64,000 nucleotides of DNA. Origin: Armatimonas rosea. GTDB lineage: Bacteria > Armatimonadota > Armatimonadia > Armatimonadales > Armatimonadaceae. Shown here one piece after another: positions 1 through 64,000 of the stretch. Positions within the stretch are counted from its first letter, which is position 1; each line of letters starts with the position of its first letter. The DNA lies in NCBI RefSeq assembly GCF_014202505.1, contig NZ_JACHGW010000001.1:620001-684000 (forward strand), read 5' to 3'. The notes below the pieces were generated by a model. That model ran no database searches, was not told the DNA's origin, and saw only the letters and a list, made by a program, of their open reading frames with translations. The position numbers and the translations under genes were made by a program.

Positions 1-1161
1 GGTCACGGCGCTCTCGGGGATGCCTACGACGCGGGCAGAGCCGCTGCGTCCCCCGGTGGGAATCTGGCTCGTGCTCCAGAGCTCCAGCTTGCCGTCTTTG
101 AAGAGCGCGGTGCAGTTCTGCGGCTCCAGCGGAGCGTGGGCGATAATCGGGTAGGCGTAGCGTGCCTCGATCACCTTGGCGGCTTTTTCCAGCTCGGCGT
201 CGGGGTCGCCCACTTTTCCGACCGTGCGGGCCGGGGTCTTGCCCAGGAGCTCAGCGGCCTTTGCGAAGTGCTCCTTGCTCTCGTAGCTCGCCCACTTGCC
301 TTCGTCCCAGGTCACCTCCAGCTGCTTGCGTGCGGTCTGTGCCTGCCACCAAGTCGCGGCGACAATCACGACGCCGGACTCCAGCCCGACTCCGGGGTTG
401 CCCTCGACCACGAAGGCCTTCTTCACGCCGGGGAGCTTGGCAACGGCTTCGGTGTTGGCCTTGACCACTTTTCCGCCCAGAACCGGGGTCTTGTGGAAAG
501 TCGCGTAGAGCATGCCGGGCAGGTGGACATCGATCCCAAAGAGGGGCTTGCCGGTCACAATCTTGGGCACATCGACCCCGCCGGTGGGCTTGCCAATAAT
601 CTTGTAGCTCGCCGGGTCCTTCATCTTGAGGGTTGCCGGATCGGGGAGGGGCATCGCCAGCGCTTTTGCCGCGAGGGCACCGTAGCCGAGGCGTCGGTTG
701 GTGGCGGTGTGGAAGACCTCGCCCGATGCCGTGTGGCAGTCGGCCTCCGCGGCTCCCCACTCCTTGGCGGCGGCGGCGATCAGCAGCGCACGCGCTGCGG
801 CCCCGACCCGGCGCACGGGCTCCCAACCACTGGGCGTCCCGCCGCTGCCACCGGTGAACTGCCCACCGTAGCGTGGGTCCACATCGGCCTGCTCGACCCG
901 CACGGACTTCCAGTCGATATCGAGCTCCTCCGCGATCAGCATCGGGAGCGTCGTCTTCATCCCCTGCCCGATCTCCGGTGCGCGGGAGAGAATCGTGACG
1001 GTGCCATCGGCGGCGATCTTGATAAAGGCGCTCGGCTCCAGCGGCGGTGGCCCCTGGCGCGGCGGCTGCGCTTGGGCGGGTGTCTCGGAGTCGGAGTAGA
1101 GGCCGAGGGCGAACCCTCCGCCGATCAGCGCGGTGGCCTTGAAAAAGTCACGTCGGTTCAT
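1..1161 (-). CDS. Molybdenum hydroxylase large subunit (IorB/aldehyde oxidase type), partial
   Basis: Reading the minus strand from an ATG at 1161 gives 387 open codons that run off the window edge, so the C-terminal part is missing. The N-terminus carries a twin-arginine-type export signal (NRRDFFK followed by a glycine/alanine-rich hydrophobic stretch). The body has segments typical of the molybdopterin-binding subunit of the xanthine dehydrogenase/isoquinoline 1-oxidoreductase family ([35 protein letters not shown]). The family oxidises aldehydes or N-heterocycles with a molybdenum cofactor, usually in the periplasm. Its start overlaps the stop of the 2Fe-2S subunit (ATGA), so the two are translationally coupled partners. 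The substrate cannot be read from sequence. Confidence 0.9.
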
Positions 1162-1676
1162 TTCTTCCCTCCGGTCTTGGGCTTGACTGCGGGCTTTGCG
1201 GCTGGCTTCACCACGGGCAGCGGGGTCATGGAGGCGGCGCGGTGGACCGCCTTGCGAATGGACATGTGGGTCCCACAGCGGCAGAGATTGCCACTCAGTG
1301 CCTCGTCGATATCGGCATCGGTGGGGCGGGGCTTCTTTGCCAGCAGCGCCGCCGCCGAGAGAATCTGCCCGGCCTGGCAGTAGCCACACTGCGGGACATC
1401 GACTTCCTGCCACGCGAGCTGGAGCGGGTGCTTGCCATCGGGAGAGAGCCCCTCGATAGTCGTGACCTTCTTGCCCGCCGCCTCGGCGATCGTGGTCTGG
1501 CAGGAGCGCACGGCCTCGCCATTGACATGCACCGTGCACGCGCCGCAGCTTCCGATACCGCAGCCGTACTTGGTGCCAAAGAGGTGCAGAATATCGCGCA
1601 ACACCCAGAGGAGCGGGGTATCCGCGGTGGCGTCCACTGTGGCGGGTCGCCCATTGACCGTGAGTTTATAAGGCAT
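1158..1676 (-). CDS. 2Fe-2S iron-sulfur subunit of molybdenum hydroxylase (IorA/CoxS type)
   Basis: A 172-aa protein with two [2Fe-2S] clusters. The plant-type cluster ligands are C39, C44, C47 and C59 ([17 protein letters not shown]), and the alpha-helical second cluster has C97, C100, C132 and C134 (QCGYC, CRCGT). It passes electrons from the molybdenum subunit encoded directly downstream, which it overlaps by 4 nt. The C-terminus is an unusual Pro/Lys/Ala tail (about 20 residues). I start at the ATG of MPYKLTVNG (1676) because a TATACT -10-like hexamer lies only 6 nt upstream (1683-1688) and homologues begin here. No signal peptide; this fits export as a passenger with the Tat-bearing large subunit. 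Confidence 0.93.
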
Positions 1677-1682
1677 GGCCAA

Positions 1683-1688
1683 AGTATA
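1683..1688 (-). promoter_or_regulatory. -10 hexamer TATACT, start-proximal (predicted leaderless)
   Basis: TATACT on the minus strand with 6 nt between it and the ATG at 1676. Transcription would begin at or within a base or two of the start codon. No convincing -35 box and no Shine-Dalgarno are seen. Confidence 0.5.
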
Positions 1689-1716
1689 CCCGGCATCCCC
1701 CCGGCGGTGCATCCCC

Positions 1717-1870
1717 GGCATCCCCCCGCTCGCACCACTCGCGACCCCCTTCGCCTTTTCGCTCCTTCGTCGCTGCGAAGGGGATTAAGGAAGCCCCCCA
1801 ACCCCCTTCGTCCCTCGGAACGAGGGTTTCAAGCGAAGGGGGTCGCGAGCGGTGCGAGCGGGGGGATGCC
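1717..1870. repeat. Palindromic element copy 1 (terminal inverted repeats)
   Basis: A 154-bp element with long terminal inverted repeats: 1717-1753 (starting GGCATCCCCCCGCTCGCACC) is the reverse complement of 1834-1870 with about one mismatch. The interior contains CCCTTCGTCCC and GGGTTTCAAGCGAAGGG, which recur in the element at 26442-26619. It lies between two divergent genes and carries no gene. MITE- or REP-like; mechanism unknown. Confidence 0.75.
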
Positions 1871-2027
1871 AAAGACTTGCTTGATAAACTCTTAGTTTGT
1901 TTTTCATAAATAATTAATCTTCTAATTTCAGTATTTTTTCATCATCATGCCGCATCCTATAGAGCAAGACGAAACGCTAATAGATTCTAACCTTGGATGG
2001 TTGTAATCTTTTTGAGGAGATTCTGAA
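1871..2027. other. AT-rich upstream region of the 2028 gene
   Basis: About 157 nt of clearly AT-rich sequence in a GC-rich genome. It probably holds the promoter of the three-gene cluster starting at 2028; TTGATA at 1881-1886 is a possible -35 but I cannot fix a -10. A good Shine-Dalgarno (GAGGAG) precedes the 2028 start. Nothing else recognised. Confidence 0.4.
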
Positions 2028-2228
2028 ATGAAGAAGATAGTTTTTATTACTTTGGTGTTAGTTGCCGCTTTGGATGCTACTGCGCGGCCTTCTCATGCCT
2101 ATCTCGACCCAGGAGCGGGTAGCCAGCTACTTCAGATGACCCTTGCTGGTGCATTAGGCTTGGTTTTTGCACTTAAGACAATGTTTCAGCGGGTGTTGCA
2201 GTCGGCCCGGGCTCGACGCAGCAAGTGA
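2028..2228 (+). CDS. Small exported membrane protein, YLDPGAGS family
   Basis: A 66-aa protein: N-terminal signal peptide or membrane helix (residues 1-24), the motif YLDPGAGSQLLQ just after the predicted cleavage point, a second hydrophobic helix, and a basic tail. From memory, small proteins with a YLDPGxGS motif recur beside methyltransferase and sulfatase-like membrane genes; no function is established that I know of. It has a strong Shine-Dalgarno (GAGGAG about 9 nt upstream) and overlaps the next gene (GTGA), so the three genes to 5157 form one operon. It may help anchor or assemble the membrane sulfatase-like enzyme (inference). Confidence 0.8.
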   Translation: MKKIVFITLVLVAALDATARPSHAYLDPGAGSQLLQMTLAGALGLVFALKTMFQRVLQSARARRSK

Positions 2229-3592
2229 GCCCCCATCCCGCCTCGTTTCGTGATCCCGATGGCTTTGTCTACACCGAGGCGGGGACTCTCTACCGCGCGG
2301 TCGCGCCGACGGGGGTAGCGGGGCTAGAGCTGCTCCAGTCCTCGGGGCTCTACGCGCGGCTGGTGGGGGAGGGGCTGCTCGTGGCACACACGACACTGGC
2401 CTCCACCGACGACGGCGGCCGGGTGCTCCAGCCGGAGCGCCTGCCGTTTTTGTCCTACCCCTACGAGTGGTGCTTCGGCCAGCTCAAGGCGGCGGCACAG
2501 GCAACCCTGACGATCCAGCGGACGGCGCTGGAGCATGGGATGACCCTCAAAGACGCCAGCGCCTACAACCTGGCCTTTCGGGGCGCACAGCCCGTGTTCT
2601 TCGATACCCTCTCGTTTGCGCCCTACCAGGAAGGGGAGCCCTGGGCGGCGTATCGCCAGTTCTGCCAGCACTTTCTCGCCCCCTTGGCCCTGATGAGCCG
2701 CTGCGATATCCGCCTCGGTGGGCTCCTGCGTGTCCATCTCGATGGCATCCCGCTCGACCTAGCCAGCGCTCTCCTGCCTGCCACGACCCGGCTGGTCCCA
2801 GGGTTGGCGATGCACCTGCACCTGCACGCCAAGGCGCAACAAGGCGGTGGGGGCGAGCCCGGCAAGACGCGTACGGCGACGGTCTCGAAAAACGGCTTGC
2901 TGGGGCTCCTCGATAGCCTGGAGAGCACGGTCGCGGCGCTGCGCTGGGAGCCGCAGGGGACGGTCTGGGCCGACTACTACGCGGCGACCAACTACACCGA
3001 TACTGCCCTACTTGCCAAGGAGCGGCTGGTGGGAGAGCTCTTGGATGCGGTGACACCCGCACCGGCGCTTGTCTGGGACCTGGGGGCCAACACGGGGCGC
3101 TTCAGTCGGCTCGCCAGTGTGCGCGGGGCCTTTACAGTGGCGTGGGACTTCGATCCCGCCGCCGTGGAGCAGGGCTGGCGCGAGGTGGTGGAGAGAAAAG
3201 AGACAAGCCTACTTCCCCTGACTCTGGACCTGATGAACCCCAGCCCGCGCTGTGGCTGGGCCGGAGTGGAGCGCGACTCTCTGCAAGACCGTGGCCCCGC
3301 GGAGGTGGTGCTCGCGCTGGCGCTGGTGCACCACCTCGCGCTGGCCAACAATGTCCCGCTGCCGCGCCTCGCGGCGTTTCTGGCGCAAGTGGGGAAGCAC
3401 GTGATTGTCGAGTTTGTCCCCAAGTCCGACTCCCAGGCCCAGCGCCTGCTCGCCCACCGCCCGGATATCTTTCCCCACTACACGCAAGCGGGCTTCGAGG
3501 CCGCGCTGGAGCCGCACTTCACCCGCCTGCGCCGTGAGGCTGTCCCCGGCACCGAGCGGACTCTCTACCTGCTCCAGGCCCGGCCGGCATGA
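2225..3592 (+). CDS. SAM-dependent methyltransferase, NoeA-like
   Basis: A 455-aa protein with an N-terminal region of about 270 residues (LKDASAYNLAFRGAQPVFFD is a strong block) and a C-terminal class I methyltransferase fold; the SAM-binding motif WDLGANTGRFS starts near residue 284. The architecture matches nodulation-protein-NoeA-like methyltransferases, whose substrates are mostly unknown but likely glycan or lipid. Starts with GTG inside the stop of the 2028 gene and ends overlapping the next ATG, so it is translationally coupled on both sides. No signal peptide, so it acts in the cytoplasm, perhaps modifying a precursor later handled by the membrane partner. Confidence 0.82.
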   Translation: MSPHPASFRDPDGFVYTEAGTLYRAVAPTGVAGLELLQSSGLYARLVGEGLLVAHTTLASTDDGGRVLQPERLPFLSYPYEWCFGQLKAAAQATLTIQRTALEHGMTLKDASAYNLAFRGAQPVFFDTLSFAPYQEGEPWAAYRQFCQHFLAPLALMSRCDIRLGGLLRVHLDGIPLDLASALLPATTRLVPGLAMHLHLHAKAQQGGGGEPGKTRTATVSKNGLLGLLDSLESTVAALRWEPQGTVWADYYAATNYTDTALLAKERLVGELLDAVTPAPALVWDLGANTGRFSRLASVRGAFTVAWDFDPAAVEQGWREVVERKETSLLPLTLDLMNPSPRCGWAGVERDSLQDRGPAEVVLALALVHHLALANNVPLPRLAAFLAQVGKHVIVEFVPKSDSQAQRLLAHRPDIFPHYTQAGFEAALEPHFTRLRREAVPGTERTLYLLQARPA

Positions 3593-5157
3593 AGCCGCTC
3601 CTGCGTGCGCTGCGCTTGCTCCACCCGCTCTGCTTCGCCCTCGCGCCGGTGCTCTCGCTCTACGCCCTCAACCGCGCCGAGGTGGAGGCGCACGAGCTCC
3701 TGCGCCCCCTAGGGCTCTTGGCGCTGGGTTCGGCTCTCCTGCTGGTCCTGCTCGCTCTCCTGCGCCGCCGCGAGCCCGAGCGCGTGGCACTGGCGCTCTC
3801 TCTGTTCCTGTTTGCCTTCTTCTCCTACGAGCTCTGGGAGCCCGAGCTGGACAGGTTCTACAAAGGGGTTTTCTCCTACGTCTACGCGCCCCTCCTAGAC
3901 TACACCACCACCGTGCGGGCAGGGGTGCTCTTTTGGCCTGGGGTATGTGGGCTTCTGGTGCTGGTGCTGTGGGGGCGCTACGAGCCGCAGCGGACGCCCT
4001 TGCCCCTCTGGGTGATCGGGGGGGGCTACCTGGCACCCGCCCTCTACACACTGCTCCGTCCCGTGCCGCCGGTCGCCTTCCCGGAGACGCCCGCGCCCGC
4101 CGCCACGGCAAAACCGGCCCCCGTGGCGTCCTCCACGCTCCCCGATCTGTACTGCATCGTGCTGGATGCCTACGGGCGCCAGGATCAGCTTCAGGCGCTC
4201 TATGGCTTCGATAACACGCCCTTTCTGACGGCGCTAGAGCAGCGTGGTTTCCAGGTGCTCCGCAAGAGCCACGCCAACTACCTCCAGACCGCGCTCTGTG
4301 TGGCCTCGATCCTAAACCTGGACTACCTGCCGTCTGAGCCCCAGCAAGAAGGACTCGACCAAGCCGCGCGCTGGATTCAGAACAGCCGCTTGGTGGCACG
4401 GATGCGGGCGCGGGGCTACCAGATCGTCGATATCCCCAGCGACTTCTCCCCGACTGCCCTGCTGACCGCCGACAGACGCCTCACCGAGCTCGGGGAGCAT
4501 CTCTCCGACCGGAGCCCGTTCGAGCGGCTCCTTCTGGCACGAACCCCGCTGCGCTACACGCTCTACGACGACCACCCGGCCTACGATAGGCACCGGGCAC
4601 AGATCCTGGCGAGCCTGAGCCACATCCCCGAGGCGGCGCGCCTCCCCGGCCCCAAGTTTGTCTTTGCCCATGTGCTGGCACCGCACCCGCCGTTTGTGCT
4701 GGATAGCGCAGGCGGCGCGATCTACCCCGACAAGGCGCAGTACTCCATCGGGGATGCCACCGACTTTGGCAAGAACAACACCGATTCCTACCGCACGGGC
4801 TATATCGGGCAGCTCCAGGCGGTCAATACCAAGGTTCTGGAGGCGCTCGATAGCCTCAAGAAAAACAGCGCTCGCCCTGCGGTGATTGTCGTGCTGGGGG
4901 ACCATGGCTCGCGCATGCAGACCGACTGGCGGAGCCGGGAGCGCACCAATGTCCAAGAGGGCTTCTCCAACCTCCAAGCGGTCTTTGTTCCGGGGGGCGC
5001 TCCGTACCTCACCGACGATCTCACGCCCATCAATACGTTTCGCCTGCTCCTGACCCATGTCTACGGAGAGAGCCTCCCACGCCTCCCGGATAGAAGCTAC
5101 TACTCGACTCTCAAGAACCCTCTGAAGTTTGAGGAGGTCACCGCAAAACTGCACTAG
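3589..5157 (+). CDS. Membrane-bound sulfatase/alkaline-phosphatase-superfamily enzyme
   Basis: A 522-aa protein with about four N-terminal transmembrane helices (residues 1-150) and an extracytoplasmic alkaline-phosphatase-superfamily domain. DLYCIVLDAYGR supplies the first metal Asp; T234 in NYLQTALCVAS occupies the nucleophile position, as in LtaS-type phosphotransferases rather than Cys-type sulfatases; VFAHVLAPHPPFV and LGDHGSR (D438, H439) complete the metal site. The Thr nucleophile argues for a phosphoglycerol- or phosphoethanolamine-type transferase or hydrolase over a true sulfatase. Third gene of the 2028 operon (ATGA overlap). Confidence 0.8.
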   Translation: MKPLLRALRLLHPLCFALAPVLSLYALNRAEVEAHELLRPLGLLALGSALLLVLLALLRRREPERVALALSLFLFAFFSYELWEPELDRFYKGVFSYVYAPLLDYTTTVRAGVLFWPGVCGLLVLVLWGRYEPQRTPLPLWVIGGGYLAPALYTLLRPVPPVAFPETPAPAATAKPAPVASSTLPDLYCIVLDAYGRQDQLQALYGFDNTPFLTALEQRGFQVLRKSHANYLQTALCVASILNLDYLPSEPQQEGLDQAARWIQNSRLVARMRARGYQIVDIPSDFSPTALLTADRRLTELGEHLSDRSPFERLLLARTPLRYTLYDDHPAYDRHRAQILASLSHIPEAARLPGPKFVFAHVLAPHPPFVLDSAGGAIYPDKAQYSIGDATDFGKNNTDSYRTGYIGQLQAVNTKVLEALDSLKKNSARPAVIVVLGDHGSRMQTDWRSRERTNVQEGFSNLQAVFVPGGAPYLTDDLTPINTFRLLLTHVYGESLPRLPDRSYYSTLKNPLKFEEVTAKLH

Positions 5158-5163
5158 AGCCGC

Positions 5164-5169
5164 TATAAT
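5164..5169 (+). promoter_or_regulatory. -10 hexamer TATAAT, start-proximal (predicted leaderless)
   Basis: Consensus TATAAT with 6 nt to the GTG start at 5176, lying in the short gap after the 3589 gene. It implies separate, leaderless transcription of the 5176-9523 cassette. No clear -35. Confidence 0.55.
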
Positions 5170-5175
5170 GCCCCT

Positions 5176-8124
5176 GTGAGCAAGCAAGTTTTTTGTGCCG
5201 TCTCCGTCCTTGCGCCTCTTTTAGGGGCGCTCTCTCTCCCCGCGCCCGGTCAGAGCCAGAGCGGGACACAAGCCTTTGAGTCGAAGGTGCGCCCGACACT
5301 ACTGGCGAAGTGTGTGAGCTGTCATGGCCCGAAGCAGCAGCTGGGGAACCTGCGGCTGGACCAGGCGATCTCCGCGGAGCAGGCACGCAAGCTCGTGGCG
5401 AGCGTGGCCTACACCGGAGCGCTGAAGATGCCGCCGTCGGGGAAGCTGCCTGCCGACGAGCTAGCGGCGCTGACCGGGTGGGCCGCGGCGGGCGCTCCCT
5501 GGCCCAGCGCCACCAAGTCGCCGAGCAAGCCCGCAGGGACCTTCTGGGCGTTTGTGCCGCCCAAGACTCCCGCGCTTCCCAAGGTAAAGGCCCGCTGGTG
5601 GGCACAGAACCCGCTCGATACGTTTGTACTTGCCAAGCTCGAAGCCAAGGGCCTCAAACCCGCGCCGCCCGCCGATCGGCGGACCCTGATCCGCCGCGCC
5701 ACGTTTGATCTGACCGGCCTGCCGCCGACTCCCCAAGAGATCGACGCCTTTCTCGCCGATACGCAGCCTGGTGCCTTTGCCCGCGTCCTCGACCGCTTGC
5801 TGGCGTCGCCCGCCTACGGGGAGCGCTGGGGCCGACACTGGCTCGATGTGGCCCGCTACGCCGACTCCAACGGGGTCGATGAAAATTTAGTCTACGCCAA
5901 CGCCTGGCGCTACCGGGACTGGGTGATCAAGGCGGTCAATGCCGACAAGCCGATTGATCGCTTTATCCAAGAGCAGCTCGCCGGCGACTTAATCCCCGGT
6001 GCGGGCGATGACGGCATTGTCGCGACCGGCTACCTGGCGCTGGGGCCCAAGATGCTTGCCGAAGACGATCCCGTTAAGCAGGAGCTGGACATTATCGACG
6101 AGCAAGTGGACACGCTGGGCAAGACCTTTATCGGCCTGACGATCGGCTGTGCGCGTTGCCACGACCACAAGTTCGACCCGATCCCCGCCCGCGACTACTA
6201 TGCCTTAGCCGGGATCTTCAAGTCCACCAAGACCATGCTCAACTTCAAGAACATGGCCGACTGGAACGAGCGCCCGCTGGCTCCCAAAGAGGAGCAGGAG
6301 AAGCTCGCCGCGATCGAGGCGCAGATCAAGACCCGCCGCGACGAAGCCAATAAAAAGCGCGAGGCCGCCGAGAAGACTCTCTTAGCGCAGGTGCGCCCCC
6401 AGACCGCCGCCTACGAAAAAGCGGCCCGCCAGCTCCTCGCCACCCAGAAGGCCGCGACCGCGCTCACGGCGACGATCCCGACACCCGGTGGGGTGCCGCC
6501 CGTGGGAGCTCTCGTCCGCGAGGCGGAGGACTTCACCCAAGGCAACGTGCTGAAAGACAAGGGCGGCTTTGGCAAAGAGATCGGTGTGCTGGTCAATGCG
6601 GGCGAGTACCCCAACCGCACGGAGTACGAGCTCTCTGTCCCGACCGCCGGCCCCTACCAGCTCGACCTGCGCTACGCCTCGGGCGACCCACGGCCGATTC
6701 GTATCTATGTCAACGGTGCCCTGGTGGCGTCCACCGCTGCGGGGAAAGTGACCGGGGGCTTCTATCCCCAGCACCAGCAGTGGTTCGCCGAGGGAGTCTT
6801 TGCACTCAAGGCGGGAGTCAACACCATCAAGCTGGAGCGCGATAACTACTTCCCGCACATCGACAAGCTGCTCCTGGTCGCCCGCCCCGACCTGCCGCTC
6901 ACCCAGAGCCTCGAAACGGTCGCCGCCGACTCCGGCCTGATCCCTGAGCTGGTGGCGGAGCTGGCCGAGCGCATCAAGGACGACAAGGAGATTCGGCTGG
7001 AGCTCCCCGACAAGCCCGACCGCCTCTTCCCTAAAGACGTCCAAGCGGAGCTCAAGCGCCTCGACGATGAGCGTATGGCGCTGGAGAAATCCCGCCCAGA
7101 CCTGCCCCGCGCCATGGCCGTGAGCGAGGGAACCCCGACCAACCTGAAGGTGCACCTGCGCGGCAACTACCTGACGCTGGGCGAGGAGTGCGCCCGCCGC
7201 TTCCCGACCGCGATCTCGGGGGAGAACCAGCCTGCACTGCCGATGACCAGCAGTGGACGCCTGGAGCTGGCGCAGTGGCTCACCGACCCCAAGAACCCGC
7301 TCACGGCGCGGGTCTTTGTGAATCGGGTCTGGCGCTGGCGCTTTGGGCGCGGGATTGTCGGCTCCGTGGACAACTTCGGTGCCCTGGGCGACCTGCCCAC
7401 CCACCCCGAGCTGCTGGACTGGCTGGCAACCACATTCGTCAAAGACGATGCCTGGAGCCTGAAGAAGCTCCACAAGCGCCTGATGCTCACCAACACCTAC
7501 CAGATGAGCGGCCAGTTCGATAAAAACGCCGCCGCGCTCGACCCCGACAACCGCCTGCTCTGGCGCTTCCCCCGCCAGCGCCTAGAGGCCGAGGCCATTC
7601 GGGACAGCATCTTGGCGGTCGCCGGAACCCTGGACAAGACCATGGGCGGGACCCTGCTCACCTTCCGGCCGCGCCAGTATGTCACCAGCACCGCCAACGC
7701 CGACCCGGTCAAGTACGACAGCCGCCGCCGCGCGGTCTATCTCCCCGTAGTCCGTAGCGCCCTCTACGATGTCTACACCGCCTTCGACTTCGGCGACCCG
7801 ACCGTCATGAACGGCGACCGCCCCAGCACGACCGTCGCGCCCCAGGCACTCTTCATGCTCAATAGCGCGGTGGTCCTCAGCGCCACCAAGGCCCAGTCCG
7901 AGGCGCTGCTGAAACAGCCCGAGCTAGACGACGAAGCGCGGATTCGCCAGCTCTACCTCACCTGCTACGGCCGCCCCGCCACCCTCGCCGAGGTGCTCCG
8001 TGCCTTCGACTTCCTCGCCCGCTTCGAGGCCGCCTATGCCAAGTCTCCGAATCCCCGCCTGAGCGCCTGGCAGAGCCTCTGTAAATCCCTGATCGCTGCC
8101 AATGAGTTTCTCTATGTGGACTAA
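5176..8124 (+). CDS. DUF1549/DUF1553 protein with planctomycete-type haem domain
   Basis: A 982-aa exported protein. Signal peptide (residues 1-27), PSCyt1-type cytochrome domain with haem motif CVSCH (46-50), DUF1549 (about 130-340) ending in a second CxxCH, CARCHDHKFDP (325-329), a coiled region, a CBM6/35-like jelly-roll segment (about 440-570), then DUF1553 to the C-terminus (NPLTARVFVNRVWRWRFGRG). These proteins are abundant in Planctomycetes and relatives and are often suggested to take part in extracellular polysaccharide oxidation; function is not established. Its end encloses the start of the DUF1501 gene. Confidence 0.93.
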   Translation: MSKQVFCAVSVLAPLLGALSLPAPGQSQSGTQAFESKVRPTLLAKCVSCHGPKQQLGNLRLDQAISAEQARKLVASVAYTGALKMPPSGKLPADELAALTGWAAAGAPWPSATKSPSKPAGTFWAFVPPKTPALPKVKARWWAQNPLDTFVLAKLEAKGLKPAPPADRRTLIRRATFDLTGLPPTPQEIDAFLADTQPGAFARVLDRLLASPAYGERWGRHWLDVARYADSNGVDENLVYANAWRYRDWVIKAVNADKPIDRFIQEQLAGDLIPGAGDDGIVATGYLALGPKMLAEDDPVKQELDIIDEQVDTLGKTFIGLTIGCARCHDHKFDPIPARDYYALAGIFKSTKTMLNFKNMADWNERPLAPKEEQEKLAAIEAQIKTRRDEANKKREAAEKTLLAQVRPQTAAYEKAARQLLATQKAATALTATIPTPGGVPPVGALVREAEDFTQGNVLKDKGGFGKEIGVLVNAGEYPNRTEYELSVPTAGPYQLDLRYASGDPRPIRIYVNGALVASTAAGKVTGGFYPQHQQWFAEGVFALKAGVNTIKLERDNYFPHIDKLLLVARPDLPLTQSLETVAADSGLIPELVAELAERIKDDKEIRLELPDKPDRLFPKDVQAELKRLDDERMALEKSRPDLPRAMAVSEGTPTNLKVHLRGNYLTLGEECARRFPTAISGENQPALPMTSSGRLELAQWLTDPKNPLTARVFVNRVWRWRFGRGIVGSVDNFGALGDLPTHPELLDWLATTFVKDDAWSLKKLHKRLMLTNTYQMSGQFDKNAAALDPDNRLLWRFPRQRLEAEAIRDSILAVAGTLDKTMGGTLLTFRPRQYVTSTANADPVKYDSRRRAVYLPVVRSALYDVYTAFDFGDPTVMNGDRPSTTVAPQALFMLNSAVVLSATKAQSEALLKQPELDDEARIRQLYLTCYGRPATLAEVLRAFDFLARFEAAYAKSPNPRLSAWQSLCKSLIAANEFLYVD

Positions 8125-9523
8125 CAACGCAACTTCCCGCCGCCAGCTGCTGAAGAGCAGCGCCCTGGGCTTTGGCAACCTCGCGCTCCTAGGCCTGCTG
8201 GACCAAGAGGCGCGCGCCAGCTCTAGAGACACGCGCAACCCGCTGGCACCCAAGCCGCCGCAGTTCCCTGCCAAGGCCAAGCGGGTGATCTTTGTGTTCC
8301 TGCACGGGGGGCCATCCCAGGTGGACACCTTCGACCCCAAGCCGCTCCTCACCCGCGACCATGGTAAGCCCTTCCCCGGCCAGATTCCGCGCATTGTCTC
8401 CAGCCCCACGGGGAATCTCCTGAAGAGCCCGTGGCAGTTCAAGCACTACGGCCAGAGCGGGATCGAGGTGAGCGATCTCTTCCCGCATCTCGGCGGCTGT
8501 GTGGATGACCTGTGCTTTATCAACTCCATGCACGGCTCGAACTCCCGCCACGGCGGTGCCCTGCTGGAGCTCCACACCGGCAGCGACACGTTTGTCCGCC
8601 CGAGCATGGGCTCCTGGGTGACCTACGGCCTGGGCACGGAGAACCAGAACCTACCCGGCTTCCTGACGATCTGCCCGACCCTGACCCACGGCGGCGTGAA
8701 CAACTGGAGCTCGGCGTTCTTGCCCGCATGGACTCAGGGAACACCCATCGGCAACGCCAGTATCGACGCGGCCCAGGCAAAGATCCCCTTCATCCAGAAC
8801 ACCGAGACCCCGAGCGAGGCACAGAAGCTGGAGCTGGAGCTGCTAGGTCAGCTGGGGCGCGAGCACCTGGCCCACACCGGCCCCGACCCCGCGCTCGAAG
8901 GGCGCCTGAGCTCGTTTGAGCTGGCCTTCCGCATGCAGCTCGCCGCCCCCGAGCTGCAAGAGATCACGGGTGAGTCTGAGGCGACCAAGAAGCTCTACGG
9001 CATGGACGATCCCAAGACGCGTAGCTTTGGGCACCAGTGTTTATTAGCGCGGCGCTTCTCCGAGAAGGGGGTCCGGTTTGTGCAGGTGACCCACTCCTAC
9101 AAGTGGGATCAGCACGGGGACCTGCGGAAAGACCACGCCAGCAACGCCGCGGAAGTAGATAAGCCGATCGCCGGGCTTCTCAAGGACCTGAAGGCGCGCG
9201 GCCTGCTCAAAGACACGCTGGTGGTGATCGGCGGGGAGTTCGGGCGCACGCCGGTGGCCCAGGGCGACGATGGCCGGGACCACAACCCGCATGGCTTCAC
9301 GCTCCTGCTCGCCGGTGGCGGCGTGAAAACGGGCTTCCGCTACGGCGCCACCGATGACTACGGCTTCTACGCCGTGCAGGACAAGTGCCATGTCCACGAC
9401 TTCCACGCCACGATGCTCCACCTCATGGGAATCGACCACAAGAAGCTGACCTACTTCTACGGCGGCCGCAACTACCGCCTCACCGATGTCCATGGCGAGA
9501 TCGCCACGGGGATTATTGCCTAA
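8114..9523 (+). CDS. DUF1501 protein (Tat-exported sulfatase-like fold)
   Basis: About 469 aa. A twin-arginine signal (TSRRQLLKSSALGFGNLALL) leads into the DUF1501 domain, with KRVIFVFLHGGPSQVDTFDP and the late metal-site-like block VIGGEFGRTPVAQ and GRDHNPHGF. DUF1501 is a divergent alkaline-phosphatase/sulfatase-superfamily domain almost always encoded after a DUF1549/DUF1553 gene. The start overlaps the end of the upstream gene: two in-frame ATGs (8102, 8114) lie within its last codons, and I prefer 8114 because it gives a normal-length Tat n-region. The two proteins probably act together in the periplasm. Confidence 0.9.
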   Translation: MWTNNATSRRQLLKSSALGFGNLALLGLLDQEARASSRDTRNPLAPKPPQFPAKAKRVIFVFLHGGPSQVDTFDPKPLLTRDHGKPFPGQIPRIVSSPTGNLLKSPWQFKHYGQSGIEVSDLFPHLGGCVDDLCFINSMHGSNSRHGGALLELHTGSDTFVRPSMGSWVTYGLGTENQNLPGFLTICPTLTHGGVNNWSSAFLPAWTQGTPIGNASIDAAQAKIPFIQNTETPSEAQKLELELLGQLGREHLAHTGPDPALEGRLSSFELAFRMQLAAPELQEITGESEATKKLYGMDDPKTRSFGHQCLLARRFSEKGVRFVQVTHSYKWDQHGDLRKDHASNAAEVDKPIAGLLKDLKARGLLKDTLVVIGGEFGRTPVAQGDDGRDHNPHGFTLLLAGGGVKTGFRYGATDDYGFYAVQDKCHVHDFHATMLHLMGIDHKKLTYFYGGRNYRLTDVHGEIATGIIA

Positions 9524-9531
9524 AGCGGGGC

Positions 9532-9664
9532 GGCGGGGATTTCGTCGGGGATTGGAAATCCCCGCCTCCGGTTTTTAGGAGCGTCCCGTGGACGCGTGGA
9601 GTCCAAGCGTCTCCCGCGTCCTCGGGACGCTCACTCCCTTCTGCCGGGGATTTCACCCCCCGGC
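9532..9664. terminator. Array of inverted repeats between convergent genes; terminator-like
   Basis: Three hairpins fill the gap. 9532-9542 pairs perfectly with 9556-9566 and is followed by a T-run (GTTTTTAGG), a rho-independent terminator for the DUF1501 gene. 9579-9596 pairs with 9615-9632 at 17 of 18 positions. 9643-9664 (GCCGGGG...CCCCCCGGC) abuts the stop of the minus-strand sulfatase. Confidence 0.7.
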
Positions 9665-11463
9665 TAACCCTCGGCTTTAATCCCCAGCTCGGCGAGCGAG
9701 GCGAAGGGGTTGCCATTGAGCTCCGAGAGGGCGCGGAGCAGAACATAGCGTCCCTTGGTTGGGGGGCAGGGAACCTCTTGGGCCGTCTTTGTTTTCTTTA
9801 GTGTCGCCTTCGCTATGGGCGGACCGAAGCGTTCCGGGGAGCTGCTCACACAGAACTCTACCTCTTTGATCGCCCCGTTCCAGCTCGCGTCCTGGCGCGC
9901 CAGGCAGACAAAGGCGGTGATGGTCACCTCCGCCCCGAGGTCGATCACGAGCTCATGGGGTGGGGGAGCTGCGCCGCCGGTGAAGCGGGTGTGCCAGAGC
10001 GTGCTCGGGTCGCTGTCGAAGGCGTTGCGGCCGTACTTTTGGTTGGCAATATTCTCACTGCTCACCCGCACCAGCTTCCAGTCTTTAGTGGGGAGCAGGC
10101 CGGGCACGGGCCAGTTTGCGCTCTTGCCCGCTGCCTTGGGCGTGTCGAAGCCGAACTTGGCGGCGCGGTCGCGCTCGTGCAGGTCGGTGCGGGCATAGGT
10201 GCCGACCCGTGCGGGTGTGTGCTCCCGCGCGGCGAGGGCACGCAGGCGCGCCAGAACCTCGGGCTTCTCGGCGGCGCGGTTGTGCGCCTCGCTGGGATCG
10301 GCCTTGAGATCGTAGAGCTCCCAGGCGGCGCTCTTACCGGGCTGGACGGCTTTCCAGTCGCCTTGACGCACGGCAGTCTGCCCGGCAATCTCCCAGTAGA
10401 GAAACTCGTGCTCTCGTTGCCGGTGGCCCAGGAGCTCTGGCAGGAAGCTGAGGCCGTCGCAGTCTTTAGGAACGGGCGCTCCGGTCAGCTCGGCGAGGGT
10501 GGGGAGGACATCGGGGAAGTACCACAGGTGCTCGCTGGTCCGCCCCCGCGCGATCTTTCCGGGCCACCAGGCAAGCGCCGGAATTCGCAGGCCGCCGTCG
10601 TAGAGGTCCCCTTTCTTGCCCCGGAACTCGACTCCGGTCTTGGGGTTCTTATTGGCACTGTGCACCCCGCGTGGCGCCTCTTTGGTGACAAAATAGTCGT
10701 TGCCGCCGTTGTCGCCGCTGAAGAGAAAGAGCGTGTTACGATCGAGCTTGAGCTCCTTGAGCAGTGCGATCAGCTCGCCCACCTGCCGGTCGATCATCGA
10801 CACCATCGCGGCGTAGCGCCGGGCAGGCTCGGGCCAAGGCTTGTCTTTGTAGAGCGCCCACGCCGGGTCGGTGTCGGGGATATCGAAGATGCCGTGCGGC
10901 GGCGTGAAGGGCAGGTAGGCAAAGAACGGCCGATTTTTATTTTCACGGATGAACTTTACGGCTTCGTCGAAGATCGCGTAGTGCGCGTAGGTCTTGCCGT
11001 CGCTCCCGCCGTGGTTGCCGGGCAGGGGCACCTCCTCGCTATTTCGGACCAGGTAGGGCGTGTAGTAGGAGTGGGCGTGGACCTGGTCGTAGTAGCCAAA
11101 GAAGACATCGAAGCCGTGCTTCTCGGGGACACCGGTCGAGCCGCGCCCGCCATTGCCCCACTTCCCAAAGCCCCCGGTGGCGTAGCCCTGCGCCTTGAGC
11201 ACCGTCGCAAGCGTCACCTCCCCCTCACGGAGCGGCGTTCCCCCATCGTTGTCCCGGACACTGGTGTGCCCGCTGTGCTTGCCCGTCAGAAAGCAGCAGC
11301 GTGTCGGGGCGCAGACCGCCGAGCCCGCGTAGCAGCGCGTGAAGCGCACGCCCTCCGCCGCGAGCCTATCGAGATTCGGGGTCTTGATGTTCGGGTTGCC
11401 CATGAACCCTGGCTCAAAGTAGCCTAGCTCGTCGGCCATGAGGTAGATAATATTCGGTTGCAT
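9664..11463 (-). CDS. Arylsulfatase-type sulfatase with C-terminal F5/8-type domain
   Basis: A 599-aa type I sulfatase. D11 in IYLMADELGY starts the metal site; C51 in the maturation motif CAPTR is the expected formylglycine site; SGDNGGNDYF contributes the second half of the metal site. After about residue 450 a discoidin (F5/8 type C, CBM32-like) domain follows (NAFDSDPSTLWHTRF, ELVIDLG), which usually binds carbohydrate. No clear signal peptide from this start. I start at 11463 because the further-upstream ATGs (11487, 11484) overlap a TATGAT hexamer (11483-11488) that looks like the -10 box. Likely desulfates a glycan; substrate unknown. Confidence 0.9.
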   Translation of the reverse strand: MQPNIIYLMADELGYFEPGFMGNPNIKTPNLDRLAAEGVRFTRCYAGSAVCAPTRCCFLTGKHSGHTSVRDNDGGTPLREGEVTLATVLKAQGYATGGFGKWGNGGRGSTGVPEKHGFDVFFGYYDQVHAHSYYTPYLVRNSEEVPLPGNHGGSDGKTYAHYAIFDEAVKFIRENKNRPFFAYLPFTPPHGIFDIPDTDPAWALYKDKPWPEPARRYAAMVSMIDRQVGELIALLKELKLDRNTLFLFSGDNGGNDYFVTKEAPRGVHSANKNPKTGVEFRGKKGDLYDGGLRIPALAWWPGKIARGRTSEHLWYFPDVLPTLAELTGAPVPKDCDGLSFLPELLGHRQREHEFLYWEIAGQTAVRQGDWKAVQPGKSAAWELYDLKADPSEAHNRAAEKPEVLARLRALAAREHTPARVGTYARTDLHERDRAAKFGFDTPKAAGKSANWPVPGLLPTKDWKLVRVSSENIANQKYGRNAFDSDPSTLWHTRFTGGAAPPPHELVIDLGAEVTITAFVCLARQDASWNGAIKEVEFCVSSSPERFGPPIAKATLKKTKTAQEVPCPPTKGRYVLLRALSELNGNPFASLAELGIKAEG

Positions 11464-11527
11464 ATTGGGTAGGTTCCAGTACATCATAACCGATCCCGCG
11501 CTCGAAAGATGCTACACTTGCGTTACG

Positions 11528-12523
11528 ATGTCTACCGAAATTGAGCCTTCGCCTGCTGCCTACCTGAGCCAGCGGATTGCTGATCTAGGGTTTACCCAGT
11601 GCCTCTTGCTGGCTGTCCAGCTTGGGATCGCGGACTTGCTGGAAGACGAGCCGCTCGCTTTGCAGGTGCTCGCGACAGCAACAAACACCCACGCTCCTTC
11701 GCTCTACCGCGTGCTCCGTGCGCTGGCGAGCCGTGGGGTATTTCAAGAGGAGCCCGACGGTCGTTTTGCCCTCACCCCTCTGGCCGACCCGCTGCGCAAG
11801 CGCTCCCCGCAGAGCCTCCATACCTGGGCGCTCTTTGCTGGAGGGGAGTCTGAGCGGCTCTGCTGGGCCAACCTGGAGTACAGTGTGCGCACCGGAAAGC
11901 CCGCCTTCGAGCACCTCTACGGCAAGGGGTGGTTCGACTATCTGGAGGAGCAACCCGAGCAGGCGAAGATCTTCAACGACCTCATGACGGGGGGAAGCGC
12001 CGCCGATGGAGCCGCGATCCTGGCAGCTCACGACTTTTCAGTTTACCGGAAGATTGTCGATGTGGGAGGCGGACACGGAGCCCTGCTGGGGCAGATTCTA
12101 GCGCAGAGTCCGCAGGCGACGGGCGTGCTCTTTGATGCCCCTTCGGTGATTGCGGGAGCGCACCTAGAGCGGGCGGAGTGCGTGGGGGGAGATTTCTTTG
12201 CTGCGGTCCCCGAGGGGGGAGACGCCTACGTGCTCAAGTACATCATCCACGACTGGGACGATGCACGGGCACGGCAGATTCTCCAGAACTGCCGGCGGGC
12301 GATGGCTCCCGGAGGGAAAGTTCTACTGGTGGAGATCGTCCTCCCACCGGGGAACACGCCCTCGCAGGGGAAGTTCTTGGACCTGACCATGATGCTCTAT
12401 TTCCATAGTCGTGAGCGCACCGAGGAAGAGTACCGTGTGCTTCTGGCCGAGGCGGGCCTGCGCCTCGTGCGCACCACACCGACCACCGGGAACTTTAGCA
12501 TTCTTGAGGCCGAGGCGGCGTGA
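11528..12523 (+). CDS. SAM-dependent O-methyltransferase (winged-helix dimerisation type)
   Basis: A 331-aa class I O-methyltransferase of the plant/actinobacterial small-molecule type. N-terminal winged-helix dimerisation domain (residues 10-100, including PSLYRVLRALASRGVF), SAM-binding motif KIVDVGGGHG, and the catalytic His in YIIHDWDD. Such enzymes methylate hydroxyls of phenolic or polyketide metabolites. TACACT lies 9 nt upstream of the ATG (11513-11518), so the leader is very short. It overlaps the following acetyltransferase (GTGA), forming a two-gene unit; both could tailor the same small molecule (inference). Confidence 0.88.
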   Translation: MSTEIEPSPAAYLSQRIADLGFTQCLLLAVQLGIADLLEDEPLALQVLATATNTHAPSLYRVLRALASRGVFQEEPDGRFALTPLADPLRKRSPQSLHTWALFAGGESERLCWANLEYSVRTGKPAFEHLYGKGWFDYLEEQPEQAKIFNDLMTGGSAADGAAILAAHDFSVYRKIVDVGGGHGALLGQILAQSPQATGVLFDAPSVIAGAHLERAECVGGDFFAAVPEGGDAYVLKYIIHDWDDARARQILQNCRRAMAPGGKVLLVEIVLPPGNTPSQGKFLDLTMMLYFHSRERTEEEYRVLLAEAGLRLVRTTPTTGNFSILEAEAA

Positions 12524-13053
12524 TCACCACCAACCGCTTGCTCCTGCGCCGCTGGCGCCCCAGCGACCGTGCCCCGTTTGCCGCCCTCAACGCCGACCCG
12601 CGCGTGATGGAGTGCTTCCCCAGCACCCTCACGACCGCCGAGAGCGACGCGATGGTAGACCGAATCGAGGCGCACTTCGCGGAGAAAGGCTTCGGCCTCT
12701 GGGCGGTCGAGGTGCCCGGAGTCGCGGCGTTTATCGGCTTCATCGGCCTCTCCACCCCGCGCTTCACGGCCCCCTTCACTCCCTGTGTCGAGATCGGCTG
12801 GCGGCTTGCGTATCAGCACTGGGGCCACGGCTACGCCACCGAGGGCGCAAAAGCCGCGCTCGCCTACGGCTTTAATACCCTCAAGCTCCCCGAGATCGTC
12901 GCCATGACCGCCGTCGGCAACCAGCGCTCGCGTCATGTGATGGAAAAGCTCGGCATGACCCACAACCCCACCGACGATTTCGATCACCCGTTGCTTCCCG
13001 CCGGGCATCCGATCACGCCGCACGTGCTGTATCGCGCTAGTGCGAGGAGTTGA
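12520..13053 (+). CDS. GNAT acetyltransferase, RimJ/RimL type
   Basis: A 177-aa N-acetyltransferase: starts TTNRLLLRRWRPSDRAPF, has the beta-strand block EIGWRLAYQHWGHGYATEGA that binds acetyl-CoA, and ends NQRSRHVMEKLGM. The family acetylates protein N-termini, amino acids or antibiotics; the target here is unknown. GTG start nested in the stop of the methyltransferase gene. Its last codons (PHVLYR) resemble part of the small ORF at 14545, and its stop lies in the arm of the inverted repeat 13049-13161. Confidence 0.88.
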   Translation: MITTNRLLLRRWRPSDRAPFAALNADPRVMECFPSTLTTAESDAMVDRIEAHFAEKGFGLWAVEVPGVAAFIGFIGLSTPRFTAPFTPCVEIGWRLAYQHWGHGYATEGAKAALAYGFNTLKLPEIVAMTAVGNQRSRHVMEKLGMTHNPTDDFDHPLLPAGHPITPHVLYRASARS

Positions 13054-13161
13054 AAATTCCTCGCTGAAGGCAGCAAGCTGCCGAAGGCCCTCTGGGCCGC
13101 ATCTGTCTTCCGTCCGGCAGGACGTTCGGCGCGAAGCGCCTCTAGCGAGTCGGTTTTCAAC
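13049..13161. repeat. Complex inverted repeat downstream of the acetyltransferase
   Basis: Outer arms GTTGAAAA (13049-13056) with TTTTCAAC (13154-13161), and CCTCGCT with AGCGAG inside them. Inner small hairpins include GGCAGCAAGCTGCC and GGCGCGAAGCGCC. No T-run, so it is not a classical terminator. Confidence 0.5.
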
Positions 13162-13182
13162 CACTCGAAACTCGAAACGGGT

Positions 13183-13226
13183 AAAATTCCTGATTGTCCC
13201 CCCGTCGGGCGGGGCTAGGGGGGAAG
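13183..13226 (+). repeat. Half copy of the palindromic repeat found inside the 20179 gene
   Basis: AAAATTCC, then ATTGTCCCCCCG, CGGGCGGGG and TAGGGGGGAAG match 21483-21527 in the same order, with about five differences over 45 positions. Only the right arm is present here, ending one base before the ATG at 13228, so it supplies the G-rich sequence immediately before that start. Confidence 0.65.
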
Positions 13227-13227
13227 T

Positions 13228-14541
13228 ATGAAGCAAAGCGAAAGTATTAGCTCCCGGTGGGAGCTTTTTGTAGACGAGGGGCTGGTCGAGAGCAAGCGCG
13301 GGGTGGCGCTGTGGCTGAGCACGCCGGTGCGGCGGGAGGTCGTGCTGACGACGAATCAGCCCTGGGAAGGGCCGGCGAGCGCGTACTTTACGGCGATCCA
13401 GGACGGCAAGAAAGTGCGGCTCTACTACCGGGGCTACTGTCCGGGCGATCAGTCGCTGGAGCAGGTGACGTGCTTGGCGGAGAGCGACGACGGCATCCAC
13501 TTCTCTCGCCCCAATCTCGGGCTGTTTGCGTTCCGGGGGGCGAAGGCCAACAATATTGTCTGGCAGGGGCTGGAGGCGCACAACTTCGCGCCGTTTCTCG
13601 ACACCAATCCCAAGGCCCGGCCCGACGCGCGCTACAAGGCTTTGGGCGGGATCAATAGTAAGCTCTACGCCTTTGGCTCGCCCGACGGGGTGCGCTGGCA
13701 GAAGCTCAGCCCGACGCCTGTCCTGACTGACGGCACGTTCGACTCGCTCAACACGGCGTTCTTCGATGAGGCGCTGGGCAAGTACCGGCTCTACTCGCGC
13801 TACTTCACCCAGGGCGAGTACAGCGGCTACCGGGCGATCCAGAGCTGCCTCTCCGAGGACTTTTTGCGCTGGAGCAAGCCCGAGCCCAATCGCTACGCGC
13901 CGGGGACCCCCACCGAGCACTTCTACACCAACGCGGTCCGCCCCTGTCCCGGCGCCCCCCACGTTCTGCTCTCCTTCCCCAAGCGCTTCGTCCCCGAGCG
14001 CACCAAGCTCGCGGGCTACAAAGAGCCGGGTGTCTCCGATGCCGTCTTCATGAGCAGCCGGGATGGCCTGCACTGGAGCCGCCCGTTTCTAGAGGCGTGG
14101 CTGCGCCCCGGCCCCGACCCACACAACTGGACCCAGCGCAGCAACATGCCCGCCACCGGAATTATGGAAACGGGTGAGGGCGAGTTCTCCCTCTACGCCA
14201 GCGAGCACTACGACTGGCCCGACCATCGACTGCGCCGCCTCACCGTGCGCCGCCACGGCTTTGCTTCCGTGCACGCCGACGCCAGCGGCGGGGAGCTCAC
14301 CACGCGCCCGCTTACGTTTACTGGCTCGCGCCTCGTTCTCAACTACGCCACCTCGGCGACGGGCAGCCTCCAAGTCGAGGTGCTCGATCCCGCAGGCAAG
14401 CCCCTCGCCCAGAGCAAGCCGCTCTTTGGCGACGAGCTAGAGGGGACGCTGGACCTAAACCTCGCCCCTCTAAGCGGCAAGCCCCTCAAGCTCCGCTTCC
14501 TCCTCAAAGACGCCGACCTCTACGCCTTTCGGATACGATAA
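13228..14541 (+). CDS. Beta-propeller glycosidase-like protein, function unknown
   Basis: A 437-aa protein without signal peptide. Repeated blade-like segments (VRLYYRGYC, LAESDDGIHFSRPN, YGSPDG-type repeats, VFMSSRDGLHWSRPF) suggest a five-bladed beta-propeller of the GH32/GH43/GH130-like superfamily, followed by a C-terminal beta domain (about 350-437). I do not recognise a precise family or catalytic residues. The start sits directly after a copy of a dispersed palindromic repeat. Likely involved in carbohydrate processing, by fold analogy only. Confidence 0.7.
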   Translation: MKQSESISSRWELFVDEGLVESKRGVALWLSTPVRREVVLTTNQPWEGPASAYFTAIQDGKKVRLYYRGYCPGDQSLEQVTCLAESDDGIHFSRPNLGLFAFRGAKANNIVWQGLEAHNFAPFLDTNPKARPDARYKALGGINSKLYAFGSPDGVRWQKLSPTPVLTDGTFDSLNTAFFDEALGKYRLYSRYFTQGEYSGYRAIQSCLSEDFLRWSKPEPNRYAPGTPTEHFYTNAVRPCPGAPHVLLSFPKRFVPERTKLAGYKEPGVSDAVFMSSRDGLHWSRPFLEAWLRPGPDPHNWTQRSNMPATGIMETGEGEFSLYASEHYDWPDHRLRRLTVRRHGFASVHADASGGELTTRPLTFTGSRLVLNYATSATGSLQVEVLDPAGKPLAQSKPLFGDELEGTLDLNLAPLSGKPLKLRFLLKDADLYAFRIR

Positions 14542-14544
14542 TTC

Positions 14545-14643
14545 ATGACCACAACACAGACCGCCGCCAGCGACGGTCAGCTTGCCCCGCACGTGCTTTA
14601 TCGAATCTCTAAGTTACAAAGTATGTTAAACTTCGATGCATGA
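14545..14643 (+). CDS. 32-codon ORF, apparently chimeric remnant
   Basis: ATG to TGA, 32 codons. The first 48 nt match the start of the methyltransferase gene at 14926 (about 39 of 48 identical; MTTxQTAAS shared), and the following CCGCACGTGCTTTATCG matches the last codons of the acetyltransferase gene near 13019 at 16 of 17 positions. Its stop overlaps the ATG of the next gene. It may be a recombination scar or a short translated leader; product function is doubtful. Confidence 0.35.
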   Translation: MTTTQTAASDGQLAPHVLYRISKLQSMLNFDA

Positions 14644-14918
14644 GAAAATGTCCGTATTGTAGTGCCCCTCTCAGTTTCCTTGGTGTTATGCGCATAACCC
14701 GATGGTCTCCTTACCTCTGCCCCAAGTGCAAACAAAAATCAGTGGTGCCAATGTGGCAGCTGATGCTTATTGGGGGGGCAGGCGGCGGCTTAGGGGCAGT
14801 AGGGATAGGCTACCTCTTCCCAAAATACATACTTTACTCGGCATTGTCTCTTGTCTTTTTAGTCATCCTACTCACCTTTTCTATGATGCTAATCTGCTCT
14901 TTTGAAAAGGAAAAATGA
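14640..14918 (+). CDS. Small zinc-ribbon membrane protein
   Basis: A 92-aa protein: an N-terminal zinc ribbon (CPYC and CPKC pairs within the first 30 residues) followed by two hydrophobic helices (about 40-62 and 65-88). Coding sequence is visibly more AT-rich than neighbours. A TAAACT hexamer lies 7 nt before the ATG (14627-14632). Family not recognised; such ribbon-plus-helix proteins are common and uncharacterised. Confidence 0.7.
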   Translation: MRKCPYCSAPLSFLGVMRITRWSPYLCPKCKQKSVVPMWQLMLIGGAGGGLGAVGIGYLFPKYILYSALSLVFLVILLTFSMMLICSFEKEK

Positions 14919-14925
14919 TCGTTTT

Positions 14926-15531
14926 ATGACCACCGCGCAGACCGCCGCTAGCTACGACCAGATCGCCCCGCACTGGGCCGAGGAGTCGTTCAACCACGAG
15001 AACGGGATCGCGCAGCACGAGCGGGCACTGCGCTTTGCGCCACCGACAGGCCGGGCGATCGATGTGGGCTGTGGCAGTAGCGGGCGGATTCTGATGCTCT
15101 TGCAGAAACACGGCTACGACGCCGAGGGGCTGGATTTCTCAACCGAGATGCTGGCGCTGGCGCGGCGCAAGCACCCCGAGACGGTCTTTCACCACGCCGA
15201 TATCTGCACCTGGGAGTTTCCCCGCGCCTACGAGTTTATCTCTGCCTGGGACAGCATCTGGCACGTCCCGCTGGAGCACCACGCGGCAGTACTGGAGAAG
15301 CTCTGCGCTGCCCTCGCGCCCGGCGGCGTCCTGATCTTCACCAGTGGTGGCGTGGACGCGCCCGATGAGGTCACCAACCCCTGCCACGGCCAGCCGCTCT
15401 ACCACGCCGCCCTCGGAATCCCCGAGCTACTGCGCCTGATCGACCGATTTGGCTGTATCTGCCGCCACCTGGAGTACGACCAGCACCCGGAGCTACATCT
15501 CTACGTGATTGTCCAAAAGGAAGTTTTATGA
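14926..15531 (+). CDS. SAM-dependent methyltransferase
   Basis: A 201-aa class I methyltransferase: YDQIAPHWAE at the N-terminus, glycine-rich SAM motif AIDVGCGSSGRIL, then LDFSTEMLALAR and FISAWDSIWHVP. Generic small-molecule methyltransferase fold; substrate unknown. Overlaps the next gene by 4 nt (ATGA). I start at the ATG of MTTAQTAAS because the same start sequence is duplicated at 14545. Confidence 0.85.
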   Translation: MTTAQTAASYDQIAPHWAEESFNHENGIAQHERALRFAPPTGRAIDVGCGSSGRILMLLQKHGYDAEGLDFSTEMLALARRKHPETVFHHADICTWEFPRAYEFISAWDSIWHVPLEHHAAVLEKLCAALAPGGVLIFTSGGVDAPDEVTNPCHGQPLYHAALGIPELLRLIDRFGCICRHLEYDQHPELHLYVIVQKEVL

Positions 15532-16181
15532 CCGCAACGCAGATTCTTACGCGCATGGCTGAAGCCTATGCCACTTGCTCTTCCTACTCAGATACAGGGG
15601 TGGTAAGCACGAGTTTTATTAAGCCTAACGGCACCCGCACCCTGGAGAAGCCTTTCAGCACCGCCTTTATCCGCCCGGATCGTTTTCGCTTTGAGTACCA
15701 GGAGAGTGGTGACCGCCACTTCGCCTGGCGCGAGGGAGCCACGGTGCGGGTGGAGTGGCTCAAACCGGGGATTACAAAAATACTGGAGACGATGCCTCAC
15801 TACCAGCAGCTGATGCACCCGGAGTCACTGGCGATGGCACTGGCAGGGATGACGGGGGTCTCCGGGAGCTCGGCGCATACCATCCCAACGCTCTTGCTCC
15901 CCGACGAAATCGGGGGGCGGCGGCTAACCGACATGACCGAGGTGCATCGAAGGGATGATGCCTTACTGGAGGGCGAGGGAGCGGAGTGCTACCTAGTTGC
16001 AGGAAACTACTCGGGGCACCCTATGGTCGTATGGATCGAGAAGGCGACCTTTTGCGTTCGGCGGATCGAGGCGCAGCATCCGTTTGAGGGCTTTCGCACC
16101 GAGACAACAACGACCTACTTCCCTGCAATCAATGGAGCGATCGACGAAGACCTGCTGTGTTACAATCGGAGCCATGGTTAA
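15528..16181 (+). CDS. LolA/DUF2092-like protein without signal peptide
   Basis: A 217-aa protein beginning TATQILTRMAEAYATCSSY and containing RPDRFRFEYQES, a pattern typical of the LolA/LppX-like half-barrel family (outer-membrane lipoprotein sorting-like, DUF2092). Homologues are normally exported, but no signal peptide is seen here. Overlaps the methyltransferase upstream (ATGA) and the SASA esterase downstream by 8 nt. Function not established. Confidence 0.65.
   Translation: MTATQILTRMAEAYATCSSYSDTGVVSTSFIKPNGTRTLEKPFSTAFIRPDRFRFEYQESGDRHFAWREGATVRVEWLKPGITKILETMPHYQQLMHPESLAMALAGMTGVSGSSAHTIPTLLLPDEIGGRRLTDMTEVHRRDDALLEGEGAECYLVAGNYSGHPMVVWIEKATFCVRRIEAQHPFEGFRTETTTTYFPAINGAIDEDLLCYNRSHG
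16161..16166 (+). promoter_or_regulatory. -10 hexamer TACAAT, start-proximal
   Basis: TACAAT with 7 nt to the ATG at 16174, lying inside the 3' end of the upstream gene. Predicts an internal, leaderless promoter for the SASA gene. Confidence 0.45.
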
Positions 16182-17727
16182 GCCAGTCAAGGTCTTTCTC
16201 TTTGCGGGACAGTCGAACATGGTGGGCGCGGATGCCCACCCGGAGCGCATCGACCGCTTTCCGCTCTTTCAGGGTGCCGGTGCGCCGCAGCCCGAGGTGC
16301 GCTATATCACGCTGCAGCTTCAGAACGAGGGCTGGGGAGCGCTTCGGCCTCTTGACGCGTTTGGGCCGGAGCTGACCTTCGCACGGCTGGTGAAAAAGTA
16401 CGACAACTCCCCGCTGGCGATCATCAAGTCCGCGATTGGCGGCACCAATGCGGTCTACGACTGGAACCCGGATGCGCCGGAAAATGGCCAGAAACTCTAC
16501 CCGCGGACGCTCCAGCTTGTGCGTGAGGCGCTTGCCGCGCTGGAGAAGCAAAACACTCGCTACCAGCTGGAGGCCGTGATCTGGCACCAGGGCGAGAACG
16601 ACATGCTCGACCGCAAGGTGAACACGGCCTACGCCGCCAACCTCCGCAAGATTATCCAGCGCCTCCGCACCGATCTGCAGCTCCCCAAGCTCAAGTGGTT
16701 TCTGGGCGAGGTGAGCGAGAAGGGGATCTGGGGGATGGACAACCGCGCGAATCTGGCCGTCCTTCGCGCCCAGCAAGACCAGCTCCTCGCGTCCGATCCT
16801 CTGCTGCGCTGGGTGCCGACCTCGCACCTAGCCTTCGACGTGATGGACAGCGGGCAGCCACACTACCACTTTGGGACGCAGGGGCAGCTCCAGCTCGGGG
16901 AGGCGTTCGGGGCGGCGTACTTGAAGGAGATCGGAAAGCTCCCCAAGCCCAAAGAGCGCAAGTTCGCCAAGGGCCTGCCCATCGCCAAGAAGCAGCGTGT
17001 CCGGCTGTTTATTCTCGGGGGGGAGCGCAACATGGAGGGGGAGGATGCGTTTGCAAGCGAGCTCCCCGCCGCGCTCGCACAGCCGCAGAGCCAGATAGTC
17101 TTTCGCTACGTGCTGGGGGGAGGATTCCAGAGTTCTAGAGACTGGGAGCCGCTCGGTCCGGTGAGCGATCTGGGCAACTTTGGCCCGGAGCTGAGCTTGG
17201 GGGCGCAGCTACGGAAGACGCTTCCTGCCAGCGACGGCATCGCGCTTCTGAAGTTCACGCACAGCGGGGCGCAGGGGCTGGACTGGTTGCCGCAGGGCAC
17301 GCCGGAGAGCCGCCGCAACCTCTATCCCAAGTTTCTCGCCTTCGTCCGCGCCGCCCACGATGACCTCACGCGCCAGGGCTACGCGCCGACCTGGGAGGGG
17401 GTCTTCTGGCACCCCGGCGAGAACGATACCTACTTCTACGCCCGTAGCTACGCCGCGTGGCTCAAGGCGCTGATCACCCAGCTGCGCCAAGACCTCGGCC
17501 AGCCGACCCTCCCCTGGTTTGTCTCCGAGCAGCACCCCAAGGCGATCTGGAAGAACATGGCGGCGCTCAATGCAAGCCTGCGCGAGCTGGCCCAGACCGA
17601 CAAGCAGCTGGTGGTTGTCAAGACCGATCACTTGCCCCACCAGCGCGTCCACTTTGGGACACAGGGGACGATTCTGCTAGGCGAGGCACTGGCCCAAGCC
17701 TATCTAACAACTCCGACACGTCCATAA
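16174..17727 (+). CDS. Tandem-domain SASA (sialate O-acetylesterase-like) carbohydrate esterase; second domain probably inactive
   Basis: A 517-aa protein made of two tandem SASA (CE6-like, SGNH) domains. Domain 1 has the serine block AGQSNMVGADA (S14) and WHQGEND (H138). Domain 2 aligns with GGERNMEGEDA, where the catalytic Ser is Arg (R285), yet retains WHPGEND (H413) and the late HFGTQG block seen in both. Only domain 1 is expected to deacetylate a sugar ester. No signal peptide, so it probably acts on imported saccharides. Start chosen at MVKPVKVFLFAGQSN, which has TACAAT 7 nt upstream. Confidence 0.88.
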   Translation: MVKPVKVFLFAGQSNMVGADAHPERIDRFPLFQGAGAPQPEVRYITLQLQNEGWGALRPLDAFGPELTFARLVKKYDNSPLAIIKSAIGGTNAVYDWNPDAPENGQKLYPRTLQLVREALAALEKQNTRYQLEAVIWHQGENDMLDRKVNTAYAANLRKIIQRLRTDLQLPKLKWFLGEVSEKGIWGMDNRANLAVLRAQQDQLLASDPLLRWVPTSHLAFDVMDSGQPHYHFGTQGQLQLGEAFGAAYLKEIGKLPKPKERKFAKGLPIAKKQRVRLFILGGERNMEGEDAFASELPAALAQPQSQIVFRYVLGGGFQSSRDWEPLGPVSDLGNFGPELSLGAQLRKTLPASDGIALLKFTHSGAQGLDWLPQGTPESRRNLYPKFLAFVRAAHDDLTRQGYAPTWEGVFWHPGENDTYFYARSYAAWLKALITQLRQDLGQPTLPWFVSEQHPKAIWKNMAALNASLRELAQTDKQLVVVKTDHLPHQRVHFGTQGTILLGEALAQAYLTTPTRP

Positions 17728-17734
17728 TCTGGTT

Positions 17735-18028
17735 ATGCAAACCGCTCCGCCTTCGCGCGTCTTCCAAGCCATCGGCCTCTGTCTTATCGTTGTGGGGCTT
17801 GTCTTTGTCGCCGCGCACCTTGGGTGGGTGGAGCTGCCCGTCCGAGGGCTACACCGGGGACGGATTCGTACCCCGAGCGATCCGCTCTTTCCCTGGCTCG
17901 GAGCCTGTATCGGCCTGCTGGGAGCGGTGTTTCTGGTGGGGGAGAAGCGCCCTCGTCTACGGGCAAATCTCGGGCTGCTTACCTTTGCAGCAATGGCCAT
18001 AGTTGTCATCTCCTCAATTTTCCGGTGA
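17735..18028 (+). CDS. Small three-helix membrane protein
   Basis: A 97-aa protein with three predicted transmembrane segments (about 10-28, 52-67, 77-95). No recognised family. Starts 7 nt after the SASA gene and ends 1 nt before the DUF4262 gene, so it is likely co-transcribed. Confidence 0.65.
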   Translation: MQTAPPSRVFQAIGLCLIVVGLVFVAAHLGWVELPVRGLHRGRIRTPSDPLFPWLGACIGLLGAVFLVGEKRPRLRANLGLLTFAAMAIVVISSIFR

Positions 18029-18029
18029 A

Positions 18030-18494
18030 ATGCTGGTGATGTCCGCTAATTTTGACCAGGAAATCCTTGAAAAAATCGCTAGTTTTGGGTGCTCGGTAGT
18101 TCATATCCCTGCTGAAGACGACCTTCCACCTTTTTCGTTCTCGGTAGGTATCACCAAAACCGTCGCAGCTCCTGAGCTAATTGTGATCGGGCTCCGGCAA
18201 GAGCTGGCGCACGTGCTCATCAACGACTACTATGAGCATCTTCGGGGCGGTGAGACCTTTCGGGCAGGAGAGCGCTACGCAGGCTTCCTTGAAGGATTTG
18301 ACGTTGTAATGGCGCGGGTGGCGGAGTCCTTTTACGAGGAGTACTTGGGCTATAATCTCGGGTTCTACGAGGGGGCAAACTTTGAGGTACTTCAGCTGAT
18401 CTACCCCAATACCCAAGGCTTCTGGCCGTGGGAGGCTGAGGCGGATGCTTGGTTTCGTGCACGCCAACCCTTGCTTCAGGAGGAAGGGAGATGA
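18030..18494 (+). CDS. DUF4262 family protein
   Basis: A 154-aa soluble protein. FSFSVGITKTVAAPELIVIGL and the surrounding pattern match DUF4262, a cytoplasmic family of unknown function. Two ATGs are possible (18030, 18039); the second gives MSANFDQEIL. It overlaps the start of the oxidase gene by 4 nt (ATGA), with a good Shine-Dalgarno (AGGAAGGGAG) for that next gene. Confidence 0.75.
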   Translation: MLVMSANFDQEILEKIASFGCSVVHIPAEDDLPPFSFSVGITKTVAAPELIVIGLRQELAHVLINDYYEHLRGGETFRAGERYAGFLEGFDVVMARVAESFYEEYLGYNLGFYEGANFEVLQLIYPNTQGFWPWEAEADAWFRARQPLLQEEGR

Positions 18495-19561
18495 GTATTC
18501 CTCTCAACCTCCGTGAGTACGAGCAGCGGGCACGGGAGCTTCTGCCACAAGCAACCTACGACTACTACGCCGGCGGCGCGGGCGACGAAATCACCGTGCG
18601 CGAGAACGAGCAGGCGTGGGCCGGTTTGCGCTTCCGTCCGCGTGTCTTTGTCGATGTGAGTTCCTGCGAGACCGCGACCACGATCCTGGGCCAGCCCGTT
18701 GCGTTTCCTCTCCTGACCGCCCCGTGTGCCTTCAACCAGCTCGCCCACCCCGACGGTGAGCTGGCCGTGGCACGCGCAACAGCCGCCGCCGGGGTGATCC
18801 AGACTTTGAGCACGATGGCATCGCGCTCGCTGGAGGAGGTTGCTGGGGCCTCGGCAGGGACGCGTTGGTTTCAGCTCTACTGTCAGCGCGACCGGGGCGT
18901 GACCAAGGCCCTGATAGAGCGCGCGGAGGCGGCGGGATTTGCCGCGCTCTGCCTGACGGTGGATGTGCCCGCGACCGGCAACCGCGAGCGGGACTTTCGC
19001 AATAACTTTCAGGTGCCCCCGTCGATCCGGCTGGCGAACCTGGAGCCGTATCTCCCCTTGGGCTCCGGTGAGCTGGCGCTGCACCACTACGCCCGAGACC
19101 AGTTCGATGCGAGCCTTACCTGGGAGTCGCTGGCATGGCTTCGGAGCATCACGCGCCTGCCAATCGTGGTGAAGGGGGTGCTGACCGCTGAAGATGCGCT
19201 TCTTGCGGTTCAGCACGGTGTCGCGGGGATTGTCGTCTCTAACCATGGTGGCCGCCAGCTGGATAGCGTCGTCAGCACCGCCGATGCCCTCCCGGAGATC
19301 GCCGCCGCGGTGCAAGGTCAGGCCGAGGTCTATGTGGATGGCGGTATCCGTCGCGGCACCGATATCCTAAAAGCCCTCGCCCTCGGAGCCCGCGCGGTGC
19401 TGATCGGCCGCCCCTACCTCTGGGCACTGGCCGTGAGTGGCGAGGCAGGGGTCGCGCATGTTCTCCAGCACCTCCACGACGACCTAAAGCTCGCGATGGC
19501 CCTCGCCGGTTGCCCAAAACTGAGTGATATTGGTTCAGGATTCGTATGTCGGCTCAGGTAA
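18491..19561 (+). CDS. FMN-dependent alpha-hydroxy-acid oxidase/dehydrogenase
   Basis: A 356-aa TIM-barrel flavoenzyme of the glycolate oxidase/lactate oxidase family. The active-site signature SNHGGRQLD is intact, YYAGGAGDE near residue 20 is the typical N-terminal block, and VYVDGGIRRGTDILKALALG binds the FMN phosphate. It oxidises an alpha-hydroxy acid to a 2-oxo acid. Strong Shine-Dalgarno 1-10 nt upstream; the start overlaps the DUF4262 stop. Substrate (glycolate, lactate or other) cannot be set from this alone. Confidence 0.92.
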   Translation: MSIPLNLREYEQRARELLPQATYDYYAGGAGDEITVRENEQAWAGLRFRPRVFVDVSSCETATTILGQPVAFPLLTAPCAFNQLAHPDGELAVARATAAAGVIQTLSTMASRSLEEVAGASAGTRWFQLYCQRDRGVTKALIERAEAAGFAALCLTVDVPATGNRERDFRNNFQVPPSIRLANLEPYLPLGSGELALHHYARDQFDASLTWESLAWLRSITRLPIVVKGVLTAEDALLAVQHGVAGIVVSNHGGRQLDSVVSTADALPEIAAAVQGQAEVYVDGGIRRGTDILKALALGARAVLIGRPYLWALAVSGEAGVAHVLQHLHDDLKLAMALAGCPKLSDIGSGFVCRLR

Positions 19562-19582
19562 AATAAAGACCAGAGAACCAAT

Positions 19583-20182
19583 TTGCGTACGAATTACATT
19601 CTCATTGATCTGGAAAATATACACCCAGAAACGCTTGTCGCATTGGAACCAGAGCTGTTTCATGTGATTGTTTTTGTAGGGGCAAATCAAACCAAAATAG
19701 CCTTTGATACTGCGATGGCGTTGCAGAAAAAAGGGGATAAAGCGGAGTATGTGAAGGTCTCTGGTACAGGGCACAATGCCCTCGATTTTCATATCGCCTT
19801 TTACCTGGGACAGCTCGCTACCGCTGACCCTACAGGATTCTTTCATATTCTCTCCAAGGATACAGGCTTTGATCCCTTGCTTCAGCATCTAAAAGCACGA
19901 AAGATCTTTGTGGGAAGAGTAAGCGATATTTCAGAGATCAGTGCGGTAAAAGTGGCAAATGTAAAAACGACCGACGACAAAATTGCTGCTATTGTTAGTA
20001 AACTTCAGCAAATGAAATCATCGAAACCTCGCACGGTAAACACTCTCGCAAGGACGATCTCGGCACTTTTTCAGAAACAGCTCCCTGAGAATGACATCTC
20101 AGCGCTTGTTACGTTGCTGGAAAAGAAGAAACTCATCTTGGTTACGGATACAAAGGTGACCTACTCGCTTCCTGCTGCCTAG
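19583..20182 (+). CDS. NYN/PIN-like domain protein, probable nuclease
   Basis: A 199-aa protein with TTG start. ILIDLENIHPET gives the first acidic residues of a PIN/NYN fold and HILSKDTGFDPLLQHL the central acidic block; a C-terminal helical region (about 140-199, KPRTVNTLARTISALF) resembles a winged-helix. Family members are RNases. The gene is markedly more AT-rich than its neighbours, suggesting recent transfer. Its stop overlaps that of the convergent DUF1501 gene by 4 nt (CTAG). Confidence 0.75.
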   Translation: MRTNYILIDLENIHPETLVALEPELFHVIVFVGANQTKIAFDTAMALQKKGDKAEYVKVSGTGHNALDFHIAFYLGQLATADPTGFFHILSKDTGFDPLLQHLKARKIFVGRVSDISEISAVKVANVKTTDDKIAAIVSKLQQMKSSKPRTVNTLARTISALFQKQLPENDISALVTLLEKKKLILVTDTKVTYSLPAA

Positions 20183-21627
20183 CTAAGAATCCCGCGGATC
20201 ACTTCTCCGTGGACATCGGTGAGGCGGTAGTTTCTACCGCCGTAGGGGTAGGTGAGCTTGGTGTGGTCGATCCCGAGTAGATGCAAGACCGTGGCGTGGA
20301 AGTCGTAGACAGTGACGGGGTTCTCGGCGGTGTCGTAGCCGATCTCATCGGTGGCACCGTAGGTGACGCCGGGCTTGAGGCCCGCGCCGGCCATCCAGCA
20401 GGTGTAGGCGAGGTGGTGGTGGTCCCGGCCCGTCTTTCCGATTCCCTGCGTGATGGGGGTCCGCCCAAACTCCGTTGTCCAGAGGATGAGGGTATCGTCG
20501 AGCATCCCACGCTGCTTGAGATCGGTGAGGAGTGCCGCGACCGGCTGGTCCATGCTCCGGGCCTGCTTGGTGTGGTTTTCTGTAATATCCTCGTGGGCGT
20601 CCCAGTTGATGCGCGGCGAGCCAAACGCCCCGCCGTGGTAGAGCTGGACAAAGCGCACGCCTTTTTCGAGCAAGCGCCGGGCCAGCAGGCAGTTGCGCCC
20701 AAAGCCCCCCGCGATGGGATCGTCGAGGCCGTAGAGCTTCTTGATGTGCTCGGGTTCTTGGTCGAACGCCACCACCTGCGGGATGCTGGTCTGCATGCGC
20801 GCCGCCAGCTCATAGGCCTTGATCCGTGCCGCCAGCGCCGAGTCGCCGGGGTGGGCCGCCCCAAACTCCTGGTTCATCGTCCCGAGGAGCCCCAGCGCCG
20901 CCTGTCGGTCTGCGGGCTTGATCGTGTCGGGGGGGAAGAGGTTATCGACCGGCTGGCCCTTGGGATTGAACGCCGTTCCCTGGTGGGTGGCGGGGAGAAA
21001 CCCGGAGGTCCAGTTGATCGCGCCGCCCGCGGGGAGCCCGCGCGGATCGGGGAGGACCACGAAGGCGGGCAGGTCCTGGCTGAGCGTCCCGAGGCCATAC
21101 GAGAGCCACGCCCCCAGGCAGGGGAAGCCATTGAGCGTGAAGCCCGAGTTCATCTGAAAGGTCGCGGGGGTGTGGTTGGCGGACTTGGCCTTCATCGACG
21201 AAAGAAACGTGATGTCGTCGACGCGCTCGGCGATGTGGGGCAGGAGCTCGCTCACCCAGCGCCCGCTCTTGCCGTGCTGCTTGAAGGCGAAGGGGCTCTT
21301 CATCAGGTTGCCGGGCTGGGCAAAGAACGTGTCAAAGACCTTCTTGCACTCCTGGCCATCGCGCTTGATGAGCTCGGGCTTGTAGTCGAAGGTGTCGAGG
21401 TGGCTGACACCGCCGCAGCAAAATATTTGGATGACGCGTTTGGCTGCCCCCCCTGCCCCCGTCCGACGGGGGGGAGAAAAGGAAAATTCCGCATTGTCCC
21501 CCCGCCGGGCGGGGGTTAGGGGGGAAGCACTCGCCTCATCCACTAAGAGGGCGGCGAGGGCGATGGAGCCGAGGCCTCCGGCGGCTTGGGTGAGGAAGTG
21601 GCGGCGATTGGGGAGGCTATTTTGCAT
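20179..21627 (-). CDS. DUF1501 protein with in-frame palindromic repeat after its Tat signal
   Basis: A 482-aa paralogue of the 8114 product. Twin-arginine signal PNRRHFLTQAAGG, then KRVIQIFCCGGVSHLDTFD, and LWTTEFGRTPITQ with GRDHHHLAY. Between signal and domain (about residues 36-60) lies an extra Arg/Pro/Gly-rich stretch encoded by the palindromic repeat 21447-21524. The 8114 paralogue has unrelated sequence there. Start at 21627 lies inside the last codons of the DUF1549/DUF1553 gene, as in the first cassette. Confidence 0.9.
   Translation of the reverse strand: MQNSLPNRRHFLTQAAGGLGSIALAALLVDEASASPLTPARRGDNAEFSFSPPRRTGAGGAAKRVIQIFCCGGVSHLDTFDYKPELIKRDGQECKKVFDTFFAQPGNLMKSPFAFKQHGKSGRWVSELLPHIAERVDDITFLSSMKAKSANHTPATFQMNSGFTLNGFPCLGAWLSYGLGTLSQDLPAFVVLPDPRGLPAGGAINWTSGFLPATHQGTAFNPKGQPVDNLFPPDTIKPADRQAALGLLGTMNQEFGAAHPGDSALAARIKAYELAARMQTSIPQVVAFDQEPEHIKKLYGLDDPIAGGFGRNCLLARRLLEKGVRFVQLYHGGAFGSPRINWDAHEDITENHTKQARSMDQPVAALLTDLKQRGMLDDTLILWTTEFGRTPITQGIGKTGRDHHHLAYTCWMAGAGLKPGVTYGATDEIGYDTAENPVTVYDFHATVLHLLGIDHTKLTYPYGGRNYRLTDVHGEVIRGILS
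21447..21524. repeat. Palindromic repeat inside the DUF1501 coding sequence
   Basis: Left arm 21447-21475 and right arm 21497-21524 are near-perfect reverse complements (C-run, CCCCCG, G-run). The right arm and flanking sequence recur at 13183-13226. The element is read through in frame and adds about 25 residues. Confidence 0.75.
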
Positions 21628-24283
21628 AGAGGAACTCACTGGCGTTGAGGAGGGCCCAGCAGAGGCTATCGAGCGGGTGGGCGCTCAGGTGCGTGAGGGC
21701 GCGGGTGCGCTCTGCGAGGGTGGGGGGGCGGCCAAAGGCGAGGGTGTAGGCGTGGGCGACCTGGCGACTCGGCTCGCTTCCGGCTTCTTTTGCCACCCGC
21801 TCGGCGAAGGCGCGGGACTGGCGTAGGACAAAGCTGTCGTTCATCAGCGCGAGTGCTTGGAGAGGGGTTGTCGTCACCGTGCGTCGTGCGGTCTTGGTGG
21901 AGGGATCGGGGCAGTCGAAGTTCTCCAGCAGGGGGCTGCGGGCGCTCTGGACAATCATCCGGTAGAGCGTGCGGCGGTTAAACTCCGGGGTGTCTCTATC
22001 GAGCAGGGTGTAGAAATCGGAGGTGAAGGTCGAGACCGTGAAGGGGCGGAAGCTGGGGCCGCCGACCGCGGGGTTGAGCTTGCCGCTGACCGCCAGCATG
22101 CTATCCCGGATCGCCTCGGCCTCCAGGCGACGCGGGGCCATGCGCCAGAGCAGGCGGTTGTCGGGGTCGAGGGCGATGCCACGTGGGTTGGAGGCGCTGG
22201 ACTGGCGGTAGGTGCTGGAGAGCAGGATCGCGCGGTGCAGGCGCTTGAGGCTCCACTCGCCGGGGCCGGAGAAGGCTGTGGCGAACCAGTCCAGGAGCTC
22301 GGGGTGGGTGGGGGCCTCGCCGTTGTTGCCAAAGTCGCTGGGAGTGCCCACGATCCCGCGCCCAAAGTGCCCCTGCCAGACACGGTTGACCATCACGCGC
22401 GCCGTCAGCGGGTTTTTCGGGTTGGTGACCCAGGTCGCCAGGGCGAGGCGTCGGGGGCCATCGGGTGTCTCCGTGGTCAGGCCAAAATCCGCAGAGCACT
22501 CCGTGAGTGCGCTCAGCGCTCCGGGCGTGACCAGCTCGCCCTGGGACTGCACATCGCCGCGGGGGAGGATATAGGTGGGGCCGGGGCGCTGGGAGTTGAC
22601 CCCGTAGGTCTGCACAGGCGTCTCGACACTCACCCGCTGTGCCTGTAGCCGCTCCAGCTCCGCCTGGAGCGCGGCCCGGCGCGTGCGCTCATCGGGGGAG
22701 AGGCCTCGCTCCAGCGCCTCGGGAGTGACATAAAACGGTGCGCTCGCAAACGACTCCGCCACCTCGGTAGCCGTCAGGGCGCGGTTGTAGAGGCGTGCCT
22801 CCTCGATTTCTCCGCTCAGCGTGTCGCCCGAGCCGGTGTGGCGCAGCCCAAAGAGAGCATGGCTCTTGCCCGCGGGGTAGGTCCGCAGGCTCGCCCCCTC
22901 GCCGTCGGGGGTGTAGGCGGCACCGTAGGGCTTCCCATTGCGGTAGACCTGGATGCGGTTGTCGGCGTGGTAGACAATCGCGACCTGGACCAGCTCCCCC
23001 GGCGTCTCTTGGGGGGCCTCCAGGTCGCGGGTGCGGTGGTAGAACTCGCTCCCGGCGAACCACTTGCCCCGCTGGCGCTCCCCGAGAACAATGGCATCGA
23101 AGGCACCGCCGCCGTCGGTCTCCAGCGTGAGCGCACTGCCTCCGCGCTGGTTCAGGTCGGTGAGGCGCACCCAGGTCTCCAGGGTCTTCTCCTGCACCGC
23201 GACAGGGAGCGGCGCGCTCTCAAAGCTCGCTCCGGCTCCCGCCAGCCGAAGCCGACCGTTTCGGAGCTGTGCGCCCCCCCGGAGCGTCCCACCGTCGAGG
23301 CTCTCAAAGCTCCAGCGCAGAAGGGGCGCGGGGCCGCCGGGGGCGGGGTGGGCGCTCTTCTCTTGGAGCAGGCGGGTACGGACCGGCTCCTCAAGGCGAC
23401 GGAGGGTGTCCAGGGCCTCGGCTTGCTGGTTGCGCAGGCTGGCTGCCTGTCGGGCACGAAGGTCGAGCTGCTCTTGCGGGACGACAGGACGGTTTCCGGG
23501 GTGGGCTCCGATCAGCGCAGCCTTCAGGCGGTAGTAGTCCTTGGCGGAGATGGGGTCGAACTTGTGGTCGTGGCAGCGCGCACAGTTGGTGGTCAGCCCC
23601 AGAAAGGTCTGCCCCACCACCCCGATCATGTCCTCCAGCTCCTCCTCACGCGCCCGGAGCCGCACGAGGGTTCCTGGGGCGCTCTTCCCCGCCTCGTCCA
23701 TGGGCCCCGCGACCAGAAAGCCCGTGGCGATCACCCCCTCGGGGCCGGCGCCGGGGAGCACATCGCCGGCGAGCTGCTCGCGCACAAACTGGTCGTAGGG
23801 CTTGTCGCGATTGAGGGCACCGACCACGTAGTCGCGGTAGCGCCAGGCGTTCTCGCGGACATGGTCGTACTCGTAGCCGTGGCTCTCGCCAAAGCGTGCG
23901 ACATCCAGCCAGTGCCGCGCCCAGCGCTCGCCGTAGTGGGGCGAGGCTAGCAGGCGATCCACGAGCTTCTCGTAGGCGGTAGGGGAGGTGTCGGCGAGAA
24001 ACGCGTCTATCTCTTGCGGTGTCGGGGGCAGGCCGGTCAGATCGAACGTGACACGCCGGATCAGTGTCCGCTTGTCCGCCTCCGGGGCGGGCCTCAGGCC
24101 CTTGGCCTCGAGCTTGGCCAGCACGAAGGCATCGATGGGGTTGCGAACCCAGCCCACGGTCTTGACAGCGGGCACCGCGGGAAGCGCAACCGGCTGGAGC
24201 GACCAGAGCTTCGTCTCACGGCGTGCCAGCGCGAGCGTGCTCAGGAGAGCAAGAGGAAGCAAGGCGATAAGGCGTCGGTGCAT
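21617..24283 (-). CDS. DUF1549/DUF1553 protein with LamG insert
   Basis: An 888-aa exported protein: signal peptide (residues 1-20), DUF1549 directly after it, one CxxCH (CARCHDHKFDP, 234-238), a LamG/concanavalin-A-like domain (about 330-530, LLRWSFESLDGG to EIEEARLYNRALT), then DUF1553 (NPLTARVMVNRVWQGHFGRG). Unlike the 5176 paralogue it lacks the N-terminal PSCyt1 haem domain and carries LamG instead of a CBM6-like insert. ATG at 24283 preferred; TACAAT lies 10 nt upstream. Confidence 0.92.
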   Translation of the reverse strand: MHRRLIALLPLALLSTLALARRETKLWSLQPVALPAVPAVKTVGWVRNPIDAFVLAKLEAKGLRPAPEADKRTLIRRVTFDLTGLPPTPQEIDAFLADTSPTAYEKLVDRLLASPHYGERWARHWLDVARFGESHGYEYDHVRENAWRYRDYVVGALNRDKPYDQFVREQLAGDVLPGAGPEGVIATGFLVAGPMDEAGKSAPGTLVRLRAREEELEDMIGVVGQTFLGLTTNCARCHDHKFDPISAKDYYRLKAALIGAHPGNRPVVPQEQLDLRARQAASLRNQQAEALDTLRRLEEPVRTRLLQEKSAHPAPGGPAPLLRWSFESLDGGTLRGGAQLRNGRLRLAGAGASFESAPLPVAVQEKTLETWVRLTDLNQRGGSALTLETDGGGAFDAIVLGERQRGKWFAGSEFYHRTRDLEAPQETPGELVQVAIVYHADNRIQVYRNGKPYGAAYTPDGEGASLRTYPAGKSHALFGLRHTGSGDTLSGEIEEARLYNRALTATEVAESFASAPFYVTPEALERGLSPDERTRRAALQAELERLQAQRVSVETPVQTYGVNSQRPGPTYILPRGDVQSQGELVTPGALSALTECSADFGLTTETPDGPRRLALATWVTNPKNPLTARVMVNRVWQGHFGRGIVGTPSDFGNNGEAPTHPELLDWFATAFSGPGEWSLKRLHRAILLSSTYRQSSASNPRGIALDPDNRLLWRMAPRRLEAEAIRDSMLAVSGKLNPAVGGPSFRPFTVSTFTSDFYTLLDRDTPEFNRRTLYRMIVQSARSPLLENFDCPDPSTKTARRTVTTTPLQALALMNDSFVLRQSRAFAERVAKEAGSEPSRQVAHAYTLAFGRPPTLAERTRALTHLSAHPLDSLCWALLNASEFLYAK

Positions 24284-24341
24284 GGCGTGGCTTATTGTAC
24301 ACAATTTCGCCCCAAGAGCATGGGGAGAAGCGATCTCGGGT

Positions 24342-24347
24342 TATAGT
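24342..24347 (+). promoter_or_regulatory. -10 hexamer TATAGT, start-proximal (predicted leaderless)
   Basis: TATAGT with 5 nt to the ATG at 24353, in a 69-bp divergent gap that also holds TACAAT for the minus-strand gene starting at 24283. Confidence 0.5.
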
Positions 24348-24352
24348 AGCGC

Positions 24353-26410
24353 ATGACAAAGATCGAACCTATCGCGACATGGACGACACGTGAGGCCGCC
24401 TTTGTGCTGGGAGCGAGCGGTGCCTGGCTCGCGCTGGCACGGCGTCGGGACGGGCGCAGCTACGTCGCGCCGGGGCAGCCTGCGCCCGTTCTGCAAGTGC
24501 GTGTCGCCGGGAAGCTACACGCGCCGGAGACCGCACGCTGGGACGGGCGATCCCGCCGCCTGACACTGGGCTTTGGCACGAGCGGCGTGAGCGCGACACT
24601 GGCGATCCAGGCCAAGCCGACCCACCTTATGCTGGAGCTGGTGGAAGTAACCCCCAAAGAGACGGTCGAGCTGGTTGTCTGGGGGCCGTATCCCACCGTG
24701 ATTGGGGAGACCATCGGCGAGATTGTCGGGGTGGTGCGGGATGCGGAGACGGCCCTTGGGATCCAGGCGCTCAATGCCAAGACCCTCGGCGGCTTTCCCG
24801 GCCAGGAGAGCGATATCGAGCCGGACTACACCGCCGACGACACCGGCACCTACCCGGACCTGCCCGATGCCCTCAAGAAAGACCAGCTCTTCCGCGGCGA
24901 CACCGCGCGACGCACGGCCTTTGGGAGCGTGGTGCAGGCGTACTGCCGCAGTCGAGTAGCGGAGCGGGTGATCCCGAACTGGGGTATCGAGAAGTTCCCC
25001 GCGCCGGCCTTCGACGACGGCGGAATGGTCGGGAGCAAGCTGGCGCTCTTTCTCTGCCCCGCGGCAAAGGCTCTGGATACCATTGGGGCGATCGAGGTGG
25101 CGGAGGGGCTCCCGCACCCGCTGCTCGATGGGGTCTGGGCCAAGAAATCCCCCCGCGCTACGGACTCGTACTTGATTGTGGACTTTAGCGAGGCGACCAT
25201 CGACCGCGCCATCGAGATGACCCTCAAGGCGGGGCTGCGCTATCTCTACCATAGCTCGCCGTTTGAGACCTGGGGGCACTTTCGCCTCAAGCCGAGCCTC
25301 TTTCCCCACGGGGTTGCCGGCCTGCGGGAGTGTGTCGAGCGGGCGAAGAAAGCAGGTGTCCGGGTGGGCTTTCACACGCTCTCGAACTTCCTTACTCCCA
25401 ATGATCCCTATGTCACCCCGCGCCCCGACCCGCGCCTCGCACGGAGCGGACGGAGTACACTCACCGCGGGTGTCTCCCCCACCCAGACCGAGCTGCCTAT
25501 CGCCGACCCGGAGCCCTTTCTGAAGAAAACTGCCTTGAGCACGGTCGCCCTCGGCGATGAGCTGATCCGCTACGAGAGTGTCTCCCCGAGCGCACCCTGG
25601 CGCTTGCTGGGCTGCCAGCGCGGCGCGTGGGGGACACAGGCGGCGGCGCATGCGAGCCAGAGCACAATCGGCAAGCTCCTGGACCACGACTATAAAGTCT
25701 TTCTCACCGATGCCTCACTGACCCAAGAAGTCGCCAAGAATATCGCGGCGCTCTGCAACCAGGCGGGGACCCTCCAGATCTCGCTGGATGGGCTGGAGGG
25801 CAACTGGTCCACGGGCATGGGGCAGTACGGGCGGACTCTCTTTACCCAGAGCTGGTACAGCACGCTCGCCCCCGAGCTGAAGGGGCAGATCAACGATGCC
25901 AGCAACCCCGGCCACTTCAACTGGCATGTCTACACCCGCATGAACTGGGGCGAACCCTGGTACGCCGGCTTCCGCGAGAGCCAGACGCTCTACCGCTTTA
26001 AGAACCAGCTCCACTACTCCCGCAACCTCATGCCCCGGATGCTGGGCTGGTTCGCCCTGCGCCCGGAGACCACTCTCGAAGACGCCGAGTGGCTCCTGGC
26101 ACGCGCTGCGGGCTTCGATACGGGCTTCGCGCTGGCAACCAGCCTCGCGAGTACCGCGCAGCTAAGCGCCGACCCGCTCTCCGCCGAGACCGCCAAGCGC
26201 TTTGGGACGATCCCGGCGATCTTGGAGGCCATCCACCAGTGGGAGACCGCCCGCCGCACCGGTGCCTTCCCCGAGAGCCTCAAAGCGGAGCTACGCGACA
26301 ACACCCGCGAGTTTCACCTTGAGCCCGTCGGAGCCAACCAGTGGGACCTCTACCCCGTTCAAGCCGGCCAGCGCGGCAAGCCCACTCGCCTGAGAGGAAA
26401 GCGCAAATGA
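24353..26410 (+). CDS. Glycoside-hydrolase-like TIM-barrel protein, family not recognised
   Basis: A 685-aa protein without signal peptide. An N-terminal beta-rich region (1-200) precedes a barrel-like part with DSYLIVDFSEATIDRAIEM, LRYLYHSSPFETWG and KKAGVRVGFHTLSNF, an arrangement resembling alpha-galactosidase-type or related glycosidases; FHTLSNFLTPNDPYV and LQISLDGLEGNW could hold active-site acids. I cannot assign a GH family. Overlaps the next gene (ATGA), forming a three-gene unit through 30158. Confidence 0.6.
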   Translation: MTKIEPIATWTTREAAFVLGASGAWLALARRRDGRSYVAPGQPAPVLQVRVAGKLHAPETARWDGRSRRLTLGFGTSGVSATLAIQAKPTHLMLELVEVTPKETVELVVWGPYPTVIGETIGEIVGVVRDAETALGIQALNAKTLGGFPGQESDIEPDYTADDTGTYPDLPDALKKDQLFRGDTARRTAFGSVVQAYCRSRVAERVIPNWGIEKFPAPAFDDGGMVGSKLALFLCPAAKALDTIGAIEVAEGLPHPLLDGVWAKKSPRATDSYLIVDFSEATIDRAIEMTLKAGLRYLYHSSPFETWGHFRLKPSLFPHGVAGLRECVERAKKAGVRVGFHTLSNFLTPNDPYVTPRPDPRLARSGRSTLTAGVSPTQTELPIADPEPFLKKTALSTVALGDELIRYESVSPSAPWRLLGCQRGAWGTQAAAHASQSTIGKLLDHDYKVFLTDASLTQEVAKNIAALCNQAGTLQISLDGLEGNWSTGMGQYGRTLFTQSWYSTLAPELKGQINDASNPGHFNWHVYTRMNWGEPWYAGFRESQTLYRFKNQLHYSRNLMPRMLGWFALRPETTLEDAEWLLARAAGFDTGFALATSLASTAQLSADPLSAETAKRFGTIPAILEAIHQWETARRTGAFPESLKAELRDNTREFHLEPVGANQWDLYPVQAGQRGKPTRLRGKRK

Positions 26411-29400
26411 TACTTTTCTTAGGGGCATCGCTCCTCTGTTTGACATCCCTCCCCCGGTTTACATCCCTCCCCCCTGCCCCCTCCCTTCCCCACACCCAGA
26501 GGGTACCCGCCTCGTTCCGAGGGGGGAAGGGAGGGGGAGAACCCACCCCTCTGACTCCCCTCCCTTCGTCCCGACGAAGTCGGGTTTCAAGCGAAGGGAG
26601 GGGCCGGGGGAGGGATGCCAAAAGGGATGCCGATGCCCAATCGGCCTCCCTCTACCTCCTCACCACCCCCGACGGCGCGAACCTGCCAGCGTCGGTGACG
26701 CTCACGGACTTTCCCGTGCTGATCCGCCTCCGCCGCGAGACCTTTCCTTTTGCCCAGGCCCAGCCCCACGGTGAGGACCTGCGGGTCACGGACAGCGATG
26801 GTACACCACTGGCCTTTCAGATCGAGCAGTGGGACGCGCAAGTGGGAACGGCGAGTGTGTGGGTGCGGGTGCCGACGATTGTCGGCAATGCACGCCAGGA
26901 GCTGCGCCTGCACTGGGGCGATCCGGCGGCAAAGAGTATGTCCAGCGGCCCGGCGGTCTTCAATGCGAGCAATGGCTACCTGACGGTCTGGCACATGGAC
27001 GAGGCCCTGGCCGACGCCACCGGCACGCTGACAGCGACCAATAAAGGCACCACGCTCGTGCCGGGGCCGCTGGGGACGGCGCGGCGCTTTGCGGAGAGCC
27101 AGGGAATCGCGGGCGGCGAGCGGCTGACAGGCTTTCCCACAGGCAATCAGCCGCATAGCTCCCAGGCGTGGTTCCGAGCGGAGCGGCCCAATGTGCGGAT
27201 TCTGGGCTGGGGCAACGAGGAGCGCCAGGGCAAGGTGACGATGCAGTTTCGGAGCCCTCCGCATGTCAGCATGGACTGCTACTTCTCCGATGCCAATGTC
27301 GCCAGCAAGAGCAAGCTGGCCCTGGGCGAGTGGGTGCATGTGGTCCACACCTACGAAAAGGGCAACGCGCGGGTCTATATCAATGGTGTCTTGGATGGCA
27401 CGGCGCAGTCACAGGGGGCACCGCTGAGTATCAAGAGCCCCGCTCGTTTCTGGATCGGGGGCTGGTACAACAGCTACGACTTTGTGGGGGAGCTCGACGA
27501 AGTCCGGGTGTCGTCGGTGGCGCGCTCCGCCGACTGGGTGCGGCTGGAGTACGAGAACCAGAAGCCCCTCCAGACCCTGGTCGGGATGCTCGTGCAGCCG
27601 GGCAGCGCACTCTCTGTCTCGGTGCCGCAGCTCACGGTCCGTGAGGGGGAGCGGGCCACGGTCACGGCTCAGGCAGGCGGGGCGCAGAAGCTGGTCTGGC
27701 TCCTCGATGGCCAGGTTGTCGCCACCGACCGGCTCTCCTACACCCTGGAGGCGGGCCGGGTGCGCGGTGAGACAAAGCGCCGCTTGCAGCTCAAAGCGAG
27801 CTACCCCGAGGGCGTGAAGACGCGTGAGATTCCCGTGACGGTCCAAGAGGCCATTGGCGATCCCGTGGTCGCGCTCAAGGCACCGCGCCAGTGGGACGGC
27901 CGCTCGCCGATTGAGGTGACGGCAACGATGGCGGGCAAGAGCACGCTGCCGCTCCGCTATGCGTGGAAGGTGGAGGGGCTGGCGACGAGCAAAGAGGTGC
28001 TCCCCGGCAAGCTCCGCCTCACCCGCGCCCAGAACAGCGGCACGCTCACGGTTACGGTCGCGGTGGACAACGGCGGCGCGCCTGTCACGCAGTCGGTGAA
28101 GATTGCCGTGGCAGAGCCCAAGAGCGATCCCTGGGTCGAGCGCAAGCCTGCCGTGGAGGAGCGACCGACAGACAACCAGTTCTATGCCCGCAACCCGATA
28201 ACAAACGAGGGGACGCTTCACGACAAGGGCACACTGAGCGCACCTGCTGACGCGGTCTTTCTGCGCCTCTACGCCGATGGGGTACTCGCTAAGAGCGTCA
28301 CGCAGAAGCTCGGTCCGAGTCGGGCGTACGCGCTCTCGGTGCCGCTCAAACCGGGGCTCACTCGCTACGAGGTCGCGTTTGGGAGTGTTACGGGGGGCCA
28401 GGAGACGGTTCTGCACACGGCAAAGAACCTTGTCTGTGGCGATGCGTTTATCCTTCAGGGGCAGTCCAACGCGGTCGCGACGGACTTTGGGAAAGAGACC
28501 CCGGCCTACCAGAGCGAGTGGATTCGCACATTCGGCACGCGCTGGGAGAGCGCCCGCTACCGCAACCAGGACGGCCAGACAGGCGAGATCGGCTACTGGG
28601 CGATGGAGCTGGCAAAGCGCCTGGTGGAGAGCGAGAAAGTGCCAATCTGCATCCTCAATGGTGCGGTTGGCGGGACACGGATCGACCAGCACCAGCGCAA
28701 CCCTAAGAACCCCACCGACCCCGAGACGATCTACGGGCGCTTGCTGAGTCGAGTTCAAAAAGCGCAGCTTACCCACGGGATTCGCGCGATCCTCTGGCAC
28801 CAAGGCGAGAACGACCAGGGTGCCGACGGCCCCACGGGCGGCTTTGGCTGGGAGACCTACCAGGAGTACTTTATCGACCTCACCGCGGCCTGGAAGACGG
28901 ACTTCCCCAATGTCCAGCGCTACTACGCCTTCCAGATCTGGCCCAAGTCCTGCGCGATGGGAATCGACGGCTCCGACAACCAGCTCCGCGATGTCCAGCG
29001 CCAGCTTCCCGCACTGTTCTCCAAGCTGAGCATCATGTCCACGCTGGGGATCGACCCGCCCGGCGGCTGCCACTTCCCAGCGGCGGGCTACGCCGAGTTC
29101 GCCCGCCTGATCTTCCCGGTGGTCCAGCGCGATAGCTACGGCAAGCGCTTCGACGCGCCGATCACGCCCCCAAGCCTCAAGCGTGTCTCTCTGGGCACGG
29201 GCAAGGGCGACACACTCGTGCTGGAGTTCGACCAGCCCGTGGTCTGGGAGAGCGCCCTGGCAAGCGAGTTCCTTCTCGACGGCAAGCGAGGGAAGATCGC
29301 CTCGGGGAGCGCGACGGGTAACCTCCTGACGCTCACCTTGACCGAGCCGCTGGCGGCTCAAACCCTAACCTATCTCGATAGCGCAAGCTGGAGCCAGAAG

Positions 29401-29475
29401 CGGCTCCTCCGCGGGGCCAATGGGCTCGCCGCACTGACCTTTTGCAACGTTTCGATCTCTAGGAGGAGAGAGTGA
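26407..29475 (+). CDS. Large secreted DUF2341/LamG/SASA esterase with embedded palindromic repeat
   Basis: A 1022-aa protein starting in the stop of the previous gene (ATGA). Short hydrophobic signal (1-16), then about 60 low-complexity Pro/Arg/Gly/Ser residues (17-75) encoded by the palindromic element 26442-26619. Next come a DUF2341-like domain (LTDFPVLIRLRR), LamG (about 190-390, ending GELDEVRVSSVARS), Ig-like beta domains, and a SASA esterase domain with GQSN (S687) and WHQGEND (H798). A C-terminal beta domain closes. Predicted to bind and deacetylate an extracellular polysaccharide. Confidence 0.85.
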   Translation: MILFLGASLLCLTSLPRFTSLPPAPSLPHTQRVPASFRGGKGGGEPTPLTPLPSSRRSRVSSEGRGRGRDAKRDADAQSASLYLLTTPDGANLPASVTLTDFPVLIRLRRETFPFAQAQPHGEDLRVTDSDGTPLAFQIEQWDAQVGTASVWVRVPTIVGNARQELRLHWGDPAAKSMSSGPAVFNASNGYLTVWHMDEALADATGTLTATNKGTTLVPGPLGTARRFAESQGIAGGERLTGFPTGNQPHSSQAWFRAERPNVRILGWGNEERQGKVTMQFRSPPHVSMDCYFSDANVASKSKLALGEWVHVVHTYEKGNARVYINGVLDGTAQSQGAPLSIKSPARFWIGGWYNSYDFVGELDEVRVSSVARSADWVRLEYENQKPLQTLVGMLVQPGSALSVSVPQLTVREGERATVTAQAGGAQKLVWLLDGQVVATDRLSYTLEAGRVRGETKRRLQLKASYPEGVKTREIPVTVQEAIGDPVVALKAPRQWDGRSPIEVTATMAGKSTLPLRYAWKVEGLATSKEVLPGKLRLTRAQNSGTLTVTVAVDNGGAPVTQSVKIAVAEPKSDPWVERKPAVEERPTDNQFYARNPITNEGTLHDKGTLSAPADAVFLRLYADGVLAKSVTQKLGPSRAYALSVPLKPGLTRYEVAFGSVTGGQETVLHTAKNLVCGDAFILQGQSNAVATDFGKETPAYQSEWIRTFGTRWESARYRNQDGQTGEIGYWAMELAKRLVESEKVPICILNGAVGGTRIDQHQRNPKNPTDPETIYGRLLSRVQKAQLTHGIRAILWHQGENDQGADGPTGGFGWETYQEYFIDLTAAWKTDFPNVQRYYAFQIWPKSCAMGIDGSDNQLRDVQRQLPALFSKLSIMSTLGIDPPGGCHFPAAGYAEFARLIFPVVQRDSYGKRFDAPITPPSLKRVSLGTGKGDTLVLEFDQPVVWESALASEFLLDGKRGKIASGSATGNLLTLTLTEPLAAQTLTYLDSASWSQKRLLRGANGLAALTFCNVSISRRRE
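26442..26619. repeat. Palindromic element copy 2, inside a coding sequence
   Basis: 178 bp. GACATCCCTCCCCCGG (26442-26457) pairs with CCGGGGGAGGGATGCC (26604-26619) at 15 of 16 positions. It shares CCCTTCGTCCC and GGGTTTCAAGCGAAGGG with the element at 1717-1870, and CACCCAGAGGGTACCCG with sequence near 31818. Fully read through by the 26407 gene. Confidence 0.78.
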
Positions 29476-30158
29476 CCACAGACATCGATTTTTTCTTTCG
29501 TGAGGGCTACCTGCACGTCCCGGGGATCTTCACCCCCGACGAAGTCGCGGCGCTACGGGCCAAGACCGATGCGTGCTTTGAAAACCGGGAGCAGCTCGAC
29601 CCGAAGTTTATCTCCTATGTCTATGGGGCGTTTGTGCTCCGGCGCGGCGCGGAGTACGACCCGCTCTTTGCAAGCTTGGTCGAGCGCCCCGAGATTCAAG
29701 CTCTGGCAAGCGCCGCGCTGGGGCCACAGCCTGCCTTCAATGCCCTCAATGTGATCCGCAACGAGCCCGGTCAGGCGATCTCGCTCTGGCATGTCGATGA
29801 TGTGCTGGAGCTGCCCCTCCCCGACGATATCCCGCGCTTCGATGCCCGGATTCGTCTCCCCGTGCTCTGGCTGACGATCCAGGTGGCCCTTAGCGATATC
29901 GAGACCCTGGAGCACGGCCCGACCCAGTTTGTGCCGGGGAGCCACTACTCGGGACGAAAGCCGCCACGCGACGAGGAGAGCCCTACCTTTGAGGGCCGTG
30001 GCCCGGTGCCCGTGTTCTGCAAGGCGGGGGATGTCTACCTCACCAACCACCAGTGCTGGCACCGCGGAGCGCCCAACCTCTCGGAGCGGACGCGCTATGT
30101 CCTCCAACTCCAGTACGCCACCCGCTGGGCCGACCGGCGCTTCCGTGGCGTGGCTTGA
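29472..30158 (+). CDS. Phytanoyl-CoA dioxygenase (PhyH) family oxygenase
   Basis: A 228-aa Fe(II)/2-oxoglutarate-dependent oxygenase. The iron triad is H107-x-D109 (SLWHVDD) and H197 (CWHRGAPN); TQFVPGSHYSGR is the typical mid-domain block and R-T/R-Y-V-L-Q near the end binds 2-oxoglutarate. Hydroxylates a small molecule or lipid, unidentified. GTG start overlaps the upstream stop, preceded by a textbook Shine-Dalgarno (AGGAGGAGA). Confidence 0.9.
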   Translation: MTTDIDFFFREGYLHVPGIFTPDEVAALRAKTDACFENREQLDPKFISYVYGAFVLRRGAEYDPLFASLVERPEIQALASAALGPQPAFNALNVIRNEPGQAISLWHVDDVLELPLPDDIPRFDARIRLPVLWLTIQVALSDIETLEHGPTQFVPGSHYSGRKPPRDEESPTFEGRGPVPVFCKAGDVYLTNHQCWHRGAPNLSERTRYVLQLQYATRWADRRFRGVA

Positions 30159-30209
30159 AAAATCCACAGGTCCCCCAACTTTTTGCGATCGAGCAAAGAT
30201 TGAGAGAGT

Positions 30210-30716
30210 ATGGAAACCAAAAAGACATTTACACGACGTGAGATCTCGGTTCAGGCTGCCCTGGCGTTGCTCGGTGGCGCGACGATTACCTTGATGGGCT
30301 GTGGCGGTAGCGGGGCAAGCGATCCAACTCCCTCGCCCGCCCCGACCGCAACCCCGGTGCCCACGCCTACACCCACACCAGGGCCCACCGCGACGCCGTC
30401 GCCCACCCCGACTCCGACGCCAACCCCCACGCCTACGCCGACGCCAACTCCTACACCCACCCCAACCCCGACACCCACTCCGGTCCCCGACAAGAGTGCG
30501 ACCAGCATCTCGGCCAACCATGGGCATACCTCGGTGATTACGTCCGCGCAGCTTATCGCGGGTGGTGGGCTGAGCCTGAGCATCCAGGGGACATCCGCAC
30601 ACGACCATACGTTCACGTTGACGGGGGCTGAGGTCGTGTCGATTCGGGATGGGGCCACCGTGACAAAGACAAGCTCGCTGGTCTTTGGGCATACCCACGA
30701 CGTTCGCTTTAACTAG
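30210..30716 (+). CDS. Pro-Thr-linker lipoprotein with paired-histidine C-terminal domain
   Basis: A 168-aa exported protein. N-terminus combines RREIS with a hydrophobic stretch and lipobox LMGC (C31), then a Pro/Thr linker (about 40-93) encoded by a near-perfect short tandem repeat. The C-terminal domain has three HxH pairs: H104/H106, H131/H133, H161/H163, spaced about 27-30 residues. I recall similar HGH/HSH/HTH domains in other secreted proteins, uncharacterised. Metal binding is a reasonable inference. Eight nt separate it from the next gene. Confidence 0.75.
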
Positions 30717-30724
30717 AAAGTAGC

Positions 30725-31768
30725 GTGAGCAAGCCGATGAGACGTGTGTTTTTTCTCCTGGTTCTCTGTCTGACAAGTGTCGTGCGTGCCTGGGCACTGC
30801 CCTCGTACGCCCTGCGCTACAAGGTCTCCTGCGCGACCTGCCATACGGTCGCGCCCTCCCTCAACTCCTTTGGGCAGGCGTTTCAGGCCAACTACTTCCG
30901 CTGGCCCACGGGACAGGAGCCGGAGAAAGCCACAGGGCTGGAGGCGCTTCCAGTCTCGGTGATCGCCACGGGGAGCCAGGACAGTGGCCAGAAGTTCTCC
31001 ACGGCCACCAAGCTCCGCGCATTCCAGCTCAATCTCTCCGATGCGGGCTACTTTATCGCGGCGGCTCCCGCCGCGACGCCCGAAGCACGCCAGGGGAGCC
31101 TGAAGGGGGCCTATGTCGCGCTTCCTACCGGGCGCAAGGGTCTGGCGGTGGTGGCGGGGCAGAGCAGTCCGCTGATGTACCAGTACGATCCGGTCAATGC
31201 CCTCACCGCAGCGCTCCCCGGTGCCCTGACTGGCAGTGTCCGCGGCTTCTCACCGGTTGACTTCATGCCCACGGTGCGTGCGGACTACTTCAGTGGCCGC
31301 GGGGGCGCGACTCCCGATGGCACCTATCTCTCGGTGGGGGTGCCGTTTGGCGGAGCGCTGGGGCTGCAAAAAGGCGCACGGGTCCGGGAGAGCAATGGGG
31401 TCTATGCCCATGCCTTCCAGCGCCAAGGGGCGACCAGCACGGGGCTCTTTGGCTACGCACGGGGGAGCGCCTCCCTCCTGAGTGCGCTGGGAACCTACCA
31501 GGTCAACCCCCGCTCACGCGTCCTCCTGATCGGCACGACTGGCAACGCTCCCGGTGAGCGCGTCCGCAGCGCCTCGCTGGAGGCGGAGCACCTCGCCCTG
31601 CCGGGTCTGGCGGTCACCGGGCGGCTGGAGTGGGGGGACTTTGCACCCTACCCGGTCGTCGCGCTGAACTACTCCCCGCCCAGCCTGGGAGCCGTGCGCC
31701 TCTCCCTGGAGACAGCGGCCCAGCACGGTCAGCGCCGTCTCTCGCTAGCGACACGCCTCCAGCTGTGA
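30725..31768 (+). CDS. Exported CATCH-haem protein, outer-membrane barrel-like
   Basis: A 347-aa protein with GTG start and signal peptide (1-24, ending AWA). Immediately after it is the haem-binding motif CATCH (36-40) in YKVSCATCHTVAPSLNSFG, then about 300 residues of alternating beta-strand pattern (LRAFQLNLSDAGYF, AVTGRLEWGDF, YPVVALNYSPPS) ending in LATRLQL, consistent with a barrel. A monohaem cytochrome fused to a porin-like domain is the simplest reading; it may take part in extracellular electron transfer. Likely operonic with the His-motif lipoprotein upstream. Confidence 0.72.
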   Translation: MSKPMRRVFFLLVLCLTSVVRAWALPSYALRYKVSCATCHTVAPSLNSFGQAFQANYFRWPTGQEPEKATGLEALPVSVIATGSQDSGQKFSTATKLRAFQLNLSDAGYFIAAAPAATPEARQGSLKGAYVALPTGRKGLAVVAGQSSPLMYQYDPVNALTAALPGALTGSVRGFSPVDFMPTVRADYFSGRGGATPDGTYLSVGVPFGGALGLQKGARVRESNGVYAHAFQRQGATSTGLFGYARGSASLLSALGTYQVNPRSRVLLIGTTGNAPGERVRSASLEAEHLALPGLAVTGRLEWGDFAPYPVVALNYSPPSLGAVRLSLETAAQHGQRRLSLATRLQL

Positions 31769-32005
31769 TCGCCCTGGTTGTATCGCTCCCGTTAAGATCG
31801 CCCCCGTCGGAGGCACCCAGAGGGTACCCGGTCTTACAGTCCTCGTGCCTCGGACACAAAGGGCTTCGCCCATAACTCCCGAGTAAACTCGGTATGGCCG
31901 GAGGCCTTCGTGTCGGAGCCCGCGACGACAGCAAGACGCCCCCCTCCCACGGGGGCGATTAACCACGGGGGCGATTAACCACGGGGGCGATTAACCACGG
32001 AGCGA
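31769..32005. repeat. Intergenic hairpins and 16-bp tandem repeat
   Basis: Between convergent genes. Includes CACCCAGAGGGTACCCG (shared with 26442-26619), hairpins such as GGGCTTCGCCC and CCGAGTAAACTCGG, and four tandem copies of CCACGGGGGCGATTAA (31947-32010; three exact, the fourth degenerate and containing the stop of the minus-strand sulfatase). No gene seen. Confidence 0.6.
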
Positions 32006-33442
32006 TTACCCCGGCGCGGTGCGTCCCTCGGACTTGGCGCGCTCCAGCAGCGCCTTGAGCTCCCGCACGAGCTCCGGGCGCTCGGCGTAGCGGTTCGTGC
32101 GCTCCGCAGGATCGTCTTTGAGGGAGAACAGCTCCCCCGGCAGGTTGTGGGGCGGGCTGGGGCGCAGCGCCTCGGGCTCGCCCTTGCCATTGTCGTTGCC
32201 GCTGGGGGCATCGATAAAGACCCAGTCACCCTTGCGGATCGCAAACTTCCCCGATGCGGCTTGGTGCACCGTGGGGATCGTCCGGCGCTTACCGGGCTTC
32301 CCCTGGAGCGCGGGTAGCAGATCGACACTATCCTCGCCCGCATTTAGGGGGAGCTTGGTGCCCAAGATTCCCGCGACTGTCGCGAGCAGATCGACATGGC
32401 AGATGGTCTCCTTACACTCCGACCCCGGGCGAATCTTACCGGGCCAGCGAGCGATAAAAGGCACCCGGTGGCCGCCCTCCCACATGTCCCGCTTGACCCC
32501 ACGGAGCCCACCCCGGCTGTCGTGGTGGAACTTCTCGATACGCTCGTAGGCCCCGATCCCCACCTCGGCGGCGACCTCGGGGCCATTGTCCGACGTGAAG
32601 ATCACAAGCGTGTCTTTCTCTCTCCCGAGCCGCTTGAGCGCCGCGAGGACATCCCCTACCACGGCATCGGTCTGGGCGACAAAGTCGCCGTAGGGCCCGG
32701 CCTTGGTTCGGCCTTGCCACTCTTTGGAAGGGACGATAGGGAAGTGGGGGGAGGTGAGCGGGAGGTAGAGAAAGAAGGGCTTCTCGGTGTCCTTGCTGAC
32801 TTTTTCCAGCCACGCCACCGTACGCTGGGCGACCGTGGGGAGGATCTCCTCCAGCTTCCAGCCCTCGAGGATCGGGCCGGGGCGGTTGATCTGCCCCTCT
32901 TTCTCCGTGTGGCGCGTGGGCACCCCGACCGTGTGGTCGCCCTCGATAAAGCAGTACGGGGGGAAGTTGGGAAGATCGACCCCAAAGTACGTGTCGAAGC
33001 CCCGCTCCAGTGGGCCGTCGGCGATGCGCTTGGTGAGATCGACATTGGTGGGTCCCGCGTTCACCCCCTTGGGCGGGGCACCGTCTTTGGTCTCCCAGCC
33101 AAGGCCCAGGTGCCACTTGCCAAAGCACCCCGTGGCGTAGCCGTGACTACGGAGCAGGGTCGCGAGATTGAGCCGCTCGCGCTCCAAGATCGGCTTACCC
33201 CAGGGTGCGACCACCCCGTTCTTCAGCAGGCCCCGCCAGGCATAGCGCCCCGTGAGCATCGCGTAGCGTGTGGGAGAGCACACCGATGCGGGGGCGTGGG
33301 AGTCGGTGGCACGGACCCCCTCGCGGGCGAGGGCATCCAGGTGCGGGGTCGGGATCTTCGAGGCAGGGTTGTAGCAGCTCAGGTCCCCGTAGCCAAGGTC
33401 ATCGGCAAGGATCACAACAATATTAGGCAACGTCGCAGGCAT
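32006..33442 (-). CDS. Arylsulfatase-type sulfatase
   Basis: A 478-aa type I sulfatase: VVILADDLGYGDLSC (D14, D15), maturation motif CSPTR with predicted formylglycine C55, FTSDNGPEVA, and PFFLYLPLTSPHFP. Full family length. Start at the ATG of MPATLPNIV; no signal peptide from here. Open reading frame continues upstream, but that extension covers palindromic repeats and lacks conserved sequence. Substrate unknown; ending SEGRTAPG lies in a tandem repeat. Confidence 0.92.
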   Translation of the reverse strand: MPATLPNIVVILADDLGYGDLSCYNPASKIPTPHLDALAREGVRATDSHAPASVCSPTRYAMLTGRYAWRGLLKNGVVAPWGKPILERERLNLATLLRSHGYATGCFGKWHLGLGWETKDGAPPKGVNAGPTNVDLTKRIADGPLERGFDTYFGVDLPNFPPYCFIEGDHTVGVPTRHTEKEGQINRPGPILEGWKLEEILPTVAQRTVAWLEKVSKDTEKPFFLYLPLTSPHFPIVPSKEWQGRTKAGPYGDFVAQTDAVVGDVLAALKRLGREKDTLVIFTSDNGPEVAAEVGIGAYERIEKFHHDSRGGLRGVKRDMWEGGHRVPFIARWPGKIRPGSECKETICHVDLLATVAGILGTKLPLNAGEDSVDLLPALQGKPGKRRTIPTVHQAASGKFAIRKGDWVFIDAPSGNDNGKGEPEALRPSPPHNLPGELFSLKDDPAERTNRYAERPELVRELKALLERAKSEGRTAPG

Positions 33443-33700
33443 GGGAAGGAGTTCACCGGGAGCACTCGGATTTCCTACCTTCAGGGACAGGTCGTAGCCC
33501 GGACAACGAGTGTCCGGGCTTAAGAGGACGACGGCTGCCTTCGCAGCCACCAAGTACGAGACGCAGCCAAGGGAATCTAGTGGCGACGAAGGTCGCCGTC
33601 GTCTTCTTAAGCCCAAGGACTTGTTCCTAGGGTTATTCGTCCCTAGGGCTCCCCGGGCTCTCGTCGTTCCTGCAACTTTGGCAACAGGTATAATGCCGCT
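33443..33700. repeat. Divergent intergenic region with nested inverted repeats
   Basis: AGCCCGGACA/TGTCCGGGCT forms a perfect 10-bp hairpin (33496-33520). A larger palindrome pairs 33516-33534 with 33596-33614 (one mismatch in the inspected part) and encloses small hairpins GGCTGCCTTCGCAGCC and GGCGACGAAGGTCGCC. A further hairpin is near 33626-33648. As the flanking genes diverge, these are not ordinary terminators. Confidence 0.6.
33689..33694 (+). promoter_or_regulatory. -10 hexamer TATAAT, start-proximal (predicted leaderless)
   Basis: Consensus TATAAT with 6 nt to the ATG at 33701. No clear -35 and no Shine-Dalgarno. Confidence 0.55.
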
Positions 33701-34585
33701 ATGAAAGCCACCCATGAGACGCGGCAACGGATGCTCCTTGCGGCGACCGGCCTGCTGACTCCGGTTGTCATGTTCCTCGCTTGGGGCCTCTTTGACCGGT
33801 TTGCGCCTCGTCCGCAGCCTTCCAAGCTCGATTTCCGGCGGGATGCCATGACACGGGAAGAGAGCTTCAAGTACGGGCAGCTCCGGGCGACCCTCCTGGA
33901 GGCGGCTCGGCGGCGGGACTGGGGGAAGGTGCTCCTCAAGGCGGGAGAGGCCTGTGGCTCGGAGTGCCCCTCGCGGATCGCTGCCCTCCAGGCGGAGGCC
34001 CACTGGCGCACGGGGCAGCGCCAGAAAGCAGCCCAGCTCTGGGAGCCGCTTCTGAACTCCTCGAGTGTTGCCTTTCAAGCGGACTTCCTGGCGCTCCGCG
34101 GCGACCTGAGCGGCTATAAACAGTACGTCTCTAGCATGGTCCCCGATCTCGACCCGCACCGGGTCAACGACACCGCGTGGGCAGCGGTGATCCTGCCGCG
34201 GGTGCTTGATAGCTACGCGAGCAGTGTCGAGCTGGCGCAGAAGGCCGTGGAGGCGGCGCGGACTGCCCCTGAGACACAGCAGGAGCTGGGCAATGCGCTC
34301 AATACCCTTGGGGTGGCGCTCTACCGCGCGGGCCGCTACGACGAAGCCCAGGCGCGGCTGGAGGAGAGCCAGAAAAGCACGCCCGAGATGGCCAACACGG
34401 TCTTTTTAGCGCTCTGCTACCACCAGCGCAAGGACGATAAAAAAGCACAGGAGCTTGCGGATACCTACTACCAGTACCTCTACGACTCCCTCCCAGAAGA
34501 CAACCAAACCCGACCGGAGTACCTCCTGTTTGAGCAAGAGCTACGCGCCGTGGTACCTCCTTCCAAGAAAGTAAAGACCCTGTGA
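33701..34585 (+). CDS. Membrane-anchored TPR protein
   Basis: A 294-aa protein: one N-terminal transmembrane helix (about 10-32), then helical tetratricopeptide-type repeats (LQAEAHWRTGQRQKAAQLW; LNTLGVALYRAGRYDEAQARLEESQK). Probably a periplasm-facing scaffold. Its end overlaps the GTG start of the MFS gene (GTGA). Confidence 0.78.
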   Translation: MKATHETRQRMLLAATGLLTPVVMFLAWGLFDRFAPRPQPSKLDFRRDAMTREESFKYGQLRATLLEAARRRDWGKVLLKAGEACGSECPSRIAALQAEAHWRTGQRQKAAQLWEPLLNSSSVAFQADFLALRGDLSGYKQYVSSMVPDLDPHRVNDTAWAAVILPRVLDSYASSVELAQKAVEAARTAPETQQELGNALNTLGVALYRAGRYDEAQARLEESQKSTPEMANTVFLALCYHQRKDDKKAQELADTYYQYLYDSLPEDNQTRPEYLLFEQELRAVVPPSKKVKTL

Positions 34586-35772
34586 CCTCCTCCGCCTCCG
34601 CGTCTGATGCCCCGCGTGCCTCGCTCCTGGTGCTGGGAACCGCCGCCTTTCTCGTCCAAGCCGACTCCCGCGTGGTCGATCCACTCCTGAAGATTATCGC
34701 GGGGGACTTTCATGTCACGAAAGAGGGGGCCAGTATCGCGCTGACCCTCTATGCCTTTGCCTACGGGCTCTTCCAGCTCTTCTACGGCCCGCTGGGGGAT
34801 CGGATTGGCAAGCTCAAGGTGATGGCGGCCGCCCTGGGAGCGTTCTCGCTCACCGAGCTGGCCGGGACCTTTATGCCCAGCCTCCCGCTCTTCACCGTCC
34901 TGCGCTTTCTCACGGGCATGTGCGCCGCCGCGGTGATCCCACTCTCCTTGGGCTATATCGGCGATAAGTTCCCCGCCAGTGAGCGCCAGATCACGCTGGG
35001 GCGCTTCATGAGTGCGCTGATGCTCGGGCAGATCCTGGGGAGTGCTCTGGGAGGAGTCTTCGGCGACTACCTGAGCTGGCGGGTGATCTACCGGGTCTTT
35101 GCAGGGATCTCGCTGGTCATGACCCTGCTCCTGCTCCGCGAGAGCCAGCGCGTCCCCGAGGCACCGCGCCCGGAGCGAAAGTTCTCGTTTGCGCCCTACC
35201 TCACCCTCTGGGCCAAGCCCATGACCCGCGTGGTGCTGGTTGTGGCCTTTATCGAGGGCTTCTTTATCTTCGGGGGCCTGCCGTTTCTGGGGGCCTCACT
35301 CCGGGAGCGCTTCGATCTCTCGTACAAGACCATCGGGCTTCTCCTGGGCTGCTTTGGGATCGGGGGCTTGATCTACAGCGCGAGTGTCAAGAAGCTAGTG
35401 CCCAAGATCGGGGAGCTCGGGACCCTGCTCCTGGGCGGCTCGCTCTTACTTATCGGCTACTCGCTCATTGGCTGGCTTCCGGTCTGGTGGCTCTTTGTTC
35501 CCGCGATTGTGATCTTTGGGATGGGCTACTACACCATGCACGGCCCGATCCAGACCCGCGCCACCGAGCTCGCCCCGGAGATGCGGGGCACCGCCGTGGC
35601 GCTCTTTGCCTTCGCGTTCTTTCTGGGGCAGGCTGCCGGTCCCGCTGTGATGGGGCAGGTGCTCAAGCACGGGGGCTACGGGGTCGGGTTCCCGCTCGCG
35701 GGGGCAGGGCTCTTTGTCTTGGCCTTGGTGGCACGGTCGCTGTTCGGGGCGGGGAGCAAGGCGGCCCGCTAG
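34582..35772 (+). CDS. MFS transporter
   Basis: A 396-aa polytopic protein with about 12 transmembrane segments. GPLGDRIGKLKVM between helices 2 and 3 is the MFS motif A (GxxxDRxGxxx). Size and pattern fit the DHA1 drug/metabolite efflux group (Bcr/CmlA-like), substrate unknown. GTG start nested in the TPR gene stop. Confidence 0.88.
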   Translation: MTSSASASDAPRASLLVLGTAAFLVQADSRVVDPLLKIIAGDFHVTKEGASIALTLYAFAYGLFQLFYGPLGDRIGKLKVMAAALGAFSLTELAGTFMPSLPLFTVLRFLTGMCAAAVIPLSLGYIGDKFPASERQITLGRFMSALMLGQILGSALGGVFGDYLSWRVIYRVFAGISLVMTLLLLRESQRVPEAPRPERKFSFAPYLTLWAKPMTRVVLVVAFIEGFFIFGGLPFLGASLRERFDLSYKTIGLLLGCFGIGGLIYSASVKKLVPKIGELGTLLLGGSLLLIGYSLIGWLPVWWLFVPAIVIFGMGYYTMHGPIQTRATELAPEMRGTAVALFAFAFFLGQAAGPAVMGQVLKHGGYGVGFPLAGAGLFVLALVARSLFGAGSKAAR

Positions 35773-35787
35773 AGCGGCTCGCTCGCC

Positions 35788-35927
35788 ATGGAAATGCCTA
35801 ACCCGCCGCGATCCTGCTCCTCTACACCCTCGCGGAGCTTCGGGAGCTACGGCGGGAGCTGGCGGTTCTGGCGCAGATGCCCGTGGAGCCGCCTGTGCCA
35901 CAAGCGCAGCACTACGGGCCGCAGTAA
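35788..35927 (+). pseudogene. Possible frameshifted small coding remnant
   Basis: From 35811 a 38-residue frame to TAA at 35925 reads ILLLYTLAELRELRREL and continues with a Pro-rich tail, with codon bias and heptad pattern like real genes, but it has no start and an in-frame stop just upstream. An ATG at 35788 would join it after a one-base shift. Coding status uncertain. Confidence 0.25.
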
Positions 35928-35963
35928 GCCAGGAGATAGGTTCGGCGGTACAATAGCGATAGC

Positions 35964-36245
35964 ATGAATGATAAAGGACGAGCAAAGGGAATGGTTTACG
36001 ATGAGTTTATCCAGCTCATTGCACAAGGGGGCGGTCCGGAAGCCGTTGTCGCCTTTCGCCCTTCGGATTCGGCCCAAAAGCGTGCCTATGAGCTTGTGGA
36101 TCGCAAGAGAGCAGGCAGTCTCACTCCTGAGGAGGAGAGCGAGCTGAGCCATTTTTTGCAGCTAGAGCACCTGGTTCGCATGGCTAAAATTCGAGCACGA
36201 ATGATCCAAGTCGAAACTACGCCAGCACCTGCACAAGCCGCATAA
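35964..36245 (+). CDS. Small helical protein paired with HNH nuclease
   Basis: A 93-aa protein, highly charged and helical: YDEFIQLIAQGGGPEAVVAFRPS then ELSHFLQLEHLVRMAKIRAR. I recall close relatives in cyanobacteria and other bacteria directly upstream of an HNH endonuclease gene, as here (4-nt gap). A regulator or antitoxin-like partner is possible but unproven. TACAAT lies 9 nt upstream of the ATG (35949-35954). Confidence 0.72.
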   Translation: MNDKGRAKGMVYDEFIQLIAQGGGPEAVVAFRPSDSAQKRAYELVDRKRAGSLTPEEESELSHFLQLEHLVRMAKIRARMIQVETTPAPAQAA

Positions 36246-36249
36246 AAAC

Positions 36250-36666
36250 GTGAGCCGTACCTACATTTCCCAGATACTTCGTCGGCAAGTCAGTGAACGT
36301 GCACGACGGTGTTGTGAGTATTGCCTGCTTCACGAAGACGATGCGACGATCTCCCATGAGGTCGATCATATCGTGGCGGAGAAGCATGGTGGACTCACTA
36401 TTCTTGACAACCTGGCCTATGCCTGCTTTCTCTGCAATAGTAACAAAGGCAGTGACCTCGCTTCCCTATCCTTGACGGGTGAGCTGGCGCGATTCTTTAA
36501 TCCACGCACCGATATTTGGAGTCAGCACTTTCGCATTGTTGGGGAGCTGATCGTGCCCACGACTGCGATTGGGGAAGCCACGGAGCGCATCTTTCAGTTC
36601 AATACCCCGGAGCGTTGCGAAGAACGCTGGGGACTTCAAGTGCTAAATCGCTTCCCGACAGGTTAG
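36250..36666 (+). CDS. HNH endonuclease
   Basis: A 138-aa HNH nuclease with GTG start. Two zinc knuckles (C22-x2-C25 and C59-x2-C62) frame the catalytic element SHEVDHIVAEKHGG (H40) and LDNLAYACFLCNSNKG (N54, N63). Cleaves DNA; biological role unknown. Immediately downstream of the small partner gene at 35964. Confidence 0.85.
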   Translation: MSRTYISQILRRQVSERARRCCEYCLLHEDDATISHEVDHIVAEKHGGLTILDNLAYACFLCNSNKGSDLASLSLTGELARFFNPRTDIWSQHFRIVGELIVPTTAIGEATERIFQFNTPERCEERWGLQVLNRFPTG

Positions 36667-36669
36667 AAT
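36664..36669 (+). promoter_or_regulatory. -10 hexamer TAGAAT, start-proximal
   Basis: TAGAAT beginning within the last codons of the HNH gene, 6 nt upstream of the ATG at 36676. Predicts a leaderless rhamnosidase mRNA. Confidence 0.5.
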
Positions 36670-36675
36670 GTCTGC

Positions 36676-39228
36676 ATGCAATCAACGGCACTGACGGCGG
36701 TGAACCTGCGCTGCGAGTATCGCAGCAACCCCTTGGGGATCGACTCTCTGGCTCCACGGCTCTCCTGGGAGCTGCGGACGTCGCAAAATGGCGAGCGGCA
36801 GACCGCCTACCAGGTGCTCGCGACCACCAGCAAAGACGGCGGTGGGAGCGTGCTCTGGGACTCGGGGCGGGTGGTAGGAAGCGACTCGATCCAGGTGGCC
36901 TACGCGGGCAAGAAGCTCGCGAGTGGTCAGCGGGTCTTCTGGCGCGTGCGGGCCTGGAACAAGGCCGACCAGCCGGGGCCGTGGAGCCGCGAGGCGAGCT
37001 TTGAGATGGGCCTGCTGACGCCTTCGGACTGGAGCGGGGCGCAGTGGATCCGAGACCCGAAGCCCGCCCCCGAGAATCCCTACGCCGACGATCCCCTGCC
37101 GCTGTTTGGGAAGAGCTTCGTCCTGCCGCGTGCGGTGCGGTCTGCGCGGTTGTTCGTGACCGGGCTGGGGTACTTTGAGGCGAGTGTGAACGGCACCAAC
37201 CCTAGCGATGCGACCCTGGAGCCGGGCTGGACCAACTACGAAAAGCGGGTCTACTACCGGACGCTTGATGTCACCAAGCTCCTCAAGCGCGGCGAGAACG
37301 CCCTCGAAGTTCTGGTGGGCAATGGCTGGTGGCACCCCCTGCCGCTGGTCATGTTCGGCGGCGCGGCGTTCCTGCCCAAGACCCTCCCGACCGGGCGGCC
37401 GCGCTGCATCGCCAAGCTGGAGATCGAGCTGAGCGATGGCACGAAACAAACCGTTGTCACCGACACGAGCTGGAGCGTGCGCGACAGTGCCCTGCGCTTC
37501 CAGAACAACTACATCGGGGAGGTCTGGGATGCGCGGGAGGCGGGCAAGGGGCTCGCGCGGCAAGCTGTTTTAGCGACCGAGCCGGTCGGCCCGCTCCAGT
37601 GCGAGCCCCAGCCGCCCATCAAGGTGATCGGGACACGTCGCGCAAGTGTGCTCAGTGAGCTCAAGCCGGGTGTCTTTCTGCTCGATGCGGGTGTGAATCA
37701 AGCGGGGCGGGTGCGGCTGACACTGAAGAACACCAAGCCCGGACAGAAGCTCGTGCTGCGCTACGGGGAGCTGCTCCACAAAGACGGCACCCTGAACCCG
37801 ATGACGGGGGTCTGTGGGCAGATCAAGGGGGGGAATAAAGAGCGCCATAGCGCCCCCAAAGACAGCGAGCGGCCGCATATCCCCGCCATTCAGGAGGATG
37901 TCTTTCTCTGTGCCGGGGCCGCGGAGGAGACCTTCCAGACCCACTTTGTCTTCCGGGGCTTCCGCTATCTTGAGGTGAGCGGCGTGACCGAGAAACCCAC
38001 CGCTCTGGTGCAGTCCATGGCCGCATCAGTGGAGAGCGCGGGGGAGTTCTCTTGCTCCGAGCCGCTACTGAATCAGATCCAAGAGGTCACGCGCCGGACC
38101 TTTCTCTCCAACCTCTTCTCGGTGCAGTCCGACTGCCCGCACCGGGAGAAGTTCGGCTACGGCGGCGATATTGTCGCCACCCGCGATGCCTTCCTCTACA
38201 ACTTCGACATGGCCGCGCTCTACGCCAAGATTGTCACGGACTACGCCGATGCCGCGCGCCCCGATGGCTCCCTCCCCGACACGGCACCCTACGTGGGGCT
38301 CCAGTACTGTGGGGTCGGCTGGCCCATGGCGTTTCCGCTGCTCCAGACCGAGCTGCTGCGCTACTACGGCGAGACGCGGCTGATCGAGGCACACTACGCC
38401 ACGCTCGCGCGCTGGCTGGCGGGCACGGACGGTAAGAAGGGCCTCACGGATCATGAAGCGCGTGTTGGAAGCCCAGAAGAAGCCACGCTGCCGCTCCTCT
38501 ATGCCGAGTGTGCCCGCATGGCGGAGAAACTGGCGCTCCTCCTAGGCAAGCGTGGCGATGCGGCAAAGTGGCGCACGCTAGCCAAGACCACCACCGAGGC
38601 CTACCAGCGCGCCTTCCCCGATGCCCCGCCCACGCAGGCCGCCCTCGCCTATGCCCTGGAGTACGGGAAGCTCGATAGCACCGCCGAACAGCGGACGCTG
38701 GAGCGCCTGCTCGCGGACCTAAGAGCTCACGAGGGGCATGTGACGACGGGAATCTACGGGACGAAGTTTATGTTCGATGCCCTCTCGCGCCTCGGCCACG
38801 CGGAGGCTGCCTACACGTTCGCGACCAAGAAGACCGTGCCGTCGTGGGGCGCGATGATCGCCGGAGGCGCGACCACGCTCTGGGAGCACTGGGAGTTCTC
38901 CGACAATACGTTCTCGCACAACCACCCGATGTTTGGCTCGATCAGTGCGTGGTTCTTTGCCTGGCTCGGGGGAATCCAGCCCGCACACGATGCGATTGGC
39001 TTCGACAAGATCGAGCTACGTCCGCAGTTTGTGGCCGGACTGACCCAGGTGAAGGCGAGCTACAAGTCCCTCCGAGGGCCGATCAAGGTGGAGTGGCGAC
39101 GGACAGGCGCAAAGCTGGCGCTGAGTGTTGAGCTGCCTGTCGGCTGCACCGCTACCCTTCATCTCCCCGATGGCACGACAAAAGCACTGGAGAGCGGAAA
39201 GCACAGCGTGGTCGTAGCTGCCCCCTGA
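36676..39228 (+). CDS. Alpha-L-rhamnosidase, GH78
   Basis: An 850-aa GH78 enzyme of normal length. Fibronectin-like N-terminal domain (LSWELRTSQNGERQTAYQV), rhamnosidase N domain (VTGLGYFEASVNGTNPSD; GNGWWHPLP), then the (alpha/alpha)6 catalytic barrel with DCPHREKFGYGGDIVATRDA, and a C-terminal beta domain (GFDKIELRPQFV). Releases terminal alpha-L-rhamnose from glycans or glycosides. No signal peptide, so probably cytoplasmic. Its stop codon lies within the palindromic terminator at 39221-39252. Confidence 0.95.
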   Translation: MQSTALTAVNLRCEYRSNPLGIDSLAPRLSWELRTSQNGERQTAYQVLATTSKDGGGSVLWDSGRVVGSDSIQVAYAGKKLASGQRVFWRVRAWNKADQPGPWSREASFEMGLLTPSDWSGAQWIRDPKPAPENPYADDPLPLFGKSFVLPRAVRSARLFVTGLGYFEASVNGTNPSDATLEPGWTNYEKRVYYRTLDVTKLLKRGENALEVLVGNGWWHPLPLVMFGGAAFLPKTLPTGRPRCIAKLEIELSDGTKQTVVTDTSWSVRDSALRFQNNYIGEVWDAREAGKGLARQAVLATEPVGPLQCEPQPPIKVIGTRRASVLSELKPGVFLLDAGVNQAGRVRLTLKNTKPGQKLVLRYGELLHKDGTLNPMTGVCGQIKGGNKERHSAPKDSERPHIPAIQEDVFLCAGAAEETFQTHFVFRGFRYLEVSGVTEKPTALVQSMAASVESAGEFSCSEPLLNQIQEVTRRTFLSNLFSVQSDCPHREKFGYGGDIVATRDAFLYNFDMAALYAKIVTDYADAARPDGSLPDTAPYVGLQYCGVGWPMAFPLLQTELLRYYGETRLIEAHYATLARWLAGTDGKKGLTDHEARVGSPEEATLPLLYAECARMAEKLALLLGKRGDAAKWRTLAKTTTEAYQRAFPDAPPTQAALAYALEYGKLDSTAEQRTLERLLADLRAHEGHVTTGIYGTKFMFDALSRLGHAEAAYTFATKKTVPSWGAMIAGGATTLWEHWEFSDNTFSHNHPMFGSISAWFFAWLGGIQPAHDAIGFDKIELRPQFVAGLTQVKASYKSLRGPIKVEWRRTGAKLALSVELPVGCTATLHLPDGTTKALESGKHSVVVAAP

Positions 39229-39252
39229 CCCCCACAAGTGGGGGTCAGGGGG
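39221..39252. terminator. Perfect 14-bp palindrome containing the stop codons of two convergent genes
   Basis: CCCCCTGACCCCCA (39221-39234), loop CAAG, TGGGGGTCAGGGGG (39239-39252). The TGA of the rhamnosidase and that of the Sir2 gene sit at symmetric places in the two arms. No T-run, so intrinsic termination would be weak. Confidence 0.7.
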
Positions 39253-39970
39253 CCAAGAGTACCGGCAAGAGCTCCTCAGCGCGCCCGACAAACTCGTCGT
39301 GGAGGTAGGGGTTTTCGTGGCGTGACGGCTCGATATTGACCGAGACGCAGTGCGCTCCGGCATCGTAGGCATCGAGGAGCAAGTAGGCGGCGGGAATCAC
39401 GACACTACTGGTGCCGACCACCAGAAACAGATCGCAGCCACGGAGCGCGGCGGCGGCTTGTACAATCGCCTGCTCGGGGAGGGTCTCGCCAAACAACACG
39501 ACATCGGGGCGCAGGGGCGCGCCACACGCTGGGCAGAGTGGGAGCGTGTCGTAGCTGGCTTCGTCGTAGAAGGGCGGCAGGTTGCACTGGGTGCAGCGCG
39601 TCCGCAAGCCCGAGCCGTGTAGCTCGATGACATTCTCACTCCCTGCACGCTGGTGCAAGTTATCAACATTCTGTGTGATGACTGTCACCGAGCCCGGCCA
39701 GCGTTTTTGCGCCTCTGCAAGGGCAAGGTGCGCTGCGTTTGGCCCCACAGAGAGCGCGGTCGCCCGCCGCTCGGAGTAGAGCTTCCAGAGCTCGGGGAGG
39801 CGGGTGGGGATGGACTCGGCGTGGACAATCTTAGCGAGCTCGTCGTTCTCCCACAAGCCCCCCGGCCCACGGTAGGTCGGTAGCCCCGACGCCACGGAGA
39901 CGCCCGCGCCTGTCAGGATCACAGCGCGATGGTACTTGGTGCCAATGCCGAGTGGAGAAATAGTGTTCAT
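39245..39970 (-). CDS. Sir2-family NAD-dependent protein deacylase
   Basis: A 241-aa sirtuin: NAD-binding [17 protein letters not shown] (21-37), [12 protein letters not shown] (99-110), catalytic His in IELHGS (H118), and zinc ligands C126/C129 and C146/C149. Removes acyl groups from lysines using NAD+. Complete by family length. Alone in orientation with the ankyrin gene upstream, 30 nt away. Confidence 0.93.
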
Positions 39971-40000
39971 GTTACTTTATTGCGGTGCGAAGCGCTCTTG

Positions 40001-40774
40001 CTAAACAGATGTCGGCGCGGCCTCCAAAAGAGCCAGAATCTCCTTTGCGTTGTCGGCGACCCACTGCCACTCAGGCTCCTCACGGGCGATTTCTTCGCGT
40101 TTCTTGACCTCGCGCTGCGCCCGTGCTAGCGGTGTCTCCCCATAGTGATTCGCCACGAAGGGGTTCGCTCCGCTTGCTAAGAGTAGCTCCACACACGTGA
40201 CACAGTGCTCCGAGATGGCGTAGTGGAGGGGACTACTGCCCCCGTTGTCGAGCGCATTGGGATTGGCTCTCAGCTCCAGCAGTATACGGACACTGCTAGG
40301 ATTGGCAACATCCCCGGCAAGCGCCCAGTGGAGTGGCGTTCCCCCGCTGCTGGCCCGTGCCTCCAGAGGAGCCCCCGCCGCGACCAGCAGGCGGATGATC
40401 TTCTCCTGCGCCGGAGGATCGCCGCCCTGCGTCTCCGAGTGCCAGCAGATGGCATGGAGCGGTGTCCAGCCCCGGACATCTGCGGCAAGCGACGCACCGT
40501 GTTTGAGTAAGAAAGCTACTCCCTCGGGCTGCTGGCAGAAGGCAATCCAGTACAGGCGGCTCTCACCTTGCTGGCGAGTGCGCTCCAGGGGCACGCCCGC
40601 GTCCAGAAGAAGCTCTGCAATCTCAATAAACCCCGATGTGAGAGCGACATCGAGCAGGTCGTAGTCATACTCCGTGTCAAGCCAGTCCAGGGGCGCACCT
40701 TGTGCCAGGCAGGCTCTCGCTTGCTCCAGCCAGCCAAACTCAACAGCATCCGCAAGTGGGTTCGCGTAGGGCAT
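40001..40774 (-). CDS. Ankyrin-repeat protein
   Basis: A 257-aa soluble protein with about six ankyrin repeats, e.g. RGWTPLHAICWHSET, GGTPLHWALAGDV, GGSSPLHYAISEH, NHYGETPLARAQ. Protein-protein interaction scaffold; partner unknown. TAGACT lies 9 nt before the ATG on the minus strand (40784-40789). Confidence 0.9.
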   Translation of the reverse strand: MPYANPLADAVEFGWLEQARACLAQGAPLDWLDTEYDYDLLDVALTSGFIEIAELLLDAGVPLERTRQQGESRLYWIAFCQQPEGVAFLLKHGASLAADVRGWTPLHAICWHSETQGGDPPAQEKIIRLLVAAGAPLEARASSGGTPLHWALAGDVANPSSVRILLELRANPNALDNGGSSPLHYAISEHCVTCVELLLASGANPFVANHYGETPLARAQREVKKREEIAREEPEWQWVADNAKEILALLEAAPTSV

Positions 40775-40847
40775 CGTTTTCTCAGTCTAACACAGAGGGA
40801 GCTTGCTTGTTTTAGCAGAAGTAAGACTGAGGCGACAGGGAGTTGTT

Positions 40848-41645
40848 ATGGAACGCATTTTACTAGTTGGGCTAGAGCCGCACGAGGGCGAGGAGCTGGG
40901 GGCGGTGCTGGCGGAGAGCTTTCGGGTGAGCGCTTGGACAAGCCTGCCCCCGATCACGGTGGACGACGGCCAGCTTTTTGTGCCACGGCAAAATGGCCCC
41001 GGTCAGCTGAGGGTGGACCGGGTGGTCTTTCATGGGGTCTTTGCCGACGACATGGACTTCTTTGCGGGGCTGGCGCTCTGGGGAGGGCCGTGCCTGCCCG
41101 ACCCACACGCACTCCTGGCCTCGCGCCTGAAGCTGCCGTGTCTGGCCAAGGCCCTGGCGGTCAGCCGGTTTGGTGCTCCCAAGCGGGGCTACCTCGCGCC
41201 GGGGGCGACCCTCTGGAGCGACTCGGAGCGGGTGGCGAAGTGGGGCAACTGGCACTGCGGGGAGAACAAGACACGGTTTACGGGGCGCTTTGAGCACGAC
41301 GAGGCCTGCGTGATCGAGCCTTTTCTGCCGGGCCGCTCGGTGCGGGTTGCGGTGCTAGGCGAGAAGGCGTGGCAGATCGAGCTTGCGGGAGAGGACTGGA
41401 AAAAGAGCATCCACGACAGCCGCGCGGCTCTGGAGAGCATCGCCGATCCCGAGCTCCTGGCGGATACGCGTGCGCTACAAGAGGCCTTTGGGCTCCCCTG
41501 GATCGCCTGCGACTACATTGTCGCCGCGGAGGGCCAGAAGTTCTTGCTTGAGGTCAATGCCATGCCCAATGTGAGCCGCTTCCCCGAGCTCTGGGAGGCG
41601 TTTCAGGAGCAAGTCCGCGCATGGTGCGCTCGAGAGCGGGGTTAG
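40848..41645 (+). CDS. ATP-grasp family ligase-like protein
   Basis: A 265-aa protein beginning ERILLVGLEPHEGEE. The C-terminal half has ATP-grasp features: KWGNWHCGENKTRF, a lid/nucleotide block VIEPFLPGRSVRVAVL, and the metal-binding LLEVNAMPNVSRFPE. Similar to RimK-type ATP-dependent carboxylate-amine ligases but the N-terminal domain is unfamiliar. Product unknown. Start at 40848 (MERILLVG) chosen over an earlier in-frame start by the family-like N-terminus and CAGGGAG upstream. Confidence 0.75.
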   Translation: MERILLVGLEPHEGEELGAVLAESFRVSAWTSLPPITVDDGQLFVPRQNGPGQLRVDRVVFHGVFADDMDFFAGLALWGGPCLPDPHALLASRLKLPCLAKALAVSRFGAPKRGYLAPGATLWSDSERVAKWGNWHCGENKTRFTGRFEHDEACVIEPFLPGRSVRVAVLGEKAWQIELAGEDWKKSIHDSRAALESIADPELLADTRALQEAFGLPWIACDYIVAAEGQKFLLEVNAMPNVSRFPELWEAFQEQVRAWCARERG

Positions 41646-41685
41646 CAGAGAGCTCCGAAATCCGTGTATACTAGACACCTAGGTA

Positions 41686-42996
41686 ATGAACAAGCCCGAG
41701 ACCTTTGCCACGCACCTGCGCCGCTCTCGTCTTGAGCGTGGGCTCTCCCAAGCGGAGCTGGCACAGCGTGTCGGGGTCAGCAAGACCACCCTGGGGAACT
41801 GGGAGTCTGAGCGAACACTTCCTAGTGCGCCTGAGCTGGGGAGCCTGATGGAGGCGCTCTCCCTGGGAGGGCAAGACCAGCGAGCTCTCCGTCGGCTCGT
41901 CGCGCTCCCCCGGGCTCTGGTCACCCTGCCGCCCCAAGAGCGCCCGCCGCTGACCGGGGGGCTCCTACGGGCACTGCGCCTGCGCCGCGGCCTGACCCAG
42001 AGCGAGGTGGCGCGTCGGCTCCAGATGCGCCAGGGCACCCTTGCCAAGTGGGAAAAATCCGAGGACTGGCCCAGCACGGAGCGGCTCACCGCGCTCTGCA
42101 TGGTCCTCGGTGCCCACCCTGCCGAGGTGGAGGCTATCCTGGGAGGGGCCTTTCTTCCCCAGCCGCTCCCCTGGGATGCCTCCCCCGAGTGGCTCAACGA
42201 AGAGGTCGATCTCCTGCGCAACGCGGTCGGGGACAAGCCAGGCCAGGCTCTCCTGGATCTACGCTTCCTGGAGCTAGAGGCGCTGCTACAGCTCCGCGCG
42301 GAGGAGCCTGCGGTACGTGAGCTTCTCTGGCAGCTCTGGATTATCCATGCGATCTATTTCTGCTACCAGGCCCGCTACGAAGAAGCCCTCCAGTATACCA
42401 ACCGTCTCTTGGAGATTCCCCACGATCTGAGCAAGGCCTGTAGTGCTCCTTTTCAGGTTGCGGCGATCAAGAAAGCGACTGCACTGCTACGCCCCCTGGA
42501 AGTACCGGGTGCCTACCGGCCCCGCCAGACACGCGCCGCTCTCTCCTTCCTTCTCGCCCAGCAGACACAGATTGTTATCCCAGAGTGCCAAGCATGGTAC
42601 TGGATGTATCTGGGGGAGCTCTTTATCATGGACCGTGCCTACGACGAAGCGGAGCGCTGTATCGAGCGCTCCAACGCGATCCCGCACCCCGACCTCGAGC
42701 GTATCGAGACCCCCGAGGCGCGCTTGCTCACGGCAAACCATCTGATCGACCTGGGAAAGCCGCAAGAGGGGCTGACCCTACTGGATGCCCCGATCCTGGA
42801 GAGGGAGGCGAATCGCTCCCCCTGGATTCGGCTCCGTCGTACCCACTACCGGGCGAAGGCGCTCGTGGAGCTACAGGAAGTTGCGGAGGCAGACGAGCTG
42901 ATCCGCCAGAGCTATGCGCTCATGGAGGCCCATCAGCTTGAGGTAATGCGGGGAGCGGTCGATACCCTTGCCTTCCGCATGGTGCATCTCCCGTAA
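41686..42996 (+). CDS. Tandem XRE-HTH regulator with C-terminal TPR-like region
   Basis: A 436-aa protein with two XRE-type helix-turn-helix domains in series: first LSQAELAQRVGVSKTTLGNW (about 20-39), second LTQSEVARRLQMRQGTLAKW (about 104-123), each followed by the usual E-x-x-W-P-S-type turn. Residues 190-436 form helical TPR-like repeats (YEEALQYTNRLLEIP; MDRAYDEAERCIERS). Likely a transcription factor sensing a peptide or protein through the TPR part. TATACT lies at 41667-41672, 13 nt from the start. Confidence 0.85.
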   Translation: MNKPETFATHLRRSRLERGLSQAELAQRVGVSKTTLGNWESERTLPSAPELGSLMEALSLGGQDQRALRRLVALPRALVTLPPQERPPLTGGLLRALRLRRGLTQSEVARRLQMRQGTLAKWEKSEDWPSTERLTALCMVLGAHPAEVEAILGGAFLPQPLPWDASPEWLNEEVDLLRNAVGDKPGQALLDLRFLELEALLQLRAEEPAVRELLWQLWIIHAIYFCYQARYEEALQYTNRLLEIPHDLSKACSAPFQVAAIKKATALLRPLEVPGAYRPRQTRAALSFLLAQQTQIVIPECQAWYWMYLGELFIMDRAYDEAERCIERSNAIPHPDLERIETPEARLLTANHLIDLGKPQEGLTLLDAPILEREANRSPWIRLRRTHYRAKALVELQEVAEADELIRQSYALMEAHQLEVMRGAVDTLAFRMVHLP

Positions 42997-43075
42997 TTTC
43001 ACACGAGTATTCGCGAAATCTGAGCTACCCAGAGGTTTAATTTCGGGTTATGATCGTGCGGGCTTTTCAAATTAT

Positions 43076-43390
43076 ATGGAATCAGACACGATCCTTGACA
43101 TGCAGACACTGGAGCGCCTCACTCCCCTCCTTCGTGTCTTCTCTCACCCTCTCCGCTTGCGGATTATCGACTTCCTTGAGACTATGGGGACTCCCCAGCG
43201 TGTGACCGATATTGTCAATGCGACTGAGGGAGCACCCCAGGCCATTGTCAGCCAGCAGCTGAAGATCCTGCGCGAGAGCGGGATTCTGGCTGCCGAGCGC
43301 CAGGGCAATAGTGTCTACTACTCCCTGGGACAGTCCAAGGGGGTGGCGCTACTGGGCTGTATCCGCAAGGTCAGTGCGACAGACAACTAA
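43076..43390 (+). CDS. ArsR-type winged-helix regulator
   Basis: A 104-aa winged-helix protein: LLRVFSHPLRLRIIDFLE, helix-turn-helix APQAIVSQQLKILRESGIL, wing AERQGNSVYYSL. No Cys metal-site pattern, so probably not a metal sensor. A TATGAT -10-like box lies at 43049-43054. ATG at 43076 chosen; a second ATG at 43100 is possible. Confidence 0.85.
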   Translation: MESDTILDMQTLERLTPLLRVFSHPLRLRIIDFLETMGTPQRVTDIVNATEGAPQAIVSQQLKILRESGILAAERQGNSVYYSLGQSKGVALLGCIRKVSATDN

Positions 43391-43394
43391 GTAA

Positions 43395-43446
43395 AAAACC
43401 AACGATGCCCCCTGGCGCTCTAGGCACCGGGGGACATCGTTGGTTT
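43395..43446. terminator. Bidirectional rho-independent terminator
   Basis: AAAACCAACGATGCCCCCTGG pairs with the sequence ending CATCGTTGGTTTT: about 20-bp stem with few mismatches and A/T runs on both sides, between convergent genes. Confidence 0.88.
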
Positions 43447-43455
43447 TGTAGGGCG

Positions 43456-44478
43456 CTACTCGCCCGGGTAGACTAGGCCGATCTCGGCGCGGACCGCATC
43501 CAGCACGCGCATCACGGCGAGCGTGCCATCCAGCGGAAGGATCTCGCTCTCGGTCTTGCCCGCGCGGAGGCACTCCGCCACGTGCATGGCCTCGAACTGG
43601 AAGCCCTCGCCCTCGTGCTCGAACTCGAAGGTCTCACTCTCGCCGCCCGCGGTGAGGGTCAGCTTCTTGGGGCGCCACCAGAACGGCACCTCGATCTTGC
43701 CCTTGGTGCCGATAATCGTGGTCACAAACGGGGTGGTTACCTGGATCGAGGTCGTACAGGTGGCGAGTGCCCCATCGGGGAAGCCGAGGACCACGCCCAC
43801 ATTCTCATCGACCCCGGTGCTCCCGAGCTGACCGAACGCCTTCACGACGCTGGGCTCTCCCAGGAGCATCATGGCGATATTGATCGGGTAGACCCCGACA
43901 TCCATCAGCCCGCCGCCGATCAGGTCCTTGGAGAAGAGCCGCCCGTTGGGGTTGCCGACAATCAGCTGGTTGTTCTCATCGAGCGAGCCCGCGCCGTAGC
44001 CAAAGTCCGAGTAGACCTGGCGCACTTTTCCAATCGCACCCTCGGCGATCAGCTCGCGCACTTTTACCCAGACCGGGAAGCAGCGGCTCCAGACCCCCTC
44101 CATCAGGAAGAGACCCTTCTCCCGCGCCTTGGCGACCACTTCCTCGGCCTCCTTGAGGTTGACCGTGAAGGGCTTCTCGCAGAGGACGTGCTTGCCGGCG
44201 TTGAGTGCCAGAAGCGCCTGCTCGTGGTGGAAGTTGTGGGGGGTGGCGACATAGATAATGTCGATCTCTGGGTCGTTGACCAGCTTGGTGTAGGCATCGG
44301 GGCCGGTGTGCTGGGTGGGGACATTGAACTTCTCGGCGTACTTGGCCGCCTTCTCGGCATCGCGCGAGGCGATCGCCTGAATCTTGTGGTCGCTCAGCTT
44401 GGACACATCGGTGCCCAGGCGGTTGGCGATCGAGCCGCAGCCTAAAAATCCCCAGCGTAGGGGCGAATACGTTGACAT
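43456..44478 (-). CDS. Gfo/Idh/MocA family oxidoreductase
   Basis: A 340-aa NAD(P)-dependent oxidoreductase. Rossmann motif GFLGCGSIANR at the N-terminus, IIYVATPHNFHHEQALLAL, and the conserved CEKPF block; the C-terminal half is the dimerisation/substrate domain. Oxidises or reduces a sugar or cyclitol. It is a tandem paralogue of the 44482 gene, whose stop lies 3 nt upstream of its start; the two form an operon. Ends opposite the terminator 43395-43446. Confidence 0.92.
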   Translation of the reverse strand: MSTYSPLRWGFLGCGSIANRLGTDVSKLSDHKIQAIASRDAEKAAKYAEKFNVPTQHTGPDAYTKLVNDPEIDIIYVATPHNFHHEQALLALNAGKHVLCEKPFTVNLKEAEEVVAKAREKGLFLMEGVWSRCFPVWVKVRELIAEGAIGKVRQVYSDFGYGAGSLDENNQLIVGNPNGRLFSKDLIGGGLMDVGVYPINIAMMLLGEPSVVKAFGQLGSTGVDENVGVVLGFPDGALATCTTSIQVTTPFVTTIIGTKGKIEVPFWWRPKKLTLTAGGESETFEFEHEGEGFQFEAMHVAECLRAGKTESEILPLDGTLAVMRVLDAVRAEIGLVYPGE

Positions 44479-44481
44479 GTT

Positions 44482-45513
44482 TTACTCCATCGGGTATTTG
44501 AGGCCGATTGCGGCCCGCAGGTTGTCGAGAGCGCCCATCACGGCAAGGCTGTCGGAGTGGGAGAGGATATCGCTCTCGGTGTGGCCGGCGCGCAGGCGCT
44601 CGGCAAAGTGCATCGCTTCAAACTGGAAGCCAGGTCCCTCAAAGGGAAGCTCAAAGACCTCGGACTCGCCATTGCGGGTGAGCGTCAGCTTGCGCGGGGT
44701 CCACCAGGGCGCGGCCACCTCGAGCTTACCGCTCTCCCCGATCAGGGTCGCGGTCTGGGGGGTGCTAACCTGGAACGATGTGCTGGTGACCGCCATCGCG
44801 CCGCTGGGGAAGTGCAGCAGCATCCCGGCGTTCTCATCGACACCGGTATGGCCAATCGTTCCCAGGCACGCCACTTGGTCCGGGTCGCCGAGGAGCATCT
44901 GCGCCAGGCTCACGGGGTAGATACCCACATCCATGATCGCGCCGCCGCCCAGCTCCGGGTTGAAGAGGCGCGCCTGGGGATTCAGGCCGACCAGTAGGCC
45001 GTCTTCTCCCACATTCGACGGGCTCGCGCCGCAGCGGAAGCCAAAGTCGGCGTAGAGCATCCGGGGCTTGCCGATCGCACCGTCGGCGATCAGCGCACGT
45101 ACCTTGTCCCAGACGGGAAAGAAGCGGCTCCACATTCCCTCCATCAGGAAGAGGCCCGTCTCCTTGGCGACCGCGACCACGGCCTCCGCCTCGGCCTTGT
45201 TGATGGTGAAGGGCTTCTCACAGAGGACGTGCTTGCCGCTCTTGAGGGCCAGGATGCTGTGCTCTTTGTGAAACGTGTGCGGGGTCGCGACATAGATCGC
45301 GTCCACCTCCGGATCGTTGCAGAGGGCCTCGTAGCTGTTGTGGCGGTTGGGGATGCTGTGCTTGCTCCCAAACGCGGCGGCTTTCTCGGCATCGCGGGAG
45401 CCCACAGCCACCACGGTCTGGTCGTCGAGGAGCGCGATGGACTCGGTAAAGCGGTTGGCGATACTCCCAGCCCCAAGGATGCCCCAGCGCAGGGGCGTGT
45501 AGCGGTTTGACAT
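44482..45513 (-). CDS. Gfo/Idh/MocA family oxidoreductase, tandem paralogue
   Basis: A 343-aa protein closely similar along its whole length to the 43456 product: GILGAGSIANRF, IYVATPHTFHKEHSILAL, CEKPFTIN. The pair look like a tandem duplication that may have diverged in substrate. Upstream TATCCT lies 9 nt from the ATG together with GAGGTG, so both a short leader and weak Shine-Dalgarno are possible. Confidence 0.92.
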   Translation of the reverse strand: MSNRYTPLRWGILGAGSIANRFTESIALLDDQTVVAVGSRDAEKAAAFGSKHSIPNRHNSYEALCNDPEVDAIYVATPHTFHKEHSILALKSGKHVLCEKPFTINKAEAEAVVAVAKETGLFLMEGMWSRFFPVWDKVRALIADGAIGKPRMLYADFGFRCGASPSNVGEDGLLVGLNPQARLFNPELGGGAIMDVGIYPVSLAQMLLGDPDQVACLGTIGHTGVDENAGMLLHFPSGAMAVTSTSFQVSTPQTATLIGESGKLEVAAPWWTPRKLTLTRNGESEVFELPFEGPGFQFEAMHFAERLRAGHTESDILSHSDSLAVMGALDNLRAAIGLKYPME

Positions 45514-45755
45514 AGCACCTCAAGGATACCCGGCGCAAAGGGGGAGAGTCAATGCGTTCCCCTCATGAACGAGGGAAACTCCGCTGCTATTACATCCCAA
45601 AATTTTGCGCAAGATCCGCAATAAATGCCCCTATTTATGGGTCGGCAGAAAGGATATTGCCACCTATAATACCACCAATCGCTCAGGTTTAACTTTGTAA
45701 AAATTGCTTTACTAGGGATATTTTGAGTGGTGTATCTAAGAATGGAAAATCAAAA
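45514..45755. other. AT-rich divergent intergenic region
   Basis: 242 nt, strongly AT-rich after 45570. TATAAT occurs at 45665-45670 without a clear -35 and could serve the secreted-protein gene at 45756. No gene or RNA recognised. Confidence 0.4.
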
Positions 45756-46442
45756 ATGAAAACTTCTCTCCTTAAGGACAAATCGACGACTTCGTTTGGC
45801 TTTATTGCAAGTCTTGTGTTGTTAGGAATCTGCACCACCGTGTCTCTCGCAAACCCACAAATCGTTTTCTCTGACTCTAACTTCTCTCAAAGTCAATATG
45901 TGTCGGGCATGTCAATAAATTTTGGAAATGGAGGTGTTGGAAGCACGATTTTTGGTACAGGTAAGGTGACTATTTCATCTACCGTAACTCCTGGGAGCGC
46001 TTCTTACTCTGGTCATTCAGATATTATCATGTGTAAATGGGCAAAATACACCCCGTCAAATCAAGGTGCGATCAGTACTATTTCATGGAAACAAACCGTT
46101 TCTTGTAATGAGGCTCAGGGACAGTCAGGTGCAGTATTGTTTATATTTCAAGGAGGGAAATATTTCAGGAGTTTAGTACCCGTAAATGTAGGATCTAATG
46201 GCTTGGTGATATCGAAGACGGGCCTTACGAGTAATAACTTTGATGAGGTTGTATCTGGTATGCCTTCAGCATCTGCTCCTCAGGGCATAAATTTTAACTC
46301 TCATCCCGATTTTACTTCGAGTGGGGCAACTATGCAATTTGGAATCGGGGCTGGTAAATCGGCTGGCCAAGGAGCTCCTGGATCAAAAGCCAGCGCACGT
46401 CTTATTGTTGACGATTGGGAAGTGAAAGTCGTACCTCAGTAA
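45756..46442 (+). CDS. AT-rich secreted protein of unknown function
   Basis: A 228-aa protein with signal peptide (about 1-32, ending VSLA) and a Ser/Gly/Thr-rich beta-type domain (VSGMSINFGNGGVGSTIF; SKASARLIVDDWEVKVV). Two Cys (in IIMCKW and TVSCNE) could pair. Family not recognised. Codon and base composition differ sharply from flanking genes, suggesting recent acquisition. Confidence 0.65.
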   Translation: MKTSLLKDKSTTSFGFIASLVLLGICTTVSLANPQIVFSDSNFSQSQYVSGMSINFGNGGVGSTIFGTGKVTISSTVTPGSASYSGHSDIIMCKWAKYTPSNQGAISTISWKQTVSCNEAQGQSGAVLFIFQGGKYFRSLVPVNVGSNGLVISKTGLTSNNFDEVVSGMPSASAPQGINFNSHPDFTSSGATMQFGIGAGKSAGQGAPGSKASARLIVDDWEVKVVPQ

Positions 46443-46460
46443 GTAAAGCTTCGGGAACCC

Positions 46461-46488
46461 GCCTGCCCTTGGTCAAGAAAGGGCAGGC
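46461..46488. terminator. Hairpin between convergent genes
   Basis: GCCTGCCCTT and AAGGGCAGGC form a perfect 10-bp stem with an 8-nt loop. It lacks a T-run, so it is a candidate terminator or transcript-end stabiliser for the genes at 45756 and 46493. Confidence 0.55.
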
Positions 46489-46492
46489 ACAG

Positions 46493-48415
46493 CTACTGGT
46501 CCCAGCTCATCTTGCCGTTGATGGAGATCGAGTAGGTCATCTGCCGGTCGTTGAGCATGGAGAAAGTCGCCCAGATCAGCTCCGCCATAAACTCCCCGAC
46601 CACTAGGCCAAAAGCGAGCTGGCGGAGCTGGCCGTAGCCGCGCAGGCCGTAGAAGCGCTGGACAAAGACCTTGACGATCAAGACAATCAGCAGGCCGAAC
46701 CAGTAGTAGTCCACCCCAAAGTTCATCGCCAGCGCGTAGCCCGCCGGATGGAGCCAGAAGCCGGGGATGCGGAAGCGGATGAAGTCGAGAAGCATCACCG
46801 TGGCAAAGCCCCCGACCACCGCCAGCATGGCGGCGGGGTTGGGTGGGCGGGGCGTGCTCAGGATATTGCTGACAAAGCCCCCCAGCTCGCCCGAGACCCA
46901 GCTCACGGGGGTGTAGCGGTAGCCAAAGTAGATATGGGCCAGAAACCCACCCACGGTTCCCAGCGGAATCGCCAGAAAGAGCGCCAGAAACATCCCGCGC
47001 GCCGAGAGCTTGTTGCGGTCGGCGAGGTAGAGCCCCTCCATGAGCGAGGGCATCGGGTGGGTGCGATGGATCCGGTTCATGAAGTGGAAGGTCGCCAGGG
47101 TGCGGGTGAGCAGCTCGTTGGAGAGCCCTGCGCTCCCGTGGAAGTCCAGGACAAGCTGGTGGGGGCCCATAAACGCCATCTCATGGGTCGGGGCGCCTAG
47201 GGATGCCCGCAGGCGGGTCACGGCGACACTGAAGGCCAGAAAGAGCGCCACATAGAGCAGGACAAAGGGGAGCGGGAGCCCGATCGCCACCCCGATTGCG
47301 GCAGTTCCCGCGACACAAGCGACCAGCAGGACAAAGAGAGAGCGTGCGGGAAAGCCGCCGCCAGGGTCGCGCTCCCCCGTGCTGATCTGCCGCCAGAGGG
47401 CCTTGAGGTGGGGGCGGGCCAGCCAGAGCGCACTGACAAAGAGCCCCAGAAAGGCACCCCAGCTCTGCTCGGAGAAGTACGGCGGGCTGGGAGTGAGGCC
47501 GCCTCCGCCAAAGGTTCCCTGCTCGTTGCCGATCGTGTAGGCGATAATCTGCTGGGCCTTGCGCACAAAGAAGAAGACCAGCAGGGAGAACAAGAGGTCC
47601 GTGGGCATGAGAAAGCCCAGCGCGGAGAGATAGGGGAAGATGCCAATGGGGGTCCAGCCGGTCTGGTTCCAGGGCGGCGAGACAAAGGCCTTGTTGAAGT
47701 CTCTGATAAAGCGGATATTGAAGTGCGGGAGCTGGGGATAGAGAAACGAGAGCCCATTGAGCATATCAATGGCAAAGACCACGACAAATGCCCCCCAGAA
47801 GAGCTTGCTCTTCCAGAGCGGGGGCTGTCCCGGGCCGCTCTCCTCGGTCAGGGCGATTGGGAGTTGTACCAGTGGGAAGGCGAGGCGCTCTTTGTGCACC
47901 CACTGATCCTTGAGGAGCGCACTGATGCAGAGCATGGCGGTCGTCACCAGGGTAAGCAGCAGGGTCCAGGCCCCGATCTTGGGCCACCAGAGGTAGAGAT
48001 GGCTGGTGAAGTAGGCAAAGCTCTTCCCGCCCTCGGCGAACTCCTTGAGGGGCTTAGGGTCGCGGAAGAAGAACCAGTCGTGGACATAGGGCAGGATATA
48101 GGTGCCGTAGCGTGGGTTCTGCTCGGAGTAGATCGCAAAGCCGTAGCTGGAGGGACCGACCATGTCCATCCACTCGCCGCTCATGGCGCAGGCGATCGTG
48201 AGCATGGCATAGACCACGGCGATCTCTCCGCCGCTCAGCGCGAGCTTGGGGAGGGCGCGGCGCACGAGGAGGTTGAGCAGTGCCAGGACAATGGTCAGCG
48301 CCAGAGGCGGAACCATCAAGGAGAAGATGCGGTCGATGACCTGATCCTGTGCCCAGTAGCAGCAGAGTGGGATGAGGAGCAGGCCGACCAGCAGCGGACG
48401 AAAAATCCCACGCAT
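46493..48415 (-). CDS. Polytopic membrane protein, DUF6785/DUF6784-like
   Basis: A 640-aa protein with about 14 hydrophobic segments, WAQDQVIDRIFSLMVPPLAL at the N-terminus and KDQWVHKERLAFPLVQLP in the middle. I recognise the pattern of DUF6785/DUF6784 proteins of Armatimonadota and Planctomycetes; a transporter role, distantly OPT-like, is inferred. Follows rsmI by 11 nt and is the last gene of the operon starting at 51635. Confidence 0.75.
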   Translation of the reverse strand: MRGIFRPLLVGLLLIPLCCYWAQDQVIDRIFSLMVPPLALTIVLALLNLLVRRALPKLALSGGEIAVVYAMLTIACAMSGEWMDMVGPSSYGFAIYSEQNPRYGTYILPYVHDWFFFRDPKPLKEFAEGGKSFAYFTSHLYLWWPKIGAWTLLLTLVTTAMLCISALLKDQWVHKERLAFPLVQLPIALTEESGPGQPPLWKSKLFWGAFVVVFAIDMLNGLSFLYPQLPHFNIRFIRDFNKAFVSPPWNQTGWTPIGIFPYLSALGFLMPTDLLFSLLVFFFVRKAQQIIAYTIGNEQGTFGGGGLTPSPPYFSEQSWGAFLGLFVSALWLARPHLKALWRQISTGERDPGGGFPARSLFVLLVACVAGTAAIGVAIGLPLPFVLLYVALFLAFSVAVTRLRASLGAPTHEMAFMGPHQLVLDFHGSAGLSNELLTRTLATFHFMNRIHRTHPMPSLMEGLYLADRNKLSARGMFLALFLAIPLGTVGGFLAHIYFGYRYTPVSWVSGELGGFVSNILSTPRPPNPAAMLAVVGGFATVMLLDFIRFRIPGFWLHPAGYALAMNFGVDYYWFGLLIVLIVKVFVQRFYGLRGYGQLRQLAFGLVVGEFMAELIWATFSMLNDRQMTYSISINGKMSWDQ

Positions 48416-48426
48416 GGTGGACTATT

Positions 48427-49260
48427 TTACCTGAGCTCAAGTGCGCGGCGGTAGAGGGCATTTTTCGCCAGCCCCGTGCTGTCGGCGATCCGGCGGGCGG
48501 CGTCCTTGGGGGAGAGGCCTTCGTCTAGGGCTTGGGTCAGGAGCGCATCGGCATCGGGCTCGGCCTCGGGCTGGGGCGGAGCGCCCCCGAGGACAATGAC
48601 GCACTCGCCGCGGGCGGGGGTCTGGGTGAAGTGGGCGATTACCTCGGCCAGTGAGCCGCGGACATGCTCCTCAAACTTCTTGGTCAGCTCGCGTCCCACG
48701 CTGGCGGGGCGGTCGTCGCCGCAGGCCGCCGCCAAGGCCTTGAGGGTCTCGACCAGCCGTGGTGGGGCTTCAAAGAGGACCACCGTGCGCTCCTCGCGGG
48801 CGACCAGGCGGACCCGCTCACGAAAGTCCGGCTTGGTGCGGGGAAGAAAGCCCTCGAAGACAAAGCGTCCGGGAGGCAAGCCCGAGGCGATCAGGGCGCA
48901 GAGGGGGGCGCTGGCACCGGGGATGGGGTCGATCCGAATCCCCGCCGCGATCGCCTCGACAACTAGCTCCGCGCCGGGGTCCGAGACACAGGGAGTCCCC
49001 GCATCCGAGACCAGCGCCACGGACTCCCCGGCAAGCAGGCGAGCGATCAGTGCATCTTGGCGGCCCGCGGTGGAGTGGGCGTGGTAGGAGACCAGGGGGG
49101 TGTGGATATCGAAGTGGGCGAGGAGCTTGCGGGTGACTCGTGTGTCCTCTGCGGCGATCACCGCCACCTCGCCCAGGAGCCGGAGCGCCCGCGCGGTGAT
49201 GTCTTCAAGATTGCCGATCGGGGTGGCGATCAGGTAGAGGACACCAGCGCGCGGCGGCAT
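48427..49260 (-). CDS. rsmI: 16S rRNA 2'-O-methyltransferase RsmI
   Basis: A 277-aa protein: LYLIATPIGNLEDITARALR, AAEDTRVTRKLL, LVSDAGTPCVSDPGAELV and IPGASAPLCALIASGLP are the diagnostic RsmI blocks. It 2'-O-methylates C1402 of 16S rRNA using SAM. The C-terminal helical extension (DAARRIADSTGLAKNALYRR) is also typical. Starts on the base after the upstream gene's stop codon. Confidence 0.96.
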   Translation of the reverse strand: MPPRAGVLYLIATPIGNLEDITARALRLLGEVAVIAAEDTRVTRKLLAHFDIHTPLVSYHAHSTAGRQDALIARLLAGESVALVSDAGTPCVSDPGAELVVEAIAAGIRIDPIPGASAPLCALIASGLPPGRFVFEGFLPRTKPDFRERVRLVAREERTVVLFEAPPRLVETLKALAAACGDDRPASVGRELTKKFEEHVRGSLAEVIAHFTQTPARGECVIVLGGAPPQPEAEPDADALLTQALDEGLSPKDAARRIADSTGLAKNALYRRALELR

Positions 49261-50805
49261 CTACTTCTTCTTGTCTTCGCCCGGGAGCTGGATCTCACCG
49301 GGTTTCTTATTGGCCTGTGCGGCGGCGGCGGCCTGTGCGGCGAGCTGCTGCTGCTGGCGCTTGGTCAGCTCCTGGTTCTTCACGATGGCGCGGGCCATGC
49401 CCGCCTTGTCACCGGCTTTATCGTAGAGCTGTCCGATCTGGAACCAGATATCGGGCTCGGGGGGCGCGAGCTTCTCGGCCTCGGTGAGCTGCGCGATCGC
49501 GTCGGCCTTGTCGCCTTTTTCAATCAGTAGGGTGGCGATCTTCTTGCGGGTATCGACCTTGTCACCACTGGCCTTGATGGCCTCTTGGTAGGCCGCGATT
49601 GCCTTGTCGGACTGCTTGAGTTGCTCGAAGATCACGGCCTTGCGGAGGGGCGTGGTGCCTGCACTGTCCTCCTCGGGCTTGATCTTCTCCAGCTCGGCCA
49701 GGGCCTTCCCGAGGAGCTTCTCATCGATCTTCTTGGGGTCCTTGGACGCTTCCTGGACATACTGTGCAGCCTGCAGGCCCGGCGCAAGGAGCTCCAGCTT
49801 GATGCCCGGTGCAGCGGCATCGACAAGCTTGGTGAGCTCGCCCTGTGCGGCCTTCTCGCGCTTCTCATCGCTGGCCTTGCTGATCTCATCGAGGTGGATG
49901 ATATGAAAGCCGCTGTAGCTCTTGGGGTCGGCGTGGCGCACGAGCTCCGTGGTGGTCTCACCGGGCTTGAGCTTCTCTAGCGCCGCCTTGAACTCAGGAA
50001 CAAGGGTCTTGAGGTCGTCTTTGAGCCACTCGTAGAGCCCGCCCTTGTCCTTGGAGCCGGGGTCGTCGCTACTGGCCTTGGCGATATCCCCGAACTTGGT
50101 GGGGGTTGCCTTGACCTCCGCGAGGAGCTTCTCGGCCTTGGCCTTGGCTGCAGCCTCCGTGGTGGTCTTGCCGTCCCACTTGACCAGGATATGCCGTACT
50201 TTGTAGCTATCGAGGGTCAGCTTATCCGCGACTTGCTTGGTGAGCTTGTCGTTGTAGAGCTTGATCTTGACCGCCTCGGGGTCGATGTACTGCTGCTTCA
50301 GAAGCTCGACAGTCGCCCCATTGCCGCTCTTGGCGAGGGCGGCATCGACCTCTTTATCGGTGGCGGTCTCGGGGAGGCTGAGGGTCTTGGTGACCTGGGG
50401 ACGGAGCTGCTTTTCCCAGACCTCGTCGATGCCCTTTTTGATATCGTCGTCGCTGAGCGTGATCCCGGCTTTTTGGGCGGAGGCGACCAGCGCCTGCTGG
50501 GACTTGATGACATCCAGTGCCCGCAGGCGGTAGTTGTCGAGTGCCTCGGCGGGGGGCTTGGGCATCCCGAACATGGCGAACTGCTGCACCTGCTGATCGA
50601 CAATGCGGTCGAGCATGCGCTGTGTCACAGCTAGGCTCCCGACCTTGGCGACCGTGGTCTCGGCCTTGGCGGCCTCACGGAGACGCGTGGTGGTGCTGTT
50701 TCTGCCCATGCCGGCGAAGGTGCCCGCGAGCATGATTCCCGCGATTCCGACACTCACCGGAATCGCGAACTTCTGGATCTTCTCCTTCATTCCCATCAAC
50801 GACAT
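49261..50805 (-). CDS. SurA/PrsA-like parvulin peptidylprolyl isomerase with TPR tail
   Basis: A 514-aa membrane-anchored chaperone-isomerase. N-terminal transmembrane helix (about 14-32), SurA-type N domain (VAKVGSLAVTQRMLDRIV), a parvulin domain (YKVRHILVKWDG to HIIHLDEISKA), and a C-terminal TPR region ending in a Gln/Ala-rich stretch. Assists folding of exported proteins. The start overlaps the upstream isomerase stop; alternative ATGs at 50796 and 50790 are equally coupled. Confidence 0.9.
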   Translation of the reverse strand: MSLMGMKEKIQKFAIPVSVGIAGIMLAGTFAGMGRNSTTTRLREAAKAETTVAKVGSLAVTQRMLDRIVDQQVQQFAMFGMPKPPAEALDNYRLRALDVIKSQQALVASAQKAGITLSDDDIKKGIDEVWEKQLRPQVTKTLSLPETATDKEVDAALAKSGNGATVELLKQQYIDPEAVKIKLYNDKLTKQVADKLTLDSYKVRHILVKWDGKTTTEAAAKAKAEKLLAEVKATPTKFGDIAKASSDDPGSKDKGGLYEWLKDDLKTLVPEFKAALEKLKPGETTTELVRHADPKSYSGFHIIHLDEISKASDEKREKAAQGELTKLVDAAAPGIKLELLAPGLQAAQYVQEASKDPKKIDEKLLGKALAELEKIKPEEDSAGTTPLRKAVIFEQLKQSDKAIAAYQEAIKASGDKVDTRKKIATLLIEKGDKADAIAQLTEAEKLAPPEPDIWFQIGQLYDKAGDKAGMARAIVKNQELTKRQQQQLAAQAAAAAQANKKPGEIQLPGEDKKK

Positions 50806-51635
50806 AACTGAATCATTCCTTCCAGGCAGGCGCGCGACGACGACTCGCTGTCGCCGTTGGGGGCTTTGTAGTGGGTCTCCAGCGCGATCACGCCGCGGTA
50901 GCCACTGGCCTTGAGGGCCGCAAACTGGCCCTTGTAGTCGATATCACCCTCACCCACGACAGTCCACTGCTGCTTGCCATCGCTGAGCGTGCGGGCATCT
51001 TTGATATGAATGTGCTCGGTGTAGGGGCGGGCGGCCTCCCAGCCGGTGGGGAAGGGGAGCTCCCCGGCACAGAGGGCGTTGCCCGGGTCCCAGAGCATCT
51101 TCAGGGCAGGGGAGCTCAGGCGCGCAACCATGCGCGCGGTCTCCTCGCCACTACCGAGGTAGCACGCGTGCTCGTTCTCCAGCAGCAGGGTCACCCCGGC
51201 TTCCTCCGCGACCTGGCAGGGCCGCACCAGCTCCGCCGCGATCCGATCCTCGATCTCCTCGGTGAGCGGGCCACGCTTCCAGAACGCGAAGATACGAATA
51301 TAGGGGGCGTTGAAGCGCTTGCACAAGGCGATACTGCGCTCCAGCAAGGCAAGCTGGTCGTCGAGGGTGCGCTCCTGGGCGTTGTGGGTCGCACCGGTCG
51401 CGGAGCCGAGCCCGGTGAGGTCGCACTTGTAGAGCGGGGTGTCGATACAGGGCACCGTGAAGCCTGCCTTCTCCAAGTCCTGCTCCACGCGGCTGAGGAG
51501 AGCCTCGTCGGCATCGACAATATACTTGCCATAGACATTGCGCAGCTCGGCCTCTTTCAGGCCGTACTCCGACATCACGGCCAGAGCATGAGACAGATCC
51601 TGCGCGATCTCATCGGTGATTACAGAGAGACGCAT
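50796..51635 (-). CDS. Sugar phosphate isomerase/epimerase (AP endonuclease 2-like TIM barrel)
   Basis: A 279-aa xylose-isomerase-like TIM-barrel protein: RLSVITDEIAQDLSHALAVM, LLLENEHACYLGSG, LKMLWDPGNAL, and HIHIKDAR. These contribute the metal-binding Glu/Asp/His set. Probably isomerises or epimerises a sugar derivative. First gene of the operon to 46493. Its promoter is exceptionally clear and places transcription start at the ATG (51643-51671). Confidence 0.9.
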   Translation of the reverse strand: MRLSVITDEIAQDLSHALAVMSEYGLKEAELRNVYGKYIVDADEALLSRVEQDLEKAGFTVPCIDTPLYKCDLTGLGSATGATHNAQERTLDDQLALLERSIALCKRFNAPYIRIFAFWKRGPLTEEIEDRIAAELVRPCQVAEEAGVTLLLENEHACYLGSGEETARMVARLSSPALKMLWDPGNALCAGELPFPTGWEAARPYTEHIHIKDARTLSDGKQQWTVVGEGDIDYKGQFAALKASGYRGVIALETHYKAPNGDSESSSRACLEGMIQLCR

Positions 51636-51642
51636 ACTGGGG

Positions 51643-51671
51643 AGTGTACTGTCTTGCGGGGATGCTGTCAA
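51643..51671 (-). promoter_or_regulatory. Sigma-70-type promoter giving a leaderless mRNA
   Basis: Minus strand: perfect -35 TTGACA (51666-51671), 17-nt spacer, -10 TACACT (51643-51648), then 7 nt to the ATG at 51635. The start point should coincide with the first base of the start codon, and there is no Shine-Dalgarno. Confidence 0.85.
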
Positions 51672-51689
51672 GAAATCCTGTTATACCCC

Positions 51690-51718
51690 TTGACAAGTCT
51701 ACTCTCTCATGTTAGAAT
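51690..51718 (+). promoter_or_regulatory. Sigma-70-type promoter of the tRNA cluster
   Basis: Perfect TTGACA (51690-51695), 17-nt spacer, TAGAAT (51713-51718), about 19 nt before tRNA-Val. It diverges from the isomerase promoter 18 nt away. Confidence 0.85.
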
Positions 51719-51737
51719 ATCCTCCGCGTCTGCTTCG

Positions 51738-51809
51738 GGGCGAGTAGCTCAGCGGTAGAGCGCCTGTCTTACAAACAGGTGGTCGGGGGTTCAAATCCCT
51801 CCTCGCCCA
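51738..51809 (+). tRNA. tRNA-Val (anticodon TAC)
   Basis: 72 nt cloverleaf: acceptor GGGCGAG/CTCGCCC, anticodon stem CCTGT/ACAGG with loop CTTACAA (TAC), T-loop TTCAAAT. The 3' CCA is not encoded. Confidence 0.96.
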
Positions 51810-51842
51810 TTTGGTTGGAGGCGGTCGGTTTGTAGTGTTTGT

Positions 51843-51916
51843 GGAGGTGTAGCTCAGTCGGTTAGAGCGCTGCCCTGTCAAGGCAGAGGCCGCGGGTTCG
51901 AGCCCCGTCATCTCCG
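51843..51916 (+). tRNA. tRNA-Asp (anticodon GTC)
   Basis: 74 nt cloverleaf: acceptor GGAGGTG/CATCTCC, anticodon stem CTGCC/GGCAG with loop CTGTCAA (GTC). CCA not encoded. Confidence 0.96.
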
Positions 51917-51939
51917 TGTGTTTTCTCCAAAACACTTGT

Positions 51940-52013
51940 GGCCCGTTCGTCTAGGGGTCCAGGATGCCTGGTTCTCAGCCAGGAGATCAGGGGTTCGAAT
52001 CCCCTACGGGCTA
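51940..52013 (+). tRNA. tRNA-Glu (anticodon CTC)
   Basis: 74 nt cloverleaf: acceptor GGCCCGT/ACGGGCT, anticodon stem CCTGG/CCAGG with loop TTCTCAG (CTC), T-arm GGGGTTCGAATCCCC. CCA not encoded. Confidence 0.95.
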
Positions 52014-52014
52014 T

Positions 52015-52048
52015 AAGCCTCCGTATCCTGCGGAGGCTTTATTTTTTT
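52015..52048 (+). terminator. Rho-independent terminator of the tRNA cluster
   Basis: AAGCCTCCG, 7-nt loop, CGGAGGCTT, then a run of seven Ts. Confidence 0.92.
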
Positions 52049-52096
52049 CTCCACTCTCCCCCCCTTTGGTTTGTCTCTGTGTGGTACTCTCAGGCT

Positions 52097-52654
52097 ATGA
52101 AGACACTCTGTATTGGGGGGGCTACTCTGGCCGCGCTCACGTTTTTTTCGACCACGGTCTGGGCGCAGGTGACTCCTGCTCCGGCTCAGATGCCTGCTTT
52201 CGCACAGTTTACGGCGCAGAAGCAGGGCAAGATCAAGGGCGAGGTACTCCAGAAGGGCCGTGAGGAGCAGATGCAGCTCTGGGGCTTTGAGTGGGAGATC
52301 GTGAGCCCGCGTGATCCAGCGTCGGGGGCGGCGACGGGCCGCGTGCAACATAAAGGGGTTCGGCTCTTGCGTAAGGTGGGAGCGGGCTCGGTGCAGCTCT
52401 TTCAGGCGCTTGTCACCAATGAGAACTTTACGGTGGTGCAGCTGAGCTTTTTCGGGGCACCGTCTAAGGGGAGCGGAGCTGAGGCGATGCTGCAGAGCAT
52501 CACTCTCAACAATGCTAGCCTGGCGAGCTACCGACAGTTTGAGCAGCCCGGTGTGGGGTTGATGGAGGAGCTGGTGCTGACGTATCAGAAGCTCACGATC
52601 ACCAACCCGGAGACCGGTGTCTCTAGTGCGACGGAGTCCTCGTCGCGTGTCTAG
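52097..52654 (+). CDS. Secreted Hcp-like protein
   Basis: A 185-aa protein with signal peptide (1-23, ending VWA). The mature part has the Hcp fold pattern: GKIKGEVLQKGREEQMQLWG, SGAATGRVQHKGVRLLRKVG, and LTYQKLTITNPETG. Hcp normally forms type VI secretion tubes and lacks a Sec signal, and no other type VI gene is here, so this is an orphan, exported Hcp-fold protein of unknown role. TACTCT lies 6 nt upstream of the ATG. Its stop abuts that of the GH172 gene. Confidence 0.75.
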   Translation: MKTLCIGGATLAALTFFSTTVWAQVTPAPAQMPAFAQFTAQKQGKIKGEVLQKGREEQMQLWGFEWEIVSPRDPASGAATGRVQHKGVRLLRKVGAGSVQLFQALVTNENFTVVQLSFFGAPSKGSGAEAMLQSITLNNASLASYRQFEQPGVGLMEELVLTYQKLTITNPETGVSSATESSSRV

Positions 52655-53749
52655 CTAGGCTCTTTCGGGGCGGTCTAGGTAGAAGTAGGCCGTCCCGGAC
52701 CAGGCATCTTGGCGCCAGAAGTTGCACCAGCCGTCGGGCTGGGCGGCGAGGTCGATCGGCAGGGGCAGGTCCCTGAGCTTGAGAAAGCCGCCCTGCTGGC
52801 CAGTGTCGATACTGACGGGGATCAGGGGGACGTCTTTTTCCTGAAGAGCGAGCACCTTGGTCTTGTCCGTGCCCCCGATGGTCTGGATCGCGACTTGGAT
52901 GCTCTCGTCGAAGTAGACGGGATCGTCGAGATGGTAGCGGTAGAAGGCCCACTGGCGGTTGGTGCTGTCGGCGATGGGGCAGCCTTGCGTGCGCTGGGCG
53001 TAGGCACCCTGGCCCCAGCCCGTGCCGATGTAGTCTTCCGCGCCCGTGCCACAGAGAGTGGGGAATGTAGCGTCGTCACCGAGCCAGACTTTTACCTCCC
53101 CCTCGCCCCACCACGCACCCTCGTAGCGCTCGTCGGCGGTGACTCCCAGGTTGCAGCCCAGGAAGCGTCCACTGCCGAGGGTCTTGGGCAGGATCACAAA
53201 GTCCTCCCCGAGCGTGTTGGGGGACTCCTCGCGAAAGAGTGCGTGGAAGTAGAGTGTCTCTGGCGAGTGCTCCGCCCCGAGGAGCAGGTCGATATCGTAG
53301 AAGAGGTGCGAGAGGCGTGTGGTGGCCGTGTTGGTGAGGGTCACCTTGGCGGCGGTTCGGAAGGGCATGGGGACAAAGGCGTTGAAGCTGCGCCCCTCGG
53401 GGCTGGAGAAGAGCGCGCACTCAAAGGCCGTCGTGCGCCCCAGCCCGATCCCAAAGAAGTCCCCCAGTGGCACCGAGACCGCAGGCGTTGTGGCACCGTC
53501 CCAGAAGAGTTCTAGCCGCAGCGCCCGTAGCATCTCCGGGCTCCGGTCTGCCACCGTCAGCCAGATACGGGTGATCGTCCCACTGCCCGTCACATTGAGG
53601 AGCGTCTTGGTCTCACCGGGTTCCAGCGAGTCGAAGGCATGACCCTTTGCGCCCTGGTTCTCCTGACCGCCCGCGCCGGGAGCCGCCGTGATATTTTCAA
53701 AGCTCGCCCAGCGTGTCTGGACATGTTTCGGTTTTTCAAAGAGGTTCAT
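52655..53749 (-). CDS. DUF2961/GH172-family glycosidase
   Basis: A 364-aa DUF2961 (GH172) protein: TGSGTITRIWLTV, VPLGDFFGIGLG, FNAFVPMPF, LCGTGAEDYIGTGWGQ and FYRYHLDDPVYF. Some GH172 enzymes act on alpha-fructofuranosides or D-arabinofuranosides, forming trimers. No signal peptide. Start at the ATG 53749; TATCCT lies 9 nt upstream on the minus strand. Confidence 0.9.
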   Translation of the reverse strand: MNLFEKPKHVQTRWASFENITAAPGAGGQENQGAKGHAFDSLEPGETKTLLNVTGSGTITRIWLTVADRSPEMLRALRLELFWDGATTPAVSVPLGDFFGIGLGRTTAFECALFSSPEGRSFNAFVPMPFRTAAKVTLTNTATTRLSHLFYDIDLLLGAEHSPETLYFHALFREESPNTLGEDFVILPKTLGSGRFLGCNLGVTADERYEGAWWGEGEVKVWLGDDATFPTLCGTGAEDYIGTGWGQGAYAQRTQGCPIADSTNRQWAFYRYHLDDPVYFDESIQVAIQTIGGTDKTKVLALQEKDVPLIPVSIDTGQQGGFLKLRDLPLPIDLAAQPDGWCNFWRQDAWSGTAYFYLDRPERA

Positions 53750-53774
53750 ACGACAGCAAGGATACCCGAGCGGG

Positions 53775-53780
53775 TACAAT
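53775..53780 (+). promoter_or_regulatory. -10 hexamer TACAAT, start-proximal, beside a divergent TATCCT
   Basis: TACAAT with 6 nt to the ATG at 53787. The opposite-strand TATCCT (53759-53764) serves the GH172 gene starting at 53749. Both promoters fit in a 37-bp gap. Confidence 0.5.
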
Positions 53781-53786
53781 CCGCGC

Positions 53787-54338
53787 ATGATCTTGACCCT
53801 GTGGCAGGAGCTGACCGTGACGTCGGTGCCTGCGCCCTCGGAGACCGAGGAGTTTCTCGCGGCCCTGCGGCGCATCTACACCAACGGTGGCGCGGAGCTG
53901 CGTGTCTTCGATCTCTCGATGAGCGCGCTCTGGCTGGCGCATGCGGCCTACGACGATCTCGACCGGCTGGGCTTCCCCGAGGAGCTGCTACGCCTTCCCG
54001 CGGTCGATGCCCTCCTCCCCGAGCCCCAGCGCTTGGTGCAGCCTGAGATCGAGGCGGGGTTTTTCCGGCTCGACGAGCCTCTTGAGGACCACCTGACCCT
54101 GCGCTTGGTCAGCGGCGGGGCCTATGTCGCCTGCGATCTGAGCCCGGAGGCCGCCGAAGACGCCGCCCTGGCGTTCTGTAGTGCACTCTTTGCGGAGTCC
54201 AGTGGGAACTTGACCACCTATCTCTCGGAGCTGGGCTGGCACGGCTGGCACCACGATATCGCCTGGGACGCCACCTTGGTGACCGTGGACCGCACCAAAG
54301 GCCGCGTCTGGGTCCTCATGCTCACCGACATGGACTAA
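53787..54338 (+). CDS. Protein of unknown function
   Basis: A 183-aa acidic soluble protein (ILTLWQELTVTSVPAPSETE; LGWHGWHHDIAWDATLVTV). No family recognised and no signal or membrane segment. Trp/His-rich C-terminal part. Transcribed alone from a start-proximal -10; the next genes are on the other strand. Confidence 0.7.
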   Translation: MILTLWQELTVTSVPAPSETEEFLAALRRIYTNGGAELRVFDLSMSALWLAHAAYDDLDRLGFPEELLRLPAVDALLPEPQRLVQPEIEAGFFRLDEPLEDHLTLRLVSGGAYVACDLSPEAAEDAALAFCSALFAESSGNLTTYLSELGWHGWHHDIAWDATLVTVDRTKGRVWVLMLTDMD

Positions 54339-54349
54339 GGGGGCTTTGT

Positions 54350-54505
54350 GCCATCTCTCCGGGTTCGTAGAACTCACCCACCTCTCTTCCCCTGATGGCT
54401 CGCAAGCTCGCCGGGAAGAGAGGCTTGTCTGGTGCCCCTCTTCCCAGCGAGGAACGAGCGACAGGGGGAAGAGGGGGTGGCGAGGGACGAGCCGGGGGAG
54501 ATGGC
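54350..54505. repeat. Palindromic element copy 3
   Basis: 156 bp. GCCATCTCTCCGGG (54350-54363) pairs with CCGGGGGAGATGGC (54492-54505) at 12 of 14 positions. Inner arms CCCTCTTCCC and GGGGGAAGAGGG also pair. The interior GGAACGAG recurs in the other copies. It lies between convergent genes. Confidence 0.6.
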
Positions 54506-54524
54506 CCGAAGTGGTGCCCGAATC

Positions 54525-55169
54525 CTACTCCCAGCCGCTCTCCCAGTGGGGGCCTAGCGACGCCTTGAGCCGCTCGCGGTAGGCATCGGTCTTGACTTTG
54601 CAGCGCCAGGGGACGCCCTTGGACACTCCTTTGCAGACCACACCCTCCGCGACCCCGAACTTCCCCTTGCGGAGCTCATCGGTGAACTGCCCGGTGAGCT
54701 TGCCCCGGTAGACAATGCGCGGCGTGGGGAGGTGGCCAAAATCGCGGATGAAGTCCTCGGGGGCGACAAACGCCTCGCCGGGGAGGGTGAGGTCGAAGAA
54801 GACGAGGCGCTTGGGTTCGTCCGCGCGGTGCTGGCCGGCAAACGAACCTTCTCCCAGGAACTCACAAAACGCTGTGGCTTCGTTCGTGGGGTAGCCGTCG
54901 AGCACAGCGGCGAGGCCCTCGGCGAGGGTGGCTTGGAAGACTGCGGCTGCCTCAGCGAGCTCCGGGTGGGCCGCCACGAACTCCGTGATCCCGCGCTCGG
55001 TGAGGTTGAAGCGATCCCGGCGCGTCCCAAAGGCGTGCCAGCCAAACTCCCGCTCCCAGCAGAAGTGCAGGTTCGTGCCATCGAGCTTCTCAAAGGCAAT
55101 ACAGCGCTCGCCCAGCGGGGCTTTCTCACTGCCGGGCATCTTAGGGTAGTACAGCATACTGTAACTCAT
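54525..55169 (-). CDS. RNA ligase family protein B (ATP-dependent nucleotidyltransferase)
   Basis: A 214-aa covalent nucleotidyltransferase. Motif I FEKLDGTNLHF (predicted AMP-accepting K28), motif III-like CEFLGEGSF, IIIa FFDLTL (124-129), IV EGVVCKG (175-181) and V CKVKTD (190-195) are in order. It is a compact ligase core without a clear accessory domain. Expected to seal 3'-OH/5'-phosphate RNA ends. Its start lies about 29 nt inside the HD-Pnk gene; 55157 is an alternative start. Third gene of the repair operon. Confidence 0.85.
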   Translation of the reverse strand: MSYSMLYYPKMPGSEKAPLGERCIAFEKLDGTNLHFCWEREFGWHAFGTRRDRFNLTERGITEFVAAHPELAEAAAVFQATLAEGLAAVLDGYPTNEATAFCEFLGEGSFAGQHRADEPKRLVFFDLTLPGEAFVAPEDFIRDFGHLPTPRIVYRGKLTGQFTDELRKGKFGVAEGVVCKGVSKGVPWRCKVKTDAYRERLKASLGPHWESGWE

Positions 55170-56235
55170 GGGCTTCGATCGTCGTGGGCACCTCCCAGCG
55201 ATCGAGGTACTTGTGCAGCACGGCCTCCGGGACGGCGGCGGCGCGGTTTCGGTTCTGGGCGAAGAGCCGGGCGTGCGGGGCCTCGCGGTAGACAATCTTG
55301 ACGCGGAAGTTGTAGTCCGCCGCCAGCCCGAGTGGGCGGGCGCGCAGCTCATGGCGCAGGTTGGTGGCGTTCCAGACAAAGTCTTGCTTCTGGCGAAGAT
55401 ACACCCGTGCCCGCTCCAGCGCCGCCATGGCCACGGGCTCCTGCGGGTCGGTTGGGGCGATTCCGAGCTCTTTGCGGAGCACGTCCAGGCTGACCACGGG
55501 CAGGTGCGCGAGGTGTTGCTGGATGTACGTGTCCTTGCCGGAGCCCGGCAGGCCGCTCATGAGAACCAGCTCACCCTGGGTATCGTCGTAGGCGGTGTAG
55601 GTCTTGTCCCGGCCCGGCGTGCGGAAGTAGACCACGCGGCTGTGGGGCGACGGAAACGCGTAGGGAGCGTCCCCGATACCGAGTTCTTTGCAGAGCTCAC
55701 TAAACAGCCCGACTCGCACCAGGGCGTCTTCTGTGTTCGGCGCAACCCGGCCGCGCGTGTCGGCCTCCGCCAGCAGGGCTAGCCAGTCGCAACGGGCGGT
55801 CTGGGCGATGGTGAGGGCCGTCCGCTCGGGATCGTCGCTGTCGAGACAATAACCAGGCCGCATGTGCCAGCGCACCAGGGCACAGACCGCCTCGCGCTCG
55901 GCGAAGTCAAAACCCTGCTCCCAGAGAAGCCGCCGGGCGATATAGGCCCCGATCCGCGCGTGGCCGTTCGACGTGATCCTTCCGTTCTCTTCGTGCTTGG
56001 TGGTCGCGGGCTTGCCGCAGTCGTGGAGGAGCGCGGCGAGCCGGAGAACCCGCTGGGCAGGCGCGTCCAAGTCCGCAAAGCGCGGATCGGCCTCCAGCGC
56101 CTCGACCACCATGCGGGTGTGGGTTGCCACATCGCCCTCGCCATGATGCCGCGGGTCCTGCGGGCACACCGCCATCGCCTGCCACCAGGGAGCCGCCTCG
56201 ACACGCGGCCAGTCTATCCCATGAGCGCTTACCAT
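55141..56235 (-). CDS. HD-Pnk: bifunctional RNA end-healing enzyme
   Basis: A 364-aa fusion. Residues 20-190 form an HD phosphoesterase (H39 region, ALLHDCGKPATTKHEE with H71-D72, SNGHARIGA H92, RWHMRPG H124). Residues 222-350 form a P-loop polynucleotide kinase (LMSGLPGSGKDTYI, K234; SLDVLRKEL D251; VWNATNLRHE). The order matches Runella HD-Pnk, whose HD domain removes 2',3'-cyclic and 3' phosphates and whose kinase phosphorylates 5'-OH ends. Start at MVSAHGIDWP overlaps ligase A by 7 nt; it overlaps ligase B at its end. Confidence 0.9.
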   Translation of the reverse strand: MVSAHGIDWPRVEAAPWWQAMAVCPQDPRHHGEGDVATHTRMVVEALEADPRFADLDAPAQRVLRLAALLHDCGKPATTKHEENGRITSNGHARIGAYIARRLLWEQGFDFAEREAVCALVRWHMRPGYCLDSDDPERTALTIAQTARCDWLALLAEADTRGRVAPNTEDALVRVGLFSELCKELGIGDAPYAFPSPHSRVVYFRTPGRDKTYTAYDDTQGELVLMSGLPGSGKDTYIQQHLAHLPVVSLDVLRKELGIAPTDPQEPVAMAALERARVYLRQKQDFVWNATNLRHELRARPLGLAADYNFRVKIVYREAPHARLFAQNRNRAAAVPEAVLHKYLDRWEVPTTIEAHELQYAVLP

Positions 56236-56930
56236 AAATCCACCCCCTCGGCGAGCTGGTTGGGGACGAGCGGGCGGTCTTTCCAGTGCGTCCCCGAGTC
56301 CAGAATGGTCTGGAGAAACCCGGCGCGCACCCACTTGTAGCGGCCCTTGACCACGCCGTCCTCTTCCCACTTCAGATACAGCCCCTCACTGACCCCGCCA
56401 TCGGACTTGTACAGCGATGGCCCCACGAGCTTGGTGATGTCTTTGAGCTTGCTGAAGATGCCTTCCTTGAGCACGGGAACCGAGACCACGGGGCCACCGG
56501 CGAGCAGCGCGCGGCGGCGTGCCGTGGAGAGAAACGTGTTGGTCTGTGTATCCAGAATGTCGAACTCAAAGAAGTAGTGCGGGAGGCGGTCGTAGAACAC
56601 CGTGTGGCAGGCGTAGAGCCACTCGCCGTAGAGGATGTAGCGCGTTCCTAGTCGCTCCCAGAGCCAGCCCTGGTGGGTCTGGGCCCAGGGCTTGAGGAGG
56701 GCGAACTGCGCCTCGCCGGGGCCGCCGGTGAGGTAGTGCCCCCGGCACTGGAGCTGGAGCGTCCCGTTTTCGTCGAACGAGATCCCCGTGTTCGCGCCGT
56801 CGAGCTTCTCCTCCACCACGAGATACTTCTCCCGTAGCAAGACAAAGGGCAGCCGGTCCGGGTCGTCGCCTTTTTGCAGGCCACTGCCTTCCAGGTGCTG
56901 GGTTCGTGGGTATTTTCGTAGACCGTCCAT
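56229..56930 (-). CDS. RNA ligase family protein A (Rnl2-like)
   Basis: A 233-aa nucleotidyltransferase. Motif I VVEEKLDGANTGISF (predicted K42), III YGEWLY (101-106), IIIa FEFDI (121-125), IV EGLYLKWE (182-189) and V VKGRYKWVR (194-202) are all present, in the Rnl2 pattern. It differs clearly from ligase B in sequence, so the two ligases are not a recent duplication. First gene of the repair operon; preceded by a distant GAGGAG and TACGGT, and only 33 nt from the end of the 840-aa gene, with which it may be co-transcribed. Confidence 0.88.
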   Translation of the reverse strand: MDGLRKYPRTQHLEGSGLQKGDDPDRLPFVLLREKYLVVEEKLDGANTGISFDENGTLQLQCRGHYLTGGPGEAQFALLKPWAQTHQGWLWERLGTRYILYGEWLYACHTVFYDRLPHYFFEFDILDTQTNTFLSTARRRALLAGGPVVSVPVLKEGIFSKLKDITKLVGPSLYKSDGGVSEGLYLKWEEDGVVKGRYKWVRAGFLQTILDSGTHWKDRPLVPNQLAEGVDLW

Positions 56931-56963
56931 GACGCTACCGTATCTCCTCGCGAACCCGGCGTG

Positions 56964-59486
56964 CTAAAGCGAGAGCTGGATCGCCTTAAAAACCCGTAGC
57001 GCCTCGTCGGTGGGGAGGGTGCGCAGGTCCAGCACCGCGCCGTCCCAGGGGAACACGCCCTTCTCTCGCACTTCCCCGTTCAGGAGCTCGGTCCACCAGG
57101 CAGTGACACTCTCTCGGGCGCGGCGTGAGCGCATGGTTTCGAGGAGGGGGTCGGGGTAGCTGTTGGCGAAGAGAACCTCCTTGGAGAAGCGCCGCGCCTG
57201 CTTGACATCATCGGCTTCGAAGGGAGCCTCCTCGCCTGAGTCACCGAAGCCCGGTACGCGGTAGGTGGGGAAGGGCTCGGGCCTCTCCCAGGTGCCGTAC
57301 CAGGAGTTGAGGAGCTGTGACTCTTGGCGGCCCTCGATCCACAGGGTCAGGCGGGGGTTGGCACTCTTGAGGGCTGAGAAAACCTCGGTGAGGAGCGCCT
57401 TATTGGCCGCGAAGCGCAGGGCGTTCCAGCGTGTGAAGGGGTCAGGAGGGGACGCGGGGGCAGGGGCGTCAGGACTAGGGCGACGGACCATCATTCCCAT
57501 CGACATCGGGCGTCGTAGCTCGCCGCTCTCGCCGCGACCGGTGAGGTCGATGGGATCGTAGCCCTCGGAGCGCAGGAATGCCAGCCGCCGCTCGGGGGTG
57601 TAGCCGTACTCTTGCGCTGTAGTGCCACCAAAGCGATTCGCACGGGGGCTGATATAGCCGGGAGCAACGGTCTCGGCGAGCGCGAGGCCCGCCAGGCCGG
57701 GGAGGGATGCCAGGGTGCGCAGCAGAGGGAGCAGGGCGCGCCGGGTCTCAGGGGAGTCGGGGACACGGTAGAGGGCGGGCTTGTCGAACCAGTCCTGATC
57801 GGCGGGGGCACTGGAGGGGAGCTGGGAGAGCACCACCTGGGCGACAATGGGAATCCCGCGTTTCTTACCCTCCGCGAGCGCGGCCTTGAGCGGCTCCAGC
57901 CGAGCGCCGTCAGTGCTGATCCAGAGCTGGGCGAGCTTGGCCGCCGCCGCAGCCTCGACCACGCGCTGCGCCTCTGCGGGACTGGCTGGGGCAAAGACCG
58001 CGATCTGGGTGCTGAGCTTGGGGCGTGGCGGCGCAGGCGGGATCGTGTTTGGCTCGGCGGCCTGACGAGCCTGACGGAGGGCGTTATCAAGCTGAAAGCC
58101 ACTGAAGTCGTCGTTGTAGACCCCGAAGCCAGGCACCTCGAACGTGAGCAAGAGCTGCCGGGAGGCGATCTTGATCCGGCTGCTGTCTAGCGGGGGATTG
58201 ACAATCCCATTGATGCTAGAGCGACTCTGACCTGCTGCTTGCTCTTGGACTGTGCTCTGTATATTCTCTTTCAGTTGCTGCGCGATTGTCGGAGAGAGAC
58301 CGGAGAGGGGGACGACCGCATAGCCCCAGGTTTCTTTTTTCTGGGTCTCTTCGAGCTGCTTGAGGATACTGCTGTCGAGGCCATAGCTGTTGTCGTAGGG
58401 GATAGGGGAGGTTGGTTGGGCGGCTTTCAGGCGCTCGATCATCGCCTGACGCTGTGCCTCTTTGGGTTTTTCGGCCTCCTGTGCTGCCTTCTGCTGGCGT
58501 GCGATCCGAGGAGCCAGCCCCTCGATATCGTCGGTGAGGACCCACGCGCGGCTTTTTCCGGGCACATCGATGAGGCGGAAGGCTCCCGTCACACTCAGCG
58601 CCAGCAGCTCCAGCACCTCTCCGACTGCGGCACTCTGGCCAGGGGCTTGCTTGCTCCAGACCGGCTGCTCCCCTATCCGCTTGTCCGCGAGGAGCTCCAG
58701 ACCCGTTGCTTGTGAGGCACGCAGGAGGAGCTCGCCCACGGTCGTGGCACCTTCGAGCGGGATGCGCCGGGTGAGGCTGGGGTTTTTGTAGTCGAGCTGC
58801 GAGGGCTTGAGCTGGTTGGGAACCCCGCCACTGTCTCGTCCATTGGCGTTCCTCGGATTCGGGAAGCCACGTGTGAGCTGTGGCCGGGTGTCGCCGCTGA
58901 TGCCCCTCCCACCGAAGGTCCCTCCCCCGCCCTGGTTGAGCTTTTCGTCCTGGTAGACATAGCTAAAGGAGATCCCACGTTTGAGCTGGAGGCTACCCTG
59001 CGCGATAGCCTCGGCTGGAACCGGAGCGGCCTGCGGGTTGCGGGTTGTCGCAAGGATGGGCGGGAGGAGCGCTCGGACAAAGCCTTGCTGTGTGGTGCTC
59101 AGGTCGCGTGCACGGAGCCCCGACTGCCCACAGAGGAGCTGCCACTGGCGCGGATCGAGCGAGGCCGCGAGGGCAAGCAGGGCATCTTGCGGCGAGAGCT
59201 GCTGTGTCTGTGGGGGATTCAGGGGCCAGTAGAACTCAGGGACGAGAGCGCTCAGCCCGGTGGTGTGGACAAGGCGGCGCTTGAGCTTTGTGGCGAGCTC
59301 CAAAACATTGACTTCGGTGGCTCCTGGGGAAGCAAAGAGGCTTGGCCCCATCCGCGAGCCGGGGCCGGTTTGAATGATGCGCTCCGGCCCGACAATCAGC
59401 AGGGGGCCGCGCTCGGTGGGAGTCCAGGCGATGCGCTCAAGCAGTGCCTGGGTGGCGGGACGAAGAGTCGGTGGTTGGCGAAACAT
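56964..59486 (-). CDS. 840-aa multidomain protein of unknown function
   Basis: No signal peptide from the ATG at 59486, which has GAGGAGG about 9 nt upstream. The N-terminal 250 residues and a middle region with a Gln/Lys/Glu-rich helical stretch (ARQQKAAQEAEKPKEAQRQA) are not recognised. The C-terminal 350 residues (KLAQLWISTDGARLEPLKAA; RRLAFLRSEGYDPIDLTG) look like a TIM-barrel, possibly glycosidase-like. Upstream of and same strand as the RNA-repair operon. Confidence 0.6.
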   Translation of the reverse strand: MFRQPPTLRPATQALLERIAWTPTERGPLLIVGPERIIQTGPGSRMGPSLFASPGATEVNVLELATKLKRRLVHTTGLSALVPEFYWPLNPPQTQQLSPQDALLALAASLDPRQWQLLCGQSGLRARDLSTTQQGFVRALLPPILATTRNPQAAPVPAEAIAQGSLQLKRGISFSYVYQDEKLNQGGGGTFGGRGISGDTRPQLTRGFPNPRNANGRDSGGVPNQLKPSQLDYKNPSLTRRIPLEGATTVGELLLRASQATGLELLADKRIGEQPVWSKQAPGQSAAVGEVLELLALSVTGAFRLIDVPGKSRAWVLTDDIEGLAPRIARQQKAAQEAEKPKEAQRQAMIERLKAAQPTSPIPYDNSYGLDSSILKQLEETQKKETWGYAVVPLSGLSPTIAQQLKENIQSTVQEQAAGQSRSSINGIVNPPLDSSRIKIASRQLLLTFEVPGFGVYNDDFSGFQLDNALRQARQAAEPNTIPPAPPRPKLSTQIAVFAPASPAEAQRVVEAAAAAKLAQLWISTDGARLEPLKAALAEGKKRGIPIVAQVVLSQLPSSAPADQDWFDKPALYRVPDSPETRRALLPLLRTLASLPGLAGLALAETVAPGYISPRANRFGGTTAQEYGYTPERRLAFLRSEGYDPIDLTGRGESGELRRPMSMGMMVRRPSPDAPAPASPPDPFTRWNALRFAANKALLTEVFSALKSANPRLTLWIEGRQESQLLNSWYGTWERPEPFPTYRVPGFGDSGEEAPFEADDVKQARRFSKEVLFANSYPDPLLETMRSRRARESVTAWWTELLNGEVREKGVFPWDGAVLDLRTLPTDEALRVFKAIQLSL

Positions 59487-59539
59487 AGGTAAAACCCTCC
59501 TCAGGGCATAGGATACCAAAAAAGCGCTTCGCCATGCGC

Positions 59540-59545
59540 TAAAAT
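59540..59545 (+). promoter_or_regulatory. -10 hexamer TAAAAT, start-proximal
   Basis: TAAAAT with 5 nt to the GTG at 59551; no Shine-Dalgarno. Contrasts with the divergent gene at 59486, which has TATCCT far upstream plus a Shine-Dalgarno leader. Confidence 0.45.
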
Positions 59546-59550
59546 GGCCT

Positions 59551-60780
59551 GTGAGAGTTCTCTTTGTCTACCCCAGCCAGCCCGACGATGCCACCAACCG
59601 GTACCGCTGTGTTCATCTCTGTGAGGCGCTGAGCGCGGCGGGGCACACGGCGGAGCATGTCTCGGCGGGGCAGGATGGGGTGACAGTCGCCCACGATATT
59701 GTGGTGCTCCACCGCCTGCCCTGGGGCGGCCCCGGAAGCGCGTTTGCGGCTGCGGCTAGAAAGATCGGCGCGACCGTGGTCTATAGCGCCGATGACCTGA
59801 TCTTCGATCTGGAGCACGCCCGCCACACCGGCATTCTCTTTCCCGACGATCCCCTGCGCTACCGGCACAGCAAGCGCGAGGCCGAGGCGAACCTGGCGAC
59901 CCTGCAAAACACCGACCACGCCCTCTTCAGCACCGAGTTCCTCGCCACGCTAGCTCCTCAGGCTCCCCCACCTGTGGGGGCGGGGGGGGCTACGGGAGGG
60001 GCGGTTGTGCGCAACTTTCTCGGCACGGAGCTCCTGGCGCTCTCGCACGCCGCACGCCTGCGCCGCGAGGCGTTTGTCCGTGTCCGTCAAGACGACCGCG
60101 TAACCCTGGGCTACCTCTCCGGCTCCCCCACCCACGATGCCGATCTGGCCGATATCGCCGAGCCGCTGGCGGTGGCGCTGGAGCGATTTGCCAACGCCAG
60201 ATTGCTTGTCGTCGGAACCGTGGCGCTGCCGGGGCCGCTGCGGCGCTTTGAGGAGAGTGGGCGCGTCCGGCGGCATCCGTACGTCCCGTGGCGCGAGCTG
60301 CCGGGGCTGATCGCGCAGGTGGACATAAATCTTGCGCCGCTGGACCTGACACGCCCCTTCAACCACGCCAAGAGTGAGATTAAGTTCCTTGAGGCCGCCG
60401 CGGTCGGGGTGCCGACCCTCGCCGCACGCTCCGCTGCACTTCTGGAGACCGAGGGTGCGCTCCTCTGTGGCACCGACTCCGAGTGGGGCGAGGCGCTGGC
60501 AAGCTGGCTGAGCGCGCCCGAGACACGCCACGCCGCCGCTGAGGCTGCGATAGCGGCTCTCGAGAGGCACCAAGCGGGGATCGATGTCGCGGGTATCTTT
60601 GCCGCCTGGATGCCGGCGAAGGCGGTGACAGCGACGGCGAGTGTCACCCGGCCCCGAAAGTCGAAGCTCGTGGGGAAGATCTTCCAGAGCGAGCAGAAGT
60701 TCCTGCGCCGCTGGCACTACCTACGGCGGCACTGGCGGCTCGCCAATGAGCAAGAGCGCCACGGCGGGGGCACGGCGTGA
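59551..60780 (+). CDS. Glycosyltransferase (GT4-like)
   Basis: A 409-aa GT-B glycosyltransferase: VLFVYPSQPDDATNRYRCVH at the N-terminus, LIAQVDINLAPLDLTRPFNHAKSEIKFLEAAAVGVP with the E-x7-E-like nucleotide-sugar site near residues 270-290. Transfers a sugar to a cell-surface glycan or lipid. Residues about 135-151 form a Pro/Gly/Ala insert encoded by a C/G-rich hairpin (59965-59980). Overlaps the next gene (GTGA). Confidence 0.85.
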   Translation: MRVLFVYPSQPDDATNRYRCVHLCEALSAAGHTAEHVSAGQDGVTVAHDIVVLHRLPWGGPGSAFAAAARKIGATVVYSADDLIFDLEHARHTGILFPDDPLRYRHSKREAEANLATLQNTDHALFSTEFLATLAPQAPPPVGAGGATGGAVVRNFLGTELLALSHAARLRREAFVRVRQDDRVTLGYLSGSPTHDADLADIAEPLAVALERFANARLLVVGTVALPGPLRRFEESGRVRRHPYVPWRELPGLIAQVDINLAPLDLTRPFNHAKSEIKFLEAAAVGVPTLAARSAALLETEGALLCGTDSEWGEALASWLSAPETRHAAAEAAIAALERHQAGIDVAGIFAAWMPAKAVTATASVTRPRKSKLVGKIFQSEQKFLRRWHYLRRHWRLANEQERHGGGTA

Positions 60781-61958
60781 GGCGTGGCGGCGCGTGGCCG
60801 ACTCTTGCGGCGTTTCTGCTGGGACTGGCGTGGGCGCTGGGGATTCCCGTGGTCCACGGTCTGGGGGAGCCCTTTGGCAACTGGCAGCCCGATGAGGTTA
60901 GCCATGTGCTCACCGTGCGCTGGTGGGCCGGGCACCTGAGTCTTCCCCCCTACAACGCCGACTACGCGGTCTCGGTGCACCCGCCGCTCTACCACGCCCT
61001 GGGGGCGCTTGTCTGGCGCGTGGGCGGCGCGCTGGCGGTGCGGGTCTTCTCCGCAGTGCTGGGCGCCGCGACTGTCTGGTTCACGTTTCGGGCGGCGCGT
61101 GCGCTCTACGGAGCGGGTGTCGCATCGCTGGCCGCCTGGCTCGTGGCGCTGGTGCCGATGCGGGTGTCGCTCTCGGGGGGGATCAGCAACGAGAACCTGG
61201 CGGCGCTGGCGGCCACTGCGGTGCTGGCCCTTCTGGCCGAGGAGCTGCGCGGGCGGCGGCGCTTGGGCGGGCTGGTGCTCTGGTGCATGGCGGGAGTGGC
61301 GAGCAAGCTCACCTGCCTGGGGCTCCTGCCCGCGGTCGTGCTGGCGCTGGCATGGCGCTTTGGGCCGCAGCGTGCCGCACGAGCCGCCGTGGCACTGGGG
61401 CTTGTGACTGCCGCGACCCTCACAGGCTGGTTCTGGGGAAACGCCCAGCGCTGTGGCGATGCGCTCTGCAAGGGGGCGGCAGACCGGCTCTGGGATGGGG
61501 TGCAGCCCGGCTTTCCGCACTACCAGGCAACACGCGGGTTCTCGCCGCTCCGCTATCTCTTCTCGATTGCCGCCTTTGGCTGGCGCTCGTTCTGGGGGAC
61601 CTTCGACGGGCTCCAGAAGCACCTGCCCATGCCGGTTTTTTTGCTTCTCCTGGGGGGACAGCTGACCACGTTCTGGGGAGCGCGGCGGCGCGGGGGGCGG
61701 GTGCGGCAGGCATGGCTCTTGGCGGCGAGCGTGCTCTTTCTGACCACGGCGGTCATTTATACGCTGTTTAACTGGCGGCACTACTCGCCACAAGGCCGTT
61801 ATTTTTACGTAATACTCGCGCCGTTTGGGGCGATAACCGGATATGGCTATCTTGCTCTCTGGCCGCCCGTGTGGCGGACGAGAGCAGCACAAGGGCTTGT
61901 CGCGGCGCTGGGGGGACTGAACCTCTGGTGTCTGTGGCACTACCTACCCGCTAGGTAA
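60777..61958 (+). CDS. Polytopic GT39/ArnT-like glycosyltransferase
   Basis: A 393-aa membrane protein with about ten helices. [15 protein letters not shown] in the first loop carries the acidic motif (D-E) of GT-C enzymes that use polyprenyl-phosphate sugars, and [14 protein letters not shown] is the typical following block. GTG start nested in the preceding glycosyltransferase stop, so the two likely act on one glycan. Confidence 0.82.
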
Positions 61959-62016
61959 GCAAAGCCCACCTGAGCGTGTCTCATCACACCACGTTATCAG
62001 GAAGGTTCTTAACAGG

Positions 62017-62901
62017 ATGTCTCGCACACGAATGGCTTTTACGCTCATCGAGCTTTTGGTTGTTATTGCGATTATTGCAATCTTGGCCGCGATACTCTTT
62101 CCGGTCTTCGCGCAAGCACGGGAGAAGGCCCGCGCCACGAGCTGCCTCTCCAGCACCAAGCAGCTGGGGCTGGCGATGATGCAGTATCTCTCGGACTACG
62201 ACGGCACCGTACCACCATTTCGGACACTCGATCCCTATGTCTCGGGGGGGCTCTGGTGGGGGACGCCCACGCAGACGGGCTTCTCGACGGGGACCCACTG
62301 GACGGTGAATCTCAATCCTTATATGAAGGCACACCAGCTCTACCACTGCCCGTCGGTGGGGGCCTCGCTCCTGGTGCAGAATGCGGGCAAGAGCTACGCT
62401 TCTCTCTACGCGGTCTTCTGGGCGGAGTACGGCCTCAACTGGGACTATCTCTACCGCACCTACGACGGCACCCGGTGCTACACGCCCTACTACGCCCTCC
62501 CCCATGCCCAGGCGGCCGTGCCCATTAGTGAGGCGGAGATTGGGAGCCCCGCCGCGATGGTGATGCTGGCCGATACCAAGCTGATCGACAACGGCGGAGG
62601 GAGCTGGAGCTTCTCCAACATGGTCGGAAGCCCCGCCGCAATCACCGCGCCGGATGCCTGCAACACCTTTGCCAACAACGGCTGGGGGCAGGACACGGGC
62701 TGGGACGGTGGGGGCAACAAGACCTCCACGGGGCAGTTTGCGCCTCGGCACACGGGGGGCGGCAATGTGGCGTTTATGGACGGTCACTCCAAGTGGCTGA
62801 GTCCGGGCGCGGCGGCGGCGGGGACCAACTGGCGCGTGGGGATCAGCGGCGCTCAGGTGCGGATCACCGATGTCAATACCTACCTCTGGGATCGGAACTA
62901 A
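62017..62901 (+). CDS. DUF1559 prepilin-like protein
   Basis: A 294-aa type II/IV prepilin-like protein: cleavage site A|F in [19 protein letters not shown], then [17 protein letters not shown]. The C-terminal H-x9-DG motif is intact ([14 protein letters not shown]). Exported and processed by prepilin peptidase; the family is highly expanded in Armatimonadota and Planctomycetes but its role is open. It starts a unit with the small lipoprotein one nucleotide downstream. Confidence 0.93.
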
Positions 62902-62902
62902 G

Positions 62903-63103
62903 ATGAGAAAAGAACTCTTTTGGGGTCTGGCACTACTTATGCTGGGGGGGTGTCAAGAGAAAGACCCACTGGCGGAAGCGGCACCGCCACCAAAGCCCAG
63001 TGCGGTCGCGGCACCACCTCCTGCGGGGAAAAAAGAATCGGCGCTCCCAGCATCGCTTCAGAACAACCCGGGAACCCAAGTGCCCGTCTCGGCACCGCGC
63101 TAG
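62903..63103 (+). CDS. Small lipoprotein
   Basis: A 66-aa protein: lipoprotein signal ending LGGC (C17), then a Pro/Ala/Lys-rich mature part with no domain. One nt after the prepilin gene's stop, so co-translated. Family not recognised. Confidence 0.7.
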   Translation: MRKELFWGLALLMLGGCQEKDPLAEAAPPPKPSAVAAPPPAGKKESALPASLQNNPGTQVPVSAPR

Positions 63104-63145
63104 CCGCTGTGCGTTTTTCCTCTGTGAGGAGACTAAAAATAGGGC

Positions 63146-63175
63146 TTGCCTTTTCGTCAAAGTATAAGGTATCCT
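63146..63175 (+). promoter_or_regulatory. Sigma-70-like promoter upstream of the second prepilin
   Basis: TTGCCT (63146-63151), 18-nt spacer, TATCCT (63170-63175). The start would leave a leader of about 50 nt before the ATG at 63230, unlike the leaderless cases. Confidence 0.5.
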
Positions 63176-63229
63176 AATACACTGGTCGTCAAACAGCCAG
63201 ATAAATCATCTAATCGTTTGGGGGTTATT

Positions 63230-64000
63230 ATGTTTCATTCTAACCGCCGACAGCGTGGCTTCACGCTGATCGAGCTCCTCGTCGTTATCGCGATCATTGC
63301 GATTCTTGCGGCGATCCTCTTCCCAGTGTTTGCTCAAGCTCGCGAGAAGGCTCGTGCTGCCTCCTGCCTTTCTAACATGAAGCAGATCATGACGGGTATC
63401 AAGATGTATGTCCAGGACTACGACGAGCAATCGTTCTGGAACTGGTACTACCCGCGTCCTACCGGTGGTTTTAACACCTGGATGGAAGTGATCGATCCCT
63501 ACGTCAAGAACACGGGTATCTTTATGTGCCCCAGCGCTCCGAAGGACCGCGCTTCCTACACCACCGGATGTGCTGCAGGTGGCCAGGTTACCTCCACCTA
63601 CATCTATCCAGGCTGGATCCGCTACACCTACTACAACTGGTTTGGCACGGTCATGTTCGCCGGCTTCCCGACCCCGAACACCGCGAACTGCATCAACCCC
63701 TGGGATGTCTGTACGGGTACCGAGTTCACCGCTAGCCCCGCCCAGACCGCTTACCTGATGGAAGGCTACCTCGTTGCCTACATGCCCTACCAGGACACCA
63801 AGTTCGGTAGCGCCTGTACCACCGGGTTCTTCCTCGACACCGATGCGACTACCAAGAACGGCTGGCGCCACAACGAAGGCGGCAACCTCGCCTACGCGGA
63901 TAGCCATGTCAAGTACATCAAGTCCCGTACGTTCTTCAAGGACAATACCTCAAGGGCAAACTATGGTGGCGCTCAGTATCCCCAGAGCCCCCACATGCGT
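63230..64000 (+). CDS. DUF1559 prepilin-like protein, partial at 3' end
   Basis: 257 codons visible, open at the window edge. Cleavage site [18 protein letters not shown] and [17 protein letters not shown] as in the 62017 product. The C-terminal motif reads [18 protein letters not shown], i.e. H-x9-D with Ser in place of the usual Gly. Two Cys pairs in the globular part could form disulfides. Confidence 0.92.

Follow-up and report, generated by a model that had tools for sequence, protein, structure and literature searches.

It is not obvious why a cell or a phage should maintain several RNA ligases, and a short operon of Armatimonas rosea offers a compact bacterial case in point. Within the window (the whole stretch of 64,000 nt that was analyzed), a gene for an HD-Pnk, a predicted RNA end-healing enzyme, is flanked by genes for two different RNA ligases, here called ligase A and ligase B (Table 1). 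An HD-Pnk with one neighboring ligase is already known, Runella being an example, and Deinococcus radiodurans is known to have two ligases near its HD-Pnk. What, then, might a second ligase contribute when it is built into the same operon, and where does it come from?

Table 1. Coordinates of the RNA-repair genes, of nearby features in the window, and of related loci in other genomes and viral contigs.
Feature	Location	Strand	Description
Ligase A	56229..56930	−	233 aa; predicted minimal DRB0100-type ATP-dependent RNA ligase; K42 in EEKLDG
HD-Pnk	55141..56235	−	364 aa; predicted N-terminal HD phosphoesterase, C-terminal P-loop 5'-OH polynucleotide kinase
Ligase B	54525..55157	−	210 aa; predicted minimal phage-type RNA ligase; K24 (K28 counted from ATG 55169)
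851-aa ORF	56964-59519	−	directly upstream of ligase A
tRNA genes (Val, Asp, Glu)	51738-52014		three in a row
Listed ORF	51938-52654		begins within the tRNA-Glu gene
Further ATP-dependent RNA ligases of the window genome	L045:5602-6627, L046:4181-5296		two genes, contigs C3 and C6
Rnl2-type second ligase, sister genus	L041:3368-4423 (G008); L193/L042 (G002)		352 aa in G008; between ligase A and HD-Pnk
Solo B-type ligases	L059:5117-5761, L060:6358-7002		two other Armatimonadota genomes; no HD-Pnk beside them
RNA-repair island	G717:C1:280000-299500 (L194)		435-kb viral contig; Pnkp, Rnl1-type, B-type and A-type ligases, Thg1
Kinase and A-type ligase clusters	L195-L199		contigs G706, G707, G708, G710, G711

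An earlier note on this DNA had described three overlapping minus-strand genes in which each ligase is translationally coupled to HD-Pnk. Both the arrangement and the coupling are borne out: the HD-Pnk ATG lies inside the end of the ligase A gene (7-nt overlap), the ligase B start lies inside the end of the HD-Pnk gene (17-nt overlap), and a second genome of the genus (G001) has the same order and overlaps, with protein identities of 91, 86, and 83% for ligase A, HD-Pnk, and ligase B, respectively. The ligase A lysine had been assigned correctly; for ligase B, the catalytic lysine in EKxDG stands, while its number and the gene start are revised. The upstream ATG at 55169 reads ACG in G001, and since the ATG at 55157 is conserved there, is preceded there by GGAG, and agrees with the starts of relatives, we take the shorter protein and K24 as correct. 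Ratios of dN/dS between the two genomes, which are rough because synonymous sites are near saturation, amount to 0.05–0.08 for ligase A, 0.06–0.12 for HD-Pnk, and 0.04–0.08 for ligase B. Such values indicate purifying selection on all three genes alike, argue that the arrangement is not a chance pattern of ORFs, and rule out that ligase B is a spurious ORF or a pseudogene; an assembly artefact is ruled out by the same arrangement in two separate genomes.

As the flanking genes on both sides differ between the two genomes, the conserved unit consists of the three genes, none of which is a Hen1 methyltransferase according to Pfam. The 851-aa ORF, whose only Pfam match was a sub-threshold one to fvmX2, was considered as a further operon member and rejected: in the window genome it sits between ligase A and a divergent glycosyltransferase-like gene, and in G001 it is absent at that place, where ligase A adjoins the glycosyltransferase-like gene. 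A consensus scan for sigma-70-type promoters, which says little for Armatimonadota, found none.

HMM searches matched RNA_ligase to both flanking proteins, and both HD and AAA_33 to the middle one, in agreement with the phosphoesterase and P-loop kinase halves read earlier from the sequence. In the middle protein, the HD domain covers residues 48–128 (5.8e-10) and AAA_33 residues 223–350 (1e-24), and H39, H71-D72, H92, H124, D159, and the P-loop G231xGK234xT236 are invariant in seven relatives. Judged by this domain fusion and the retained metal-binding and P-loop residues, the gene encodes an HD-Pnk (33–45% identity to the plasmid HD-Pnk-like proteins H1-H20 and 28.8% to D. radiodurans DRB0098). 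Ligase A matches RNA_ligase (PF09414) with 125.7 bits (cut-off 27), keeps all catalytic motifs, and falls into one group of 16 rows in the tree with DRB0100 and other partner ligases of HD-Pnk (support 90/82). Its best plasmid relatives, from Pseudomonas aeruginosa, Variovorax, and Sphaerospermopsis (49–50% identity), adjoin HD-Pnk; a phmmer search of the PDB returned chance matches only. By these sequence comparisons, ligase A is an ordinary DRB0100-type partner of HD-Pnk.

Ligase B is far less conspicuous, with a PF09414 score of 28 bits, just above the cut-off of 27, and only chance matches in a phmmer search of the PDB. An AlphaFold2 model from a 25-sequence alignment reached a pLDDT of 93.2 (an earlier one from four sequences, with a pLDDT of 43, was discarded), and Foldseek matched it in the PDB to T4 Rnl2, the trypanosome RNA editing ligase 1 (REL1), and the Naegleria RNA ligase (NgrRnl), with E values of 1e-7 to 1e-5. 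The match to T4 Rnl2 (E 1.4e-7, probability 1.00) has a TM score by query length of only 0.5–0.6, and that to a phage RNA-ligase-domain protein in BFVD (E 7e-16) one of about 0.8. Motifs I, III, IIIa, IV, and V, assigned by eye, are present, and their residues (K28 in EKxDG, E103, D126, E175-G176, K191, and K193, counted from ATG 55169) are invariant in all 25 sequences. The nucleotidyltransferase fold on which the earlier two-ligase reading depended is thus predicted with confidence, and it places ligase B in the ATP-dependent RNA ligase superfamily. The protein ends after motif V, without the Rnl2 C-terminal domain (no T4_Rnl2_C match in Pfam); from the model, we describe it as Rnl2-like in fold and do not file it under the T4 Rnl2 family.

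The two ligases show no significant pairwise similarity (BLAST E 0.13), and their family profiles match each other at a probability of 86, so we regard them as distant members of one superfamily. Ligase B and its relatives form a group of their own in the tree (99/98), a clade separate from that of ligase A. This separation, together with the BLAST result, rules out ligase B as a recent duplicate of ligase A. The earlier description of two divergent ligases around HD-Pnk therefore holds at the level of families. Both carry the catalytic motifs, and both are probably active.

How common is such an arrangement? HD-Pnk itself is rare, occurring in 5 of 291 Armatimonadota genomes and 3 of 395 in a Bacteroidota sample. 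It is also found in plasmids of Deinococcus, Pseudomonas, Variovorax, Bosea, a cyanobacterium, and others, and on viral contigs, where a single-protein scan gave no match and an alignment-based search was needed. We counted by hand 42 loci (distinct two-domain HD-Pnk loci plus the window, duplicates removed, one interrupted by an insertion sequence); an A-type ligase adjoins HD-Pnk in 25 of these and does not in the other 17. A second ligase was detected in the flanks at five, using models of known ligase types on the fetched flanks, a search that other divergent ligases could escape: it is B-type in the window and G001, Rnl2-type in two genomes of the sister genus (G008 and G002), and the Rnl5-type DRB0094 in D. 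radiodurans. Whole-record scans with PF09414 agree with this count. Most HD-Pnk loci thus have one neighboring ligase or none, and a second is not required.

In the sister genus, the order in G008 is ligase A, Rnl2-type ligase, HD-Pnk, and it is the same in G002, where the locus is split over two contigs. The Rnl2-type protein of G008 (PF09414, 78.5 bits; phmmer to an RNA editing ligase, 2e-14) is encoded by a gene overlapping that of ligase A, and in G002 the stop of its counterpart overlaps the HD-Pnk start. Another Armatimonadota family (G024) has ligase A and HD-Pnk without a second ligase. With ligase B in one genus and an unrelated Rnl2 type in its sister, a second ligase must have joined the A–HD-Pnk core at least twice. 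The neighborhood proposed earlier is therefore general in one part only: ligase A stands beside HD-Pnk at every Armatimonadota locus found, whereas ligase B does so only within the genus, which makes the exact A-Pnk-B order genus-specific. The window genome encodes four RNA ligases in total, the two outside the operon being DraRnl-like with a PHA02142 OB domain and of the T4 Rnl1 type.

Relatives of ligase B point towards large phages. A single-protein scan of the viral contigs found no match, so that an alignment-based search was needed; relatives are present on 29 viral contigs, nine of them 266–513 kb long (viral status as given by IMG/VR), and, in independent records, in four huge uncultured phages of 485–642 kb (31–35% identity), with a weak match in Xanthomonas phage XacN1. 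None was found in 72,556 plasmids or in 296 Bacteroidota genomes, a set without a positive control, and of 291 Armatimonadota genomes four have one, namely the two with the operon and two in which the gene stands alone (G004 and G041). Inside the B clade, the operon pair branches beside phage and bacterial sequences at a weak deciding node (85/21). Because the relatives lie mostly on large viral contigs and in huge phages, ligase B was probably acquired from the RNA-repair kit of a large phage, a direction of transfer that we infer from this distribution.

Such kits can be seen on the viral contigs themselves. In the island of G717, the five genes listed in Table 1, from a T4-type Pnkp (AAA_33 + HAD_PNKP) to Thg1, fall within about 11 kb, with the B-type and A-type ligases adjacent. 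On five other contigs (G706, G707, G708, G710, and G711), kinase genes cluster with a ligase-like gene of ~415 aa of the Rnl1 type (PF09511 confirmed in G706 only) and with either one or two A-type ligases; on each contig, the B-type ligase is encoded away from this cluster. Since Thg1 acts on tRNA, the most natural supposition is that these islands repair tRNA. According to a 2021 survey, a given jumbo phage may combine RtcB, Rnl1, and Rnl2, which are probably not redundant (PMC7824862).

Comparison with known systems sets the operon apart in several respects. D. radiodurans likewise combines HD-Pnk and an A-type minimal ligase in one operon with a second, different RNA ligase nearby, but its DRB0100-DRB0099-DRB0098 order (ligase, macro-domain protein, HD-Pnk) has a macro-domain gene between the two, B-type ligases are absent, and the second ligase, DRB0094 (DraRnl, Rnl5), lies about 2 kb away on the opposite strand, uncoupled. 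At the one-ligase loci in Pseudomonas, Variovorax, Bosea, and cyanobacterial plasmids, in Bacteroidota, and on viral contigs, an A-type ligase adjoins HD-Pnk, often overlapping it; unlike the window, HD-Pnk loci of this kind have a single ligase or none nearby. In T4, the end-healing enzyme Pnkp is served by both Rnl1 and Rnl2. T4 and the large-phage islands resemble the window in joining an end-healing enzyme with several RNA ligases, and relatives of A and B occur on such contigs; their healing enzyme, however, is a kinase with a HAD phosphatase instead of an HD-Pnk, and they have no three-gene overlapping operon. The Pnkp1-Rnl-Hen1 system is similarly a compact set of RNA-repair genes, whose ligase is a separate protein translated together with the healing enzyme (PMC4411300); the operon described here has a second ligase instead of Hen1, and an HD phosphoesterase where that system has its phosphatase.

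Taking these results together, we favor, as reasonably probable, one RNA-repair operon in which HD-Pnk heals RNA ends for sealing by two ligases that differ in the RNAs they prefer, ligase B probably being derived from phage. From the domains and motifs we infer that the HD domain would remove a 2',3'-cyclic phosphate or 3' phosphate and the kinase would phosphorylate the 5'-OH, leaving 3'-OH/5'-phosphate ends that both ATP-dependent ligases could seal, sharing the one healing enzyme. Ligase B would have been gained, probably from a large phage, and its translation linked to that of HD-Pnk in the genus ancestor. The two ligases would most likely serve different broken RNAs, for instance different tRNAs or break geometries, left by ribotoxins or by defence nucleases that target their own cell. 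Such a division of labor is plausible in view of the multi-ligase phage repair islands and the addition of a second ligase at least twice.

The main rival treats A and B as components of a single ligase complex, one activating or positioning the other on HD-Pnk. Both are bare nucleotidyltransferase domains lacking an OB or C-terminal domain, all three genes are tightly coupled, and A-type and B-type ligases are adjacent in one large viral contig. The A-type DRB0100 was adenylated yet did not ligate alone (PMC1997131), which leaves room for a complex with an activating subunit; in a parallel case, Hen1 is thought to activate Rnl, and tRNA repair needed all of Pnkp1, Rnl, and Hen1 (PMC4411300). 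Against this, A and HD-Pnk occur without B at most loci, and two Armatimonadota genomes have relatives of B without HD-Pnk, so neither pairing is a necessity; moreover, both proteins keep all catalytic motifs, for which a subunit with a purely structural role would have no use. We consider a complex unlikely, though worth keeping in mind.

That ligase B is a redundant spare duplicating the activity of ligase A seems to us distinctly improbable: the two do carry the same catalytic motifs, and the genome has two further RNA ligases elsewhere, but B is under purifying selection between the two genus genomes, has diverged greatly from A, and finds a counterpart in the different second ligase that the sister genus added independently. 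We give even less weight, and only a very small probability, to repair of DNA instead of RNA. In its favor, DRB0100 used to carry a DNA-ligase annotation. Ionising radiation strongly induces the DRB0098-0100 operon, and DRB0098 can phosphorylate 5'-OH ends of DNA (PMC1997131, PMC1978522); in the same studies, however, DRB0100 showed no DNA ligation in vitro, and disrupting it did not impair radiation resistance. The family that both ligases match is RNA_ligase, the nearest solved folds to ligase B are RNA ligases, and relatives are encoded in phage islands alongside Thg1 and an Rnl1-type ligase.

Returning to the preferred reading of two ligases with different RNA preferences, we regard the following as new with moderate confidence: the coupled three-gene operon with two ligases, although a two-ligase HD-Pnk operon may have been described before; the presence of another type of second ligase in the sister genus; and the connection of the operon's second ligase with a minimal large-phage ligase family that is poorly covered by Pfam. 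For this family, barely recognized by family libraries, ligase B provides a gene context along with a predicted structure. The healing enzyme can be co-expressed with its two divergent ligases and these compared on the same cleaved RNAs, and the operon may bear on why the A-type DRB0100 appeared inactive when assayed without another ligase. More tentatively, and at somewhat less than even chances, HD-Pnk could be a shared end-healing hub to which bacteria repeatedly add a substrate-specific second ligase. In this operon, that ligase would have come from large phages, and an enzyme of phage counter-defence would now take part in repairing RNA damage in the host. What the operon suggests is a single healing enzyme able to work with several specialized ligases.
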